Shown here piece by piece: positions 1 through 64,000 of a stretch of DNA of 64,000 bases; the stretch's first letter is position 1; each line of letters starts with the position of its first letter. Location: NCBI GenBank assembly GCA_006386115.1, contig VFIW01000012.1:620001-684000 (forward strand), given 5' to 3'. The notes under the pieces were generated by a model that saw only the letters and a list, made by a program, of their open reading frames with translations, did no database searches and was not told the origin of the DNA. This stretch comes from Globisporangium splendens (taxonomy: Eukaryota > Oomycota > Peronosporomycetes > Pythiales > Pythiaceae). The position numbers and the translations under genes were made by a program.

Positions 1-62
1 GCGTTCATTGTACTGATATGATGGGTGTGTGCTTTGTGTGACCATGACATATATATATACAG

Positions 63-2068
63 AGGAGCGTCCTGTGGTGGTCGCTGATGGGGAGATCGTG
101 GACCCTACGGATCTCCCCGTGTACGTTAATGCGGAAGAGTATTTGGACGAGCTGAATGCGAGACAGCGTGGTGCTGCGAGGGATGACGACTTGTCGCCAC
201 CGCGCAAGTCGAAACAGTCCGAGGGCTTGCAGGCGAAAAAGTCCAATGACAAAGGCAAGCCACGAGATCGCAAGTACAGCAGCGATGGCTCGCCGCCGCG
301 AAAAGATGCTGCTGGTAATGGGCGACGACAAAAAGATCGTAATGACCATGAAGATGACGCTTCGCCTCCTCGACGGCGCAGGAATCAAGCGCCATCGCGA
401 CGCAAAGCCGATAGCGACAGTGAGAATGACGCTTCGCCGCCGCGACGCTCGCAACCCGCTCGTCGAAGCAGGCAGGGTGATGATGACAGTGATGATGATG
501 CATCTCCTCCGAGACGAAAGCCGACGTCCAGACAGAGCGAAGAGCGTTCTTCGGGGAAGAGACGATCTGCCGCAGATGTTGCAGCCAGGGACAGCAATGC
601 TTCTCCTGTGAGACGTCCTGCTGCCGCTGCTTGCAAGAGCCCACCAAAGGTGAGCCAACATGACGATGATGCGTCTTCTCCAAGGAGATACCGTTCTGAT
701 CCATCGGATGGAGATGCGTCTCCCCCGCGACGACGTCCAGTGAAAAGCGAGAAGCCAGAAGAGCAACGAAAAGAACCTGCGCAACCGCCGCAACCTCGAC
801 GAACGGACTCGCTTGGTCGTGATATCCCAGACATAAAGAAAGAGACTAGTCGAAAGCACCGAGAGAATGATGACTCGGACGCGTCTCCGCCAAGAGAAAG
901 AGGTGAGTCTTCTCGCAACCGCTCGCGGTCCCCAAGTACTCGAGGTCGTGGTCGTAGCAGATCGCATTCTCGACATAGGTCGTCGGGGGCGTCACGTGCA
1001 CGGGGAGGATCTCGACGAAGTCGATCAAGAAGTCGGTCGACGTCTCCAAGACGCCGTCGTCGTCGCTCACCTTCGCGATCAAGAAGCAACGGGAGACGCC
1101 ATCGCAGCGAGTCGCGTTCCCGCTCTCGTGCAAGACGATCATCTGGTCATCGCTCAGTGACACGACAATCTCGTCGAGCGAGTCGTAGCCGCTCTGGATC
1201 CGTTGAGCGTCGACGTTATCGTCACTCGAGAAGCCCCGCGCGCTCAGGACGACAAGCATTCCGTCAAGAACGAGTGCGTTCGCTTGAACAAGACTCGCCG
1301 CCGCGCAAGCACCAAAAGCGTGAAGATGTCAAGGACGACACACCGCGAGCAGCGAGCTCCAAGAGTGAAGCAACGGCAAACAAGCAAGCGGACAAGGTCA
1401 AGGACCATGAGCGCAAGGACGACGCCGAGCCGCAGAAAGCGCGGGCCGGTCTGTTTACCGCCAAGGAGTTTGCCGAAGAGCACAAGCGCAAGCTTCGCCA
1501 GAACGATTTCCTCCGCACGGCTGATGCGAGCGACATGGGCGCGAATGCCGAGACCGTGTACCGTGACAAGCGTGGCCGCAAACTGGACATGCTGAACGAG
1601 ATGGTGCGGCAGCAGGAGATCCTTGATGGCAAGCGCGAGCGCGAGGCGCGCGAAGAGTACGAGTGGGGCACGGGCAAGGTGCAGAAGCAGGAGCTCAAGA
1701 ACCAACGCGAGCTCATGGAGCAGATAAAGCAAGCGCCATTTGCGCGTCACGAAGACGACCCGGAGCTCGAGCAGCTCCGCAAAGAGCGCGTGCGCGCGTT
1801 TGACCCGATGAACAGCAAGGTGTTCCAGGAAGACGACCTCTTTGGTGGAGGCAAGAGCTCCAAGAAAAGCAAGAGCAAGAAGAAGAGCGGCACGAAACCA
1901 AAGTACGCTGGTCCACCGGCGCCTCCGAACCGCTTCGGGATCCAACCAGGCTACCGCTGGGACGGCGTCGTGCGCGGCACTGGCTGGGAGGAGAAGCTGC
2001 TGCTGCGTCAGAACAAACAGTCGGCAGCGAGCGAAGAAGCGTATCGCTATGCCGTCGCCGACATGTAA
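63..2068 (+). CDS. BUD13: BUD13/CWC26-like pre-mRNA splicing factor (5' partial)
   Basis: This is the homologue of BUD13, a RES-complex subunit that binds the activated spliceosome and promotes pre-mRNA splicing and retention in the nucleus. The C-terminal ~200 residues carry the family core: a basic segment beginning GLFTAKEFAEE, the invariant-looking ETVYRDKRGRKLD, then acidic/basic helices ending with PPNRFGIQPGYRWDGVVRGTGWE. The N-terminal two thirds is low complexity: about a dozen ASPPRR-type repeats followed by an RS-rich tract, as in other BUD13 proteins. The open frame runs back to an ATG at 29, but a good 3' splice site (…atatatacag) ends at 62 and the family's N-terminal lysine-rich start is missing, so I infer an internal exon beginning at 63 with upstream exons off the left edge. 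It converges on the FBPase gene. Confidence 0.9.
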
Positions 2069-2248
2069 GCGCCAAGAGATAGAGAGAAAGAGATACAAGT
2101 CATGGAATACGTCAAAATGTACACCTTTTTTTACTTTTTTTCCCATTAAGAAAGACGATGCTGACCTTCATGGCTGCAGTTCATACGAGTTCTGTGTGTG
2201 TGCGTGTGGGTGTGTGGGTGTGTGGGTCGCCACTGTGGACCAAAGCGC

Positions 2249-3985
2249 TTACTTGCTGTGCTCCGCGTACAATTCCAAGACGCGGTTGACATCGCGCTTG
2301 CTGCCCAAGAAAATCGGCGAGCGTTCGTGGATGTGGGTCTACAGTTGCAAATTTGAAAAAGGATGAGCATGTCAGTGATCGCGGATCTAGGGCAGGGCAA
2401 GAGCACAATCCAAAAGATACATACCGGAACGAGGTCAAGGACGCGCTGCGTGCCCGTCGTGGCGAGACCGCCGGCTTGCTCCACGATGAACGACATTGGG
2501 TTGGCTTCGTAGAGGAGACGCAATTTGCCGTCCTTGCTCTGTACAAACAAAATGCGCATGGTGAGAACGCGGCATGTCTCCATTAACATCATAGCAATAC
2601 ACAGGGCATACCTTGGAGTCAGATGGGTACAAAAAGATACCTCCGTACAGCAACGTACGGTGGACATCGGACACCATACTTCCGACGTATCGTGCCGAGT
2701 ATCTACGCAATAAAAGCAAACGGAGCAAACGCGCGTCAGAGAGCTACACAGAGTAAATATGGTACACAGAACGACAGGTACGTACGGCTTTGGCTTGTTC
2801 TTGCATTCTTCAATAAACGCCTTCGTTGGCGCGTCCCACAACGAGTAGTTTCCTTCGTTGCACGAGTAGATCTACACGTCGTTTCCCACAAAGGAACACA
2901 CAAATGAGATCATCTTGCCATGACCCACAAACGCTGTAGCTGGCTGAGCTTACCGTCTTCGAGTCTTCTGGGATCTTGATGTTGTTGTGCGACAAGATGA
3001 ACGCACCGATCGTTGGGTCCAACGTGAAGCCGTGCACGCCCTTGCCCCAGGTCAGCACCAACTGCGTCGAGCTACCGTACATGCAGTACCCCGCAGCCAC
3101 AAGCTTGTTGCCTTGTTGCAAAATGTCCTTGTAACTAGGGTGGGAGATTGTGCAGTAACTCACATCATGAGTCTAATGCCATACACAATGATCATGCAAT
3201 GCAACGGGTGGACAGTCAAAGGACTAGAAAAAAAACTCACCCTCCTTGGGCATCCGGGGAACGCTGGTAGATCGCGAAAATGGTGCCAGTCGACACATTG
3301 CAATCAATATTGGACGAACCATCGAGTGGATCAAAGGCAATGCAGTACTTGGCTACTCAAGAGCAACAGAAAAATAGCACACATCAGCCACGAACAAACA
3401 GAACAAGGCTTGTCTAAGGAAGTATGCAACACTCACCGCCACCGCCGCAGTTCTCCACAAAGATAGGCTCCGCGTTCTCTTCCGAGACCATCACTTCAAT
3501 CTTCGTCGAGAACTGTGCACCATCATCATAAACGAAACCAAAGCCATCAGCCACTTTCTACTGCTCCATTTCCAAAGTTGCCATGCAAATGCAAATATTG
3601 CAGCTTGTGCGTATGTTATCTCTACCTTGAGGGAGTTGATGAAGATGTCGTTCGCGAGCACATCGAGCTTCTTGACGGCATCGCCGGTCGAGTTTTCCGA
3701 GCCGTCGAGACCGTAAAGCCCCGTGAGGCCCGCGCGACGCACAGCGCTCGCGATCACCTTGCACGCCAGTTCGATGGACGAGAAGAGGATCGAGAGGTCG
3801 GCGTTCGTCTGGATCTCCTGCTCAGCCAGGATGAAGCGCGAGAGCGTGATCGGGTTCGAGTGGTCGACGGGGGCGGCCATGGTGAAGCGGCGGTTTCTGA
3901 AGTTGCGGCTGCTTGGCGGCGGGCAGGTGACGGCGTGTGCGCGGGTGGAGAAAATCCGAAGTGCGCTCTTCGCCGCCAGCGTCAT
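2249..3985 (-). CDS. FBP1: Fructose-1,6-bisphosphatase, 8 exons
   Basis: Hydrolyses fructose 1,6-bisphosphate to fructose 6-phosphate in gluconeogenesis. Splicing on the minus strand gives exons 3626-3985, 3437-3512, 3241-3352, 2954-3134, 2786-2871, 2612-2702, 2425-2538 and 2249-2338, all with GT-AG boundaries and consistent phases. Motifs are in order: the metal-binding [10 protein letters not shown] in exon 3, [20 protein letters not shown] in exon 4, NEGNYSLWD in exon 5, [20 protein letters not shown] in exon 6, [16 protein letters not shown] in exon 7. From the ATG at 3880 ([10 protein letters not shown]) the protein is 334 residues, the usual family length. An in-frame ATG at 3985 adds 35 residues rich in Ala, Ser and Arg with one early acidic-free stretch, which could be a mitochondrial presequence; which start is used cannot be told here. 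Confidence 0.93.
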
Positions 3986-4108
3986 CGCTTGGGGTTGGTT
4001 GCGTTCCTGTATACTGACTGCACTGTTTGTGCCACTGGATGCCTGTCTACTTGAAGTCCGGGGATAAAAACTGTGCAGACGTACCCAATAAAACAGTGTT
4101 TTAAACAA

Positions 4109-5184
4109 AGGGCTAGGGAATGTGAGTATACATCGGTGACGACTGCGCTGTCACGCAGCTAAGCGAGGGAGGAAACGACCGAAAGTAGTGTGTCTTACTC
4201 CATATAGAGCCTAGAAAACATGGAAAATTGGTACTGACCACAGTAAACTAGGATGCTTGGCAACCCTTCTCTCGCTGGAAAAGATACGCTGCCAGGTGAT
4301 TGGAGCAGCAGAGAGCGTCAAGCGAAGTGGAATGTGATGCGTGATTACGAGGTTCGGTCAATTCGGAAGTGCATGAGGTTTACGTAGAGCACTTTGGCGA
4401 ACGCGTGGTCCCATCTGACATGTGCAACCGTCTGGCTGCATGGGTGCGGCATTGAGCAAGTCAAGTTCGCCTTTTGCTGCTTCGAGCGCATGCGCAGACC
4501 TTCACTTCGTTTTCGCTGCAATGAACTGCACTGCGAAACAGAGCAACTTTGGCTCGATCATCAAGAAAGGGGTTGACTAGATTAAGGTTTTCATGAAGTG
4601 CCACACGGCTTAAGGTTGAGGTCTATTATTAATGTGCGCCACCCTATCGCAGGAGTTTGTAAAAAGAATCGAGCGCGTAATTACTCATTGAAGGATCCAC
4701 ACCGAAAGGTCGCAGGCTTCAAATGCTGGTGTGGCTGTCACGAGTTGTATGTCTGGCACCCATCGGACAGAACACGGAAACGATACACAATGTGGAGACA
4801 GGCTCCGACACGCACATGCGTCAGGACAGAAGAGCAGCGCCTCCTGTAGTCTGTTGTCACAGCAGCCGAGTAGGCGAGCGCGTGGAGGAACACAATGATC
4901 CATCCGAGCACAGCAATCGACCTAGTTGCGCTTCGCTGCGGACGTGGAAGCGGCGCAATCCAATGCCGAGAGGGTCGGATTGCATTCCGTGATTCGCTGG
5001 TCTCCACTTGATCGGTCCTTCCCGCTTGTCGCGCAACCCCATCCAGCAATTACGTGGATCTTTCCCTGTGTTTATGGCCGTCCCTTGAGATTATGCAGTC
5101 GGATCAGCAGGACCAAAAGACAACCCTTGTCTCGTCCACTAGGACAACCAACGAAATCGTAATTTAGACCAGCGCGACGCAGGC
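4109..5184. other. Intergenic stretch, no gene recognised
   Basis: About 1.1 kb between two divergent genes. Only short open frames without codon bias or recognisable motifs occur. It presumably holds the promoters of FBPase (minus) and the diflavin reductase (plus), but no specific element could be assigned. Confidence 0.5.
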
Positions 5185-5544
5185 ATGAGGCCACGGCCGC
5201 GCCAGTCTGCGAGTCCTGAGGGCGACATCGGGAGCACGCCGGGCATCAGCGTTTCGCCCTCGCTATCTGCCGGTCCTACCGACTCGGACTCGAGCAACAC
5301 GCAGCGCGTCCGTCGCCACTGCCACCCTCACCACGCGGATCGCACTCGAGTCGCCGCCTCTGCCATCACGCCCATGTCCATGACGCTCGCCAGTTGCCAA
5401 TCTGCGGATACAACTCCACTGCTACTGAAACTGCCATTAACGCACCAAGAAGAAGGGGGACATGGAGCCGGAAGCAGCACTGATCCAAGAGTGGGGCGAA
5501 GAGGGTCGAACGCGATCCATTCGGCGCCGGACACCGATCCATAG

Positions 5545-7974
5545 CAGCAGGTACCTGCATCAGCAAAGAAGCGCCTATCGCTGCCATTTCGACGATCATC
5601 CCAAGTGGTGGCGTCGGCGATCTCGGACGTTGACATCTACTACGGCTCGATGACGGGCACCGCGGCGCGGTTTGCCGCCCTCTTGGCCAAGGATACAGCA
5701 GCGCGAGGCGTGAACACGACGCTGCAGAGCCTCGAGTACTTTGACACCCAGCGCTTTGTGAACCAGGAGAGCCTGGCGACCGCCCACGCGTCCGTGTTTG
5801 TCGTGTCGATGCACTTTGCAGGCGGTGCGTCGCCCAGTGCCGAGGTGTTCTACCAGTGGCTGAAACTCGTCTCGAATAATGGCTGCACACATCATATCGT
5901 GGGTCCACCACGAGCCGCGATCAATCTGGCACTGGAGCAGCCCGAAACAAAGGTGAGTCTGGAGAACAAGACGCATGCAGCGAGCGTACCACATGCAAAT
6001 GACATCACGGCTGCGTCTACGGCGAAGACTCCTGGTACTCGAGCGGTGAAGGAAACAAAAGCCGGGTCTCCGATGCAATTACTACTGAATTGGGGTCGCG
6101 AATTGGGCAAAAAGCATCGCCTTCAGGAGAAAACGCTCTTGGATGGGATACAGTGTGCAGTATTTGGCGTTGGTAGCTCGGACTATCTGACCTACAATGG
6201 CATGGCCAAGTTCGTTGATGCCCGACTGCATGCGCTCGGTGCCGTACGACTTTGCCCGCTCGGTCTCGGCGATGTCTCCGAGGATGCAGAAGCCGCATTC
6301 TCCAAATGGAAAGCAACATTCCTGCAACAATTGCCAACCATCCCGCACAACATCCGTTCTCTTGCATTTGAACACGATCTCGTGGTAATACCGCCTCAAA
6401 ACCCGCACCACGAGCAGCAGCAACCTAGTCTCACTAGCTCACAAGGGAGGACACAGTGGCAGCAGCAATCCGAGCAAGAAGACACAGCAACGCCACAAGG
6501 CAGCGATCCACAGGCGACAACCACGATGCCGATGAAGCCCGTCGTAGTCGACTGATACAACAAGCCAGTGCGGTTACGATTTCGTTGCCGCACAGTCGAG
6601 GAACCAGCTTCGGTTTCCAGATTCGCAAGTGTGCTGTCATGGAGAGCTTCTGTTACATCACCACACGGAGCTCTGGATGACGTCGCAACGACACGATCGC
6701 CCAAGCATTTCCTGCAGCTCCGTCAGCCCAATGTGTGTCTTCAGTCCATTTCGCTTTTGTGTCCCAGCAACAACGACGATCGCGTCGTACCACTTGACTC
6801 TCAAGAGAAGCCACGAAAGGAGGTTGCTCTAATACGACTCGCACGACTCGACAAGGACATGGAGTACGAGACCGCAGACACGTTTGGGTGCATCCCTCGA
6901 AACAGCGCCGCCGCAGTCGAGAGGATCGCAACAAGGCTGGGCTTCAGTCTTGATACCTGGATCGAGCTCTACTTCGAAAGTACGAGGGACAAGCAGTATC
7001 AGAAGCAGCACCATTTGCCATTCACGACGCCCTGTACGGTGCGCACAGCGCTGACCGAGTTCCTCGAAATTCAGACAGTGACTCGAGAGTTTGTGCGCGT
7101 AGCTTCAGGTTTCGTCGCGGAAGACCGAGAACGTGATGCGCTGGAGCATCTGGCGTCGACCGATGGCTCCACGGAGTTCAACAAGCAGTTTGTGAAACGG
7201 AACAAGGGTATTTCGGAGCTGCTGGAGCTAGCGCCGAGTCTCCAGATTCCGTTCGAGGTCTTTGTGAACATTGCGCCGTTGATCAAACCCCGGTTGTACT
7301 CGATCGCATGCTCGCATCTCAAGCATCCTGGGTATATTGAGCTCGCGGTAGATCTTGGATGTTTGAGTCAGGAACATGGCGTGTCAATCACGTATTTCCG
7401 GGGGCTCATGGAGCTGTTGCACGACAAAAAGCCTTTGGTCATGCTCCGTGGATTCATTTCGCCGTCGCCATTCAAAATCCCAGAGGAGATGACGGATCCG
7501 ATGATCATGATCACAAACGGAATCGGGATTGCGCCTATGCGCGCATTGCTGGAACACCGGAAACTGGAGTGCGATCGACGCGCTGATTACACCGTACTTG
7601 AACAGGGACAAGCGCGTCCTTTCCGTCCGCGGAACCTCTTTTTCTATGGCTGCAGAGATAGTTCGTCGATTGTGTTTGAAAAAGAGCTGCGCGAGTGGGA
7701 AAAAGAGGGCTTCTCGATTCTCAAACTCGCCTACTCTGCAGAACCAGAGCACGCTAAAGAATATGTGCAAGATGTCGTCGCTCTTCACCCGAACGAGATC
7801 ACGGAACTCACAAAAATGTCACGAGATACTCGAATATATGTGTATGGAAAAGCGGCAATGGCGCGAAGTGTGCGGGACGTGCTGAAAACGGATCAGTACC
7901 TCGACGAAGAAGATGGTCGAGGCTGGTTTGACAAGCTTGTTGAGAATGACCAATATATAGAAGACGCGTTTTAG
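5545..7974 (+). CDS. NADPH-dependent diflavin (P450-reductase-type) oxidoreductase, reading frame interrupted
   Basis: The protein has the layout of cytochrome P450 reductase and related FMN/FAD enzymes that pass electrons from NADPH to a partner. The FMN-binding flavodoxin domain (5623-6345) begins DVDIYYGSMTGTAARFA and includes VFGVGSSDY. The FAD domain (from about 6830) has YETADTFGCIPRN and the FAD motif RLYS (PRLYSIACS). The NADPH domain has NGIGIAPMRALLEH, FFYGCRDSSS and IYVYGKAAMARSV. The last residue is aromatic (Phe). All of this is in one frame, but that frame has a TAG at 5542-5544, just before the flavodoxin domain, and a TGA at 6553-6555 in the Gln-rich linker between domains. 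Either short introns remove them (candidate 6385-6600, GT…AG, frame-preserving) or the gene is damaged. The N terminus is therefore unresolved and no membrane anchor was found; the exact subfamily is uncertain. Confidence 0.7.
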
Positions 7975-8025
7975 CTGATAGACTTTTTAGGTCTCACCGT
8001 TTGCAACAGGGCAGTTGGCTGTACA

Positions 8026-9558
8026 TTATATGTGTTTGTCCTCTGCCGTGATGGTAGGGAAGAACACGCGGCATGTGTTCTCGTAAATTTTCTTTGCGAG
8101 TTCTTCTTGGTCTTCTCCACGAACCGCGCTCACGATCTCCAGAACTTGGCTATAGGATATGGAGAATATCCACAAGATTAATAGGACAGCATATCTGAGT
8201 CCATCCTTCGTCAGAAAGCTGCAAAGAGGGAATTTCGATCGCTTACATAATCGTGCACGGTTCGTTTCTTCCCTTCACGAGATATCCGTCTTCGTATTTT
8301 TCCGCTTTCTTTGTTTGCCACGATGTCTTGACGTGGGAAAAGCCAGCGTGAGTCGCACGAATATCACACCACGGAGCGTCTAACAATGGGAGCAAGATAA
8401 CGAATGAATTCGTGCAAAATTGTGTGAACAAATGCAATTGAACAACAATGTGTGGCTCAGTACCGGTCTCAATCATGAGTCGCTCGGTCGGAATCGCGCG
8501 CACAGTTTCCAGGTTTTCTGCGGTCTTGAGCGAGCACCCATTGATACCTGTGCGTTTGGGCGAAAATGCGAGCAACAAGCACAAGTCATAGCCAAAAAGA
8601 GCCTTATTGCACACAAAGTGAGTCCACACGAACCTATGTAGAGACCCAGCTCGACGAGTTTCAGCGCTTCCTCGGTAGGACCAGTGAACGAGTGGACGAC
8701 ACCGTTGCTGAAACGACTGCGGTTCTTTGCAATCATTTCTGCAGTGTCGATGCCGAACAGTGAGGGTGGTTAGTCTCACCTGTCCACTAGGGTGACGCGC
8801 AAATATACACAACACAACAGTTTGTTACCGTAGAAATCTCCGCCAGTGTTTCGGTTGTGCAGGAACATCGGCAGCTTTGTGCGCTCCGCTAGTTCGAACT
8901 GCTTGTCGAAGTACTTGAGCTGCGTCGCTTTATCGCAAAATTCGAGTCGATCGTAGTCGAGTCCGCATTCTCCGACAGCGACAACCTTGCCGTCGCGCAT
9001 CCCGTCTTCGCACATCTGGACGAGTTGCGCAAAGTACGACTCGGCATCGAAGCCGTCCTCGTTTCGCTCAAACTCGCTGCACCGAGTGGGGTGCACGCCC
9101 ACGGTACTGTACAACGCAGGCTGTTGGGAAGTGGGGGACGACGATGACGATCTTCGTGCAAGCGCCAACGCAGCTCTCGACTCCGTCAGCGAGCCGCCTG
9201 CACAGCACAAAACAGAACGCATGAGGTAATATAGCAGCAGGAGTAACCGCGCAATTCTAGAGGAGTGTAGCCGCACCAGTGATGATGATCTTCTCGACTC
9301 CAACAGCCTTTGAGCGCGCCAGCACATTGTCCAAGTCGTCCTACCAGCAGCATATCCACATGAGTCCAGTGCTCTGTATGCCAGGTATGATTCAGACAAC
9401 CACAGTACCTGGTGGCGCTGCTTGCCGCGGTAGCTGCCCGTGAACACTGGATCCGTCAGATTCGCGCCGATGTCGATCATCGTGAGCGCACTGCCTGCCG
9501 TCGCCATCTTCCTGAGCTGCTGCGTCGTCGAGTGTGCAATTCTGGTGACGACAGCCAT
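8026..9558 (-). CDS. TATDN1: TatD-family metal-dependent deoxyribonuclease (TATDN1-like), ~7 exons
   Basis: TatD enzymes are metal-dependent 3'-5' DNA exonucleases with an amidohydrolase-type barrel. The first exon encodes [20 protein letters not shown], the eukaryotic TATDN1 start; the third (about 8829-9198) has [27 protein letters not shown] and LPMFLHNR; later exons have [38 protein letters not shown] sequence and [13 protein letters not shown]. The last exon ends with [18 protein letters not shown] and TAA at 8026-8028. Introns contain GT…AG and keep phase. The ATG at 9507 ([10 protein letters not shown]) is the most family-like start; the one at 9558 adds 17 residues and is used for the outer limit. 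Its stop lies only ~51 bases from the stop of the convergent diflavin gene, so the 3' UTRs probably overlap. Confidence 0.88.
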
Positions 9559-9995
9559 GTCGTGATTTTTCGGCTTTTCGCTGGCAACACGTGATTTCAC
9601 TTTAGTGACGCAGTCATACAGTCAGTGCAAGAACTATGCAGCCGACGTTGAAGTCAGGAGGGTTGGCTAAACCCGCTTACTACTACCTGCTTATTTACAC
9701 TACTGCGAATATGCAACAAATAACACTAAAATTCAATTGCTCCAAAAGTTTGTCTGGTTGCTTTACATAGAAAATATTGGATTATTTTAACAGAATACTT
9801 ACTATACGAGTTTGAACTTGGTCTGCAAGTTGCACTTGTACCAAAAGGAAACGAGGAGTGAGTGCGGGGTGGTGAATGCGGAATCCGCCATCTTCAATGC
9901 GGGCGGCGGCACCATTCAGATGCTCACTCCCGGATTCGCCACAAAACCACCAAGAGAAGACGCGAGCACGTCCATCCAACCTCTACGCGCGCAGC

Positions 9996-11483
9996 CATGG
10001 GACGCGGACCAAAAGTGTCGGAGGCGGAGAAATCGCAGGTGCTCATGATGAAGCAGAGCGGTATGTCGGTGCCGACGATCGCATCCAAGCTCAAGAGAAG
10101 CACGGGTTTGGTTTATCAGATCCTGGAAGCGTTTGAAGCGACGGCTGTGCCAACTCCCGTTGCGGCTGTCACCACGCACCACCACCAGCACGAGCAAGCA
10201 CAGTAAGGAGCAGGTCCTCAACAAACGAGCGCGATGACTGGAGACCAAGCTCATGCAAAGGATTGACCAAAAGCGATCACGACGTCACCAATGCCCTCTG
10301 TACCGACCACCAGCGCTGTTGCTGCGCGTGACGAGCCAGCCATTGGAGTGGTTAGTGCTCCTGCTCCGACTGTTGCATCAGGTGTAAGCGGCATTGGAAG
10401 TGGAGCTGCAATCACAAAAGCAACAATTACACGCCCGCCTAAAGTCATCCCGATCAGTCGAGTGCCTTTGGCGCAAAAGGGTGGCAATGACGCTGTGAGT
10501 TCTTCAATGGTCTGCGAGAATGATATCCGGAAACCGAACTATCGGCCAAGTGCCAGAAAGGAAACCATTGTTTCGCCAGACGCTGAGCTGATGCAGTTGA
10601 TCATGGGAATGGCTCCAGAAGACGATGTCGAGGATGGCGAGTCAACTCAGCCAAGCCAGCCAGAGGCCGAAGGTAGGAGGATATGTGCTTTTGACCACGA
10701 ACGTCCGTTGTAACTACTGGCACGCTCGATTGATAGCATAGAATCGTCAAGCAAAAGGCAACATGGATCGCCGCCCACTCCGATGACCAACGCAAACGCA
10801 CCGCCAGTGACCAAATCAACAGTGGTTCTTCCCACTTCAGTATCCCAACATTCTTCTGACGCGACATCAACCAGCAAGACAACGCACACAAGCTTCTTGA
10901 GTGCAGCAAGTCCATCGCATCAGCCGACATGTTGCGGTCGAGTCCTTTTTGAGTCGCCAGAGATCGGCATTTGCTGTCATCCGCTGGCAAAGAAGAACAA
11001 AACAGATAGCACTAAAGCAGCTCCCAACATAATTCAACCCGACGAAGATCCGTTCACAGCATCTAAAGACATCACGGCCAAGAAGAACAGCGTCGACAGC
11101 TTTTTTCGATGATGCACGAGGAGATCAAGAAACTGCAACGGGGAGACGCACATGACTGCAGTGCCAAATTGTATCAGCTTGTCTTGAAATTTCAAAATGA
11201 GGCGCAGCTGTTGAATCTGTCGATGACATCGAGAAGCAGTGGACTAAAACACAAGCGTCAAGACAGCACGGACAGCTTGCCTTTGGACCTACTTCTTCAC
11301 GAAAAAGCCGTTTCAGAAGTTGCACTGCTGAAACTTCAAGCTGAGCGTGTCCAAGCGCAGTTAGATCGGGAGCACATGAAGACTGAAGTTGAGGCTGCAC
11401 TGTCGAAAAAGAAGCTCGAAGACGCATCGATTCCGAAATCGACCATCAATTACATCATGTCCCAACGCATGCTTGGATGGTGA
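9996..11483 (+). CDS. Helix-turn-helix / coiled-coil protein of unknown function (apparent 1-base frameshift)
   Basis: I do not recognise a named family. Residues 1-50 (MGRGPKVSEAEKSQVLMMKQ…) form a helix-turn-helix like those of homeodomain-like or Tc1-type DNA-binding modules: a long first helix, then SVPTIASKLKRSTGLVYQIL. A consistent gene model has exons 9996-10201, 10314-10672 and 10742 onward, with GT-AG introns of 112 and 69 bases. The middle is Ser/Pro/Thr-rich, the end (11109-11483) is helical and charged and ends SQRMLGW. Exon 3 meets a TGA at 11110-11112 directly after a run of six T (11099-11105 region); one more T would join SVDSFF to SMMHEEIKKLQ without a stop, so a homopolymer error or real frameshift is likely. 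It converges with the PP4R3 gene (106 bases between stops). Confidence 0.6.
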
Positions 11484-11589
11484 AGATTTTGTTTGATTCT
11501 CTCTCTCTATGTTTATCGCCGTCAATGATTTCTAACTGTTTGTTTGCTCGTACTCCACGCTTTTGTGTCTTTTTTCTTTACTGCCACAG

Positions 11590-14500
11590 TTAGCTCGAAC
11601 TGATAGGAGTCCCTGTCTTGGATTTCTTGAGGATCGACTCGGCCGTCTGCGCTTCCTCTAGCTCCAACTTGCGCTTCGCTATCAGAGCAGATGTCTCCCC
11701 CGATTCTTCAGACACATTGACATGGTCACCTACACTATTCCTATCGCTATCATGGTTGGCGTCACCGTTGGGTTCGTGCGCTGGCTTTGGCGACTTGTTT
11801 TCGTTCTCAGACCCTTGTTTCCACGTTATCTTCTTAAACATGTTTTTGTATTGAGGCGATCGCACTTTCTTCGTGGTCTTGCTGGATTTTTGTGCGCTGA
11901 TGCCGGCGAAAAACGATTTCGACTCGTCTTCGTCTTTGGATTCGCGCACCGGGAGCTTCAGGTCTTCTTCTTCTGCTGCTGCTTCTTTTGGCTTTTCGGT
12001 AGTATTGGAACTCGATGAATCGATCAAGTCGCCTTCCTTCAACGCGTGCACGGGTTCGCTCGTGTCGTCGTCATCGTCGTCGTCTTTGTAGTCCACCAAC
12101 TTCAGCGGTTTGGACTCCCGACACGTGACTTCCTCCTGATATCACCACAAGAACAGCACAACATGTAAGAAAAAGAGAAACACGCTCACTTCGCACTAAA
12201 CATTCGACACTCACCTCGGACAAACTGTCTTTGGATAGAGCAGGCACAAACGAATCCGCGGGCTCGTCTTCTTTCTCCCAGTACATCTCTTCGTCATCGT
12301 CCATGCTGCCATTATTCTGCACAAACTTGATCTTCTCCAGGTCCGATGGCTGTATTGGCGCTGATGACGAACGAAACGAGTCTTCATACCGCAATCGAAT
12401 CGCTTGGAACACAAGTAAGCACTCGTCCTTGTAGTTTGCATAGAACTTGGTATAGATGTGCTCGATCAGGGACGACAGGTTGGACTGCCGGAAGCAATAA
12501 CGAATAGAATCTTGTCAGTCACAATCAGGACACAACACAAACGGCAGAAAGGTAAACCAAAGCACCTTTTCGATAAACGCGAGAAGCTCCAGAATCGCCG
12601 AGCTAACAGCGCAGTCGTTCCGCTTGCCACGCTTTAAATGCGCAAAAGTCGGAACGAAGAGATCATTCTGGATTAGGAAGCGCGAGAAAAAGGCTTCAGC
12701 TCGCGCAACACAGGCTCGCATAAACTTCACAGCCTCTGTGAATAAAAAAACACCATGATGAAAACATGAAGTAGGTACACCTGCACGAGAGAAACAAGGG
12801 ATGTCATGCAGTTGAGTACGTACGAATGACTGAAAGCTTGTTCTTCGATCGAAGCATCTGGTCGATGTAGGAAGCAATGGGCTGCCTTCCAAATAAATAC
12901 TTCACACGGTATCCATGGGCCTCAGTGCAAAACGTCAAGAGCTCCACGATGCTGTCTTGCAGCGCGAATAAAACGGGTGCGTCGTTGATCGAAGTGTACT
13001 TGAAGGGCTGGAGAAGCCATGTGATGTAGTTTGGGTACAGCACGCTGAGGAATTTGTCATCCTGGAAGAACAAACGACATTGATCAGGCGTTAGCTGCCT
13101 GATGCAAAAGGCACTTCCGCAGAGCAGCTAGCAAAGGAAAACAACTTACGTGACCAAGCGGGACTTTGAAGATTTCCTTGAGCAGCGTGAACATCTGCAC
13201 GCGGGTGGACTCGTATCGCTCGAAAACATACAACAGCGCAGTGAACAGCGACGAACTAGGTTTCCAGCAGATGCGATCTTTGTCCGATGTCGGCGGCGCT
13301 ATGCAGCGACCTTCGCTCGCGAGGTGCGTTCGAAGACGCTCTGGACCTTGGTAAAACACCAGGATATTCAGAATATCGACCGCCAATTCCACTTCTTGAA
13401 GCTGAGACTCGGAAGAACCAAGAATCGAGCTGAACGCTTCGAAAATGAATCCATCGCCAAACAAATTGTTGATCAAGGTTCCGAAGACAGGTGGCGCACC
13501 AAATCCATCGCGCCGTTGCGGGAGTTTGTCCAACGGTCTCGTGACACGCACAAGCTGAATGACTTCTTTCAGTAACCCCAGACCGTCAAGCCGCTTTGCT
13601 TTATCGCGAACCAGTGATTTTCTAAGCATTGGCAAGACGAAAGGAAGGTAAGAACCAGCTCTTCTTGCCAGGTCCATACGCTGCGAGCAAACAAAAGACG
13701 AGCAGCACTTACATTGCTTGCCAGTACTCTTCCGTGTCGGAGATGTACGAGAGAATGTGGTAGTTGTTCTCGTTCACCATGTGGTCGAGCATAATCACCG
13801 AGCAATCGGGAAGCGACCGGGAGAGCACATTGTCTTTGATCACGTGGATGCGAAAGTTCATGTGTACGCGGTCCAGCACGTTGCGATCTTGGATTGGAAT
13901 GACCTATTATGACGGCACCAATGCAATGCAATCCAGATCGTTACATCGCCATGAAGTGGGGAAGGCTCTTGGCACATGCTCTATGCCGCATGAAACTTGT
14001 TTGAAGCAGCAAAACTAAACTGCGTACCTCTTTGAACCCGTCATTGCCTTCCAGTGCGCTTCGAAAGTCCATTTCGCGGATTAGTCCAGGATTGTACCCG
14101 AACACGCCGACAACCGACAGAAAGTTGGAGTCGCTCAGCAGAATCTCAATCAGTCGCCGATCACACAACTCGACTGGAAGGAGCAGATTCAAAAGCACGC
14201 ACAAAGCACAAGAATATCGGTCAGCAAATGGGTAAACTCAGCGTTGATGAGCAAACCACGTTGCAAGAAGAGCCTCTTTGTGAACTAGTGACGTACCTAG
14301 TGCATAAAAGATGTCAAAGATCCGATGCAGCACGGGTTTTTCTCCGTCCAACTCGCAGACGTCAAACAGATCCAAGAGTTTGACAATGTACGCGCCATCC
14401 TAATCAGCGCGTAGCAAGCATCATTATCATGCGTGGTCCGCGTCAAGTCCCCACCGCCATCATACATACACAAAGGGTCAGTCACGTCCATACCAAAATG

Positions 14501-14935
14501 ATCTTCTCGAGCAGTCTCTCTCTCCCTTATGCTATTCGTATCTCCATATAAACAAACGTACATCGGCAGCGAGATCGCGGAGCGTCTTAGAGCGCACCGT
14601 CGGATGTGTCGTCTTGAGCAGTAGCAGGATGTCATCCAGCTTCTCAATCTCGCACGACGGCAACTCGCGCCTTCAAGACACAAACAACAACAACAGAGTG
14701 CATGCGCATCCACAAAAGGTCAGCATCGCAACGTACACACGCAAAACAAAAGGGACACCACATGCAAATACACACACAACAGCGTGAAAGCGAGCGGCAT
14801 GATGCAAATCCACCCGTGCATGCATTTCTGTGTGTGTGTGTGTGTCGCCTTTGGTCCATACAGAGTGCGAGTGATCCGACATGTCTCTCCACGTACTCGG
14901 TGATCTCGTCGGAGAAGAAGTGGTGGCTCTCCATC
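11590..14935 (-). CDS. PPP4R3: Protein phosphatase 4 regulatory subunit 3 (SMEK/Psy2) homologue, ~10 exons
   Basis: PP4R3 targets the PP4 catalytic subunit to substrates in DNA repair and other pathways. The armadillo-type core is clear: RELPSCEIEKLDDILLLL, GAYIVKLLDLFDVCELDGEK, HRIFDIFYAL, LLSDSNFLSVVGVFGYNPGL, FKEVIPIQDRNVLDRVHMNF, FLSVLYPNYITWLLQPF, and the conserved SFRSSS/DSEEEMYW-like region (GSMDDDEEMYWEKEDEPADS). Exons are intact with GT-AG introns. The C-terminal tail is acidic then Lys/Ser-rich and contains VDYKDDDDDDDTS. The family's N-terminal PH/EVH1-like domain is not visible: the most 5' coding segment found (14867-14935, starting MESHHFFSDEITEYVERHVG) supplies only ~23 residues, and its phase does not join cleanly to the next exon, so the 5' end of this model is unresolved. 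Confidence 0.85.
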
Positions 14936-15099
14936 CTAATGGGGAGCTACAACTGGCAGCGTACGACGCCCCCTGCCTGCACTGTGAGCAGTTGAACCTG
15001 CGCGCCTCCCTTTACGCGCGTGCGGGTGAGCGGGTGGGCGGAAATGTGTTTTCTTGCGAGGGTTACGCGCGCGCGAGACAGCAACAGCAACGCAAAGAT

Positions 15100-15135
<36 letters not shown>

Positions 15136-15827
15136 TGCACTTACGTTACGACAACCCCCTCACACTGGAGCAGACAGCGCTTATACAGCAAGGGTAACCG
15201 GTTACGATGGAGAATGACGGTCGTTTCCTAATCCTTAATGTTCCAAAGATAAATTACTTGCAGCTGCATTTGCTGCTTCACTTGACAAGTGCTTGCAAAA
15301 GTTGGGGGAAGGTTGAGCGGCAAATCGAGGAGGAGAGGAAGGAATAGATTGCGCCAAGTGCAACGTATTGCCTCTCATGAATCACGAACAAGAGAATGCA
15401 TGGGCGGTAACTGGCACATACTGCACTGGCATATCCAACTTGCATGTGCGCACTTCGCAACTTGTCACACATTTCTGCGAAACACACGCACACATGTTGC
15501 TGATATTTACAGGCGTTGCTGAATAGAAAGAGGAAGAGAGTGGTGCAACCTTCGTAGCCACCTAATCGATCGTGGCTTTGTTGTACCACGATCATATCTG
15601 CATGTCGTAATTTACGATATAAATTACGAATCAGTAACCTCGCGTACCCTTCTCACTCCTTTTCAGCCAATAATAGCCTCCAATTCATACAATCAATCAT
15701 TTCAGCCAATTAAATGCTGTATTGTAGTGGCGGGGAAGTTGGCTGCAGCTCCACGATGCGCGGCAACGGCATATCGGAGCTTTCGTGTGGCGCGGTTTGA
15801 TTGTTTTCTTTCGAAAGCGCTGCCGCC
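14936..15827. other. Divergent intergenic region with a (GA)n microsatellite
   Basis: Separates PP4R3 (minus) from the SNF5 gene (plus). It holds a pure GA repeat at about 15102-15133 and several weak open frames without coding character. Promoters of both genes are expected here, but no defined element could be named. Confidence 0.5.
15102..15133. repeat. (GA)n microsatellite
   Basis: About 16 uninterrupted GA units, upstream of PP4R3. On the opposite strand it is a CT tract, a common promoter-proximal sequence. Confidence 0.9.
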
Positions 15828-18559
15828 ATGTCTGGACGAGACTTTGTGCACCTTCAACCTGTACGTGGCAGATGGCGCAGGTCTTCGGATCTCGTATCGT
15901 GTTGTGCGCATCTTCTGTGCAACTTACCTCATTTTGCTGCGTGCTGGTTATTAGGACAATGCGGAAGTGGAGCGCGCCATATTGTCCCAAGAGGTGCGTC
16001 GTACCTTCCCCAATTTGCTGTCCCATGTGATAGCGAACGCTTGCAAACTAACTGGATGCGCATACGTATGATGACGATCCTGACACGGGTAGGTCGAAGC
16101 GCTGCGCAACCGCATTGGACTGCGTCAAGTGGACGTGTCGAAGGAGTGTGGCGTGAATGCGAGTATGCTGTCGCAATGGATGCTTGGCCGGTACAAAGGC
16201 AACGTCTCGAGAGTACGTTGCATGGAATTCATGCACTATGGAAATCGAGTGAACGGATTGATTGGGATGATACTCACACGCGTGTTGGTGTTGTGAATGT
16301 GATTGGTGTTTAGATCAATGGACTGATGGAGTCGTGGCTCATCCGGCGGCGCGGAGGGAAACCGATGGAGAAAGGCAGCATGAGTATGCAACGTATGTGC
16401 ATGGGGAGATGCTGCGCATTGCATTTATGAAAGCGTTGTATGTGTTATATCTTTGAAGGGATGATGAATAACTAACCAGACACGTGCGCTGGATGCTTTC
16501 TGTAGTGATGGGGCCGCCAGGAAGCTCACCGAAAGTATTGAAGCGGCGACTCGATGACACGAGTGGCTCGTTGGCAGGCACAAAAAAGTAAGTGGACTGC
16601 ATACGATACACGCTCCTTCTTTCTCTATGCACACGCTGACTTACGTGCTGGCATGGTTCTAGGATCCCTGATGCCGTGCTGGCTCAGCGCAAACTCTATG
16701 ATTATCCAAAGGTGCCGCGATTTTCACTACCGAAAAGTCTCGGCTTTGGTTTATCTTGTTGACTCTTTTTTTTTCTTTTTTCGCATGCTATTGTGTTGAT
16801 TGTTGCTAGAATCCGCCCAGCGACACGCTGCTGATCCCGATTCGGCTCGACGTGGATGCCGAAGGCTATCGGTACATCGATTCGTTCTCCTGGAATGTGT
16901 AAGTGAGGAAAAAAATGCGCTGGGAGTGCATATTTGTGGACTGTCAACTGACGATTCCTATCTCTCTCCTTTTCAATCCATAGTCATGAAAAAGATTATA
17001 CATACGAGACCTTTGCTGCCACATTGGTGCGCGATTTGAATCTCCCCGAGAGTTTTCGGAAACGAATCGCGAGCCAAATTGAAGCCCAAGTGGAGAAGGG
17101 CAAGCGCTCGATGCCGTGGCATGAGTCGGTCACGAGCGAGAGTCTGCACCCCATTTGCATCAACATCCGCATCAACGACACAATCCTGATTGACCGCTTT
17201 GAGGTATGCTTGCTCATGTTGGAATCCATAAATCTCTCCTTCTCTCTGATGTAAACAGACAACAAAGTGCTGAACTTTTGTGCGGTGATGTCTTCGTTTG
17301 CCCAGTGGGATCTAAGCAATCCGTCCAACTCGCCCGAGCGATTTGCCCAAGTGTTGTGTGAGGAACTGGTGCGTACTCGTTTGATGAGCAATGTGTCTTG
17401 CTTCTGCATTGCTCATGAACGTTTATGATTGTACTTGGGTACCCCTGAACGCAGGGGCTGAGTGGCGAGTTTGAAGCTCAAGTGGCACTAGCTATTCGTG
17501 AGCAGCTTCGCGATTACTCTCGGGTACGTACATTGTTTTCTTTTATGTGTGTTGCATGCTAAACCAAATTATCTCATACCCGTCTTTGTATCGATATTTC
17601 TTCCTCCCCAACAGCTCATCAAAGAAGGACTTCGCGACCGCGTGACAAGATTACCGCCTGTGACGATCGCGCTTCGAGACCGCACCGATGTCTCTTCCTG
17701 GGAACCGTCAGTGAAGTACATTCTCGCAGAGGACATCGCGCTACTGGAGCGCGAAGATTTCAAACGCATGCGCGCACATTCGCAGAGCAGCATCGTGGTG
17801 GCGCCTCCGCCAGCACCCGTCGTCAAACCGAACCGTCCGCCGAAGCCTGTGAACACGTTCTTAATGTTCTGTCGCGAGTGGCGAAAGAAAATCATGACGG
17901 ACAACGTCAACACGAGCGCAAAGGATGCGTCCAAGATTCTGGGTGAAATGTGGCAAAAGTTGTCGGATCAAGAACGCGCCAAGTACGTCCATTGATTTAC
18001 TTCTGCTGCTGCTATAGTATTGAGCAGATCTAACATGATCCGCATGATGTGTTTTTATATCAACGTTGATGACTGCAGGTACATTCCGATGACGGAGAAA
18101 GAGAACGAACGGCGATTGAAGGAATGGCAATTGAAAGAGAGTCTTGCAGCAGCAGGAGCGACGCCTGCGGCCACAGCGGCGGCGACTGGTGCTGTCGCTG
18201 CTGTTGCATTGGGCACTGGTTTAGCCACCACTGCTTCTGTGGCATTGAGCACGCCAACGCCGCTTGCAACGACGATAGCGGCCAACACAGCAACAATTTT
18301 GGTACCGAATGGAGCCGTCGCGCCATCAGCAGTGCATGTGGACACCTCAATCTCTACCTCCGCCGTTCCTACACCGGACGACATTGCGTTGGATGAGGAC
18401 GAAGAAGAGCAAGAAGAAGAGGAAGAGGAGGAAGAGGAAGAAGAGCAAGAGGAAGAAGAAATCGACGACGACGTGGGCGAAGACATCGACACCGACGGCG
18501 ACATTCCGATCGACGTGGACATGATTCTCGACGGTGTTGATCTGCACTTGGACTTGTAA
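15828..18559 (+). CDS. SNF5: SNF5/SMARCB1/INI1 SWI-SNF subunit with N-terminal HTH and C-terminal HMG box
   Basis: SNF5 is a core scaffold subunit of SWI/SNF chromatin remodellers. Twelve exons with GT-AG boundaries give 563 residues: 15828-15860, 15955-15993, 16093-16212, 16314-16392, 16506-16587, 16663-16711, 16810-16898, 16984-17203, 17306-17368, 17455-17523, 17615-17982, 18079-18559. The SNF5 repeats (~135-300) read LLIPIRLDVDAEGYRYIDSF, FAATLVRDLNLPESFRKRIA, ICINIRINDTILIDRFEWDL and EFEAQVALAIREQLRDYS. Residues 25-80 (LRNRIGLRQVDVSKECGVNA, LSQWMLGRYKGNVSRINGLM) look like a Cro/repressor-type HTH. Residues ~354-425 are an HMG box: PPKPVNTFLMFCREWRKKI, then ASKILGEMWQKLSDQERAKY. An Ala/Thr-rich linker leads to an almost pure Glu/Asp tract (~505-545). 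The ATG sits in a gccgccATG context. The HTH assignment is from pattern only. Confidence 0.93.
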
Positions 18560-18684
18560 AGAGATCTCTCAAGACGCAATTTCGCTTTTTCCGATTTTAT
18601 TCTAAATATGAAAAGGCTCTCAACACACATGCACTTCTGTGCGCTCCACTACGATTATAATGCGTGCGATGATGCATGTTTTGT

Positions 18685-19166
18685 TCACTGCGATGATGCA
18701 TCTGGATTGAGGCGCCACTTGGACTGGTAGTAGTGGTTCTCTAATTCAAACAGCGCCGACGAAATGTCCGAGTTCAAATGGGAAATGTGCGCGTCGACAT
18801 CATCGCATCTGCTCTCATTTTGGATACGCAAAAGCCATAGCGTCAGTAAAACACCATAGTACTCACTCAAATATATACAAGCGAGTGCACGCATGCTTGC
18901 CGCTTGAAGAGATCCTCGGTAGTGCTGTCCACGGTCTGGTTCATGCCTTCAAAGTCGCCCAGTGCGAGCGAGAGCTTCATCTCCGACACGAGCCGCAGCA
19001 GCGACTCGCTCGCCTGCACGAGCGTGGTCGCGTAGATCGAGTTCTGGTACGCCTCGCGCGCCGTGTTGGTCTTGTCCTTGATCCTCGCGGTCTTGACGAG
19101 CCCCTTGAAGTTCTCCACGAGCTTCTCCACGTTGTTGTCCAGCCGCTGGCGATACTCCTCCGCCAT
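18685..19166 (-). CDS. MED22: Mediator subunit MED22 (SURF5), 2 exons
   Basis: MED22 is a small coiled-coil subunit of the Mediator head module, which bridges regulators and RNA polymerase II. Exon 1 (18891-19166) begins MAEEYRQRLDNNVEKLVENF and continues with LVQASESLLRLVSEMKLSLA and DFEGMNQTVDSTTEDLFK, matching the family pattern of two long helices. A GT-AG intron leads to exon 2 (18685-18813): CDDVDAHISHLNSDISSALF then ELENHYYQSKW. The product is 134 residues, close to the short MED22 form of other eukaryotes. The frame is open for a further ~44 codons upstream, but the sequence there is Phe/Cys-rich and unlike the family. It converges on the SNF5 gene with ~125 bases between stops. Confidence 0.88.
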
Positions 19167-19663
19167 CCTGCCCTGCTTGTTGATTTTTGCGATGGCAGAA
19201 CATGCAAATGAAAATAAACTCATGTGGCCCACATAAAACACTGATAGGTTTATGCCAGTCAGGGTGGCATGTTGAAATAGTCGTGCATTGAGGTACAATG
19301 CGATTTTGGAGCCGAAAAAGATCTGTTGCGTTGACTCTGTTCACATACACACACGCACACACACTGGCAACGATGATGCTGCAATACCAAGGCAGACTGC
19401 CGATAGCAACACTGCCAATTAATGCAGACACAGGCACAATAATCACAAAGGAGGCCGCCGTTGCATCCCGCTCAGAAACGGGTAGTTCGGTCGCTCGACG
19501 AAACTGCCCACATTTTCTTCTTGGTTTGCGTTCTTCAAAGTGAAACCTTTTCGAGGTTTTTTTTGGTCCAGGAATAGATTTTTGCGCCTTTGTGTGACTG
19601 CCACATCAGGAAAAAACCTCGCGAGCTGCCTCGCTCCCCTCCTTTTTCACAGCAACAGAAAGG

Positions 19664-19676
19664 TGCTCATTTTCCT
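19664..19676 (+). promoter_or_regulatory. Candidate oomycete initiator (Inr-like) upstream of the first V-ATPase c gene
   Basis: GCTCATTTTCCTT at this position matches the first part of the oomycete initiator consensus (GCTCATTY…). It is ~230 bases upstream of the ATG at 19896 and lies outside the duplicated arm, so the second V-ATPase copy does not share it. Pattern match only. Confidence 0.35.
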
Positions 19677-19870
19677 TGCTCAGAAGAACGCGAAGAGCTG
19701 CAGCAGACAGGTAAGGAAGCGAGCAGACAAGATGGACGAGCACGAGACCTTTAGGGAAATGGCGGCATACGTGGGCTTGGAGCACTCCACCGTGTCGTGT
19801 TATCGATGGTTCTAATGACGTGTGCCGTGTGTTGTTGCTGTGTGTGATGCGTAGCTCCTGATCAAGCAAA

Positions 19871-20525
19871 CAGCTCCATTTAAAACACAAGCAACATGTT
19901 GGCTCAGTTGGTTGCGGATGTGTGCCCTTCGTCGGCGTCGTTCTTCGGCTTCATGGGCGTGGCCTCGGCCCTCGTCTTTGCGAGTACGTAGTGCTGTATT
20001 ATTATACTGTGAGTTTGTGTGCGCTCGATTTCCAGTATTGCTTTTACTCACCTTGTGGCGGTGTCTCCCTTTTTCGCTAATAGACCTTGGTGCTGCGTAC
20101 GGCACGGCCAAGTCTGGCGTCGGTATCGCGTCGATGGGTGTGATGCGTCCGGAACTGGCCATGCGTAACATCATCCCTGTGGTCATGGCTGGTGTGCTCG
20201 GTATCTACGGCTTGATCGTGGCGGTTATCATCCAAGGTTCGATCGACCCGCCGAACGGCAACTCGCCAAAGTACGGCTCGTACTCTGGTTTCGCGCACTT
20301 GGCTGCGGGTTTGTGCTGTGGTCTGAGTGGTTTGGCGGCTGGTATGGCCATCGGTGTGGTCGGTGACGCGGGTGTGCGCGCGGTGGGCCAGCAGGAGAAG
20401 CTGTTTGTGAACATGATTTTGATTTTGATTTTCGCGGAAGCTTTGGGTCTGTACGGTCTGATCGTGGCGTTGATCCTGTCGCAAAAGAAGAGCGACTGCC
20501 CGACAGCGTAGGCAGCAGAGACGCA
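19871..20525 (+). repeat. Left arm of a 655-base inverted repeat
   Basis: Reverse complement of 21003-21657. I find only two differences over the 655 bases: A/G in the third position of the Thr codon near the stop (20505 region) and T/C in the intron near 20037. The arm starts 25 bases before the ATG and ends 14 bases after the stop, so it covers essentially one gene including its intron. Spacer is 477 bases. Confidence 0.95.
19896..20511 (+). CDS. VMA3: V-type H+-ATPase proteolipid subunit c, copy 1
   Basis: Forms the rotating membrane c-ring of the V-ATPase V0 sector, which acidifies vacuoles and endosomes. Exons 19896-19983 and 20084-20511 (intron 100 bases) give 171 residues, four membrane helices. 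Helix 1 begins [20 protein letters not shown], followed by [20 protein letters not shown] (the family signature). Helix 4 is [20 protein letters not shown] with the proton-carrying glutamate in FAEALG. The sequence is identical in protein to copy 2 on the opposite strand, with the two genes converging tail to tail. Confidence 0.97.
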
Positions 20526-21002
20526 GCAAAGAGCAAGCACTCAGTGGTCAGAGTGGAGAAGGAGTCGAAACAATGGGACGAGATCACCAAGAATAGATAG
20601 CTCTATGAGATCGATCTTTCTCACCTGAACGGCAGCATTTGTACTTTTTTAATTTGACAATGCTACACCAGAACGTCAGATTTGCATTATACAACGTGGT
20701 TCTTTGTGCTTTGGGAGATTGATGGAATACTGATCATGGAGCAACGAACTCAACTTCAACACCCACACGAGAGTACAACTCAGACCAGCATCTCATCATA
20801 AGAGAAAAAATTCAAAGTATTTATATTGAGAAGAGCAATATCGATTAATAAAAGAGAGAACCCTGTCTGCAATCAGCATCTTGGCACAATTGCATTGCGA
20901 TTCTCTGTGTAAGCTTCCTTTCCTCTCGCTCTTGTCGTTGGCAAAGCTGCTGCTACACGTCAGCGCGAACGAAATTCAACCACGAGTTCCTCGCAGCGTG
21001 TT
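20526..21002. other. Spacer between inverted V-ATPase genes
   Basis: 477 bases separating the two convergent copies; AT-richer than the genes and without a coding frame. It must hold both 3' UTRs and polyadenylation signals. Sequences just outside the arms on the two sides are unrelated, so near-identity stops at the gene edges. Confidence 0.7.
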
Positions 21003-21657
21003 TGCGTCTCTGCTGCCTACGCCGTCGGGCAGTCGCTCTTCTTTTGCGACAGGATCAACGCCACGATCAGACCGTACAGACCCAAAGCTTCCGCGAAAAT
21101 CAAAATCAAAATCATGTTCACAAACAGCTTCTCCTGCTGGCCCACCGCGCGCACACCCGCGTCACCGACCACACCGATGGCCATACCAGCCGCCAAACCA
21201 CTCAGACCACAGCACAAACCCGCAGCCAAGTGCGCGAAACCAGAGTACGAGCCGTACTTTGGCGAGTTGCCGTTCGGCGGGTCGATCGAACCTTGGATGA
21301 TAACCGCCACGATCAAGCCGTAGATACCGAGCACACCAGCCATGACCACAGGGATGATGTTACGCATGGCCAGTTCCGGACGCATCACACCCATCGACGC
21401 GATACCGACGCCAGACTTGGCCGTGCCGTACGCAGCACCAAGGTCTATTAGCGAAAAAGGGAGACACCGCCACAAGGTGAGTAAAAGCAATGCTGGAAAT
21501 CGAGCGCACACAAACTCACAGTATAATAATACAGCACTACGTACTCGCAAAGACGAGGGCCGAGGCCACGCCCATGAAGCCGAAGAACGACGCCGACGAA
21601 GGGCACACATCCGCAACCAACTGAGCCAACATGTTGCTTGTGTTTTAAATGGAGCTG
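21003..21657 (-). repeat. Right arm of the 655-base inverted repeat
   Basis: Mirror of 19871-20525 (paired coordinates sum to 41528), differing at about two positions, one of them inside the intron. Confidence 0.95.
21017..21632 (-). CDS. VMA3: V-type H+-ATPase proteolipid subunit c, copy 2
   Basis: Same protein and same two-exon structure as copy 1 (exons 21545-21632 and 21017-21444), read from the other strand. Intron sequence is preserved apart from one base, so this is a DNA-level duplication or gene conversion, not a retrocopy. Only 25 bases upstream of the ATG are shared with copy 1, so the two copies have different promoters; copy 2 lies divergent from the TMEM260-like gene. Confidence 0.96.
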
Positions 21658-22089
21658 GACGCAACGAGAGTACTTTCTGTTCCGGACGACAGCACACACA
21701 AAGCAGTCAGCGACGCCGTCCACCGCATCGCATACACACGCACGCAGAGCCATCAGCGCACAGCGTATGACCAACAAGCCGCCGTATGCGCCTGCGCACG
21801 ATCTTTGGACGCACCTGTTAGGACTGGGAGCGCACGCGAGAAAATGGGAGAAACCAACAGCACAAAGATCAGGTCGCCTCGCCCCCACAGAAGAATTCAC
21901 TCTATTTATTTCCCCGAGGTTTTTCTCGTATCTGTCTCTGTTTCAGAAAGCTGAGAAGATCCAGAATAGAATGCATCTGACAAAAAAACCTCACACGAAG
22001 CAAAAAGACGAGGTTATTATTGGACGGGGCTTGTATTGAGGAAGGATTCGGTAGTTGCATATCCATGAAAACGTATCTTCAAGGGGTAC
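21658..22089. other. Intergenic region upstream of V-ATPase copy 2 and the TMEM260-like gene
   Basis: About 430 bases between two divergent starts, without a supported gene. It probably contains both promoters. Confidence 0.45.
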
Positions 22090-25000
22090 ATGAACAGAGC
22101 AATGATGGAAAAGAAATGGCGAGTGCGCGGCTGCTTCATGGCGCCTCCGTGGTTCTGGACGACACTCGCCACTACATTCGCGTATGCGCTGAGCCCTCTG
22201 CACCAGCTTCCAGGCGGCGACAGTGGTGAACTGATGGCGGAGGCGTGCGTGAATGGCGTCGCGCACCCACCAGGGTATCCGTTGCTGCTGACGCTGCTGC
22301 GGATAAGCTATTTCGCGGTACGAAGCGCCGAGCAGCTACTTGCGCAGCCTCAGCTGCCACGCCAACGCAGCGTGGAGCTGGCTCGCATCCCATTTGTCTC
22401 GATCGCGAATGTGATGAATGCGGGGCTCAGCGTTGCGGCGGCTGCGTGCATTACCCACACCATCGACGTGTGGGGGAGACACGACTTCCCTTTTGAGGCG
22501 ACTACGGCGGGGCTCATGTTCGCCACGTCAAAGCTGACGTGGGGATACGCGATTGGACTTGAGGTACATTGAAGGAGGTCGCTTGATTGTTGTTACCCAT
22601 TGCAAGTGGTTCTTCTTAGCACTGAGTCGTCGTTGCTGCTGTTGCTTCGTGGGTGTTTGCGCTGAACAATTGTCTCGTCGGGGTGCTTCATGTGCCAGTC
22701 GTCGGCTGCCTTTCCAATCCGCGTCGGAGCCGCGCCTACTGCGGCGCGTTTGTATGCGGATTGGGGCTCGCGAACCAACACACCATTGGTAGGTCGCACA
22801 CATTTGCATGGAAAACGATTTGTCTTATCTCCTTCCTCATCCAGCGTCTCGACACTCGCTCTGCTATTTGTGCTGCATTTGTGGGTCACGGGCTTCCAGC
22901 TCTATTCGAACCGCCATTTGTCCTGTCAATACTCAAATCTGGCCGACTTGGCACAAAGGACGTTGCGATATGTGCAATAGCGTAAGGTTACATCGTCGTT
23001 TGCCTCGTGCTGATTATTTGAATGAGTGTGGTACTCAGAATTTTTGCTTTGCTGATATTTGTTTTGCAGATTCCTCTGCGGACTGTCAGTATATGCGCAA
23101 ACCTCCACTGCGGCTCAGACTCCGACGCCAGGCTCCTGGGGCGACGCGTCAAGCCTTCAAGGCATTTGTTTCTTTCTACTGACGTGCTGGTCCTTACTGT
23201 CTTTGGTGCATGCGTTGATTCTTCAGTTCTCATCGTTTTCATCACGACAAAGGCTTCCTGAAGCACGCGCTGAGGCAAGAGTATGGCACATTCCGCCTCT
23301 CGCCATTGCAAAGTGAGGACTCCGAGGTATCTTCTCTCTGTATGATCTCAGTTCCACTGTCAGTAAAGATCACATTCACAAGCTGATTTTTGGGTTTGTG
23401 TGTGGTTTTGTATCTCAGAGTTTCGCCACGCGACTCGAGCTTTATTTTCTGGACTCTATCGATGGATTCAGCGTGCTCGGGTCCATCTTTGCGTGCATTG
23501 GAGCAGGATACGCGAGCTTTATCCAAAGTTCGAAGAAGGAACAAGATGAAATCGTACGTCGTTCACTGGATTCGCTATTACTTTTGCGCATTTGGCACAC
23601 TGATTTGCAGCTATTGGAACAACATTGCAGTCACTTTATCGTCGACACTTTGGACGGACGCTCGTGGCCGCCATGACGCTCTATCCGTGCGTCTTCCATA
23701 GTCTTGCCAACATCCCGCTTGACGATCCGCTCGCTCGCGCCGTGTCAAGCTGATTCTCGATGTAACCGAACACGATCGTAGCAATCTGGTTGGGCATGGG
23801 CTTGATTGCCACCTTCAAGTGGCTCACACCACGATTTCCGGGTTTCCCTGCCGTTGTACTTCGACATGGAGTTTGCGTGAGTCTGGTGCTCTGCCAGCTC
23901 CATACAGGCTTCCAAGAGCTTCGCACCCGTTGGAACCACGACGACATACTTCGAAGCTACGCCCAGGGCATTCTGCATTCGTTGCCGCAGAACGCTGTGC
24001 TGCTTTCCTACACTGTCATCAACTGGAATACGATCCGATACTTGCAGGTGCGTTGGTTATTGTCCCTCAAACGAAATCAATGATGTCCAACCTACTTGAC
24101 ATTTGTTTGATATCTCTTGCCGCCAGCTTTGTGAGCACCAGCGTGTGGATGTGACTCACCTGAGCCTCCAGCTGATGCCGTTCCCGTGGTTTTCACGCCA
24201 GTACCACCTGCTGGATGGACGAAACATCCATTTTCCTGCGATCAGTGCCGACGTGTCGACGATCAAGACGTCACCTGGGTACGCAAAGTATATCCAGACA
24301 TTCCTGCGCGCGAATATGCCGCACCACGGAGAAGATATCTTCTTGGACCTGCACGCAGTGGTAGGTCTCACTTGTTTCAATTGGCTGGCCATACATGCAA
24401 AGTGGTTCATGTTGCTAGTGCTTGCCCGTAGAATGACGGCGACATTGGAGATGATGGTGATTACCATGGCGTGTTCCTTACCCCGTTCGGTGCATTATGG
24501 CAAGTCCATGCGGCCGCTGCTACACTTTCTCCAGATACACTCTTTGAGCGATGGAACCAGCAGCAGCAACATATCCATGTTCCCGCTGTCCTCAAAGACC
24601 CCCTCCGACTCCTCCTTTGCAAGAGGAAGCTGGGAGTTTGTCGCGTTCGCGATTCATAATGATGCAGCGTACCAGGCAGCGTTGCACCGCCTGAGCCACT
24701 GGATCGGCGCAGCGAGCAAAATCAAAACCATCGACCAACTTGTGGCATTCGTGCATGGATTGCACCAAGCCATGCAAGCACTCGACTCCGTCATGACGAC
24801 GATAGATGCCATGCCCGGTGCGATCACGTACCCAGAGTTTGACGTCTCGGAGAATGCGGCACTGGCATGCATGCGGTTCCAAGTGGGTCTTGAGGTGCTG
24901 GTATCGATGATCGACGACAGCAGCAGTGCAACACTGCAGCACAAGGTTGAGAGCAATACTCAACTGCTGGAAGAACTCACGGCCAATGTGTTTCCCTTTG

Positions 25001-25261
25001 TGACGCGGTTGCGGGAGAAAGCAGTGAACGACATTCGTGCGTTTCTCCCCCCAAGCTGCAAGCCAGAAACGACCCAGATCTGGTGGCATTTCGTGACTTT
25101 GTAGACAAGCACTCAGCACTCACAAGCAGCAAAAGTTCAAACTCTCGCAGCGAAAAGCGGCAACCAGCAGCATCTGCACGCGACGATATCCCCAAAAAGA
25201 AGACAAAGTCGAAGAAACGCAAGCGAAGCTCAAAGCACAAACGACAACCTTCAGATCCATA
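22090..25261 (+). pseudogene. TMEM260-like (DUF2723) multi-membrane glycosyltransferase, probably decayed
   Basis: TMEM260 is an ER membrane O-mannosyltransferase of the GT-C type. Exon 1 (22090-22563) has the family hallmark LPGGDSGELMAEACVNGVAH PPGYPL region. Later pieces are recognisable: FALNNCLVG and FVCGLGLANQHTI (from 22653), PGSWGDASSLQG (~23125), GFLKHALRQEYGTFRLSPLQ (~23253), FHSLANIPLDDPLARAV (~23690), VLLSYTVINWNTIRYLQ, SPGYAKYIQTFLRANMPHHG (~24270), a soluble C-terminal domain and a Lys/Arg tail ending 25261. Damage: the acceptor expected before 22653 reads GG, not AG; TGA at 23751 and TAA at 23763 stand in frame (unless a 78-base intron 23742-23819 is real); the frame changes once between ~24590 and 24645 and once near a C6 run at ~25047. 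A GC donor is seen at ~23161. A sequencing-error explanation is possible for the shifts but less so for the stops. Confidence 0.65.
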
Positions 25262-25387
25262 AACGAAGAAGCAAGTTGAGTCCAAAGAAACAAAGTAAAA
25301 ACAGTGTTTACAGTCGTTCACGTGAATTGATCGTTGCTTCTGCACATCGTGAAAGTGTGCCATCCGCAGTAATATCAACTCGACTGC

Positions 25388-27293
<1,906 letters not shown>

Positions 27294-27494
27294 TCAGTCG
27301 AAGGAAACGACGCAGCAGCACAAGATGCATCCCACTAAGTACGACGCCTCGCTCCACTCAGCACAAACATTTGGCTGCTTCAACTGCAGACCCAGCACTT
27401 TCAAGATTCGAAACGAATCATCCCAAACACAGACCCAAGGTTGGCATCACAAGAATCTGGATTTGAAATGGAAAAATGTGGATGTGTGGGGGGA

Positions 27495-28871
27495 TTATTT
27501 ACGCTGGAAGAATGCAAACAGGTTCTTTTGCTTGGCGGGACCTGCTCCGACACCTTTCGCGGCTGCTGCCTTCTTGGTCTCTGCTGCCGCGGCACTCGCC
27601 TTCGCGGCCTGCTGCTTCTTCTTGGCGGCCTGCAGCTTCTCCTGCTCGAGCTCCTCCAGCGTCAGCTCAATCTCTTCGTACGTCTTCTCCGTGACCATGT
27701 AGCCTTGCTCGTTGATACGAGTCTTTGTGACTTCGACACGACGCTTTGTGGACACAGCAACCTCAGCATCGCCGTCCTCGTCGTCGATGGATTTCGCGCG
27801 CTTCTTGCTCTTGCTTGACTCTGGGTCCGAGTCAGCGGCGTAGCTCGTCTCCTCTGGAGGTGTCGTCAGCTTTCGCTTCACATTGCGCGAGTTCTTGGAG
27901 CCATTCGCGGTAGCTGCTGGCTCCTCTTTCTTCTTGCGAATAACTGGTGCAGGCGTCTGCGACTCGTCTTCGTCTTCGTCTTCGTCTTCGTCGTCGCTGA
28001 TGACGCGCTTCGCACGTGGATTTGAGGTACTTCCACTCGACTTCTTAACAAACACTGGCGCATCAGCGTCGCTTCCATCTTCGTCGTCGTCATCATCACT
28101 GTCAATCGTAAACACGTTGCTCATGCTCTTGGCGTCAACCCGTTTCGTCTCAGGTTGCTTTGACGCAGGAGCGGATGACGTTGCTGGCGCCGGTTTTGGC
28201 TTGGAGGTTGCTGCCGCAGGCGTTCTAAAGAATGACGCAGACGCAGTGGTTTGTGAACTCGTGGCAGTTGCACTGCTGGTGGAAGCGGGCTTCTTCAATG
28301 GTTTGAGGGAATCAAAGACCGACACCGACTCCTCCCCTTGGTCGCCACCGAATTCCGTTCGCGTAGTCGCTTCGGCGCATTTGATGCCGCTCTCATAAAA
28401 ACACTTGACTGCGCGGCTCAATGGCGCCTGTCTCGCCACTTTCTGGAAGATACCGTTGCGCAGCGAGCGTTCCTGGGACCAGCACGCAATGGCAACTGGG
28501 TTGGTGCTTTCATCATCATCAACAACATTGTCCTTCTTCTTATACACACTATAGATTTGCTTGGAGAGCACTGTTCCTGCACCGTCGGTTGACGGAAACG
28601 ATCCAATGCGGATCACACGCGCACGCGGGTCCATCTTTTGTTCTTTTTTCTTGCTGCTGCTCGCGACATGCTGCTGCACGACCACGTCGATCGCGCCGAC
28701 GCTGCCCTCGTGCTTCGCCACGAATCTTTGCAGCGCATCGCGACTCACGTCAGCGGTCACCTGGGAGGACACCCCCAGTGTGCGGTACGAGATCGGTTCG
28801 CCCGCGTCCAGCACCGTCGACGCGATCTCCTCCAGGCACCGCTCGATCAACACGTCCGTCGTCGCCATCAC
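27495..28871 (-). CDS. POLD3: DNA polymerase delta subunit 3 (POLD3/Cdc27/p66)-like, with PCNA-interacting tail
   Basis: The accessory subunit of replicative DNA polymerase delta. The single-exon product of 458 residues starts with a winged-helix-like segment (TVLDAGEPISYRTLGVSSQV), continues with the POLD3-type N-terminal domain (KEQKMDPRARVIRIGSFPS; SKQIYSVYKKK), and then becomes Ser/Lys/acidic low complexity. The last residues contain a textbook PIP box, QKNLFAFF (448-455), which binds PCNA, in the position where POLD3 has it. The NLS-like KSKKRAKS is present. The family assignment rests on N-terminal pattern, length, disorder and PIP box; no catalytic residues are expected. The second Met (28868) could equally be the start. 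Confidence 0.8.
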   Translation of the reverse strand: MMATTDVLIERCLEEIASTVLDAGEPISYRTLGVSSQVTADVSRDALQRFVAKHEGSVGAIDVVVQQHVASSSKKKEQKMDPRARVIRIGSFPSTDGAGTVLSKQIYSVYKKKDNVVDDDESTNPVAIACWSQERSLRNGIFQKVARQAPLSRAVKCFYESGIKCAEATTRTEFGGDQGEESVSVFDSLKPLKKPASTSSATATSSQTTASASFFRTPAAATSKPKPAPATSSAPASKQPETKRVDAKSMSNVFTIDSDDDDDEDGSDADAPVFVKKSSGSTSNPRAKRVISDDEDEDEDEDESQTPAPVIRKKKEEPAATANGSKNSRNVKRKLTTPPEETSYAADSDPESSKSKKRAKSIDDEDGDAEVAVSTKRRVEVTKTRINEQGYMVTEKTYEEIELTLEELEQEKLQAAKKKQQAAKASAAAAETKKAAAAKGVGAGPAKQKNLFAFFQRK

Positions 28872-29608
28872 TTGCGCCGCGCTTTGCCGTTTTTCGCGGG
28901 AAAAGACACAACCAAAATGGCGCTAATGCGAAAACATACTCAAGTACCGTTCCATGCAATTCAATTAAAGCGTCTCATGTTGTACTCATTTCTCGTACTT
29001 ATAGAGTCACACACTGTATTGTGACCCATTATGTATAGCGTCTCTTGCTGTACTCGTTTGACAAAAGTTCGTCTGCAAATGTTATTCTGTCGGGCATTGT
29101 ACCTATTGATGTGCTGACGGTAGTCGCGTCATTTTGGCATTCAAGGTGGAGCGAATCGACGTCATGGCTGATCCTTCTCCGCCCCACGTTCCTGCAATCG
29201 CCGCGCGTGCAATGTGTGCAATGCGTGCAATGGCGAATGACCGGAACGTATTGCGTGACGGCGCAAATGCACCATCGAAACTCAAAGCTCATGCATAACC
29301 ACAGCCCTGCAGAATGCAATTTCCCGCATCATTGCGCTGCACAAATACTGGCACCCACATTGCGTTGCATTTGAAAATGACATCAATCAACCAACCTGAA
29401 CGGGAAATCCTATATATCGGAGAGGGGCATTCCATCGTCCCACACACATATGCACGTCTCCTAGGGACCTTCTTCTTCTACTACGACTAGCTCTTTGGGT
29501 GGACTTCCGTTTATGCGAAGCGTTTATTGATGACGCAAGGAAGCTGCGCTACAGCGAGATACGTTCCATGCACATGGTGGCAACTACGAGAATATGTTAA
29601 GAAACACC
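28872..29608. other. Intergenic region with small direct repeats
   Basis: Between POLD3 (minus, starting 28871) and citrate synthase (minus, ending 29609). It holds a ~23-base imperfect direct repeat (28969-28991 and 29037-29059, three mismatches) and three tandem ~9-base units built on TGCAATG near 29208-29232. No gene recognised. Confidence 0.5.
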
Positions 29609-31012
29609 TTAGTTCTTCTTGGCGAAGTGGTTTTCGATCCACTCACTCGTGATCGACTTTGGACGCTCCAATGGGAGACCGAGCGCGCGGTCCCAGAAGA
29701 GCTGCGAGAGCACACCAATCGCACGCGACACACCGAAGAGCACCGTGTAGTAGTTCTTCTGGGTCAAGCCGTAGTACTGGAGGAGCACGCCACTGTGCGA
29801 GTCGACGTTCGGGTACGGGTTCTTGGTCTTGCCGTGCTCCGTGAGCACACCTGGCATCACCTGGTAGATCGTGTCGACGATGCGGAACAACTCGTCTTCT
29901 GGCATGTACTTCAGACCGAACTCACGCTGGCACGTGTAACGTGGGTCAGTCTTACGCAGCACGGCGTGCCCGTAACCTGGGATGACCTTGCCGGCGTTCA
30001 ACGTGTCCCACGCGAACTGCGTGATCGTCTCCTTGTTCACTGGCAAGCCCTTGGCGTGGAACTCCGTCTGCAAGTCAATGATCCAGCTGAGCACTTCCTG
30101 GTTGGCAAGACCGTGGAGAGGACCGGCGAGCGCGTTCAAACCGGCAGCCACCGAGAGGTATGGGTCCGAGAGCGTACTGCCGACCAAGTGCGTCGTGTGC
30201 GCACTGGCGTTACCACCTTCGTGGTCCGAGTGGATCACCAAGTACAAACGCATCAGCTCGTCGAATTCTGGGCTGTCGAAACCGAGCATGCGGTTGAAGT
30301 TGGCCGAGTAGTCCAAGCTCGAGTCGTACGCGTGGTTTGGCTCGTTGAAGAACGTGTTGCGGTAGATGAGCGCCGCCACTTCTGGAAGACGAGCGATCAA
30401 GTTCAAGCTGTCTTCGTACGTGTGCTGCCAGTAGGTCGACTTGTGGATACCTTCAGCGTACTTCTGCGCGAACACAGACTCCGTGTTCATGGCCGTAACA
30501 GCAGCCGAGAGCTGCGTCATTGGGTGCGCGTTCTTCAAGTTCACGATCAATTGCTTGACGTGGTCTGGGACCTTGGCGCGCGAGTGCAACTCCGCGGTCA
30601 AGCCGTCCACTTGGGACTTGGTTGGGATCTCGCCCGTCAAAAGCAACCACAAAAGACCTTCTGGGAGTGGCTCACCGCCCTCGATGGCCGCTGGCAACTT
30701 CTGCTGCAAGTCTGGGATCGTGTGGCCACGGAAGCGGATACCTTCCTCGGCATCCAAGAGCGAGGTCTCCCAGAGCAAGCACTTGACGCCACGCGCACCA
30801 CCAAGCGTCTGCTCCACGGTCACTTCACCGAGGGACTTGTGGCCGTGCTCAGCCTTCAACTTCTTCATGGCTTCTTGGCGCTGTGGCACTTGCTCCTTCA
30901 GCACTTCGAACAGCGAGCTCGACGAAGTCGAGAACGCCTTCGCGGAGCTCGAGCGGGCCGCGACGGTGGACGCCTGGCGGAGGGACTTGAGAAGAGCGCT
31001 CATCCTTAACAA
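29609..31012 (-). CDS. CS: Citrate synthase, mitochondrial (intronless)
   Basis: Condenses oxaloacetate and acetyl-CoA to citrate, the entry step of the TCA cycle. One uninterrupted exon, 467 residues. Residues 1-32 ([20 protein letters not shown]…) are a typical mitochondrial presequence, Arg/Ser/Ala-rich with no acidic residue. The catalytic triad motifs are present: [18 protein letters not shown] (substrate His), [15 protein letters not shown] (His) and [13 protein letters not shown] (Asp). [14 protein letters not shown] and [12 protein letters not shown] match the eukaryotic mitochondrial type. A second Met at residue 4 is an alternative start. Confidence 0.97.
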
Positions 31013-31127
31013 TCGTGCACAACATCATGCGAAGGTTAGACTGATTGAGCTCTTCGCATGCAAACGAAAGATACAAAACATGCAGCTGCCACCCCAAGCA
31101 CCAGTGGGAGGTAGGGCTCCGTGACAG

Positions 31128-31404
31128 ATGGCGCCTGCACGTCGACGCGCGGGCGGCAATGAGCCAGAAGACGCACCTGAAGATCTAGAAGAGAGCGGGG
31201 ACGGTGGGTTTGCCAACTGGAGCTCTGTCTTGGGCGACGCGAATTGGGAAATGCTGGCGCTCCGACGCAGGGCATTCACTCGTTTGCTTCCCCCTTGTGT
31301 CTCGGCAGGCAGAGTTTCAGGAGCTGACGGCGAGATCTTCACTGCTTGGAGAACCTTCGAGAGTGGCTCAGCATGTGCTTTGCGCAGGGTATTTACTGAT
31401 GTAG
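31128..31404 (+). CDS. Possible small hypothetical gene divergent from citrate synthase
   Basis: Weak candidate. An ATG at 31128 opens a frame (MAPARRRAGGNEPEDAPEDL, then GFANWSSVLGDANWEMLALR) with biased codons, 116 bases from the citrate synthase start on the other strand. A strong polypyrimidine-AG acceptor ends at ~31307 and the next segment, EFQELTARSSLLGEPSRVAQ, is helical and could be exon 2, but the donor is unclear and the end is unknown. No family recognised. Confidence 0.25.
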
Positions 31405-33634
31405 GTCATCGGAGTCTCATTGCGTATCCAACACTGTTCCGGTTCGATGGAACAGTTCAACAGGATATTGCGTTTCATAATATTATCAAGTTGAAGAGGA
31501 TCGAATGTACCGTAAACATAAAAGCATGGGTGTCGGCTGGCTGGTCCACGTGTACCCTCCGTAACCCCGAAATCCGGGGTTGTCGAGGTGTGCAGCCCCT
31601 TATAAGGGGAACAATTACACTAAGTGCGATGCATGGGACCGGGTTTTGGTTTATTCATCCGACACGCAACCCGCTTGTCCGACACAGCAACAACAGGTTT
31701 GCTCGACACTTTTGTTCTCCTTCAAGGAGAAGACCCAGTTTAGCGCGTTTAACATTAATGGGTGAGGCGAGCGAGTGAGTGCCCCAAAGAGAGACGAGAG
31801 CGACATAACGAAACGCAAAAAAAGGAGAGGGCGACAACAGACAGGTGATTACCCACCCTGAGGTTGCGCAAGACAAGACGACTCTTGCTTGGCGAATGCT
31901 ACAGTACCTGTCCTATTGTCAAACCATGGCACACGCCCTCTTGACATGCAGCACAACCATGCGGAAATGTGGACGAGCCGCAAACACGTCAGCAAAGGGG
32001 AAACTGCAGTTGGTGTGCGACGTGAAGAAGCTGAAGCGGGTCGAGCTGACAGGTTGGCTTGTCTGTATGTGTGTGGTTCTCGTTCGCTTGCCTTCCCTCC
32101 CTCCTTCCCTCTTGCAGCCCCACCCCTCTGTTTCCCAAGCAACATTCAGCCTCTTATTTATTATAGTCCTCTACTTTTCGATGTTGAAGAATAACAGCTT
32201 GGTGCTTTTCGCCAATCATTTTCAGGAAGAGATGTGGTTCGCTGAAAATGAGCATTTGAGGCGTACTGTGTGTACTCTTTAAAAAGGCTACTCTGTTGCA
32301 TCTGCAAATTGTGTCTTTCACACTAAAATCGAACAAGTAAGGACAAATGACCTAAAATTGCACTGCGAGTCATTTGTGTCAAGTTGTTCCTCCGTGAAAT
32401 GCAGTCTTTTTTATCGTCCATCATTCCCAGCAAGCAGTTGCTTGTGGATCGCCAAGGGTAAAACTGATCATCAAATGGGACACTAAATGGTGTGCCTGCG
32501 TGTTTCCTCCAATTACTTGAGCCGCGACTTGGCATTTTTTTCATTGCTCAGTGTTCTTGTTGAACACGTTTGCCGGAGACACAGTAGAACATACTCCGAG
32601 AACCGATGTTGGACATGCTGGCAGTGGTGCGATCTCGTGCGAGTTGGAGTCGATGCCGCCCCCGAAAGAAATTGATGCTGCGAGTGTACATATCTTGTGT
32701 GTACCCATTTGTTCGTGGCTCTTGTTGCAGTGCAAAGAGGTTCATCTCGGATTGCCTCAAGATATTAACACAATCCAATGTGGCAGATTGTGCGAAGAGC
32801 GCAAATGATGTGGCCTCCGCAAAAAGGGAAATGCCATTTCTGATATCCACCAATTCACGCGTGAGCACGCGCACATACAAGAGCGCGAGTTCAGTCAGCG
32901 AGATTGCGACTCGCACGTTCAAATTTCGCTGCGGCATTTGTTTTTGCTGGACTGAGATGTCTTCTCTCTCTCCTTTCTCAGTACCACAACCAGACACAGA
33001 GTCAGCTATCCACACCGAATGCACTTGTTTATGATATCCAAATATCGTCCATCCTGAACAGTCGCGAATGAGTGGACAAAAACAGGCGCTGACAAGACGC
33101 CATGTGCATGTTGAAAAATCTTTCGACTCTCTCCCGCACGCAATCTGCAACCCACAGCATGCAAAAAAAGGCAACTCGTTCCTCTGCATGTCCACCTTTG
33201 AAGCGACGCCTGGTAGAGAAAAGGGAGCCTTCCCCTCTCTACCATGGCACCCTTCCCTCAATATTCCGCCCAGCCAAACAGGCACCAGCAGACTCTCTGC
33301 CGCAAGGCTCGACGATCTTCTTGTATGGCGCCGCACAAACCGTGTCTCAAGGCACCAAAAAACTCGCAAAATATCCAAAAAGACTTGTTCTCTCGCAGTG
33401 ATCCAGATTCTTTGCGTGCTTGTGTCAGCAACAGCAAGCTGCATTTGCGCTTGCATTTGCTGCACACAACCAAACAAACCCAACCACGAACGCAAGAGCC
33501 GGCAAGCCAGCAACAACGACAGCCATAACCTGCAGGTTGCATCTGTTGCTGCTCGCTCTCGCTCTCCCAAAATCCTGATTGTCCGCCGCGCGCGTAATTG
33601 CCATTTACGTAGCTCCTCATAACCACAGCGGACC
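31405..33634. other. Long stretch without a recognised gene, upstream of chitin synthase
   Basis: About 2.2 kb. The plus strand offers only short frames. On the minus strand 32548-33732 is open for 394 codons, its 5' end overlapping the chitin synthase start; it matches nothing I know and is Cys/Trp/Arg-rich. The region should include the chitin synthase promoter and 5' UTR; CT-rich tracts lie near 32955-32985 and 33220-33245. Confidence 0.4.
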
Positions 33635-36415
33635 ATGAGCTCCAACCCGCCGCCGTCCAAGAAGCCGCCCATGTCGTCGCAGCCGCCGCTGTCGTCGTCC
33701 ACGTCGTCCTTCCTCGCGGCACCCATCAGCAACGTGCTACCGCCGCTGCCACCGCTCTCGCAGCTCTACATGGCGAGTCTCGGTGGCGGCGCCGACTCGC
33801 AGCAGCAGCCACCGTACTCGGAGCCGCCGTCGTCCGTCTACTCGTGCGGCTCGCAGGCGTACGTCTCGAGCGCCATCCCGACCAACTACGCGTTCGCGCC
33901 GCGCAGCGTGCAGAACATGATCGGCTCCATGCGCTCGTACTCGAACGCGACCAACATGGTGCAGTCGTACAGCGAGATCCCGTCCGTCGAAGAAGCGCTC
34001 ATGACGCTCGACCGCGCGGCCCAGGCGCTGAAAGCCAGGCGCTACCGAGATGCACTCAAGTTGTACTTGGAAGGAGGTTACGCGATGGCGAATGTGGCTG
34101 AGCGGCAGTCAAACCCGAAGATCGGCAACCTGCTGACCAGCAAAGGGTTTGAGACGCTCAACTGGTGTGGACGACTCTGCGACTGGATCGAAGGCCGCAT
34201 CACCGAGAAGAACCCACGTCCTGGCGTGCACAAGGTCGGGATCCCAGTCGCGCAATGGGACGAAGACTGGGTCGGTCCATTCATGGACGAAGACGAAGCC
34301 AAGCGCGTATGGTACACGCCGGTGTACAGCCCGCGTCCGATTGACTTCACGAACGCAGGCTACCGCTTGCGGTGTGTCGAGATGAACCGACGCCCTCGCT
34401 TGATGATCTGCATCACCATCTACAATGAAGGACCACAACAGCTGAAGGCTACGCTGCGCAAACTAGTGAACAACTTGACGTACCTGAAGAACCAGCAGCC
34501 TGGTCACGAGAAGACGCTCTCCAAGACGTTCGCCGGTGAAGATGTGTGGCAGAATGTACTCGTGTGCATCATCGCGGACGGACGCGAGCAGATCAACGAG
34601 AAGATGCTCGACTACCTGGAGGCGATCGGGCTGTACGACGAAGACCTACTGACCATCAACAGTGCTGGTATCGGCGCGCAGTGCCACTTGTTCGAGCACA
34701 CGCTGCAGTTGACCAACAACAACAAGAGCCTGATGCCGATCCAGGCCATTTTCGCACTCAAGGAAGAGAAGGCGTCGAAGCTCGACTCCCACCACTGGTA
34801 CTTCAACGCGTTCGCCGAGCAGATCCAGCCGGAGTACACGGCTGTGATGGACGTCGGCACGATGCTCACAAAGTCGGCGCTCTACCACTTGCTGTATGCG
34901 TTCGAGAGCAATCGCCAGATCGGCGGTGCATGCGGTCAGCTCGCGGTCGAAGATCCGTTCAAGAACCTGAGCAACTGGGTGATCTCGGCGCAGCATTTCG
35001 AGTACAAGATCTCCAACATCCTCGACAAGTCGCTCGAGAGTTGCTTTGGGTTCATCAGCGTGTTGCCGGGTGCGTTCTCGGCGTACCGCTACGAAGCGAT
35101 TCGCGGCGAGCCGCTTGAAGCCTACTTCCAGACGCTCAACGTGGACTTGGGTGTGCTGGGTCCATTCATCGGCAACATGTACCTGGCAGAAGACAGGATC
35201 CTGTGCTTTGAGCTCTTGGCGCGCAAGGGATGCAACTGGACGATGCACTACGTCAAGGACGCGATCGCGCGCACCGACGTGCCGCATGACCTCGTGAGCC
35301 TCATCTCGCAGCGCAAGCGCTGGCTCAACGGCTCGTTCTTCGCGACGCTGTTCAGCATCTGGAACTGGGGCCGTGTGTACTCGGAGAGCACGCACACGTT
35401 CACGCGCAAGATGTTCTTGCTGCTGTTCTACGTGTACCACGTTGCGTACACGCTGTTTGCGTTCTTCTTGCCGGCGAACCTGTACCTGGCGCTGTTCTTC
35501 ATCGTGTTTCAAGGCTTCCAACAGAACCGACTCGTGTTCATTGACACGTCGAGCTACTCACAGAACGTGCTGGATGGCGCCGTGTACCTGTTCAACCTCG
35601 TGTACCTCTTCGGGCTGCTCATGCTCATCATCATCGGGCTGGGCAACAACCCGAAGCACATGAAGCTCACGTACTACATGGTCGGTGCCACGTTCGGCGC
35701 GATCATGATGCTGTCGTCGCTGGTCGGTCTCGGTGTCTTCTTCTCGTCGCCCGTGACCACGAACTCGGTTGTTGTCTCGATCCTCACGATCGGCGTCTAC
35801 TTCATCGGCTCGGCGATCCACGGCGAGATGCACCACATCTTCCTCACGTTCACGCACTACACGGCACTGATCCCGAGCTTCGTCAACATCTTCACGATCT
35901 ACTCGTTCTGCAACCTGCAGGATCTGTCGTGGGGCACGAAGGGTCTGAATGCGGATCCGCTCTTGACGTCAGGCGAGGACAACGAGAAGGGTGACTTCAA
36001 GGACGTGCTCGCGAAGCGCAAGGCCATGGAAGACCGTCGCCGCGAGGAAGAGCAGCGCCTGGACGAGAAGAAGCGGTACTTTGAGGCATTCCGCACCAAC
36101 ATCCTGTTGCTCTGGGCGTTTGCGAACCTCATCTTCGCGCTCATCATCGTGTACTTCAGCGACTCGGACTCGTACATGCCCGCGTTGTACGTGACGGTCG
36201 CGATCATCAACGCGTCGCGCCTCATCGGGTGCATCGGCCACTGGGTGTACATCCACACCGAGAGCCTCCGCGCGCAGTTCATCGACAAGTCGCGCTCGGG
36301 CAACGGCAACGCGTACGCCGAGAACTCGTTCCGCCAGTTGGAGGACCACTACAACCAGCTCACAGAGGACCACCGCATCTACTCGTCCAACAAGTCCGGC
36401 GCGTCCATGGCTTAA
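33635..36415 (+). CDS. CHS: Chitin synthase (GT2 family) with N-terminal MIT domain
   Basis: A membrane glycosyltransferase that polymerises UDP-GlcNAc into chitin. The 926-residue protein is encoded by one exon. It has a Ser/Pro-rich start, an MIT-type three-helix domain at ~115-190 (SVEEALMTLDRAAQALKARR, ALKLYLEGGYAMAN), then the GT2 domain: RPRLMICITIYNE, CIIADGREQINEK, AVMDVGT (~405), the EDR motif in YLAEDRILCFELLA (~519) and QRKRWLNGSF, equivalent to QxxRW (~559). Six or more membrane helices follow from ~590, with a SWGTKG motif before the cytoplasmic DEKKRYFEAFRT helix and two further helices. MIT-containing chitin synthases are known from oomycetes, where the domain is thought to act in membrane trafficking; this is the best taxonomic marker in the window. 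Confidence 0.96.
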   Translation: MSSNPPPSKKPPMSSQPPLSSSTSSFLAAPISNVLPPLPPLSQLYMASLGGGADSQQQPPYSEPPSSVYSCGSQAYVSSAIPTNYAFAPRSVQNMIGSMRSYSNATNMVQSYSEIPSVEEALMTLDRAAQALKARRYRDALKLYLEGGYAMANVAERQSNPKIGNLLTSKGFETLNWCGRLCDWIEGRITEKNPRPGVHKVGIPVAQWDEDWVGPFMDEDEAKRVWYTPVYSPRPIDFTNAGYRLRCVEMNRRPRLMICITIYNEGPQQLKATLRKLVNNLTYLKNQQPGHEKTLSKTFAGEDVWQNVLVCIIADGREQINEKMLDYLEAIGLYDEDLLTINSAGIGAQCHLFEHTLQLTNNNKSLMPIQAIFALKEEKASKLDSHHWYFNAFAEQIQPEYTAVMDVGTMLTKSALYHLLYAFESNRQIGGACGQLAVEDPFKNLSNWVISAQHFEYKISNILDKSLESCFGFISVLPGAFSAYRYEAIRGEPLEAYFQTLNVDLGVLGPFIGNMYLAEDRILCFELLARKGCNWTMHYVKDAIARTDVPHDLVSLISQRKRWLNGSFFATLFSIWNWGRVYSESTHTFTRKMFLLLFYVYHVAYTLFAFFLPANLYLALFFIVFQGFQQNRLVFIDTSSYSQNVLDGAVYLFNLVYLFGLLMLIIIGLGNNPKHMKLTYYMVGATFGAIMMLSSLVGLGVFFSSPVTTNSVVVSILTIGVYFIGSAIHGEMHHIFLTFTHYTALIPSFVNIFTIYSFCNLQDLSWGTKGLNADPLLTSGEDNEKGDFKDVLAKRKAMEDRRREEEQRLDEKKRYFEAFRTNILLLWAFANLIFALIIVYFSDSDSYMPALYVTVAIINASRLIGCIGHWVYIHTESLRAQFIDKSRSGNGNAYAENSFRQLEDHYNQLTEDHRIYSSNKSGASMA

Positions 36416-36783
36416 GACAAGACGCAAGCATATTTGGGAGTGCTATTGCCGCCGTTCCTGCTACACGCGCAGAATCCCCCTCATAACAGCATTGAGAGAC
36501 AAAGAGACCAGCATCGGACTGCTGGTGCCATAACTACAAGACCATTTTTCCATCTATCTTTTGAATAATAAATACATCGTTTTGCTCATCAGAGCAGCTC
36601 TTGATGTGTTTCTGCATGTTGCTCTTCGCCTCCGTCGCCTATGAAATAGAATGTCGCGGTTAAATGTGTCCTGCGTCAAGGTCGGAAGACATGATTTTGT
36701 ATTATTTGAAATCCTATCAAATGGAATAAACCTGGCGATCTTTTGATGAAAGGTTGCGGTGTGACATCAACATCACATCAAAT
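36416..36783. other. Intergenic: chitin synthase 3' UTR and promoter of the next gene
   Basis: 368 bases with AT-rich segments and an aataaata at ~36567, a plausible polyadenylation signal for the chitin synthase mRNA. No gene seen. Confidence 0.4.
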
Positions 36784-37357
36784 ATGGACGCCATTGGTAC
36801 AACGACTGCTGCTGTTGATGCGAGTCCGCTGCCGCTCTTCGGCAAGTGGGAGAGCACCGAGGCGTTCGGAAACACGTCGCTGGACTGGTCGCAGGCGCTA
36901 AAGGCTCAGGAAGTGCAGCTCCACGTCGCGTTCACGCCGCAGTTCGAGTACTCGTTTGCGCTCTTCCGCTCTGATGGCGACACAAAAGTTGATGCGACGG
37001 CGAGTTTCCGCCATGTGGTCGCTGCGAGCGGCACCTACGAGCTGCAGGACGGCAAACAACTGAAGCTCGCAGGTATAGTAGCTAAGCAACTGCTCCTGGT
37101 CACTAAATGCAATGAATAACCTGGGTGTATGATGCTCCAGGTGATACATCGGGGGTTGTGTGGACGTACCAGCACGAAGAAGGCGACACGCTTCGACTTC
37201 GGTACGTTCTTCCCGTGTTAAAAGCATATAAATGCGCTTGCTGTGGCGATTTGCCCATGTAAATGGGGACTCTGTGTGTAGGCTGGTGGGTGCGAAGCGC
37301 TTTGGCAGGTGTAAGGGCGTCGACGTGATTTACTTTCAACGGAGCCGCGCACCATAA
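36784..37357 (+). CDS. Small conserved-looking protein of unknown function, 3 exons
   Basis: Not recognised. Exons 36784-37072, 37141-37201 and 37282-37357 are joined by GT-AG introns with matching phases into 141 residues. The start MDAIGTTTAAVDASPLPLFG leads to a soluble, mostly beta-like sequence: KWESTEAFGNTSLDWSQALK, LHVAFTPQFEYSFALFRSDG, then GVVWTYQHEEGDTLRLRLVG and GVDVIYFQRSRAP at the end. The G-x-W near the N terminus followed by alternating strands is reminiscent of lipocalin/FABP folds (ligand-binding barrels), but this is only a fold guess. No signal peptide or membrane helix. Its stop is 61 bases from the convergent Aven-like stop. Confidence 0.7.
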
Positions 37358-37418
37358 CAAATTAGCAAAACACAATTCATTTGAGTGGTGCGAATTCACT
37401 TGTTGCCTCCTATGTTTA

Positions 37419-38425
37419 TTACATCTCGAGGACGTCGTCCAGCCAATCTTCTAGCTGATCTTGGGATGGAGCTACTGCATCAGTCGCCGCTCGCGTCGTC
37501 GCTGATGCTGCGGCTTCTTGCTTGGGAGCTGGTGGCGTTGGCTTGCTGGAGCTGCTCAACTGGAGCAGCGCATCGAGCTCGTGATCTGCCGACGTCGTGG
37601 TCTTACTAGCCACTGGTGGGTCCTTGGACTTCGATGAGTTTGCTGAAACAGCAGCAACGTCTTCGTTTTCTTTTCCCTTTGCGGTGTCGCGAACATTCCC
37701 ACCTTTCGTCTCTTCTTCGTCTTCTGTGGCCGTCTCCGCGGCTTCAAACTCGAAGTCCACCTGTCAACATCAATTTCAGCGAATCTCATCAGTAAAGTGG
37801 GGTTTTCCATGACACAAGGCACGGCATTTTGCTCTTGAGGAAAGCGCGCGCCACGTACACAGTACTTTGGATCCATTTGGTAGCGGATGTGGGGTTCCAC
37901 CATCGCGAATTGCTCCGCGAGCCAATGCAGATCCTATAGCACACATACGCAAAATGAAACACAGGCAAAGCACCAACGTCAATAACAGCTCATAGGCACA
38001 TGAATCAGCGAAAAGCCCCATAGACTCATCATTTGACATGGTCGTGGACGTACCAGCACGCCGATGGAGCTACTCGCGCTCGGGTCGTCGACGTCATCTT
38101 CAGCCTCCCATTGCTTCACTGCCTGGCTCTGGAAGTAGCTCCCGCTCGCGGCTGCACTGGGCTCGCGGATGTTCTCTTCGCCAGCGAAAAACTGGCGCCG
38201 AAAGAAACGCTGCTGCTGTTCCGTACTCGATGTGTGCTCCTCGGCATCGTCCTTCTCCTGCTCCTCTTGGTAGCGGAACGCGTTCGACTCGAGCGGCCGT
38301 CGGTCTCCACCACCGCCAGCAGCAGCACCTCTGGACCTCGGCGCTCCTGCTTCAGCGCCACCGCCGCGTCCACGTCCTCGCCCGCGGCCGTGCGTCGTCC
38401 GATACTTCACCTGCGATCTGCCCAT
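37419..38425 (-). CDS. Aven-like RGG-rich protein, 3 exons
   Basis: Exons 38054-38425, 37859-37933 and 37419-37760 give 262 residues. The N terminus is an RG/RGG box (HGRGRGRGRGGGAEAG), followed by an acidic/Gln region (RFFRRQFFAGEENI), a conserved-looking DLHWLAEQFAMVEPHIRYQM, DFEFEAAETATEDEEE, a motif HELDALLQL and the end LEDWLDDVL. This order (RGG box, acidic middle, ELD-LL and LEDWLD at the end) is that of Aven, known in animals as an inhibitor of apoptosome-driven caspase activation and a translation regulator of G-quadruplex mRNAs. Oomycetes lack the animal apoptosome, so an RNA-related role is more likely here (inference). Identity is by motif order, not overall alignment. Confidence 0.6.
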
Positions 38426-38615
38426 ATCGATCAGTCTTTTGTTTCGCCAGCCCACACGAAGCTCTTGAGAACTTATTTTCACCCAATCAGCTATTTACTG
38501 AAAACACTTCTAGCCAATAAAAACGTATCCAGTTGTCACAGAAGGATGCAAATGAACCTTGTATGAAAAATGTGGCTGCCAACCTACCTACCTTCCTCTC
38601 TTCCTACGTGTAAGT

Positions 38616-40664
38616 TTACTCGGCAGCTACGGCTGCGACCGCGGGGAAGCGCGTGAGGATGCTCTGCCAGGACGTCGTGCCCTTGACCAGGTTGCGCACT
38701 TCGGCGCCGATCTCGCTGATCGGGATGCGCACCTGCGCGCACGAGTCGCGCTCACGCAATGTCACGATGCGGGACTCGACCGTGTCGAAGTCGATCGTCA
38801 CAGCGAACGGCACGCCGAGCTCGTCCGCGCGCGCGTACTTGCGGCCGATAGCGACGCTCGACGAGTCGACCTTGCACTCGAGCTCTTCTTCGGCAAAGAC
38901 GGCCTCGAGCTCACCGGCGAACGGCTCGAACGCCGAGTTCGAGCTCAACGGCAGCACGGCGACCTTGATCGGCGCGATCGTCGGGTTGAACGACATCACG
39001 CCGCGCTTCTCGTCGCCCTCGCGCGCGTAGAAGTTGTGCTCGAACACCGCGGTGAGCAGGCGGCCGATACCGAACGACGGCTCAATCACCGACGGGATGA
39101 ACTTCTCCTCGCTCACCATCTTCTCCACGACCTTGATCGCGACCATGTCGCGCGTCAGCGTGAACTGCTTGCCGTCGCAGAGCGGACCGAGCATGGCCTC
39201 GCCCTTGGTGGCCAGCTCGTCCTCAAACGCGATCGCGCGCGCGACGTCGTCCTTGAGCGCGTCGAGCGCCTCGTTGATCGTCGCGAGGTCAGCCTTGAAC
39301 GCACGACCCATCTTGCCCTTGTTCGCTTTGATGTCGACCACTTGGCGCTTCTCTGGGGTCTCAAACTTGTGCGTACCGACCATCTCGACCTTGCTCTTCT
39401 TCGAGTGCACCGTCAGGTCGTAGCACGAGCGATCGGCGTGGCCAGCGCACTCAACCCAGCCCGTGCTCAGCTTGATCTCGAGGTCCCAGCAGTCCGTCGC
39501 GTAGTGTGACATCTCCGTGTCCAAGTGCTGACGGAAGCGCAGGCGCGTGAGGTCCACGCCGATCTTTTCCGCGAACAGATACGTGCGCGCGAGGTAGTAC
39601 GCGAGCGCCTCGTTCGCGATGATGCCGTCGCGCACGGCATCACCGCACATCATCTGCACCGTCTTGCCGTCCGTGAGCTGGTGGGTCTTGGTCAGCAGTG
39701 ACAGCGCCAGGTTCGCGACCTTGCTGAACTTCGGGTGGCTCTTGTCCTTCGGGTTCACAAAGTACTCGATCTCGGCCTGCTGGAACTCACGCACACGCAA
39801 CAGACCCGCGCGTGGCGAGATCTCGTTACGGAACGCCGAGCCGATCTGCGCACAGCCAAATGGCACCTTGCCGGCATTGTACTCGAGCAGACGGCGGAAG
39901 TTCAGGAAGATGCCCTGCGCGGTCTCTGGACGCAAGTAGCCGACGAGGTTGCCCTCAGGACCGATCTGGCACTGGAACATGAGGTTGAACGGGATCGGGA
40001 AGCTCAGGTCGGCGCCGCTGCCGGGGGACTTAATACCGTACTCCTGGAACACGGCGTGGATCTCCTCAGGCGAGTACGACTCCGCCATCGTCGCGTGCAT
40101 GCGGTGCTTCTCCTGTTCCTCGGCCGAGAGGTTTGGGTTCTTGTCCAAAAAGTTCTCGACGTGGTCCTCGAGCAGCTTGTCGGCGCGGTAGCACTCACCC
40201 GACTTGGTGCACTTGACCATCAGGTCCGTGAAGCGGTCGACGTGGCCCGATGTCTTGAGCACGATCTCCGGCATCAGGTTCGTGCATTCCACTTCGAGCA
40301 GCTTGTCCTCAAACACAAAGTGGCGGCGCCACGCGTGCAGCAAGTTCGCTTTGAGCGCGCACGCCGGCGGGCCGAAGTCGTAGAAGCCGCCGATGCCGCC
40401 GTAGATCTCGAAGGACGGCACGACGAACATCTTGCGGATCAGCAAGTCGTCGAGCGCCTTCTTGTCGGTCTTCGAGAGCCCGTCGAGCTCGGGACCCTGC
40501 TTGGCGATCTCAGCTTCCAGCTCGGCCTTGAGTTTCTTGAGCAGACTCACGGCCGCAGTCACCTCCTCGGCGGCCGCGCCCTTCTGCTTGAGTTCGCGCA
40601 CGAGCGCGCCCTGGCGCGTCACGGTCGCGCGCAACGCATCGATGTCGACGGGGGTGGAGGACAT
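38616..40664 (-). CDS. GARS1: Glycyl-tRNA synthetase, eukaryotic alpha2 type
   Basis: Charges tRNA-Gly. One exon. Residues ~8-55 are a WHEP domain (LRATVTRQGALVRELKQKGA, LLKKLKAELE). The class II core has motif 1-like IYGGIGGFYDFGPPACALKA, ECTNLMPEIVLKTSGHVDRF, the motif 2 FRNEISPRAGLLRVREFQQ with YLRPETAQGIFLNFRRLLEY before it, and motif 3 PSFGIGRLLTAVFEHNFY. The C-terminal anticodon-binding domain includes VAVLPLSSNSAFEPFAGELE. The start is taken at 40664 (MSSTPVDIDALRATV), where the WHEP domain begins. The same frame stays open to an ATG at 40838, adding 58 residues that could be a mitochondrial targeting extension, as in species where one gene makes both cytosolic and organellar enzymes. 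Confidence 0.95.
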   Translation of the reverse strand: MSSTPVDIDALRATVTRQGALVRELKQKGAAAEEVTAAVSLLKKLKAELEAEIAKQGPELDGLSKTDKKALDDLLIRKMFVVPSFEIYGGIGGFYDFGPPACALKANLLHAWRRHFVFEDKLLEVECTNLMPEIVLKTSGHVDRFTDLMVKCTKSGECYRADKLLEDHVENFLDKNPNLSAEEQEKHRMHATMAESYSPEEIHAVFQEYGIKSPGSGADLSFPIPFNLMFQCQIGPEGNLVGYLRPETAQGIFLNFRRLLEYNAGKVPFGCAQIGSAFRNEISPRAGLLRVREFQQAEIEYFVNPKDKSHPKFSKVANLALSLLTKTHQLTDGKTVQMMCGDAVRDGIIANEALAYYLARTYLFAEKIGVDLTRLRFRQHLDTEMSHYATDCWDLEIKLSTGWVECAGHADRSCYDLTVHSKKSKVEMVGTHKFETPEKRQVVDIKANKGKMGRAFKADLATINEALDALKDDVARAIAFEDELATKGEAMLGPLCDGKQFTLTRDMVAIKVVEKMVSEEKFIPSVIEPSFGIGRLLTAVFEHNFYAREGDEKRGVMSFNPTIAPIKVAVLPLSSNSAFEPFAGELEAVFAEEELECKVDSSSVAIGRKYARADELGVPFAVTIDFDTVESRIVTLRERDSCAQVRIPISEIGAEVRNLVKGTTSWQSILTRFPAVAAVAAE

Positions 40665-42183
40665 GCTTTCGCTTCTTTGCTGTCTGCTGCTCTGCGCCAC
40701 AGAATCCCTATCTGAATGTGTCAGGATCTTGGCACCAGCTAAAGGGGAAAGAGGAAATAAAAAACTGATGAAGGGAAGTAAAATAAAGCGTCGAGCTGCA
40801 TTTTCTCGTGGCAATGGAGATTTCGACATTTTCGACAAAGAGGGTTGACACTTTCAACTCCATCAATAAATCACACAAAGACAGCATTCAGTCGACTTTG
40901 CTGTTGCGAGATAGCCTCTGAGTAGCGCGCTGATGTGTCGTTATTTGCAATCCGAGTGTGGAGCGCCACGTGTCGTTATTTGCCATCTTGTCGCAGTGCT
41001 GTTCTTTGTGTGTGTGTGATGGTTTCTGGCTCCATTTTGTGCAAGTTAAATTTGGTCAAATTGAAAATCTTTGAAACGCCTTTTAACGACGCGAGTTGGC
41101 GGATCGCTGCTTGTCATCACTCTGCGGAGCATCTCGATGTCGCTGGACGTCGAGTGCCATCATGGCTCATCGCACAAAGTTGCGGGTCCTTCCTTGCTCA
41201 TTTCAACCAGAAAGTATCATCGAGGTATCAGTGCTCGTGCTGGTCCTTCAGCTGACTCATGCACCGTACACAAGCAAACCAAGCAACACATGTGTCTGTT
41301 TTCTGTCTGTTTGCGCATTTGCGGATGTGTGTGTGTGTGTGTGTGTGGTTCGAGCGCCGAACTGAGTTGCTAACTATCGCCTGCAAGTGCAGCAGTGGTG
41401 GGTGGCGGCGGTTCGCTTTGCAAAGAGCGAGTTTACAGACAGAGCACTTGCGCACATTTTCGAGAGCGAGCTGACGCACGCAATGGAGAAAACACGGACC
41501 TTATGATGCCGCCACTAAAGCGAGGGGACATGTTGGTGCTTTTTGATACCAGATGTGGCAGTTGGTACTTTTGTTCGGCGACATAATGTCACTTGCCAGA
41601 GGGTTCTGGAGGTTTGCTTATCATGCAGTTGAAGAAGGTGCGTCGTCATTCGAAATGCGCGTCTGATTGGCTGAATTCCTGTGTACGTCACGTGGCGGAG
41701 AGACAGCACTTGCTCTGCACAACCCTGTTTATTACATCTGAGCCTCTGTATAGAGTATATCAGATCAATAATACCTCCATCTGTTGCTACTTGCTTATTC
41801 TAGCAAACCTTTATACACCATATAGCCATTCCAAAGCATCGATACTCATTACTGGAGGGTTCTTTCGTTTACTGCTTCGACATCCAGTGGGACAAAAATA
41901 GCCCCTCGCACTTCCTCCATTCGTCAAAATGGCCGATAGGAAGGGCTAACGGCGCGAGCTCTTCCATCTCATGGTCGCTTCACATCCGCTCTTCCTCGAC
42001 GCCCATAACCACTGCTTCTTGCGTCCCTGAGCAGGAGGGAGGACTCTCTCACGGTGAGCATTCCCATTGAGTCTCTGCTGTTCTTCAATCAACCCACGCT
42101 CATTTCCGCATTGGGGACGTGACGCGCACTCGGCATCCAGCACCAGCTCACTCCACTCGTTTTACCAGTCGACCACCATCTCC
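40665..42183. other. Divergent intergenic region, 1.5 kb
   Basis: Between glycyl-tRNA synthetase (minus) and proline dehydrogenase (plus). It holds a (GT)n run at about 41325-41347 and short frames without coding bias; nothing else recognised. Confidence 0.5.
41325..41347. repeat. (GT)n microsatellite
   Basis: About eleven GT units in the intergenic region between divergent genes. Confidence 0.8.
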
Positions 42184-43875
42184 ATGCTGCGCCACGTGAG
42201 CCACCAGCAGCGCCTCGTGCGCCAGATGAGCTCCTCGACGTCGCGCACGGCGGCGCCATTGACCGCAACGATCTCGCCTGTGACCAACTTTGCGTCGTCG
42301 GCGACGTCTTCATCTTCTTTATCGAAGACAAACGAGACGTCGAGTGAGATCTCGTTCAATGAGACTGAGCGCATCTTCAAGTCCAAGACCACGGCGGAAC
42401 TCGTGCGCGCCTACGGTGTGTTCAAGGTGTCGCAGCTCCCGTGGCTCGTGAAGCACAGCGAGCAGCTCGTGAAACTCTCGTACAAGTTTCCGGGGGCGGC
42501 GTTCACGAACAAGTTCCTGCGTGCGTCGTTCTTTGGCCATTTCTGCGCCGGCGAAGACGCGAATGAGATCCGCCCTGTGCTCCAGAAGCTGGCGCATGCG
42601 GGTATTGGCGGCATCTTGGACTACGCCGCAGAAGCCGATGTCGAGCAACCGCGTGATCTGAGCGGTGTCTCCCAGAACCTTGTGACCGCGCGTACGTACG
42701 ACTACGAAGACGAGCTCACGTGTGACGCGAATGCTGCGATCGCGCGGCAAGCCATCATTGACGCCGGCGTGACTGCGGGCGAAGGCGAGCCGGCGTTCGT
42801 GGCGATTAAGTGCACGGCGCTGGGCAAACCCGAGCTGTTGATGCGCATGTCGTCGATCATCGTGCAAGCGCAGCTGCTGTTCAACTCGCTCGACGGACCA
42901 AACCTCTCGCGTGCCAAGTCGCAGTACCTGGAGAAGCTCGTGGATTACCCGACGCTGAGCGCGGGACTGCGCAACGCCGGTGTCCAAATGGACGAAGACG
43001 AGATCAAGAAGCTCTTTGACGCCATGGACCATTCGCGCGACGGCTTCATTGACTACGTCGACTGGGTGAGCTCCTTGGACCCGTTCGATCTGACCATGGG
43101 ACATTTGACGCAGTTCATCGCGGAAGAACCGTTGAACGAGAGCGAGAAGGTGCAGTTGCGCAACATGATCCACCGCTTGGAGTCGCTCGCGAACGAAGCC
43201 AGCGAAAAGGGCGTGAAGCTCATGGTCGACGCCGAGCAGACGTACATGCAACCGGGCATCGACCACTTGGCGCTCAACCTGCAGCGCAAGTACAACCGCA
43301 ACGGCAACGACGTGATCTACAACACGTTCCAGTGCTACCTCAAGATCTCGTCGCACCGCATCGACATCGATCTGGAGCGCGCGCGTCGCGAGAACTTCAA
43401 GTTTGCCTGCAAGCTCGTGCGCGGCGCGTACATGATCCAGGAGCGCAAGCGCGCGCGCGACCACGGGTATTCCGATCCGATCCACGACTCGCTCGAGAAC
43501 ACGCACGCCAACTACAACGCGCAGGTCGAGAAGCTCCTGAAGAACAACGCGATCGCGAGCTTCATGGTCGCGTCCCACAACGAGGACTCGGTGAAGCGCA
43601 CGGTGAAGATGATGGCGGCCCGCGGTATCGACCGCCAGCGCGGCGGCGTGTACTTTGGGCAGCTCCTGGGCATGTGCGACCACGTGTCGTACACGCTCGG
43701 CAGCGAGCGCTACCGCGTGTTCAAGTACGTCCCGTACGGCCCGATCCACGAGGTGCTGCCTTATTTAATCCGTCGCGCGCAGGAGAACTCGGGTCTCATG
43801 AGCGGCGCGATCAAGGAAATCGAGTTGTTGCGAACGGAGATCGTGCGCCGCATCACCAACTTTTCGTCGACGTGA
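42184..43875 (+). CDS. PRODH: Proline dehydrogenase, mitochondrial, with an EF-hand insertion
   Basis: Oxidises proline to pyrroline-5-carboxylate with FAD on the inner mitochondrial membrane. One exon, 563 residues from the ATG at 42184 (MLRHVSHQQRLVRQMSSSTS, a good presequence; an upstream in-frame ATG at 42067 is less likely). Barrel motifs: LAHAGIGGILDYAAEAD, FVAIKCTALGKPELL, GVKLMVDAEQTYMQPGIDHL, YNTFQCYLK, FACKLVRGAYMIQERKRA, FMVASHNEDSV, GQLLGMCDHVSYTLG and VFKYVPYGPIHEVLPYLIRR, which are the substrate and FAD sites. Numbered from the upstream ATG at 42067 region start MLRHV, the segment LFDAMDHSRDGFIDYVDWVS (about 277-296) is a canonical EF-hand loop with Asp at positions 1, 5, 9 and 12 and Gly at 6, so calcium control is plausible. 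Confidence 0.96.
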   Translation: MLRHVSHQQRLVRQMSSSTSRTAAPLTATISPVTNFASSATSSSSLSKTNETSSEISFNETERIFKSKTTAELVRAYGVFKVSQLPWLVKHSEQLVKLSYKFPGAAFTNKFLRASFFGHFCAGEDANEIRPVLQKLAHAGIGGILDYAAEADVEQPRDLSGVSQNLVTARTYDYEDELTCDANAAIARQAIIDAGVTAGEGEPAFVAIKCTALGKPELLMRMSSIIVQAQLLFNSLDGPNLSRAKSQYLEKLVDYPTLSAGLRNAGVQMDEDEIKKLFDAMDHSRDGFIDYVDWVSSLDPFDLTMGHLTQFIAEEPLNESEKVQLRNMIHRLESLANEASEKGVKLMVDAEQTYMQPGIDHLALNLQRKYNRNGNDVIYNTFQCYLKISSHRIDIDLERARRENFKFACKLVRGAYMIQERKRARDHGYSDPIHDSLENTHANYNAQVEKLLKNNAIASFMVASHNEDSVKRTVKMMAARGIDRQRGGVYFGQLLGMCDHVSYTLGSERYRVFKYVPYGPIHEVLPYLIRRAQENSGLMSGAIKEIELLRTEIVRRITNFSST

Positions 43876-44172
43876 GTGGCACTAGAAACAGGAATGAGAA
43901 TGAAGTTATATAATAGATCCCCACACAAATCAAAGTTCGTAGGTGACGTCTTGTTGTCCTTTTGCCTTGGACGTGAGTGACTGGGTGCATGTTATGCTCA
44001 CACATGTTCGTACATGTCTGCACGAATGAAGAAGGAGAGTCGAGGACAAACAACCCAATAGCTCATGAGATCAATCAATGCGCCTTAAGTGCATGCATTA
44101 GAATATAAACTCGCCAGAGGCACACTACGCTGTGGCGTTTAACAACACAAAAAAAAAGGCAACGATCTTCAT

Positions 44173-46796
44173 TTACACCAGCGCCAAAGTGCTTTCGACG
44201 GCTTTCTTGGCGTGCTGCTGCTGGTCACTGCCATCATCATGCGCATCTTTTCCAACAGCAGCAGCTGAAGACGAAGAAGCAGAAGTAGTACAGCTGCTGG
44301 CACCGTCTGGCGTGAGTTTCCGTCGCTTGGTCGCGGATGGAGACGCCATGGATTTCTCCAAGTCGTCACTCAACAGCGAGTTCGCGTCGCCCGCACTCGA
44401 GTGTTTGTTGTCCGCAGCGTGGATCGCAGTGTCCATTGCAATCTGGTGATCTGAGGCATGGTGCAACGTTGTGTGATCAAACGGGAGGTCTTCTTCGTCT
44501 ACATAAGAAAACAACATTTTACAACATGAGCAGCGAGTCGTAGATCAGACTCGCCTTCGAGAGTTAACTACGTACATGTTGAGTCCAAGAACGTCGGCTC
44601 CTCTTCCTCGTCTTCATCTTCGTTGTCCTCGTCCGCCGAGTCGTTCGTGGGCAATCCCGAGGAAAGACCATGGCTGGTGCTCGTGCTGCTGTTGTTATTG
44701 CTGGTATTGCTGCCCAAGTTTGCGCGCTTGCACGTGCGCTTGTTGTGGCCTTTCACACCGCAGATGCTGCACGAGAGTTTGTCTTGCTTGACGTCGCCAA
44801 ATTGCTGGATCTGCTGGATTTTACGCGGTCGTCCCCTGGTCTTTGGCTGCGGAAGCGGCTGCGTGACATTGTCCGACGCCACATTCTCGACATCGATTGG
44901 CGTGATCCGACCGCCATAGAGCGCCTTCAACGACGTCATCAGGAACATACGAGGGATCACATCGGCGCGCAACAACCCGGCAAATGAGATCGCGAGGAAC
45001 ACGTGGAGACACGGGAACCGAGATGCATCGTACTCACCGCACGTACAGCTCTGTTTCGCAAAATCCACGATGCGTTGCCGGCCCGTCTGGTGATCAATCA
45101 CTTCGTACCCGTGCTCTGCGATCCGAAGTACCTCGAAATGGTTCGCCTCGGCTTCGTAGTGCAGCAAGAGCGCATGGAACTCGTCCGGGTACTCGGAGCT
45201 GATCTGGCCGTACTTTTCAAACCGCTGAAAGAGCGTACTTGCGACCTTCGAGACCCATCCGACCAGAATCATCAACGGAGTCTTCGTGCAAAGCGTCTCG
45301 ATCCATTGAAACGACGATTGCAACGGGGCAATGGCGCTGGATCCGGGGATGGCATTGCTCGCGTTTGCAGCAGCAGCGCCATTGTTAGCACCGCTCACCG
45401 CGAAGATATCCACTCCGTCGGATTGAACACAGTTTGGGAAAAGCGCATGCAACGGCCGCTGGAGATCCTCACCACGGCTGTGCACGAGCGTCGTCACCGA
45501 ACGCACAAAGTCTGGGATCGCCTGGTTCAATTGCTGCAGGAAAAACAGCCAGTTGGCTTCGGATTCCACGGGCACGACGCCGATCGCGATTGGGACGTTC
45601 TCACCCATGGCATCCTGTGTCGTCGCCGTCATCAGCACGCCACCATTCGCCGACGTGATCAGGAACACACTAAACAGCACGACTGAGCGACAGTAGCGCA
45701 GTGCGGACTGCAGAGGCTTGGGGCACAGGAACGCGCGCGAGAACGTCGTGGTGCCGGGCATGTGCTCAAAGGCCGCAACGGACCCTTCGTTGCTTTTCAC
45801 AAACGCGTCCAGGTACCCGCGGATCTTCATGAACGACGCGCCTTCCTCGTTTTTCTTTTGCTGTCGGAACGCGCTCAGTGCACGCCACGCCGTCATGTAC
45901 GACGTCGAGACGCCAAACTGCTCTTTCATGATGCCTGCCATGTCTTTTGGACGCACGGCGTCACCGACTTTGCTCATGAACGGCTTGGCGGTCTCCATAA
46001 GCGCAGCTGCTGAGATGAAGTTCGCCGAGTTCGATTGTGCAACCGAGCAATTCGGATTGTGCGAGATCACCGCGCGCGTCACGTACACGCGGCCATTCGT
46101 GTGTCGATTCGCCGACACCACAAACTCGCAGGTCGTGGGCGTCGTCTTGCGGTGCTTCCACGTCGGACAACGCGCTTCGAGGCGTTGCGGACTGCTGTGC
46201 TGCATGTAATACGGCACGTTCATGCGCACCGAGATCACCTTGAGCTCACGTCGCAGTTCGCCCATATCGCTGTAGCTTTCACGGAACGGCGGACAGCGCG
46301 CTGCCACATGGCTGTTGTTACTACTATTAGCGCTCGCATTGGCATTGCTCGCTAACGCATGTCCGTGGTTCATACTCTCTCGGATGAGGTGGGCGACTCG
46401 GGCAATCGAGACGTTCGCATTGGTGGCTGCAGTCACAGGTGCTCCGTGTCCAACCGATGCCGCTGTTGTCGTTTGCATCGACGGTTGTGCCGCCGCAGTA
46501 AGGTTCATATACGCCTGCACGATCGCATCCTCGCGCACTGCCGCAGCAATCGCCTCATCGCCTGCATGCGCCATCACCGCGTCACTTGCCGCGCTGCTCT
46601 CCGTCGTAGCTGCTGCTTCTCCCGTCGCTACTTCATGGCCAACTCTAGCAGCACCAGCAGATGTGGATGTACTGCTATTAGCACCAGCAGTTAGCGCGGT
46701 CTGCGCGTCATCAGCTGCCGCATTAGCAACGTCGTCCGGCAGCTCTATCGCGGCGTCTTCGTCCGCATTCGCAGTCCGTGCATCTGCTCGCGCCAT
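44173..46796 (-). CDS. MULE-transposase-derived (FAR1/MuDR-like) protein with SWIM and CCHC zinc fingers
   Basis: Exons 44576-46796 and 44173-44498 give 848 residues. After an Ala-rich low-complexity start comes a zinc-binding-like N-terminal module (EARCPTWKHRKTTPTTCEFV, HNPNC), then the MuDR pre-transposase pattern FGVSTSYMTAWRALSAFRQQ and NEGSVAAFEHM. The MULE core reads ALRYCRSVVLFSVFLI, GGVLMTATTQDAMGENVPIA, VVPVESEANWLFFLQQLNQ. A SWIM finger, CTCGEYDASRFPCLH (CxCx9CxH), a TRGRPRK AT-hook and a zinc knuckle CSICGVKGHNKRTC follow. The catalytic aspartate expected at the start of the core (normally x-D-G-x-F) is FS here, and the one before the conserved P-x-C segment is also not visible, so it is probably not an active transposase. 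No terminal inverted repeats were noticed. A DNA-binding regulator like plant FAR1/FHY3 is the likely role. Confidence 0.8.
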
Positions 46797-47159
46797 GGTG
46801 GTGGTCGAGACGGCAATTTGAAATTTTCCCCCGCGCGCTTTCCGTAATTTTCCCGTTTCTCTGCGGCCACAACCGCAAGAGGTCATCTCTCCCGCTTGCA
46901 CTTTTGGATCACAAATGTACCACTGAAAGCGATGCAAGTTGCCATATTGCAACGATACACACTGGAGTTGCAAGGTGAGGGTGTGTTTCCCCCCTGTTGA
47001 GCTTTTGCTTTGCAGCCGAACAAGACCAAGTCGAAGAGCTCAAGCAAAGAAATCCTCAGAAGAGCGCACGCGTGCATCTCTCTCTCTCTGTGCACGTCCC
47101 ACGCCGCCACGCCCCGCCCCTCCGTACAGGAGACGACCCACTAGAAGAAGCAGACGCCC
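46797..47159. promoter_or_regulatory. Shared divergent promoter region
   Basis: 363 bases between the start of the MULE-derived gene (minus) and EDC4 (plus). A CT-rich tract (ctctctctctgtg) lies at about 47077-47090. No defined element is named; the function is inferred from gene orientation. Confidence 0.45.
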
Positions 47160-50100
47160 ATGTCCCACGAAACCAACGGCCACAGCCGCAACAGCAGCAC
47201 GAGCAGCAGCGGGGTCGCCAGCTCGTCGGCGTTCCCTGCGCCGCCGCAACCGCCGCAGATGATCCCGCCGCCACCCCCGCCGCCGCATGTCGGACTCGTG
47301 CCGCCTGTCGTCCTGTCGGCGCCGCCCATACCATCGTCGTTGCTGAGCCACGCAGGTTTGTCCTGATTGCTGTTGCGTCTGTATCAGGGCTATGAAGAAA
47401 GTGTCTGACTGATTGATTGCAATGGTGTGTTTTACGTGCTCGTGCACTCAATATTGAACAACAGGCCGCTTTTCCCCTTCGGATCACATCTCGCCGGAGA
47501 TCACGCATAGCCCCAATCCGCTGCAGCAGCTCTTGCAGCAAGTACCCCCGCAGCCGCAGCAGCTCATGCAGCACCAACACCAATTTTTGCAACAGTTTAT
47601 GTCCAACAACAGCAACGGCCATCAACGCGCCGCACCGTTGCCACCAGCGCCTCTGAGCACGCCACCAGCTCCACCTGCAGCCCTCTTTCAGCAATTCCCA
47701 CCACCGCGGTCAAGTCCGCCCCTTCCTTTGCAGCAAAATAACCTTTCGTCGTCGTTCCCTGTTGTACGGAGTGTTAGCGCCGCAGTCGATGGTAGTAGAA
47801 GCAACGACGCAGGTTCGTCAACAAACTCGCAGAGTGGCTCGCCTCGTCGAGGAAGCCGCCCGGGAAGCCGCATCTCTGGCGAGCATGTTGAGTACCGAAC
47901 ACTTGGCGATCAGCAGGGTGAGAGCCGCTCGTTAGAAGTCATGCCGATCACATTGTACAACTCGGAGCGAGCGTCACAACTCGGCAACCTGATTTCGGTG
48001 AACGAGCACTTCATCTCGTACCCGATCCGCAATGGGTTGATCCGTGTGATCAGCCAGAGCTCGGTCGACCGTCTCTTGATCCGCAAGCACGAGAACCACG
48101 CGGTGACGGAGCTCGCGTTTTTCAACAGCAAGTCGGATCTGTTGCTCAGTGCCGGCACGGACAACCATATCGCGATCTGGAGCATCGTGAGCGACCCGAT
48201 GAGTCGGGAGTTGCTCAAAACCATTCCGACGGCAGCGCAGCGCGTCAAGTGGCATCCGTTTAACATGAACAAGATCGCGATCGTGAATGGCGGCACACTG
48301 TTTATCACGGACCTGACTAACGTGACGGCTGAAGGCGACGGCGCCGATAATTTGTACGAGATCAGTGTCGTGTGCAGCCAATCTTCGAGTCAGATCAACG
48401 ACATTGCGTTCTCGCCAAATGCCGAGACTGTGCTCACGGCGGGTGCTGATGGTCTGGTGCACGTGTATCGCATCAGTGAGCGCCAGAACAACCAAGCGGG
48501 TGAGTTTATCCACCGTTTTGAACCGTTTGACGGCCATGCGGTCGACAGCCTGCACTTCTATGGCGGCAACCTCGTGACCCAAGCCGGTCTCTTGATCGGT
48601 GGTGAAGGAAACTCGCGCATCTCGTTGTGGAACGCGCCCGTGAGCGAGAACGTGCAGCCGACGTGCTTCCAGACGGTCAAAGTGCTGGGTAGTTCCGCGT
48701 CCACTGAGACCGAGGCAGCAGCGACTCCTGCCGTTGTCAACGAGACGCTGTTTGACCCGACGACGCAGTTCCTCTTTGTCGCGGACCGCGCGCGCCCGAT
48801 CATCTACGTGCTGCACCTGGCGCCGAGCGTGAATGCGCGCACACCGCGTCGCTTTGACAACATCACGGAGTTTTCGCTCGCGTACCCGGTGTTGTCCATG
48901 GGCGTGCTGAACCGTACGCAATCGCAAACTGCGCGAGGCAGCGACGGCAGTGACCTGGAGCCCAGTGCAGCGGACGCGTTGCTGAACTTTTCGATGCAAT
49001 TGTACTGTTTGCAAACGCAAGCGATCCAACGGTACCACGTCGCGGCGACGAACTGCTTTGTGCCACTGAAGCAACCGGTGCGAGGATCGATCGAAGACGA
49101 ACTGCCGTCGTCGAACGAGAGCAGCAGCAGTGTTGGCGCGGCTGGTGGATTTGCGCAAAGTGTCGGTGCGGTGACCACTGAAGGCGAGAGCATGACGACG
49201 TCGTACCACCAGTCGACTGCGGAATCGCCACGTGCGGCAACGAGTTCTGCTGCTGCGGCGGCAGCGTCCCCAGAAACCGAAATCGATGTGCAGAACGGCG
49301 ATGCTGAGAGTAGTAACAACGACGACGAGAATGATGACGATGCGAATTACCGTGGCAATGCGAGAGGACCTGCGTCGCCTGCGCACAGTGGCACAAGCAA
49401 CGGCGGATTCCCACGCGTCAACGTGTCGGTGAATAACGATGAGACGTCGTCGTCAGTTGGTGGAGACGATGGTGCGTTCAATTTGCGCTCGTATGCGCGC
49501 TCATCGCCGTCGTCGTCGGTGCGTGCTTTCCAGGACGAATCGTCGGTGCAGTACGAACCTTCGCTGGACGACACAGCGAGCGTCTCGGAGCAGACGATCT
49601 TGTCGTTTTTGCGCCGCATGGAGGTGAATCAGAGCCAACGCGACGAACAGTTGCGCGATCAGATGCGAACGGTGCTGGGTAACCTGGGCAACCACATGAC
49701 GGCCCAAGTTGCCATCCAAGTTGAAAAATCGATTCAGAAGCAACTGCAGACGGTGCTCGTGCCGGCGATGGGACGCATTGTACTGCACACGATGGAGAAC
49801 AACTTTATGAAGCCTGTGCAGAACGGATTCCAGCATGTGATCACGGAAAAACTGATTCCGCACATGGAGCTGAAGCTGAGCGAGTCGCTGAGCTCGGCGC
49901 TGCCCGACCAAATGAGCGCAGGCGTGCACGAAATGGTCGAGCGCGTCGTTGAAGACGTGCGACAACCTGTCCGCGAATCATTCCGCGAGTGTTTCCAGGA
50001 CATTATCATCCCGTCATTCCAGGCTGCGACGCAAAAGATGTTCGAACAGATCAACGACACGTTTGTGAAGGGTACGCGCACAGCGTTTGAGAACAGTGGG

Positions 50101-50670
50101 CAGAGCAACAGCAACGCGCAAGTCACGAAGCAACTGAAGCAGCTCATTGAAGTCGTCGATGGATTGACGCAGAAGGTGGACCAACTCGCGGCTACGATCG
50201 GCGATGGCGACAACGTAGGCATTGGGAACAGTGCAGCAGCGAGTCCGGAGGAGGTGCAGTTCGAAGCGCAGAAGAAAGCTGTGCGCGAGTATCTCAGCCG
50301 AGACGACTATGAAGAAGCGTTCAAACTCGCACTTGGTGCCCAGAATGTGGATCTGGTCGCATACGCGTGTCAGCAATGCGATGTGCGCGCCGTGCTGAAC
50401 GTGCGGCCACTCAAGCTCTCGCAGATGCTGATCCTGTGCCTCGTGCAGCAACTTGGGGCTGATCTCGCCGACGACCTGCAGACAAAGCTCAACTGGCTGC
50501 GCGAGTCGCTGCTGGTGATGGATGTGCGCGACGCGTCGATCGCGGGCTTTGTCTCGAGTGTGCTGCAGGAGCTGCAAGTCGGCTTGAACAACGTACCCGA
50601 AGAGTATCGAGATTCGCAGTTCATGCTGATCCACCATATCTTGAAGTCGCTGCTGAGCTCGACCGTGTGA
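47160..50670 (+). CDS. EDC4: Enhancer of mRNA decapping 4 (EDC4/Varicose/Ge-1) homologue
   Basis: EDC4 is the large P-body scaffold that links DCP1 and DCP2 and stimulates 5' decapping of mRNA. Exons 47160-47355 and 47465-50670 (intron 109 bases) give 1133 residues. The N terminus is Pro/Gln-rich. A WD40 propeller covers roughly residues 220-500: RLLIRKHENHAVTELAFFNS, LLLSAGTDNHIAIWSI, NGGTLFITDLTN, AFSPNAETVLTAGADGLVHV. A long Ser/Asn/acidic linker follows, then coiled coil (TILSFLRRMEVNQSQRDEQL onward). The conserved C-terminal domain has YLSRDDYEEAFKLALGAQNV, DLVAYACQQCDVRAVLNVRP, KLSQMLILCLVQQLGADLAD and KLNWLRESLLVMDVRDASIA, the EDC4 alpha/alpha repeat that oligomerises and targets P-bodies. 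Length and order match the family. Confidence 0.94.
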
Positions 50671-50938
50671 GTGAATTGACAAAACGAAAGACAGAATGTC
50701 GTGCCTCACACAAGGCAGGAAGAGAAGTATAGGGAAGTAGGTAGACTATGGGAGAAATCAAAACCGAGTTGTTCGTCGTCGTCCAAAGGCAGCGTCCAAA
50801 AGCAGTAACGCGCGTACATATACACAAAAAAACGGAGCAACCACTCATTGATCGCGGAAGTGGTCGAGATGAAACAATGGCTTTGCAACAGTACCATTGC
50901 AGAATCTAGGAACTTGAGAACTTCCTGTTTGCTCACTT

Positions 50939-52105
50939 TTACAGCGCTGAATCTGGGTTTGATTCCAGTTGCACCCGCTTGCCGTCACAGAGCTGGATCA
51001 GCTCGTTCGTGGTGTTCTCGACTTCCTCCAAGTTGCGACCTTCGATCGTAATGCGCGTGTTGTACGATTCGTCCTTGACACCCGTTTTCTCGAGCGTCAG
51101 GTTGACGTAGCTCCCGATCGCGACGCCCGCGTACTTCTTCTGGATCGCCTTCATGGACTTGGCGATCAGCGCTTCAATTTTCAGTGTGTGCAGCTAAGGA
51201 GTTGGGAAAAATTAGACAACCATTGTACACGTAAAGCAAGCAAAACAACACAAGGCACTCACGATAACGCGATGGATCGGGACACCGACAAAGTGGTCTT
51301 CGTTGTACGTGAGCATGTCGGTCACCATCGACGGGATCCCAGGAAGCACGTACACATTGTGCACGACCGCGAGCGGCACCCAACTGCCAGTCGAGAGCAC
51401 TGTGCACCTCTCAGGGAGAGTCGCCATACGCAGAGCGTCTTCATTGAGAGCTCCATCGTATCCACGCTGAATCGCAAACTCCCGGAGTGCATCTGCGGTC
51501 GGCTGATGCAGCTCCAATCCCACACCAAACGCTTTCGCCTGCCACACAAGACAAACGCAAGTACTAAGTACGTAACTGCGCTTCAGGGGCAAGTACATGA
51601 TACGCACGCAGCAAACGTACCACTCCTTCGTAAGTAAGATCGTCATGCGTTGGGCCGATGCCTCCCGTTGTGAACACGTACCCCGTTGGACCCACGAGGT
51701 CCGAGAGCTCCTTTACAGTCGACGAAATGATCTGCACTTCCCGCATCAACATCTCACGTTAGACATCATTCTCACAACTAGCGCATAGAACATAGAAGAA
51801 GGACACAGACGAACACATACATCCAACTCATCTGGGATCACAATCACGCGCTTCACATCGATGCCGCGACGGAACATCAACTTGGCGATAAAGAACGAAT
51901 TCGTGTCGTGCGTCTACACAGCGCAGATAGCAGGCAAACACGCGACAACACGTGCATTTCAGCGTGAGGCAGGGAGAGATTTACGCCAAGACTGCGAAGA
52001 GCTACAGATGCGACCACGTACCTTGCCCGTGAGCACTTCGTTCGCGATCACGCAGATCGCAGCACTCGGTGCGTTCTGGGCAGCTGAAGGAGCAGTAGAC
52101 GCCAT
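50939..52105 (-). CDS. MoaB/Mog-type molybdopterin-binding-domain protein (FLAD1 N-terminal/CinA-like), copy 1
   Basis: Five exons (52022-52105, 51821-51913, 51621-51731, 51263-51538, 50939-51193) give 272 residues. The MoCF_biosynth/MPTb fold is marked by CVIANEVLTGK, THDTNSFFIAKLMFRRGIDV, VIPDELD, FTTGGIGPTHDDLTYEGVAK, and NVYVLPGIPSMVTDM. This is the domain found in gephyrin/Mog/CinA and at the N terminus of human FAD synthase, where it acts as an FAD/ADP-ribose pyrophosphohydrolase; the PAPS-reductase-like FAD synthase domain is absent. The role here is thus probable nucleotide (FAD or pyridine nucleotide) repair, by inference. It is a tandem paralogue of the gene at 52906-54167 with identical exon boundaries. 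No targeting peptide is seen in this copy. Confidence 0.88.
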
Positions 52106-52459
52106 GGTGAAAGCAGTGTGCTGGTGTCGCGCGGTTTGCTTTATGCGCCGCCCGGAGCGCCGTCTGCAATCTGCCAGGTGGATTTCTCCATCCTCATTCA
52201 CGCAGGCTTCAATCAACTCTCCATGATGACGTAACATTGTCCTATGTTAGGGTGGTTGTGATGAGTGTGCCACACTAACTAGAGCACATCGATTGATAGT
52301 GACAGTGACTAGCCAGCATCAACAACTTGTCGCCACAGCCCTCGCTAGCTTTGCAGCCCACACGAGAGCTCTCCTGCGGCGTAAAGTTGAGTGTTGCAGT
52401 ATCAGCTTGAGCTATTACCCCAGATGAGAAGACCTGTCTAACGCGGCAATCGAGACACA

Positions 52460-52729
52460 TTAAACTGCAACGACAGTGTGAAGCTCCAAGTGTTCGAAGG
52501 CGAACGCACAAAGGCACAAGACAACTTGCTGGTTGTGTCGCACTTCATTGAAAATGTCTCGCAAGTAACCATCACCTTCGATGTGGACGCTCGTGAAAAC
52601 TTGACAGTGTCCGCGACCGATACATTGACTGGAAAAGACATCCCGCTCATTGTTGCGGATGAATATCCAAACAACGCTCCAATGCTTCGACAACCGCTTG
52701 CATCTCTCGTCCCGAGCGAAGATAGATAA
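52460..52729 (+). pseudogene. HSP70 substrate-binding-domain fragment
   Basis: A plus-strand open stretch encodes VKLQVFEGERTKAQDNLLVV and QVTITFDVDARENLTVSATD followed by TLTGKDIPL, which are the adjacent conserved segments of the HSP70 beta-sandwich. The expected FxLxGIPPAPRGVP linker between them is replaced (VSHFIENVS), upstream sequence has stops and no ATPase domain is present, and the lid ends at a stop at 52727-52729. It is a relic, inserted between two tandem genes of the opposite strand. Confidence 0.75.
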
Positions 52730-52905
52730 TTTCATGCCATGCCAGTCGTGTCATACAGAAGTAACGCAGACAGGATACCCTCAGTAAGGACTGGTCGACA
52801 CAGCAAGAGAAAATGGGTGAGCACCTGCTTTATAAGCTGGAAGCAAATGGATCCTTCTATTTGCGTGACTCATGCGGTACAGTGCCTGTCTACACGCTTC
52901 GAAAT

Positions 52906-54167
52906 TTACAGCGCGTTGGCATCGAAGCGACTGCCGTTGGAGATCGCAATGAGTTTTGCAGCCACTGTCTCAACTTCCTGAGCGTCGCGACCTTCGATCG
53001 TGAGTCGCGTGTTGTACGACTCGTCCTTCACACCAGTGTTCTGCAGTGTCAAGTTGACGTAGCTCCCGATCGCGACGTTTGGGTGCTTCTTCTGGATCGC
53101 TGTCATGGGCTTTGCGATGTCGCCTTCATAATGGTGCGTGTGCACCTATGGCAAACAAAACAGAAAGCATCACAGTCAGCTTCTAAGCTCTCACAATTTC
53201 CCGAAAAAGTAACAAAAATCTCTCACAATGGCGCGATGGATCGGGACGCCAACAAAGTGGTCTTCGTTGTGCATGAGCATGTCGCGGACCATTGACGGGA
53301 TACCGGGGAGAACGTACACATTGTGCACGAGCGCGATCGGCACCCAGCTCGCCGTCTTGAGGATCTTGCAGCCAACTGGGAGCAACGCCATCCGCAGGCG
53401 ATCTTCATTGAGATCATGACCTCGGTTTTGCTTGACAAGGTACTCGCGGAGCCCATCCACTGTTGGTTGGTGTAGCTCAACGCCTAAGCCAAACGCTTTC
53501 GCCTTTCAAGAACCAAACACGCGCGTTGCTAATCAGCTGCTGTTGGCTCAATCGCAATGTATCTTTGACAAGAAAGATGGTGCAAACATGCGCTTACCAC
53601 TCCTTCATACGTGATGTCGTCGTGCGTTGGACCGATTCCGCCGGTCGTAAACACGTACCCATTCGGCCCCACGAGGTCCGACAGTTCTTTCACAGTCGAA
53701 GAAATCGTCTACAAAGACGGCGAAATAAAGGGCAGTAGAGTCGTCATCACCACAAATGACGCAAATGTGTAGAGATTAGCAGACGTGCATTGAAGCAAAA
53801 GCGTACCTCCATTTCGTCTGGGATCACGACGATGCGCTTCACATCGATGCCGCGGCGAAACATGAGCTTCGAGATGAAAAACGAGTTCGTATCGTGCGTC
53901 TACACATCATGGGTGTGCATGAGGATGCCAGCATTGCAACCCGCATTGCCATCTTCGCCTTGCAAAATACAGGGAGCCACGTACCTTTCCAGTCAGCACT
54001 TCGTTGCCGATCACACAGATCGCAGCGCTGGGTGCATCCTGCGCAGTCGCAGCCGTGGACGCCAGTCGGAGAGCTCCACATTCTGAACCCGAGCCTCGTG
54101 TTTTCTTCAGCGCGTTAAGCGAGCACGAGCGCTGCGGCAGCACGCGCAGACGCTGGATCCGTAGCAT
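52906..54167 (-). CDS. MoaB/Mog-type molybdopterin-binding-domain protein (FLAD1 N-terminal/CinA-like), copy 2
   Basis: Five exons (53985-54167, 53807-53899, 53598-53708, 53227-53502, 52906-53145) give 300 residues; exons 2 to 4 have exactly the lengths of copy 1 (93, 111, 276). Motifs: CVIGNEVLTGK, THDTNSFFISKLMFRRGIDV, VIPDEME, FTTGGIGPTHDDITYEGVAK, NVYVLPGIPSMVRDM. It differs by an N-terminal extension of ~30 residues from the ATG at 54167 (MLRIQRLRVLPQRSCSLNAL), rich in Arg/Leu/Ser without acidic residues, a likely mitochondrial presequence absent from copy 1. The C-terminal domain is more divergent (VHTHHYEGDIAKPMTAIQKK vs LHTLKIEALIAKSMKAIQKK). So the pair may serve cytosol and mitochondria. 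The 194-base gap to the URI gene is a divergent promoter. Confidence 0.88.
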
Positions 54168-54361
54168 CTCCTTCGCTCGCTTTCTTTTTGCCAATCTGGC
54201 TGTGCAATCAGTTGAAAACAGACACAAGTCCTAGTTTAACGCATCATTAATGTGTCCCACCTGAATTAATCGTAAAATAAGGTGGCGCATTCTGGAAGAG
54301 ATGCAAAAAGTGCTTGGCACATGATTGCCCAACGAAAAAGCAAATAAAGACACACGAAGAG

Positions 54362-56602
54362 ATGGCGGCAGGCTTGGCGAGCGACACGACGAACCCGCGG
54401 CTCTTGCAAGAGGCACGAATGCAATAGCAACACGCTCTCACACACAAAGAGCAGCTGTGTATGCGTGTCTATGTGCGCATGGTGTGTGCTGCTCATGCGA
54501 ATGCTGCGGTTCTGACAAATTGGCACTTCTTCGATCTCTCTTTTTTGTATCTGGTGGTGCAGCGCATTGAAGAAACGCAGGCGCAGATCGCAAAGCTGCA
54601 AGACGAGCTCGAAAAGTACGCGGATGTTGCGCGCACGGTCGCCGAATTGCCAAAGAAGCTGACCCACCAAGTCATGGTGCGTTTACGTCCACGCTACGTT
54701 GGGCTAGACCGTGCGCCATTCATTTGATACCATGCTTTCTTCTGTGTGTATGTCTGATAGGTCCCGTTGGGCAAGCGCGCGATGATGCCGGGAAAGATCG
54801 TTCGCTCGAATGAGATCCTCGCGCATCTTGGCGACGAGTACTTTGCGTGGCAGTCAGCGAGCAGCGCTGTCGCGACCATCGAGCGCAAGAAAAAGAGTAT
54901 GTTGTGTGTGCACTCTGTTTGCCTATTTGCATGTTTGTATAGGATCCACACTGACGAGCGCCTGTGTGCATGTGCATATGTGTGCTATTATAAACAACGC
55001 CAGACATTCGTGCGCAAATCATCGACGAGGAGAACGCGCTGAGCGAATTGACGGAGAAGAAAAGCAGCGTCGACAACCTCTTCGACATCAAAAAGGTGCG
55101 CTATAAGCGGATCACTATGCATGTCTAGCGACACAACGCCGTGACTTTGTTGTGTATGCTTGAAATTGTTTTGTAGCTGTATGAGGAACAAAATATTCGC
55201 GAGATCCAAGAATCTGAGGAAGACAGCGACAAGCCCGTGCCAAAGGCCACGGAAGAAGGTGCGCGACCAAGCTACCGCTGATGCTCGTACTGCTCGTGAC
55301 TGACACTATGTCCTGTCTTGGTTTTCTATTTTCTTTGCCACGTATAGATATCGAAGAGTACTTTGAGATCGAAGAGGAAGAGCGACGCAAGGAGGAAGCA
55401 ACCGAGTGGAGCTGGGACGAGATGATGAGGCGCATGGAAGAGCTCGAGTCCCGTGAAGCGAGCGGCGAGGACGGTGACGCCGAAGAGAAGAAGACTGAGG
55501 AACCAGACGCCGCCACGCAGGTCGCCGAGCTCAAGACCAAGGGCAACAACGCGTTTGCGCGACGCAAGTTCCGTGAGGCCGTGGATTTCTACACGCAAGC
55601 CATTGCACTGGAGCCGACATCCCACGTACGTTCTCTTATTGTTTGCTGTGTGGGCACATGAGGGAAAGACGGTAGTCTTATGATGCTTTATGTGTTTACG
55701 TGTGTAGATTTTGTATGGGAACCGATCGGCAGCGTATCATCGAATGAATAAATACACCGAGGCACTCGAAGACGCCAACTACGCCATCGATATTGACGAT
55801 ACCTGGGTCAAGGTAAGCGTGAAGCCTGAGTCTTGCGCTGTGTGTCCTGCTGTAGATGTCTCTAGTGCTGACTTCAATGTATCCTTTCATTTATCATGCA
55901 ATATTGTAGGGGCATTACCGCAAAGCATGTGCGCTGGCGTCCATGAAGAGATACAAAGACGCTGCCGAAGTGTTCGAGCATGCGTTTGAACTGTGCCCTA
56001 CGGATGCGTCATTGGAGGGAAAAGCGCAGGAAATGCGCGACAAACTCGCTGCGCAGCGAGAGCAGAAGCCAAAACCAATCTCAGCGGTGCGGAAGGAGCC
56101 GCCAGTGCCTGTGACAGTGGCTTCTTCTTCTTCCCCGTCATCGTCGTCCACGAACGTGTCCAAGCCGCTGCCACCGGCCACCATAGCGAGCTCCGACATC
56201 TCGGTGACGTCGATCCCGGCGCCAGCATTCCCATCTTCATCGGCTGCGTTTTCAGGCAACATTATGGAGCGCGACATTGTGGAAAGCGCGCCACCGGCTG
56301 TGAATGCAGCTCGTTCACAAAGTGCTGGACGACAGGAACCGCAACGTACTGCTGCGCCAGTCACTGCTTCGCCGATCTCGTCGTTTGCACCGCGCTCGCG
56401 CTTCGCAGGCAACAACTTGTCTGGCGATGTCGTGTCGTTTGAACCCATCGGAGAACCCGTACGTGGCTGCATTTTGCTTGTCTGCTCTCTTGTTTGCACC
56501 GATATCTCGCTTATTTGTTTATGCATTTATGCTCTTTTCTGTTTGATCCAGCAACCTGTGAAGCGCGTGTCTCGCTTCAAAGCCGCGCGTGGAGGCCAAT
56601 AA
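54362..56602 (+). CDS. URI1: URI1-type unconventional prefoldin with an inserted TPR domain, 9 exons
   Basis: URI is a prefoldin-like protein that binds RNA polymerase subunit RPB5 and works with the R2TP chaperone. Exons 54362-54412, 54563-54676, 54761-54896, 55004-55095, 55177-55258, 55348-55625, 55708-55812, 55910-56458, 56552-56602 give 485 residues. The prefoldin helices and hairpin cover ~1-150 (QERIEETQAQIAKLQDELEK; VPLGKRAMMPGKIVRSNEIL; LGDEYFAW). A TPR array (~217-325) is AELKTKGNNAFARRKFREAV, LYGNRSAAYHRMNKYTEALE and MKRYKDAAEVFEHAFELCP. Then come the URI motif SGNIMERDIVE (~402-412) and the C-terminal KRVSRFKAARGGQ, both typical of URI. The first intron uses a GC donor (CAAGAG|GCACGA). 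TPR domains in this family are normally on partners (RPAP3), so the fusion is notable. Confidence 0.88.
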
Positions 56603-56785
56603 CGCAAAAGAGCAACGTACAGAAAGAAGTCCAGAGTATGAGCAGCACTTGGTTGTTCCATGCAATATGTGAATCTTCTCGTGAGGGTGCTTGCTATTCA
56701 CTGTCGTTGTCTCTTTTTCGCATCATTAGATTCCTAACATGAAGGCTTTATATATGAAGGACCCACTCATCGCTTCTCTCTTGCT

Positions 56786-58449
56786 CTACCAGTCTCCGTT
56801 GAACGCCGCATTCGACTCTTTCACATCGCGCTGCTTCTGTTTGGCGGCGAGATCGAGCGGTTTGAGCAGCGCCGTCTCGAAGAAGCGCACATAGTCCTTC
56901 ATCGATGTTCTCTCCATTTCTACGACGCACATGGTAATGAAGAGTTAGCGCCAGAGTTAAACATAGTGTAAACCATCGCAATGCTGCCCCATTGTACCTG
57001 AGACGCCTTCCATGGTCGAGTCTTCGTTGAGTTCGTCCTGGAGTTGGCCGAGCGTGGGCACAGCGAACGGATCAAACGCTTCGATCGTACTGGCATCCAC
57101 TGGTACACACACGCGTCCGGTCTTCGGGTGCACAGCGAATGGACTCTTGAGCAAGTGATTCCGCTGCTTGGACACATTGGCATCGAGCCGCGGGTAGAGG
57201 TACGCGAACACGATCTCCTGGAGACATGTCTTGAGCTCCATCAGGTTGCGCTTGCGCTGGTCGTTCCCGACGCTCTGACGCTTGTTGTTCAACTGGTTCT
57301 TGGCCAAGATCTTCTCGACGCCGTCAACGAGCTCCAGCCATTTCTCCCGCGGGCTCGAGTCGTTCGATGGTGCGCTCCATCGAGCGTTCAAGTTCGAGCG
57401 CAGGTCCTCATCGGGCACCATGTCGAGCAGCTTCGCCCGTTGCTTTTCCTCGCAAAAGATGCCTTGACCTTCGGGACCGAGGATGATGTCCTCAAACAGT
57501 GGCTCGAGTAATCGATACGCGCGGCTATGGAAAAGAGGGAGGCAACATTTAAAGAATGAGATGCCGCAGCAAGAATAATGGAACACAAGCGAGAACGTAC
57601 TCTAGTGACGGGTGCAGTGGATCCTTCAAGTGCACCTTGCGCTTCGAGTTTTCGTTGCCTTCGACGAGCGAAAGGTACTGCACGACTGCCGTGCGCGCTT
57701 CGTTCGTGAGCTGCCGCGCCGCCTCGTCCGAGACCCAGCAATGGATACCACGACGACCCGAGTACACCCACAAGATGTGCTCAAATCCAAAATCCTCACG
57801 CAGCGACACGTCCATGACCTTCACGGCCGCGACCATAAACTGCCAGCACTTGGAGCAGATCGATGCGCCTTCGCAGCACGTACGAATGTCATCGTAATCC
57901 GTCAGATCGATATCAAACACGAGCTCGCGCTCCTCTGGCACAAAGTCGCTCGCATTCACTTTGCCCTTGTCCGCGGGCGAGACTGAGAACACGGCGCCGA
58001 TATCGATCTTGAACGGCAGCGTCTTGGTTATCGACGCCTTCATCTCCTCCGCATTGTGGAACGACTTGTATCGAATGTACGTGTCGTTTTCCAGCGTGAA
58101 CGACAGTTCACGACGGAAGAAGAACGACTCTCCTGCCATATAAACATCACAACAGCAATCGCAAGTAACACCACCAAGTCAGTAAGAGCGCGCGCTCTTG
58201 ACGTACTATGCAATCAACGCGCACCTCCGTCGTAGGTCAGCCACTTGGCCATTTGCTCATACGGGAAGAGACGATCTGTGGACAAACACATACGCAAGGA
58301 AGACGACAAACCAGTGTCAGCGCTCGTAAAGCCCTACGCCCTTGCAGCGCATAGATAGGGAGATGAATGCGCATGGACACGTGGCGTCGGCACTGCGTCG
58401 TACCATAGTACAACTGCAGCAGGTCCGCCGAGAACTCTTCGCTTGCCAT
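56786..58449 (-). CDS. PRIM1: DNA primase small (catalytic) subunit
   Basis: Synthesises RNA primers for polymerase alpha. Exons 58404-58449, 58225-58275, 57601-58132, 56998-57524 and 56786-56919 give 429 residues, normal for PRIM1. The start MASEEFSADLLQLYYDRLFP is the family N terminus. Catalytic aspartates lie in LVFDIDLTDYDDIR, and the conserved VYSGRRGIHCWVSDEAAR matches eukaryotic primase, with a zinc-binding Cys cluster CCEGASICSKCW nearby. C-terminal motifs: RLDANVSKQRNHLLKSPFAV then HPKTGRVCVPVD, and VRFFETALLKPLD. Exons splice with GT-AG boundaries and kept phase. It is convergent with URI and divergent from RPS8. Confidence 0.95.
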
Positions 58450-58830
58450 GGTGCTCGCTGTGCGTCGCTCCCTCTTGTATTGCGCGAAAAGCTATTCGCG
58501 CGCAAGTTTCATCGCACACGTCATGCACGTGATCATTTTATCCAATCAAACTGCTTCGCGCCACTTCAAACCATCTTTTGCAAAGTACGCGCCGAACTTT
58601 GTCAACAAAAGCGCAGTTGACAAGAATCGCACTTATGACTAAGTTCGTGTTGATCACCACTAAATCCGCAATCCGTACTTCTTCGACGCATTTCTGTACT
58701 TTAGAGCTCCCTCTCCTCCTCGACCTTTCGTTTTGTTTGGTTGGCTGGCAGCCGCTCGGTGGTTTTGAGAGGCTCCGCCAGCTTTGACTTGGAAACAGTA
58801 CCGAAATTACTCCGTCGGAAGTGGATCAGA

Positions 58831-59856
58831 ATGGGTAAGACGTTCTCGTCAACTACGTCGACCTTCTGCTGTTGCAACGGAGAGCTGCCGCCGCCGACAA
58901 ACCATCACAGACTGAGGGAGCAACGCGGGTGATATACAGAGGCGCGCACCCCGAGCGCGACAGCAAACTCGCAGGTTCCATTCGGCGTTTGTCGTGTGTG
59001 TGTCGTCGCGTTCGCGTCCTTTGTGGCTTCGCTGCGCTCTCGAGACTCTTCGGTCGTTGGATCGGATCGAGTGCTGTGAGCCTTTACTCCAAAAGGCGGA
59101 CGAGTATTCACTGCTGTATCCCCGTCGTGCAGCATTCGAATACTCTGGGCTTATTCGAAACATCGCGTTGGGAAGAATCAGATGTGTTTGCACCTGGGGA
59201 ACTTGTCGAGTACTGATGGTGGCTAATGTGATATTATTCCAGGTATTTCTCGTGATTCGCGTCACAAGCGCCGTGAAACTGGTGGCAAGCGTGCCCAGTT
59301 CCGCAAGAAGCGTAAATTCGAGCTCGGGCGTCAGCCAGCCAACACGAAGCTCGCCGCGAAGCGTGTGCACACTGTGCGCACCCGCGGTGGCCACCTCAAG
59401 TTCCGTGCGCTCCGTTTGGATACCGGTAACTTCTCGTGGGGTACTGAAGTGACTGCTCGCAAGACCCGTATCTTGGATGTCGTGTACAACGCGTCCAACA
59501 ACGAACTTGTGCGTACCAAGACGTTGGTGAAGAACGCCGTCGTCCTTGTGGATGCCACCCCATTCCGTCAGTGGTACGAAGCCCACTACGGTGTGAAGAT
59601 CGGTGTGAAGAAGAACGCCGAGAAGGTGGACGAAGAGGAGGTGAAGAAGTCGGACCACGTTGTCCGCAAGCTCGCCGCTCGTCAGCGCACTCGCGTGTTC
59701 GACCAGAAGCTCGACGAACAGTTCGCGTCGGGTCGTCTCCTCGCTGTGATCTCGTCGCGTCCAGGTCAGTCTGGTCGTGCTGATGGTTACATCTTGGAAG
59801 GTAAGGAACTTGAGTTCTACCAACGTAAGTTGGCCACCAAGAAGTCGAAGAAGTAA
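58831..59856 (+). CDS. RPS8: 40S ribosomal protein S8e
   Basis: Small-subunit ribosomal protein. Exon 1 (58831-58834) holds only ATGG; a 408-base intron, the longest clear one in the window, precedes exon 2 (59243-59856). The product is 205 residues: [93 protein letters not shown], and the end [20 protein letters not shown]. These are the S8e signature segments. Codon use is strongly biased toward C and G ending codons, as expected of a highly expressed gene. A first intron right after the start codon is common in ribosomal protein genes. Confidence 0.97.
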
Positions 59857-60793
59857 ACTAGCCTCTCTCGCTAGTGAACACTATTTGATCCTTAACGAGA
59901 CCTAATTCAACGGAGTCAAACTACCATTCCTCGTGTGTCTTAAATATGCATTGGCTTTGGCGCACTGAAGGTCTGAAAGAGTTTAATGCGCTTTTGCCGA
60001 TGGAGTTGGTTCCTTGGCACTATGGTTTCATTCGCTCACAGCAGTGCTGGGTTAAATCCACTCAGCCCATTCGGCTGAGGCTGCCTATCGTCCGAGTACG
60101 TACATGTTGCTCAACTGCTTCGTCGCATCCTTGCATCACGATTTGATCTCTCAACCCACAGTCTCTATCCATTGAGTTATGGCTCATTCCACTGAGCTTG
60201 AGTCAGCAACTGCATTTACGTCGCCTGCTTTACGCTGCGCGGTTCAATTGCTCCGCCACATGCCCAATTACAACCTCTCATTTATACCATCAGCAGCATC
60301 CATCTATCACAGAAACCTAAGGACCTACAACGGGTGTTTCCGTTACAGACCACAGAGCTGCACCCATTTGGTGCAGTGTCCGAGTCGTGCGCTCGTCGCA
60401 GCTCTCCTCATAATCCGTCGCGTATCTCTCTCTCGTGCGTCACAATCCGCTCTGTTTGCGCAACAGCAGCCCTCCATTTTTGTGTGCGCATTTCTCCTTG
60501 CAGTCGTTGTGCAGTTGTCACCAACATCCACACAATAGCCCCCCCCCCCAGGGGTCACTACTGAAAGCAGGGGGCATTATTTGCCGAAACTATTCTTGTG
60601 GTGCCACGCGATTGGCTGAAAATACACTACCCCAGGGGATATTATTATTATTAACTTTGTGAACCAGCGGAGCGAGCGAGTGAGAGTGTGAGTGAGCGGA
60701 TCCGCTTCGAGCAGCTCCACCGCCTCGTAGTCATTTCGCAAACATCCTCGCAAGGGACAAAGCACACCCACCAGCACCACAAGAAGCACCGCC
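59857..60793. other. Intergenic region with a C homopolymer
   Basis: 937 bases between RPS8 and chorismate synthase. It contains a run of about eleven C at 60539-60549 and short frames with no coding support. Presumably the 3' UTR of RPS8 and the promoter of the next gene. Confidence 0.5.
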
Positions 60794-62261
60794 ATGAGCA
60801 CCTTCGGACGCATCTTCCGCGTCACCACGTACGTGCAATCGAACTCCCCCCTTCCTCCCGTTTTGCATAACAGAGAGGCTGACTGTACTGCTTGTGTGAC
60901 AATGATGACGATGCTTCAGTTTCGGCGAGTCCCACTGCAAGGGCGTTGGCGCGATCGTGGACGGCGTGCCGCCCTCGATGCAGCTCACGGAAGCCGACAT
61001 CCAGCCACAGCTGACGCGCAGACGTCCCGGCCAGAGTAAGCTCACGACGCCGCGCGACGAGAAGGATCTCGTGACGATCATGAGTGGCACGGAACGCGGC
61101 ATCACGCTCGGTACACCTGTCGCGCTCTTTGTGCCGAACGAGAACGTGCGTCCAGGAGACTATAAGGAGATGGACACCGTGCCACGTCCTGGGCACGCCG
61201 ATTACACGTACCAGATGAAGTACGGCATCCGCGCTGCGAGTGGCGGCGGTCGCGCGAGTGCGCGTGAGACTATTGGCCGTGTCGCGGCTGGTGCGATCGC
61301 GGAAAAGTGGCTGCGCTCCAAGTACGAGACTGAGATCGTCGCGTGGGTGAGTTCCATTGGCACCGTTGACATGCCAAAGGACCTTCTGAGTGATCCGACG
61401 AAGTCGCACCACTCGCGTGAGGACATCGATACTATCGGCACCATTCGCATCCTTCGTGATCCTTCCAAGTGGACGAAGGTCGACGATAAGGAAGACGATT
61501 TCGCCAAGAAGCAGGCGGCAGCCGACGCCGAGTACGAGCTCGTGTTCGTGAACTCGCGCGACGATTTCGAGACGCCCGCGTACATTGACACGAACAACGT
61601 CGTGTACAACCGCAAGGGCGACGTCGTGCCTGCGCCAGACAACTTGTCGGAATGGCTCACGGACGACCTCGTGCCAGTGCGTTGCCCGCACCCGCCTTCT
61701 GCTAGTGCCATGTCGACGGAAGTGCGCTACCTCAAGCACGAAGAGGACTCGACGGGCGGCATCGTCACGTGTGTGATTCGCAATGTGCCTGTGGGTTTGG
61801 GCGAGCCTTGCTTCGACAAGCTGCAGGCCATTCTCGCGCACGCGATGCTCTCGATCCCAGCGACCAAGGGCTTCGAGATCGGTTCGGGCTTCAGCGGCAC
61901 GAGCAAGCGTGGTTCGGAGCACAACGATCCGTTCTGTGACGGCAAGCGCGCGGGCGAACTGGGCGTGACCAAGAACGACGCTGGTGGTGTGTTGGGCGGC
62001 ATCTCGAGCGGCGCGGACATTTACTTCCGCGTGGCCGTCAAGCCCGTATCCACGATCGGACGCGCGCAGGCGACGGTCGACTACAACGGCAAGGACACGG
62101 TGCTCGCAGCGAAGGGCCGCCACGACCCGTGCGTGTTGCCGCGTGTGGTGCCCCTCGTGGAGGCCATGGCGGCACTCGCACTCGCCGATAACGCGATGAT
62201 CCAGCTGTCCCGCGAAGGCAGCTTCGAAGAGGAGCCACTGCACAAGAAGCGAAAGTTGTAA
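60794..62261 (+). CDS. ARO2: Chorismate synthase
   Basis: Last step of the shikimate pathway: converts EPSP to chorismate with reduced FMN. Exons 60794-60828 and 60920-62261 (91-base intron) give 458 residues. Signatures in order: FGESHCKGVGAIVDG (GESHx class, Cys in place of the usual Gly as in fungal-type enzymes), QSKLTTPRDEKDLVTIMSG, YKEMDTVPRPGHADYTYQMK, YGIRAASGGGRASARETIGR (signature 2), IPATKGFEIGSGFSG, and GGISSGADIYFRVAVKPVST (signature 3), then GRHDPCVLPRVVPLVEAMAA. A ~60-residue acidic insertion lies before the NPVPxG segment (RNVPVGLGEP). The extension to 458 residues is longer than bacterial AroC. The C terminus ends in a basic KKRKL, which looks like a short NLS but is probably not one. 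Confidence 0.96.
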
Positions 62262-62881
62262 GAGTAAAAGAGAGAGCTAGAGAACGAGCCCAATGCGGAC
62301 CCAGAAACAAACACACAATATAAACGTCACCACCTTTTTTGCATTGCTCGCTGTTGAATCCTCCCGATTGCAATCCAAGCTCATAAAAGACAAAACAAAA
62401 GAACAAAGATCAAATCAACGAAAGCTGGCAAGCATAGCGACCCACAACCAACAAGAAACCTGTAGTGTGGATCGGTATCCTGCTCTGTCGTTTCTATATT
62501 ATTGTGCATTGGTGTGCGTGCGCGTCGCTCGCCATGTTGTATCTATCTTATCTACTGAAGTACTTTGCTGCCGCTCGCTTCTCGGTATGTCTTCTTCTCC
62601 AGGAACAATTCCGTTAAGTCATAGATCTATTTGATTCTTCAGTGTGCCGTGTCCAGTGCGTTTGGTTTGGTGTTGAGACGCCATGCCTTTCAGATACATC
62701 CCGTCGCTCGCTTCCTCTACCCTCTCGCCTTCTCCCCATCGCCAACCGGTCATCGGGGCGTCGACCCATCTACGTACATTGCTTTGCTCGTACTCCAAAG
62801 TAATGTTTTGTGTTTGCGTTTTGGGTCCTGTGTTGTCTGCTTCATAAGATTTGTTTGTGGAGTTGCCGTGTGGATCGAAGT
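62262..62881. other. Intergenic between convergent genes, no gene recognised
   Basis: 620 bases between the stops of chorismate synthase and the SAC3/GANP gene. AT-rich with no coding frame of note; should hold both 3' UTRs. Confidence 0.5.
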
Positions 62882-63945
62882 CTAAATGAGTGACGATTGG
62901 TCCTGCAGCACCCAGACAATGTCCGAGCTTCTCGTGTCGACGAGGCTTTTGTCTCCTTTCACGAACACGAGACCACTCTGCTGGATGAAGCGCTTGCCGT
63001 CCTTGCCTTCCAGTTTCAGCTCTCGACGCACAAAGTCGATCGGAACATTTGGTCGATAGCTGCAAGCAAATACACGATACATGAGGTTAGCATTCGTTAC
63101 CGTTCAAAAGCTGCAAACCATAAAGTGAATGCCCTTGACGTACGCTTTGCAGATCGTACGCAGCGCGCGAAGGCGGATCGCGGGCACCATGGGGTCCATT
63201 AGATAACCTGCCATATTCGGAGCATCTACATACAGTTGGAAAAAACGATGGTAATCATTCATAGCGACGGCTTCGCGGACCGCGAGCGCGTGTTTCACGG
63301 CATCGTCCTTGCGCAGCGCGCTCGTCACAGACGACAGCACGCTGTACATCGCGAGCTGGCCGGCGTTCGCGTCGCTCGAGGCTTTCTTTGCTTGCAGCGC
63401 GACATAGATAGAATACAAAATGCGGTACGCGAGAAACTCCACCGCTTGGCCCGGGATGAGCTTCTCGTAGAGCTCGTGGAGCTGCGTCTGGCACTGGTTG
63501 AACTCATTGATGTCTCCGGACTCGAGCGCGATGCGTGCGTGCGACTCGTAGACCGACACCGTGAACGCATTCTTGATATGCTGCACGGTGCAGTCTTGCC
63601 GGATTGATTTCAGTTGGCTACATGCATATACATAATCGCATTCACTCGCTTTCCACTTGGCGCGCACGAGCTCGAGCGCTTTCTTGAGCACGGGCTCCGG
63701 TCGCACCGTCGACGGATGCGGCGCCGACGTCAGCCGCAGATACTCCTTCTCGACGTTCTGATTCGTGCCTTTGATCACCATGGCTTCGAGATCGAGCTCG
63801 CCCTCGTGGTTGAGCACGCGCAGCTTCTTGGTGTCCACCGTCGGCGTCACGTACTTGGCGAGTTCGTGTTGGGTCTTGTGGAACCGCTGCCGCCGCTCGT
63901 TCTTGCGCTGGAGATCTTCATCTTCGAAGGAAGAGTGGTGGTCCC
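62882..63945 (-). CDS. LENG8: SAC3/GANP-domain protein, LENG8/THP3-like (5' partial)
   Basis: SAC3/GANP proteins act in mRNA export and transcription-coupled splicing; THP3/LENG8 binds Csn12 and is a splicing/export factor. Exons 63144-63945 (or further upstream) and 62882-63059. Motifs: GTNQNVEKEYLRLTSAPHPS, then TVRPEPVLKKALELVRAKWK, YVYACSQLKSIRQDCTVQHI, VYESHARIALESGDINEFNQ, and CQTQLHELYEKLIPGQ, all strongly conserved in LENG8. The C-terminal exon is YRPNVPIDFVRRELKLEGKD with an Arg-finger-free PCI-type winged helix ending at 62882. A likely acceptor (catgcgtag) precedes 63945, so earlier exons lie outside the right edge; an in-frame ATG at 63988 also exists but is probably not the true start. 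Confidence 0.87.
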
Positions 63946-64000
63946 TACGCATGAGAAAGGCAACGTGGTTGTCATCGGTGATAACCATTCCAAATATTGG

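Follow-up and report, generated by a model that had tools for sequence, protein, structure and literature searches.

The linked Drosophila paralogues Amy-p and Amy-d are described as a palindromic pair in which the coding sequences are alike while the flanks evolve independently (PMC3924832, in the part of the article drawn on here). The same review argues that the mirror-image layout of Drosophila Hsp70Aa/Ab and Hsp70Ba/Bb favours conversion over copy-number change, because crossovers in such a layout give harmful products and conversion is the lasting outcome (PMC3924832). In Caenorhabditis, excerpted text describes inverted paralogues, convergent or divergent, that form long near-perfect inverted repeats and are old by a three-species comparison (PMC1803023). 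The Caenorhabditis hsp16 modules lie 416 bp apart and have diverged flanks, and col-12 and col-13 of C. elegans are 99.5% identical across a reading frame that contains an intron, with very low flank similarity (both from sections of PMC3966223).

The pair described here belongs to the oomycete Globisporangium splendens. Its product, by domain content and similarity to solved chains, is V-ATPase subunit c (16-kDa proteolipid), a rotor subunit of the cell-acidifying proton pump. The favoured explanation, with a probability of roughly 0.7, is an old inverted duplication that included the promoter, followed by homogenisation of the transcribed core by gene conversion, with both copies probably kept for dosage. 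Among the literature matches listed, titles and abstract openings contained nothing on this pair or on V-ATPase gene conversion in oomycetes.

The inverted pair of subunit c genes

The draft genome of G. splendens rgcb-1 was assembled with MaSuRCA from PacBio Sequel and Illumina reads and amounts to 53.3 Mb, with 195 scaffolds over 10 kb (PMC7163027). The window is the whole 64-kb stretch analysed, bases 620001-684000 of a 1,065,501-bp contig, one of the 195 contigs that make up the 53.3 Mb. Features of the locus are collected in Table 1.

Table 1. Features of the subunit c locus, in window coordinates
Feature	Position	Strand	Detail
Paired inverted element before copy A	19553-19621	+	GAGGTTTTTTT -343, AAAAACCTCG -284 (relative to the ATG)
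Arm A	19871-20525	+	655 bp
V-ATPase subunit c gene, copy A	19896-20511	+	exon 1 19896-19983, intron 19984-20083, exon 2 20084-20511 (including stop); 171 aa
Spacer between arms	20526-21002		477 bp
ATTAAA	20653	-	polyadenylation-like hexamer, spacer
AATATA	20827	-	polyadenylation-like hexamer, spacer
AATAAA	20847	+	polyadenylation-like hexamer, spacer
Arm B	21003-21657	-	655 bp, 2 mismatches against arm A
V-ATPase subunit c gene, copy B	21017-21632	-	exon 1 21632-21545, intron 21544-21445, exon 2 21444-21017
Paired inverted element before copy B	21915-21992	-	GAGGTTTTTTT -360, AAAAACCTCG -292 (relative to the ATG)

Reverse-complemented, arm B aligns to arm A along all 655 bases, gene and intron included, with no gaps and 99.7% identity. 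One of the two mismatches (20036, T vs C) falls in the intron; the other (20505, A vs G) gives ACA or ACG, both of which encode Thr, and is silent. The original prediction of two 655-base arms, 477 bases apart and differing at about two positions, one in the intron and one silent, proves correct to the base in this alignment. Near-identity reaches 25 bp upstream of the ATG (19896) and 14 bp downstream of the stop (20511). At both edges it is lost abruptly, to about chance level in an ungapped comparison: the first 50 bp outside the arms are 36% identical on the 5′ side and 26% on the 3′ side, and longer stretches (to 400 bp on the 5′ side and 238 bp on the 3′ side) are 23-29% identical. These edges and the unrelatedness of the flanks had likewise been foreseen.

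Pairing of the arms is far beyond chance. They form the only inverted repeat pair in the 64-kb window (seed 14, minimum length 30), and an arm matches exactly two places in the 53.3-Mb genome, namely these arms (best E = 0). With 2 changes across 100 intron sites and about 130 synonymous sites, silent divergence between them is about 0.9%, lower than the 4.3% that separates the two copies of a different region of the assembly, a single comparison in which coding and non-coding sequence are mixed.

Both copies are intact, with an 88-nt exon 1, a 100-nt GT-AG phase-1 intron and a 428-nt exon 2, and their 171-aa products are identical. The genes are oriented tail to tail with a stop-to-stop gap of 505 nt. 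The protein has two PF00137 (ATP-synt_C) stretches in one chain (whole-protein E 6.4e-34) and among solved structures is closer to c chains (best 1.4e-60) than to c'' chains (21-kDa proteolipid, best 2.9e-22), which agrees with the predicted identity of the gene. In its FAEAL stretch the E aligns to the E of chain 36qu_g, the conserved acidic residue of the last helix, which has the proton-carrying role in subunit c. Entries from Phytophthora and Peronospora among the best 120 of 7987 matches are 99% identical to the protein.

A PF00137 search of the 53.3 Mb found copies A and B as the only c genes. The domain was also matched by one gene on contig C140, a multi-intron gene read from its sequence as c'', and by AT-rich sequence on contig C48, probably atp9 in a mitochondrial inverted repeat. 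The PF00137 reading frames on this 98-kb contig (L005, L006) have 15% GC and occur in two copies of opposite orientation with about 6.4 kb between them. One locus each was found for c'', D, E and d, the four other subunits searched from a set that also includes A, B, C, F, G, H and a. The upstream neighbour of copy A is a minus-strand reading frame, which we take to resemble Med22 and of which a 72-aa piece gave no Pfam match; that of copy B is a plus-strand TMEM260-like gene (PF11028). Elsewhere in the window, an 801-aa ORF (44571-46973, minus strand) with weak matches to a SWIM zinc finger and a MULE transposase is likely the remnant of a Mutator-like element.

Self-comparison of 264 kb of the contig, which at 0.5% of the genome is a poor guide to the rest, yielded 65 repeat pairs of at least 200 bp, 61 of them wholly inside a cluster at 795-849 kb. 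The V-ATPase pair is the sole inverted one of the four outside it (the other three are direct, with 98.3%, 69.5% and 68.8% identity), and the only one of the 30 inverted pairs in the 264 kb to lie outside the cluster. The cluster itself (contig C34, L034-L039, outside the window) consists of repeats with inverted ends of about 650 bp, some 1237 bp apart, that resemble a transposon with long terminal inverted repeats and are unrelated to the V-ATPase arms. On contig C165, two H2A-like histone copies (L046 120-860 and 2860-3600) lie in direct orientation and are 99.9% identical over at least 741 bp. They were rejected as a second case of identity limited to a gene: although their likeness sets in 3 nt downstream of the stop codon, it continues upstream beyond the fetched 5′ end.

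The paired element upstream of both copies

The two upstream regions share two exact matches, GAGGTTTTTTT and AAAAACCTCG, which are inverted forms of one element and lie at near-equal offsets from the ATG. In the 53.3 Mb, GAGGTTTTT-N(40-70)-AAAAACCTC has five occurrences, two of them in the upstream regions of copies A and B, and the reversed-pattern control has none. As single 9-mers the element is found five times in 264 kb of the contig, four times in the two upstream regions. Random segment pairs had at least two matches as good in 23 of 20,000 draws, by a criterion fixed after the match had been seen; overlaps of low-complexity sequence account for several of the 23. Aligned as a whole, the upstream regions stand weakly above shuffles, of which 15 of 300 (450 bp) and 14 of 300 (whole region) reach the score; in the reversed-orientation control 44 of 300 do. 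Between the spacer halves there is no similarity above shuffles (115 of 300). The original prediction that the duplication is limited to the gene itself thus stands for near-identity and fails for shared sequence as a whole, the element pair being common to both upstream regions.

A gene-only recent copy is not expected beside the element pair at the same offset, so the duplication probably included the promoter; alternatively, the pair could have been gained independently or selected for regulation. An element common to V-ATPase promoters is not supported: the loci examined for c'', D, E and d, about 3 kb each and possibly too short to include a distant promoter, lack all four 8-mers looked for. 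The pattern has its three remaining sites in the genome at L018 1501-1565, L019 1501-1576 and L020 1501-1565. L018 and L020 lie near a carnitine acyltransferase-like gene, and L019 near a small reading frame. The surroundings of the former two (L018 12-3057 on contig C123 and L020 1-3065 on contig C178) carry the same genes and are 95.7% identical over 3074 aligned bp; they represent either uncollapsed haplotypes or a segmental duplication in the assembly. The sites at L018-L020 are possibly an oomycete regulatory site.

Origin and maintenance of the pair

In the favoured scheme, an inverted duplication would have taken in the gene and its promoter, after which the non-coding flanks would have diverged until nearly all recognisable similarity was gone. 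A break in one arm would be repaired from the other, and such gene conversion would keep the transcribed core near-identical. Once diverged, the flanks would be closed to conversion, whereas the coding part would stay open to it under purifying selection; the convertible tract would thus shrink to the gene, which may explain edges so close to the ATG and the stop. Both copies were probably retained for dosage, a plausible reason because a complex uses more copies of c than of any other subunit: solved complexes have 8-9 c chains against one c'' chain per entry, and c'', D, E and d each have a single locus among the matches to them. Concerted evolution of the c pair is inferred here from one genome, one scan each of viral_contigs and genome_contigs having yielded no relative.

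The preference for conversion between old copies over a recent duplication, which the original prediction drew from the mismatch of the flanks, holds, and the element pair independently supports an older duplication that took in the promoter, but flank mismatch is in itself insufficient proof because duplications can be partial (PMC3966223, in the sections drawn on). The second copy may instead have arisen by a recent inverted duplication of only about 655 bp, whose flanks never matched and for which conversion is unnecessary. The two differences in 655 bp also fit such a young duplication and in this respect count against an old converted pair. Partial duplications are documented in Caenorhabditis, and the same sections of the review warn against excluding them by flank divergence alone (PMC3966223). 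The low overall similarity of the upstream regions and spacer halves points the same way; the flanks have clearly diverged on both sides, and it is the element pair, beside a weak overall upstream alignment, that argues for their joint duplication. A recent partial duplication is nevertheless unlikely, because chance alone would have had to place its endpoints 25 bp upstream of the ATG and 14 bp downstream of the stop, a proximity to the coding ends that would seldom be expected of random endpoints, and because the new copy would be without a promoter, yet the same rare element pair stands upstream of both at a near-equal offset. Neither a mobile element with long terminal inverted repeats nor a retrocopy accounts for the pair: the former was rejected because the arm and the two upstream regions are found nowhere else in the genome, the latter because the intron is present in both copies.

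The assembly, in which a search with the arm and both upstream regions found one haplotype at this locus, is a MaSuRCA hybrid (PMC7163027), and an artefact might consist of a false second copy or of more diverged real copies made alike by the hybrid assembler. Flanks and spacer are, however, unique on each side, and the arms retain two differences. A palindrome left by a missed adapter would mirror the flanks too. The 10.2 Gb of PacBio sequence in 0.7 million reads (PMC7163027) gives by division a mean of about 14.6 kb, many times the length of the 1.8-kb structure. That the assembler falsely homogenised the arms is unlikely, and an assembly artefact of either kind very improbable.

Identity of the arms might also be kept by the transcripts themselves, if read-through yielded a long hairpin or a double-stranded RNA with a regulatory effect on the gene. 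The geometry permits this should either gene be read through the 477-bp spacer. When 14 bp of each arm are included, the fold of the spacer is better than that of shuffled sequence (z -2.12, 1 of 100 as good), but the arm ends pair by construction. Read-through into the opposite arm is, however, not expected because polyadenylation-like hexamers, though weak evidence, sit inside the spacer on both strands; the 3′ ends of the two c genes could overlap, with 3′ UTRs that stop short of the opposite arm. Since gene conversion accounts for the identity without it, this RNA-based mechanism is extremely improbable, and the original suggestion of a hairpin or double-stranded RNA over a V-ATPase gene finds no support in a spacer with such hexamers.

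Comparison with known palindromic pairs

The pair is most likely an old duplicate maintained by conversion, a known kind of arrangement in a new setting, the oomycete lineage. If confirmed in relatives, the c genes would extend such pairs, known from flies, nematodes and mammalian sex chromosomes, to an oomycete V-ATPase rotor gene. They would also offer a compact natural test of the limits of conversion tracts, with a 655-bp core whose edges lie no more than 25 bases from the coding sequence and adjoining promoters that, one element aside, have diverged. This rare element, common to both promoters, gives a handle for finding a regulator. A more speculative and rather doubtful view is that the mirror layout is a maintained device that continually proofreads an essential, high-demand gene by conversion, and that the near-unique paired element, still at the same offset in both promoters although almost all else has diverged, is a selected binding site for an undescribed oomycete regulator that few other genes share; one further site lies near the carnitine acyltransferase-like gene. 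As a practical caution, short-read or k-mer analysis may merge copies A and B.

The c pair resembles palindromic pairs in that its members are linked, inverted and nearly identical in both coding sequence and intron. Of the tandem C. elegans genes col-12 and col-13 it shares the near-identity of gene and intron beside dissimilar flanks, but these lie in the same orientation whereas the c genes are inverted (PMC3966223, in the sections cited). Like the Caenorhabditis inverted pairs, in the hsp16 cluster and elsewhere, it consists of near-perfect inverted paralogues (PMC1803023 and PMC3966223, both in excerpt). In contrast to those repeats, which as excerpted extend into intergenic DNA, its identity ends 25 bp upstream and 14 bp downstream of the coding sequence. 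With Drosophila Hsp70Aa/Ab and Hsp70Ba/Bb it has in common tightly linked mirror-image copies; there the support, as given in the cited part, comes from species comparison and shared silent polymorphism, while the c pair is known from one genome (PMC3924832). Amy-p and Amy-d resemble it in palindromic orientation, similar coding sequence and dissimilar flanks (PMC3924832); they differ in gene and lineage, and their concerted evolution is described there from several species rather than one genome. By analogy of layout, seen here in a single genome, the c pair may work like the palindromic Amy and Hsp70 pairs of Drosophila.
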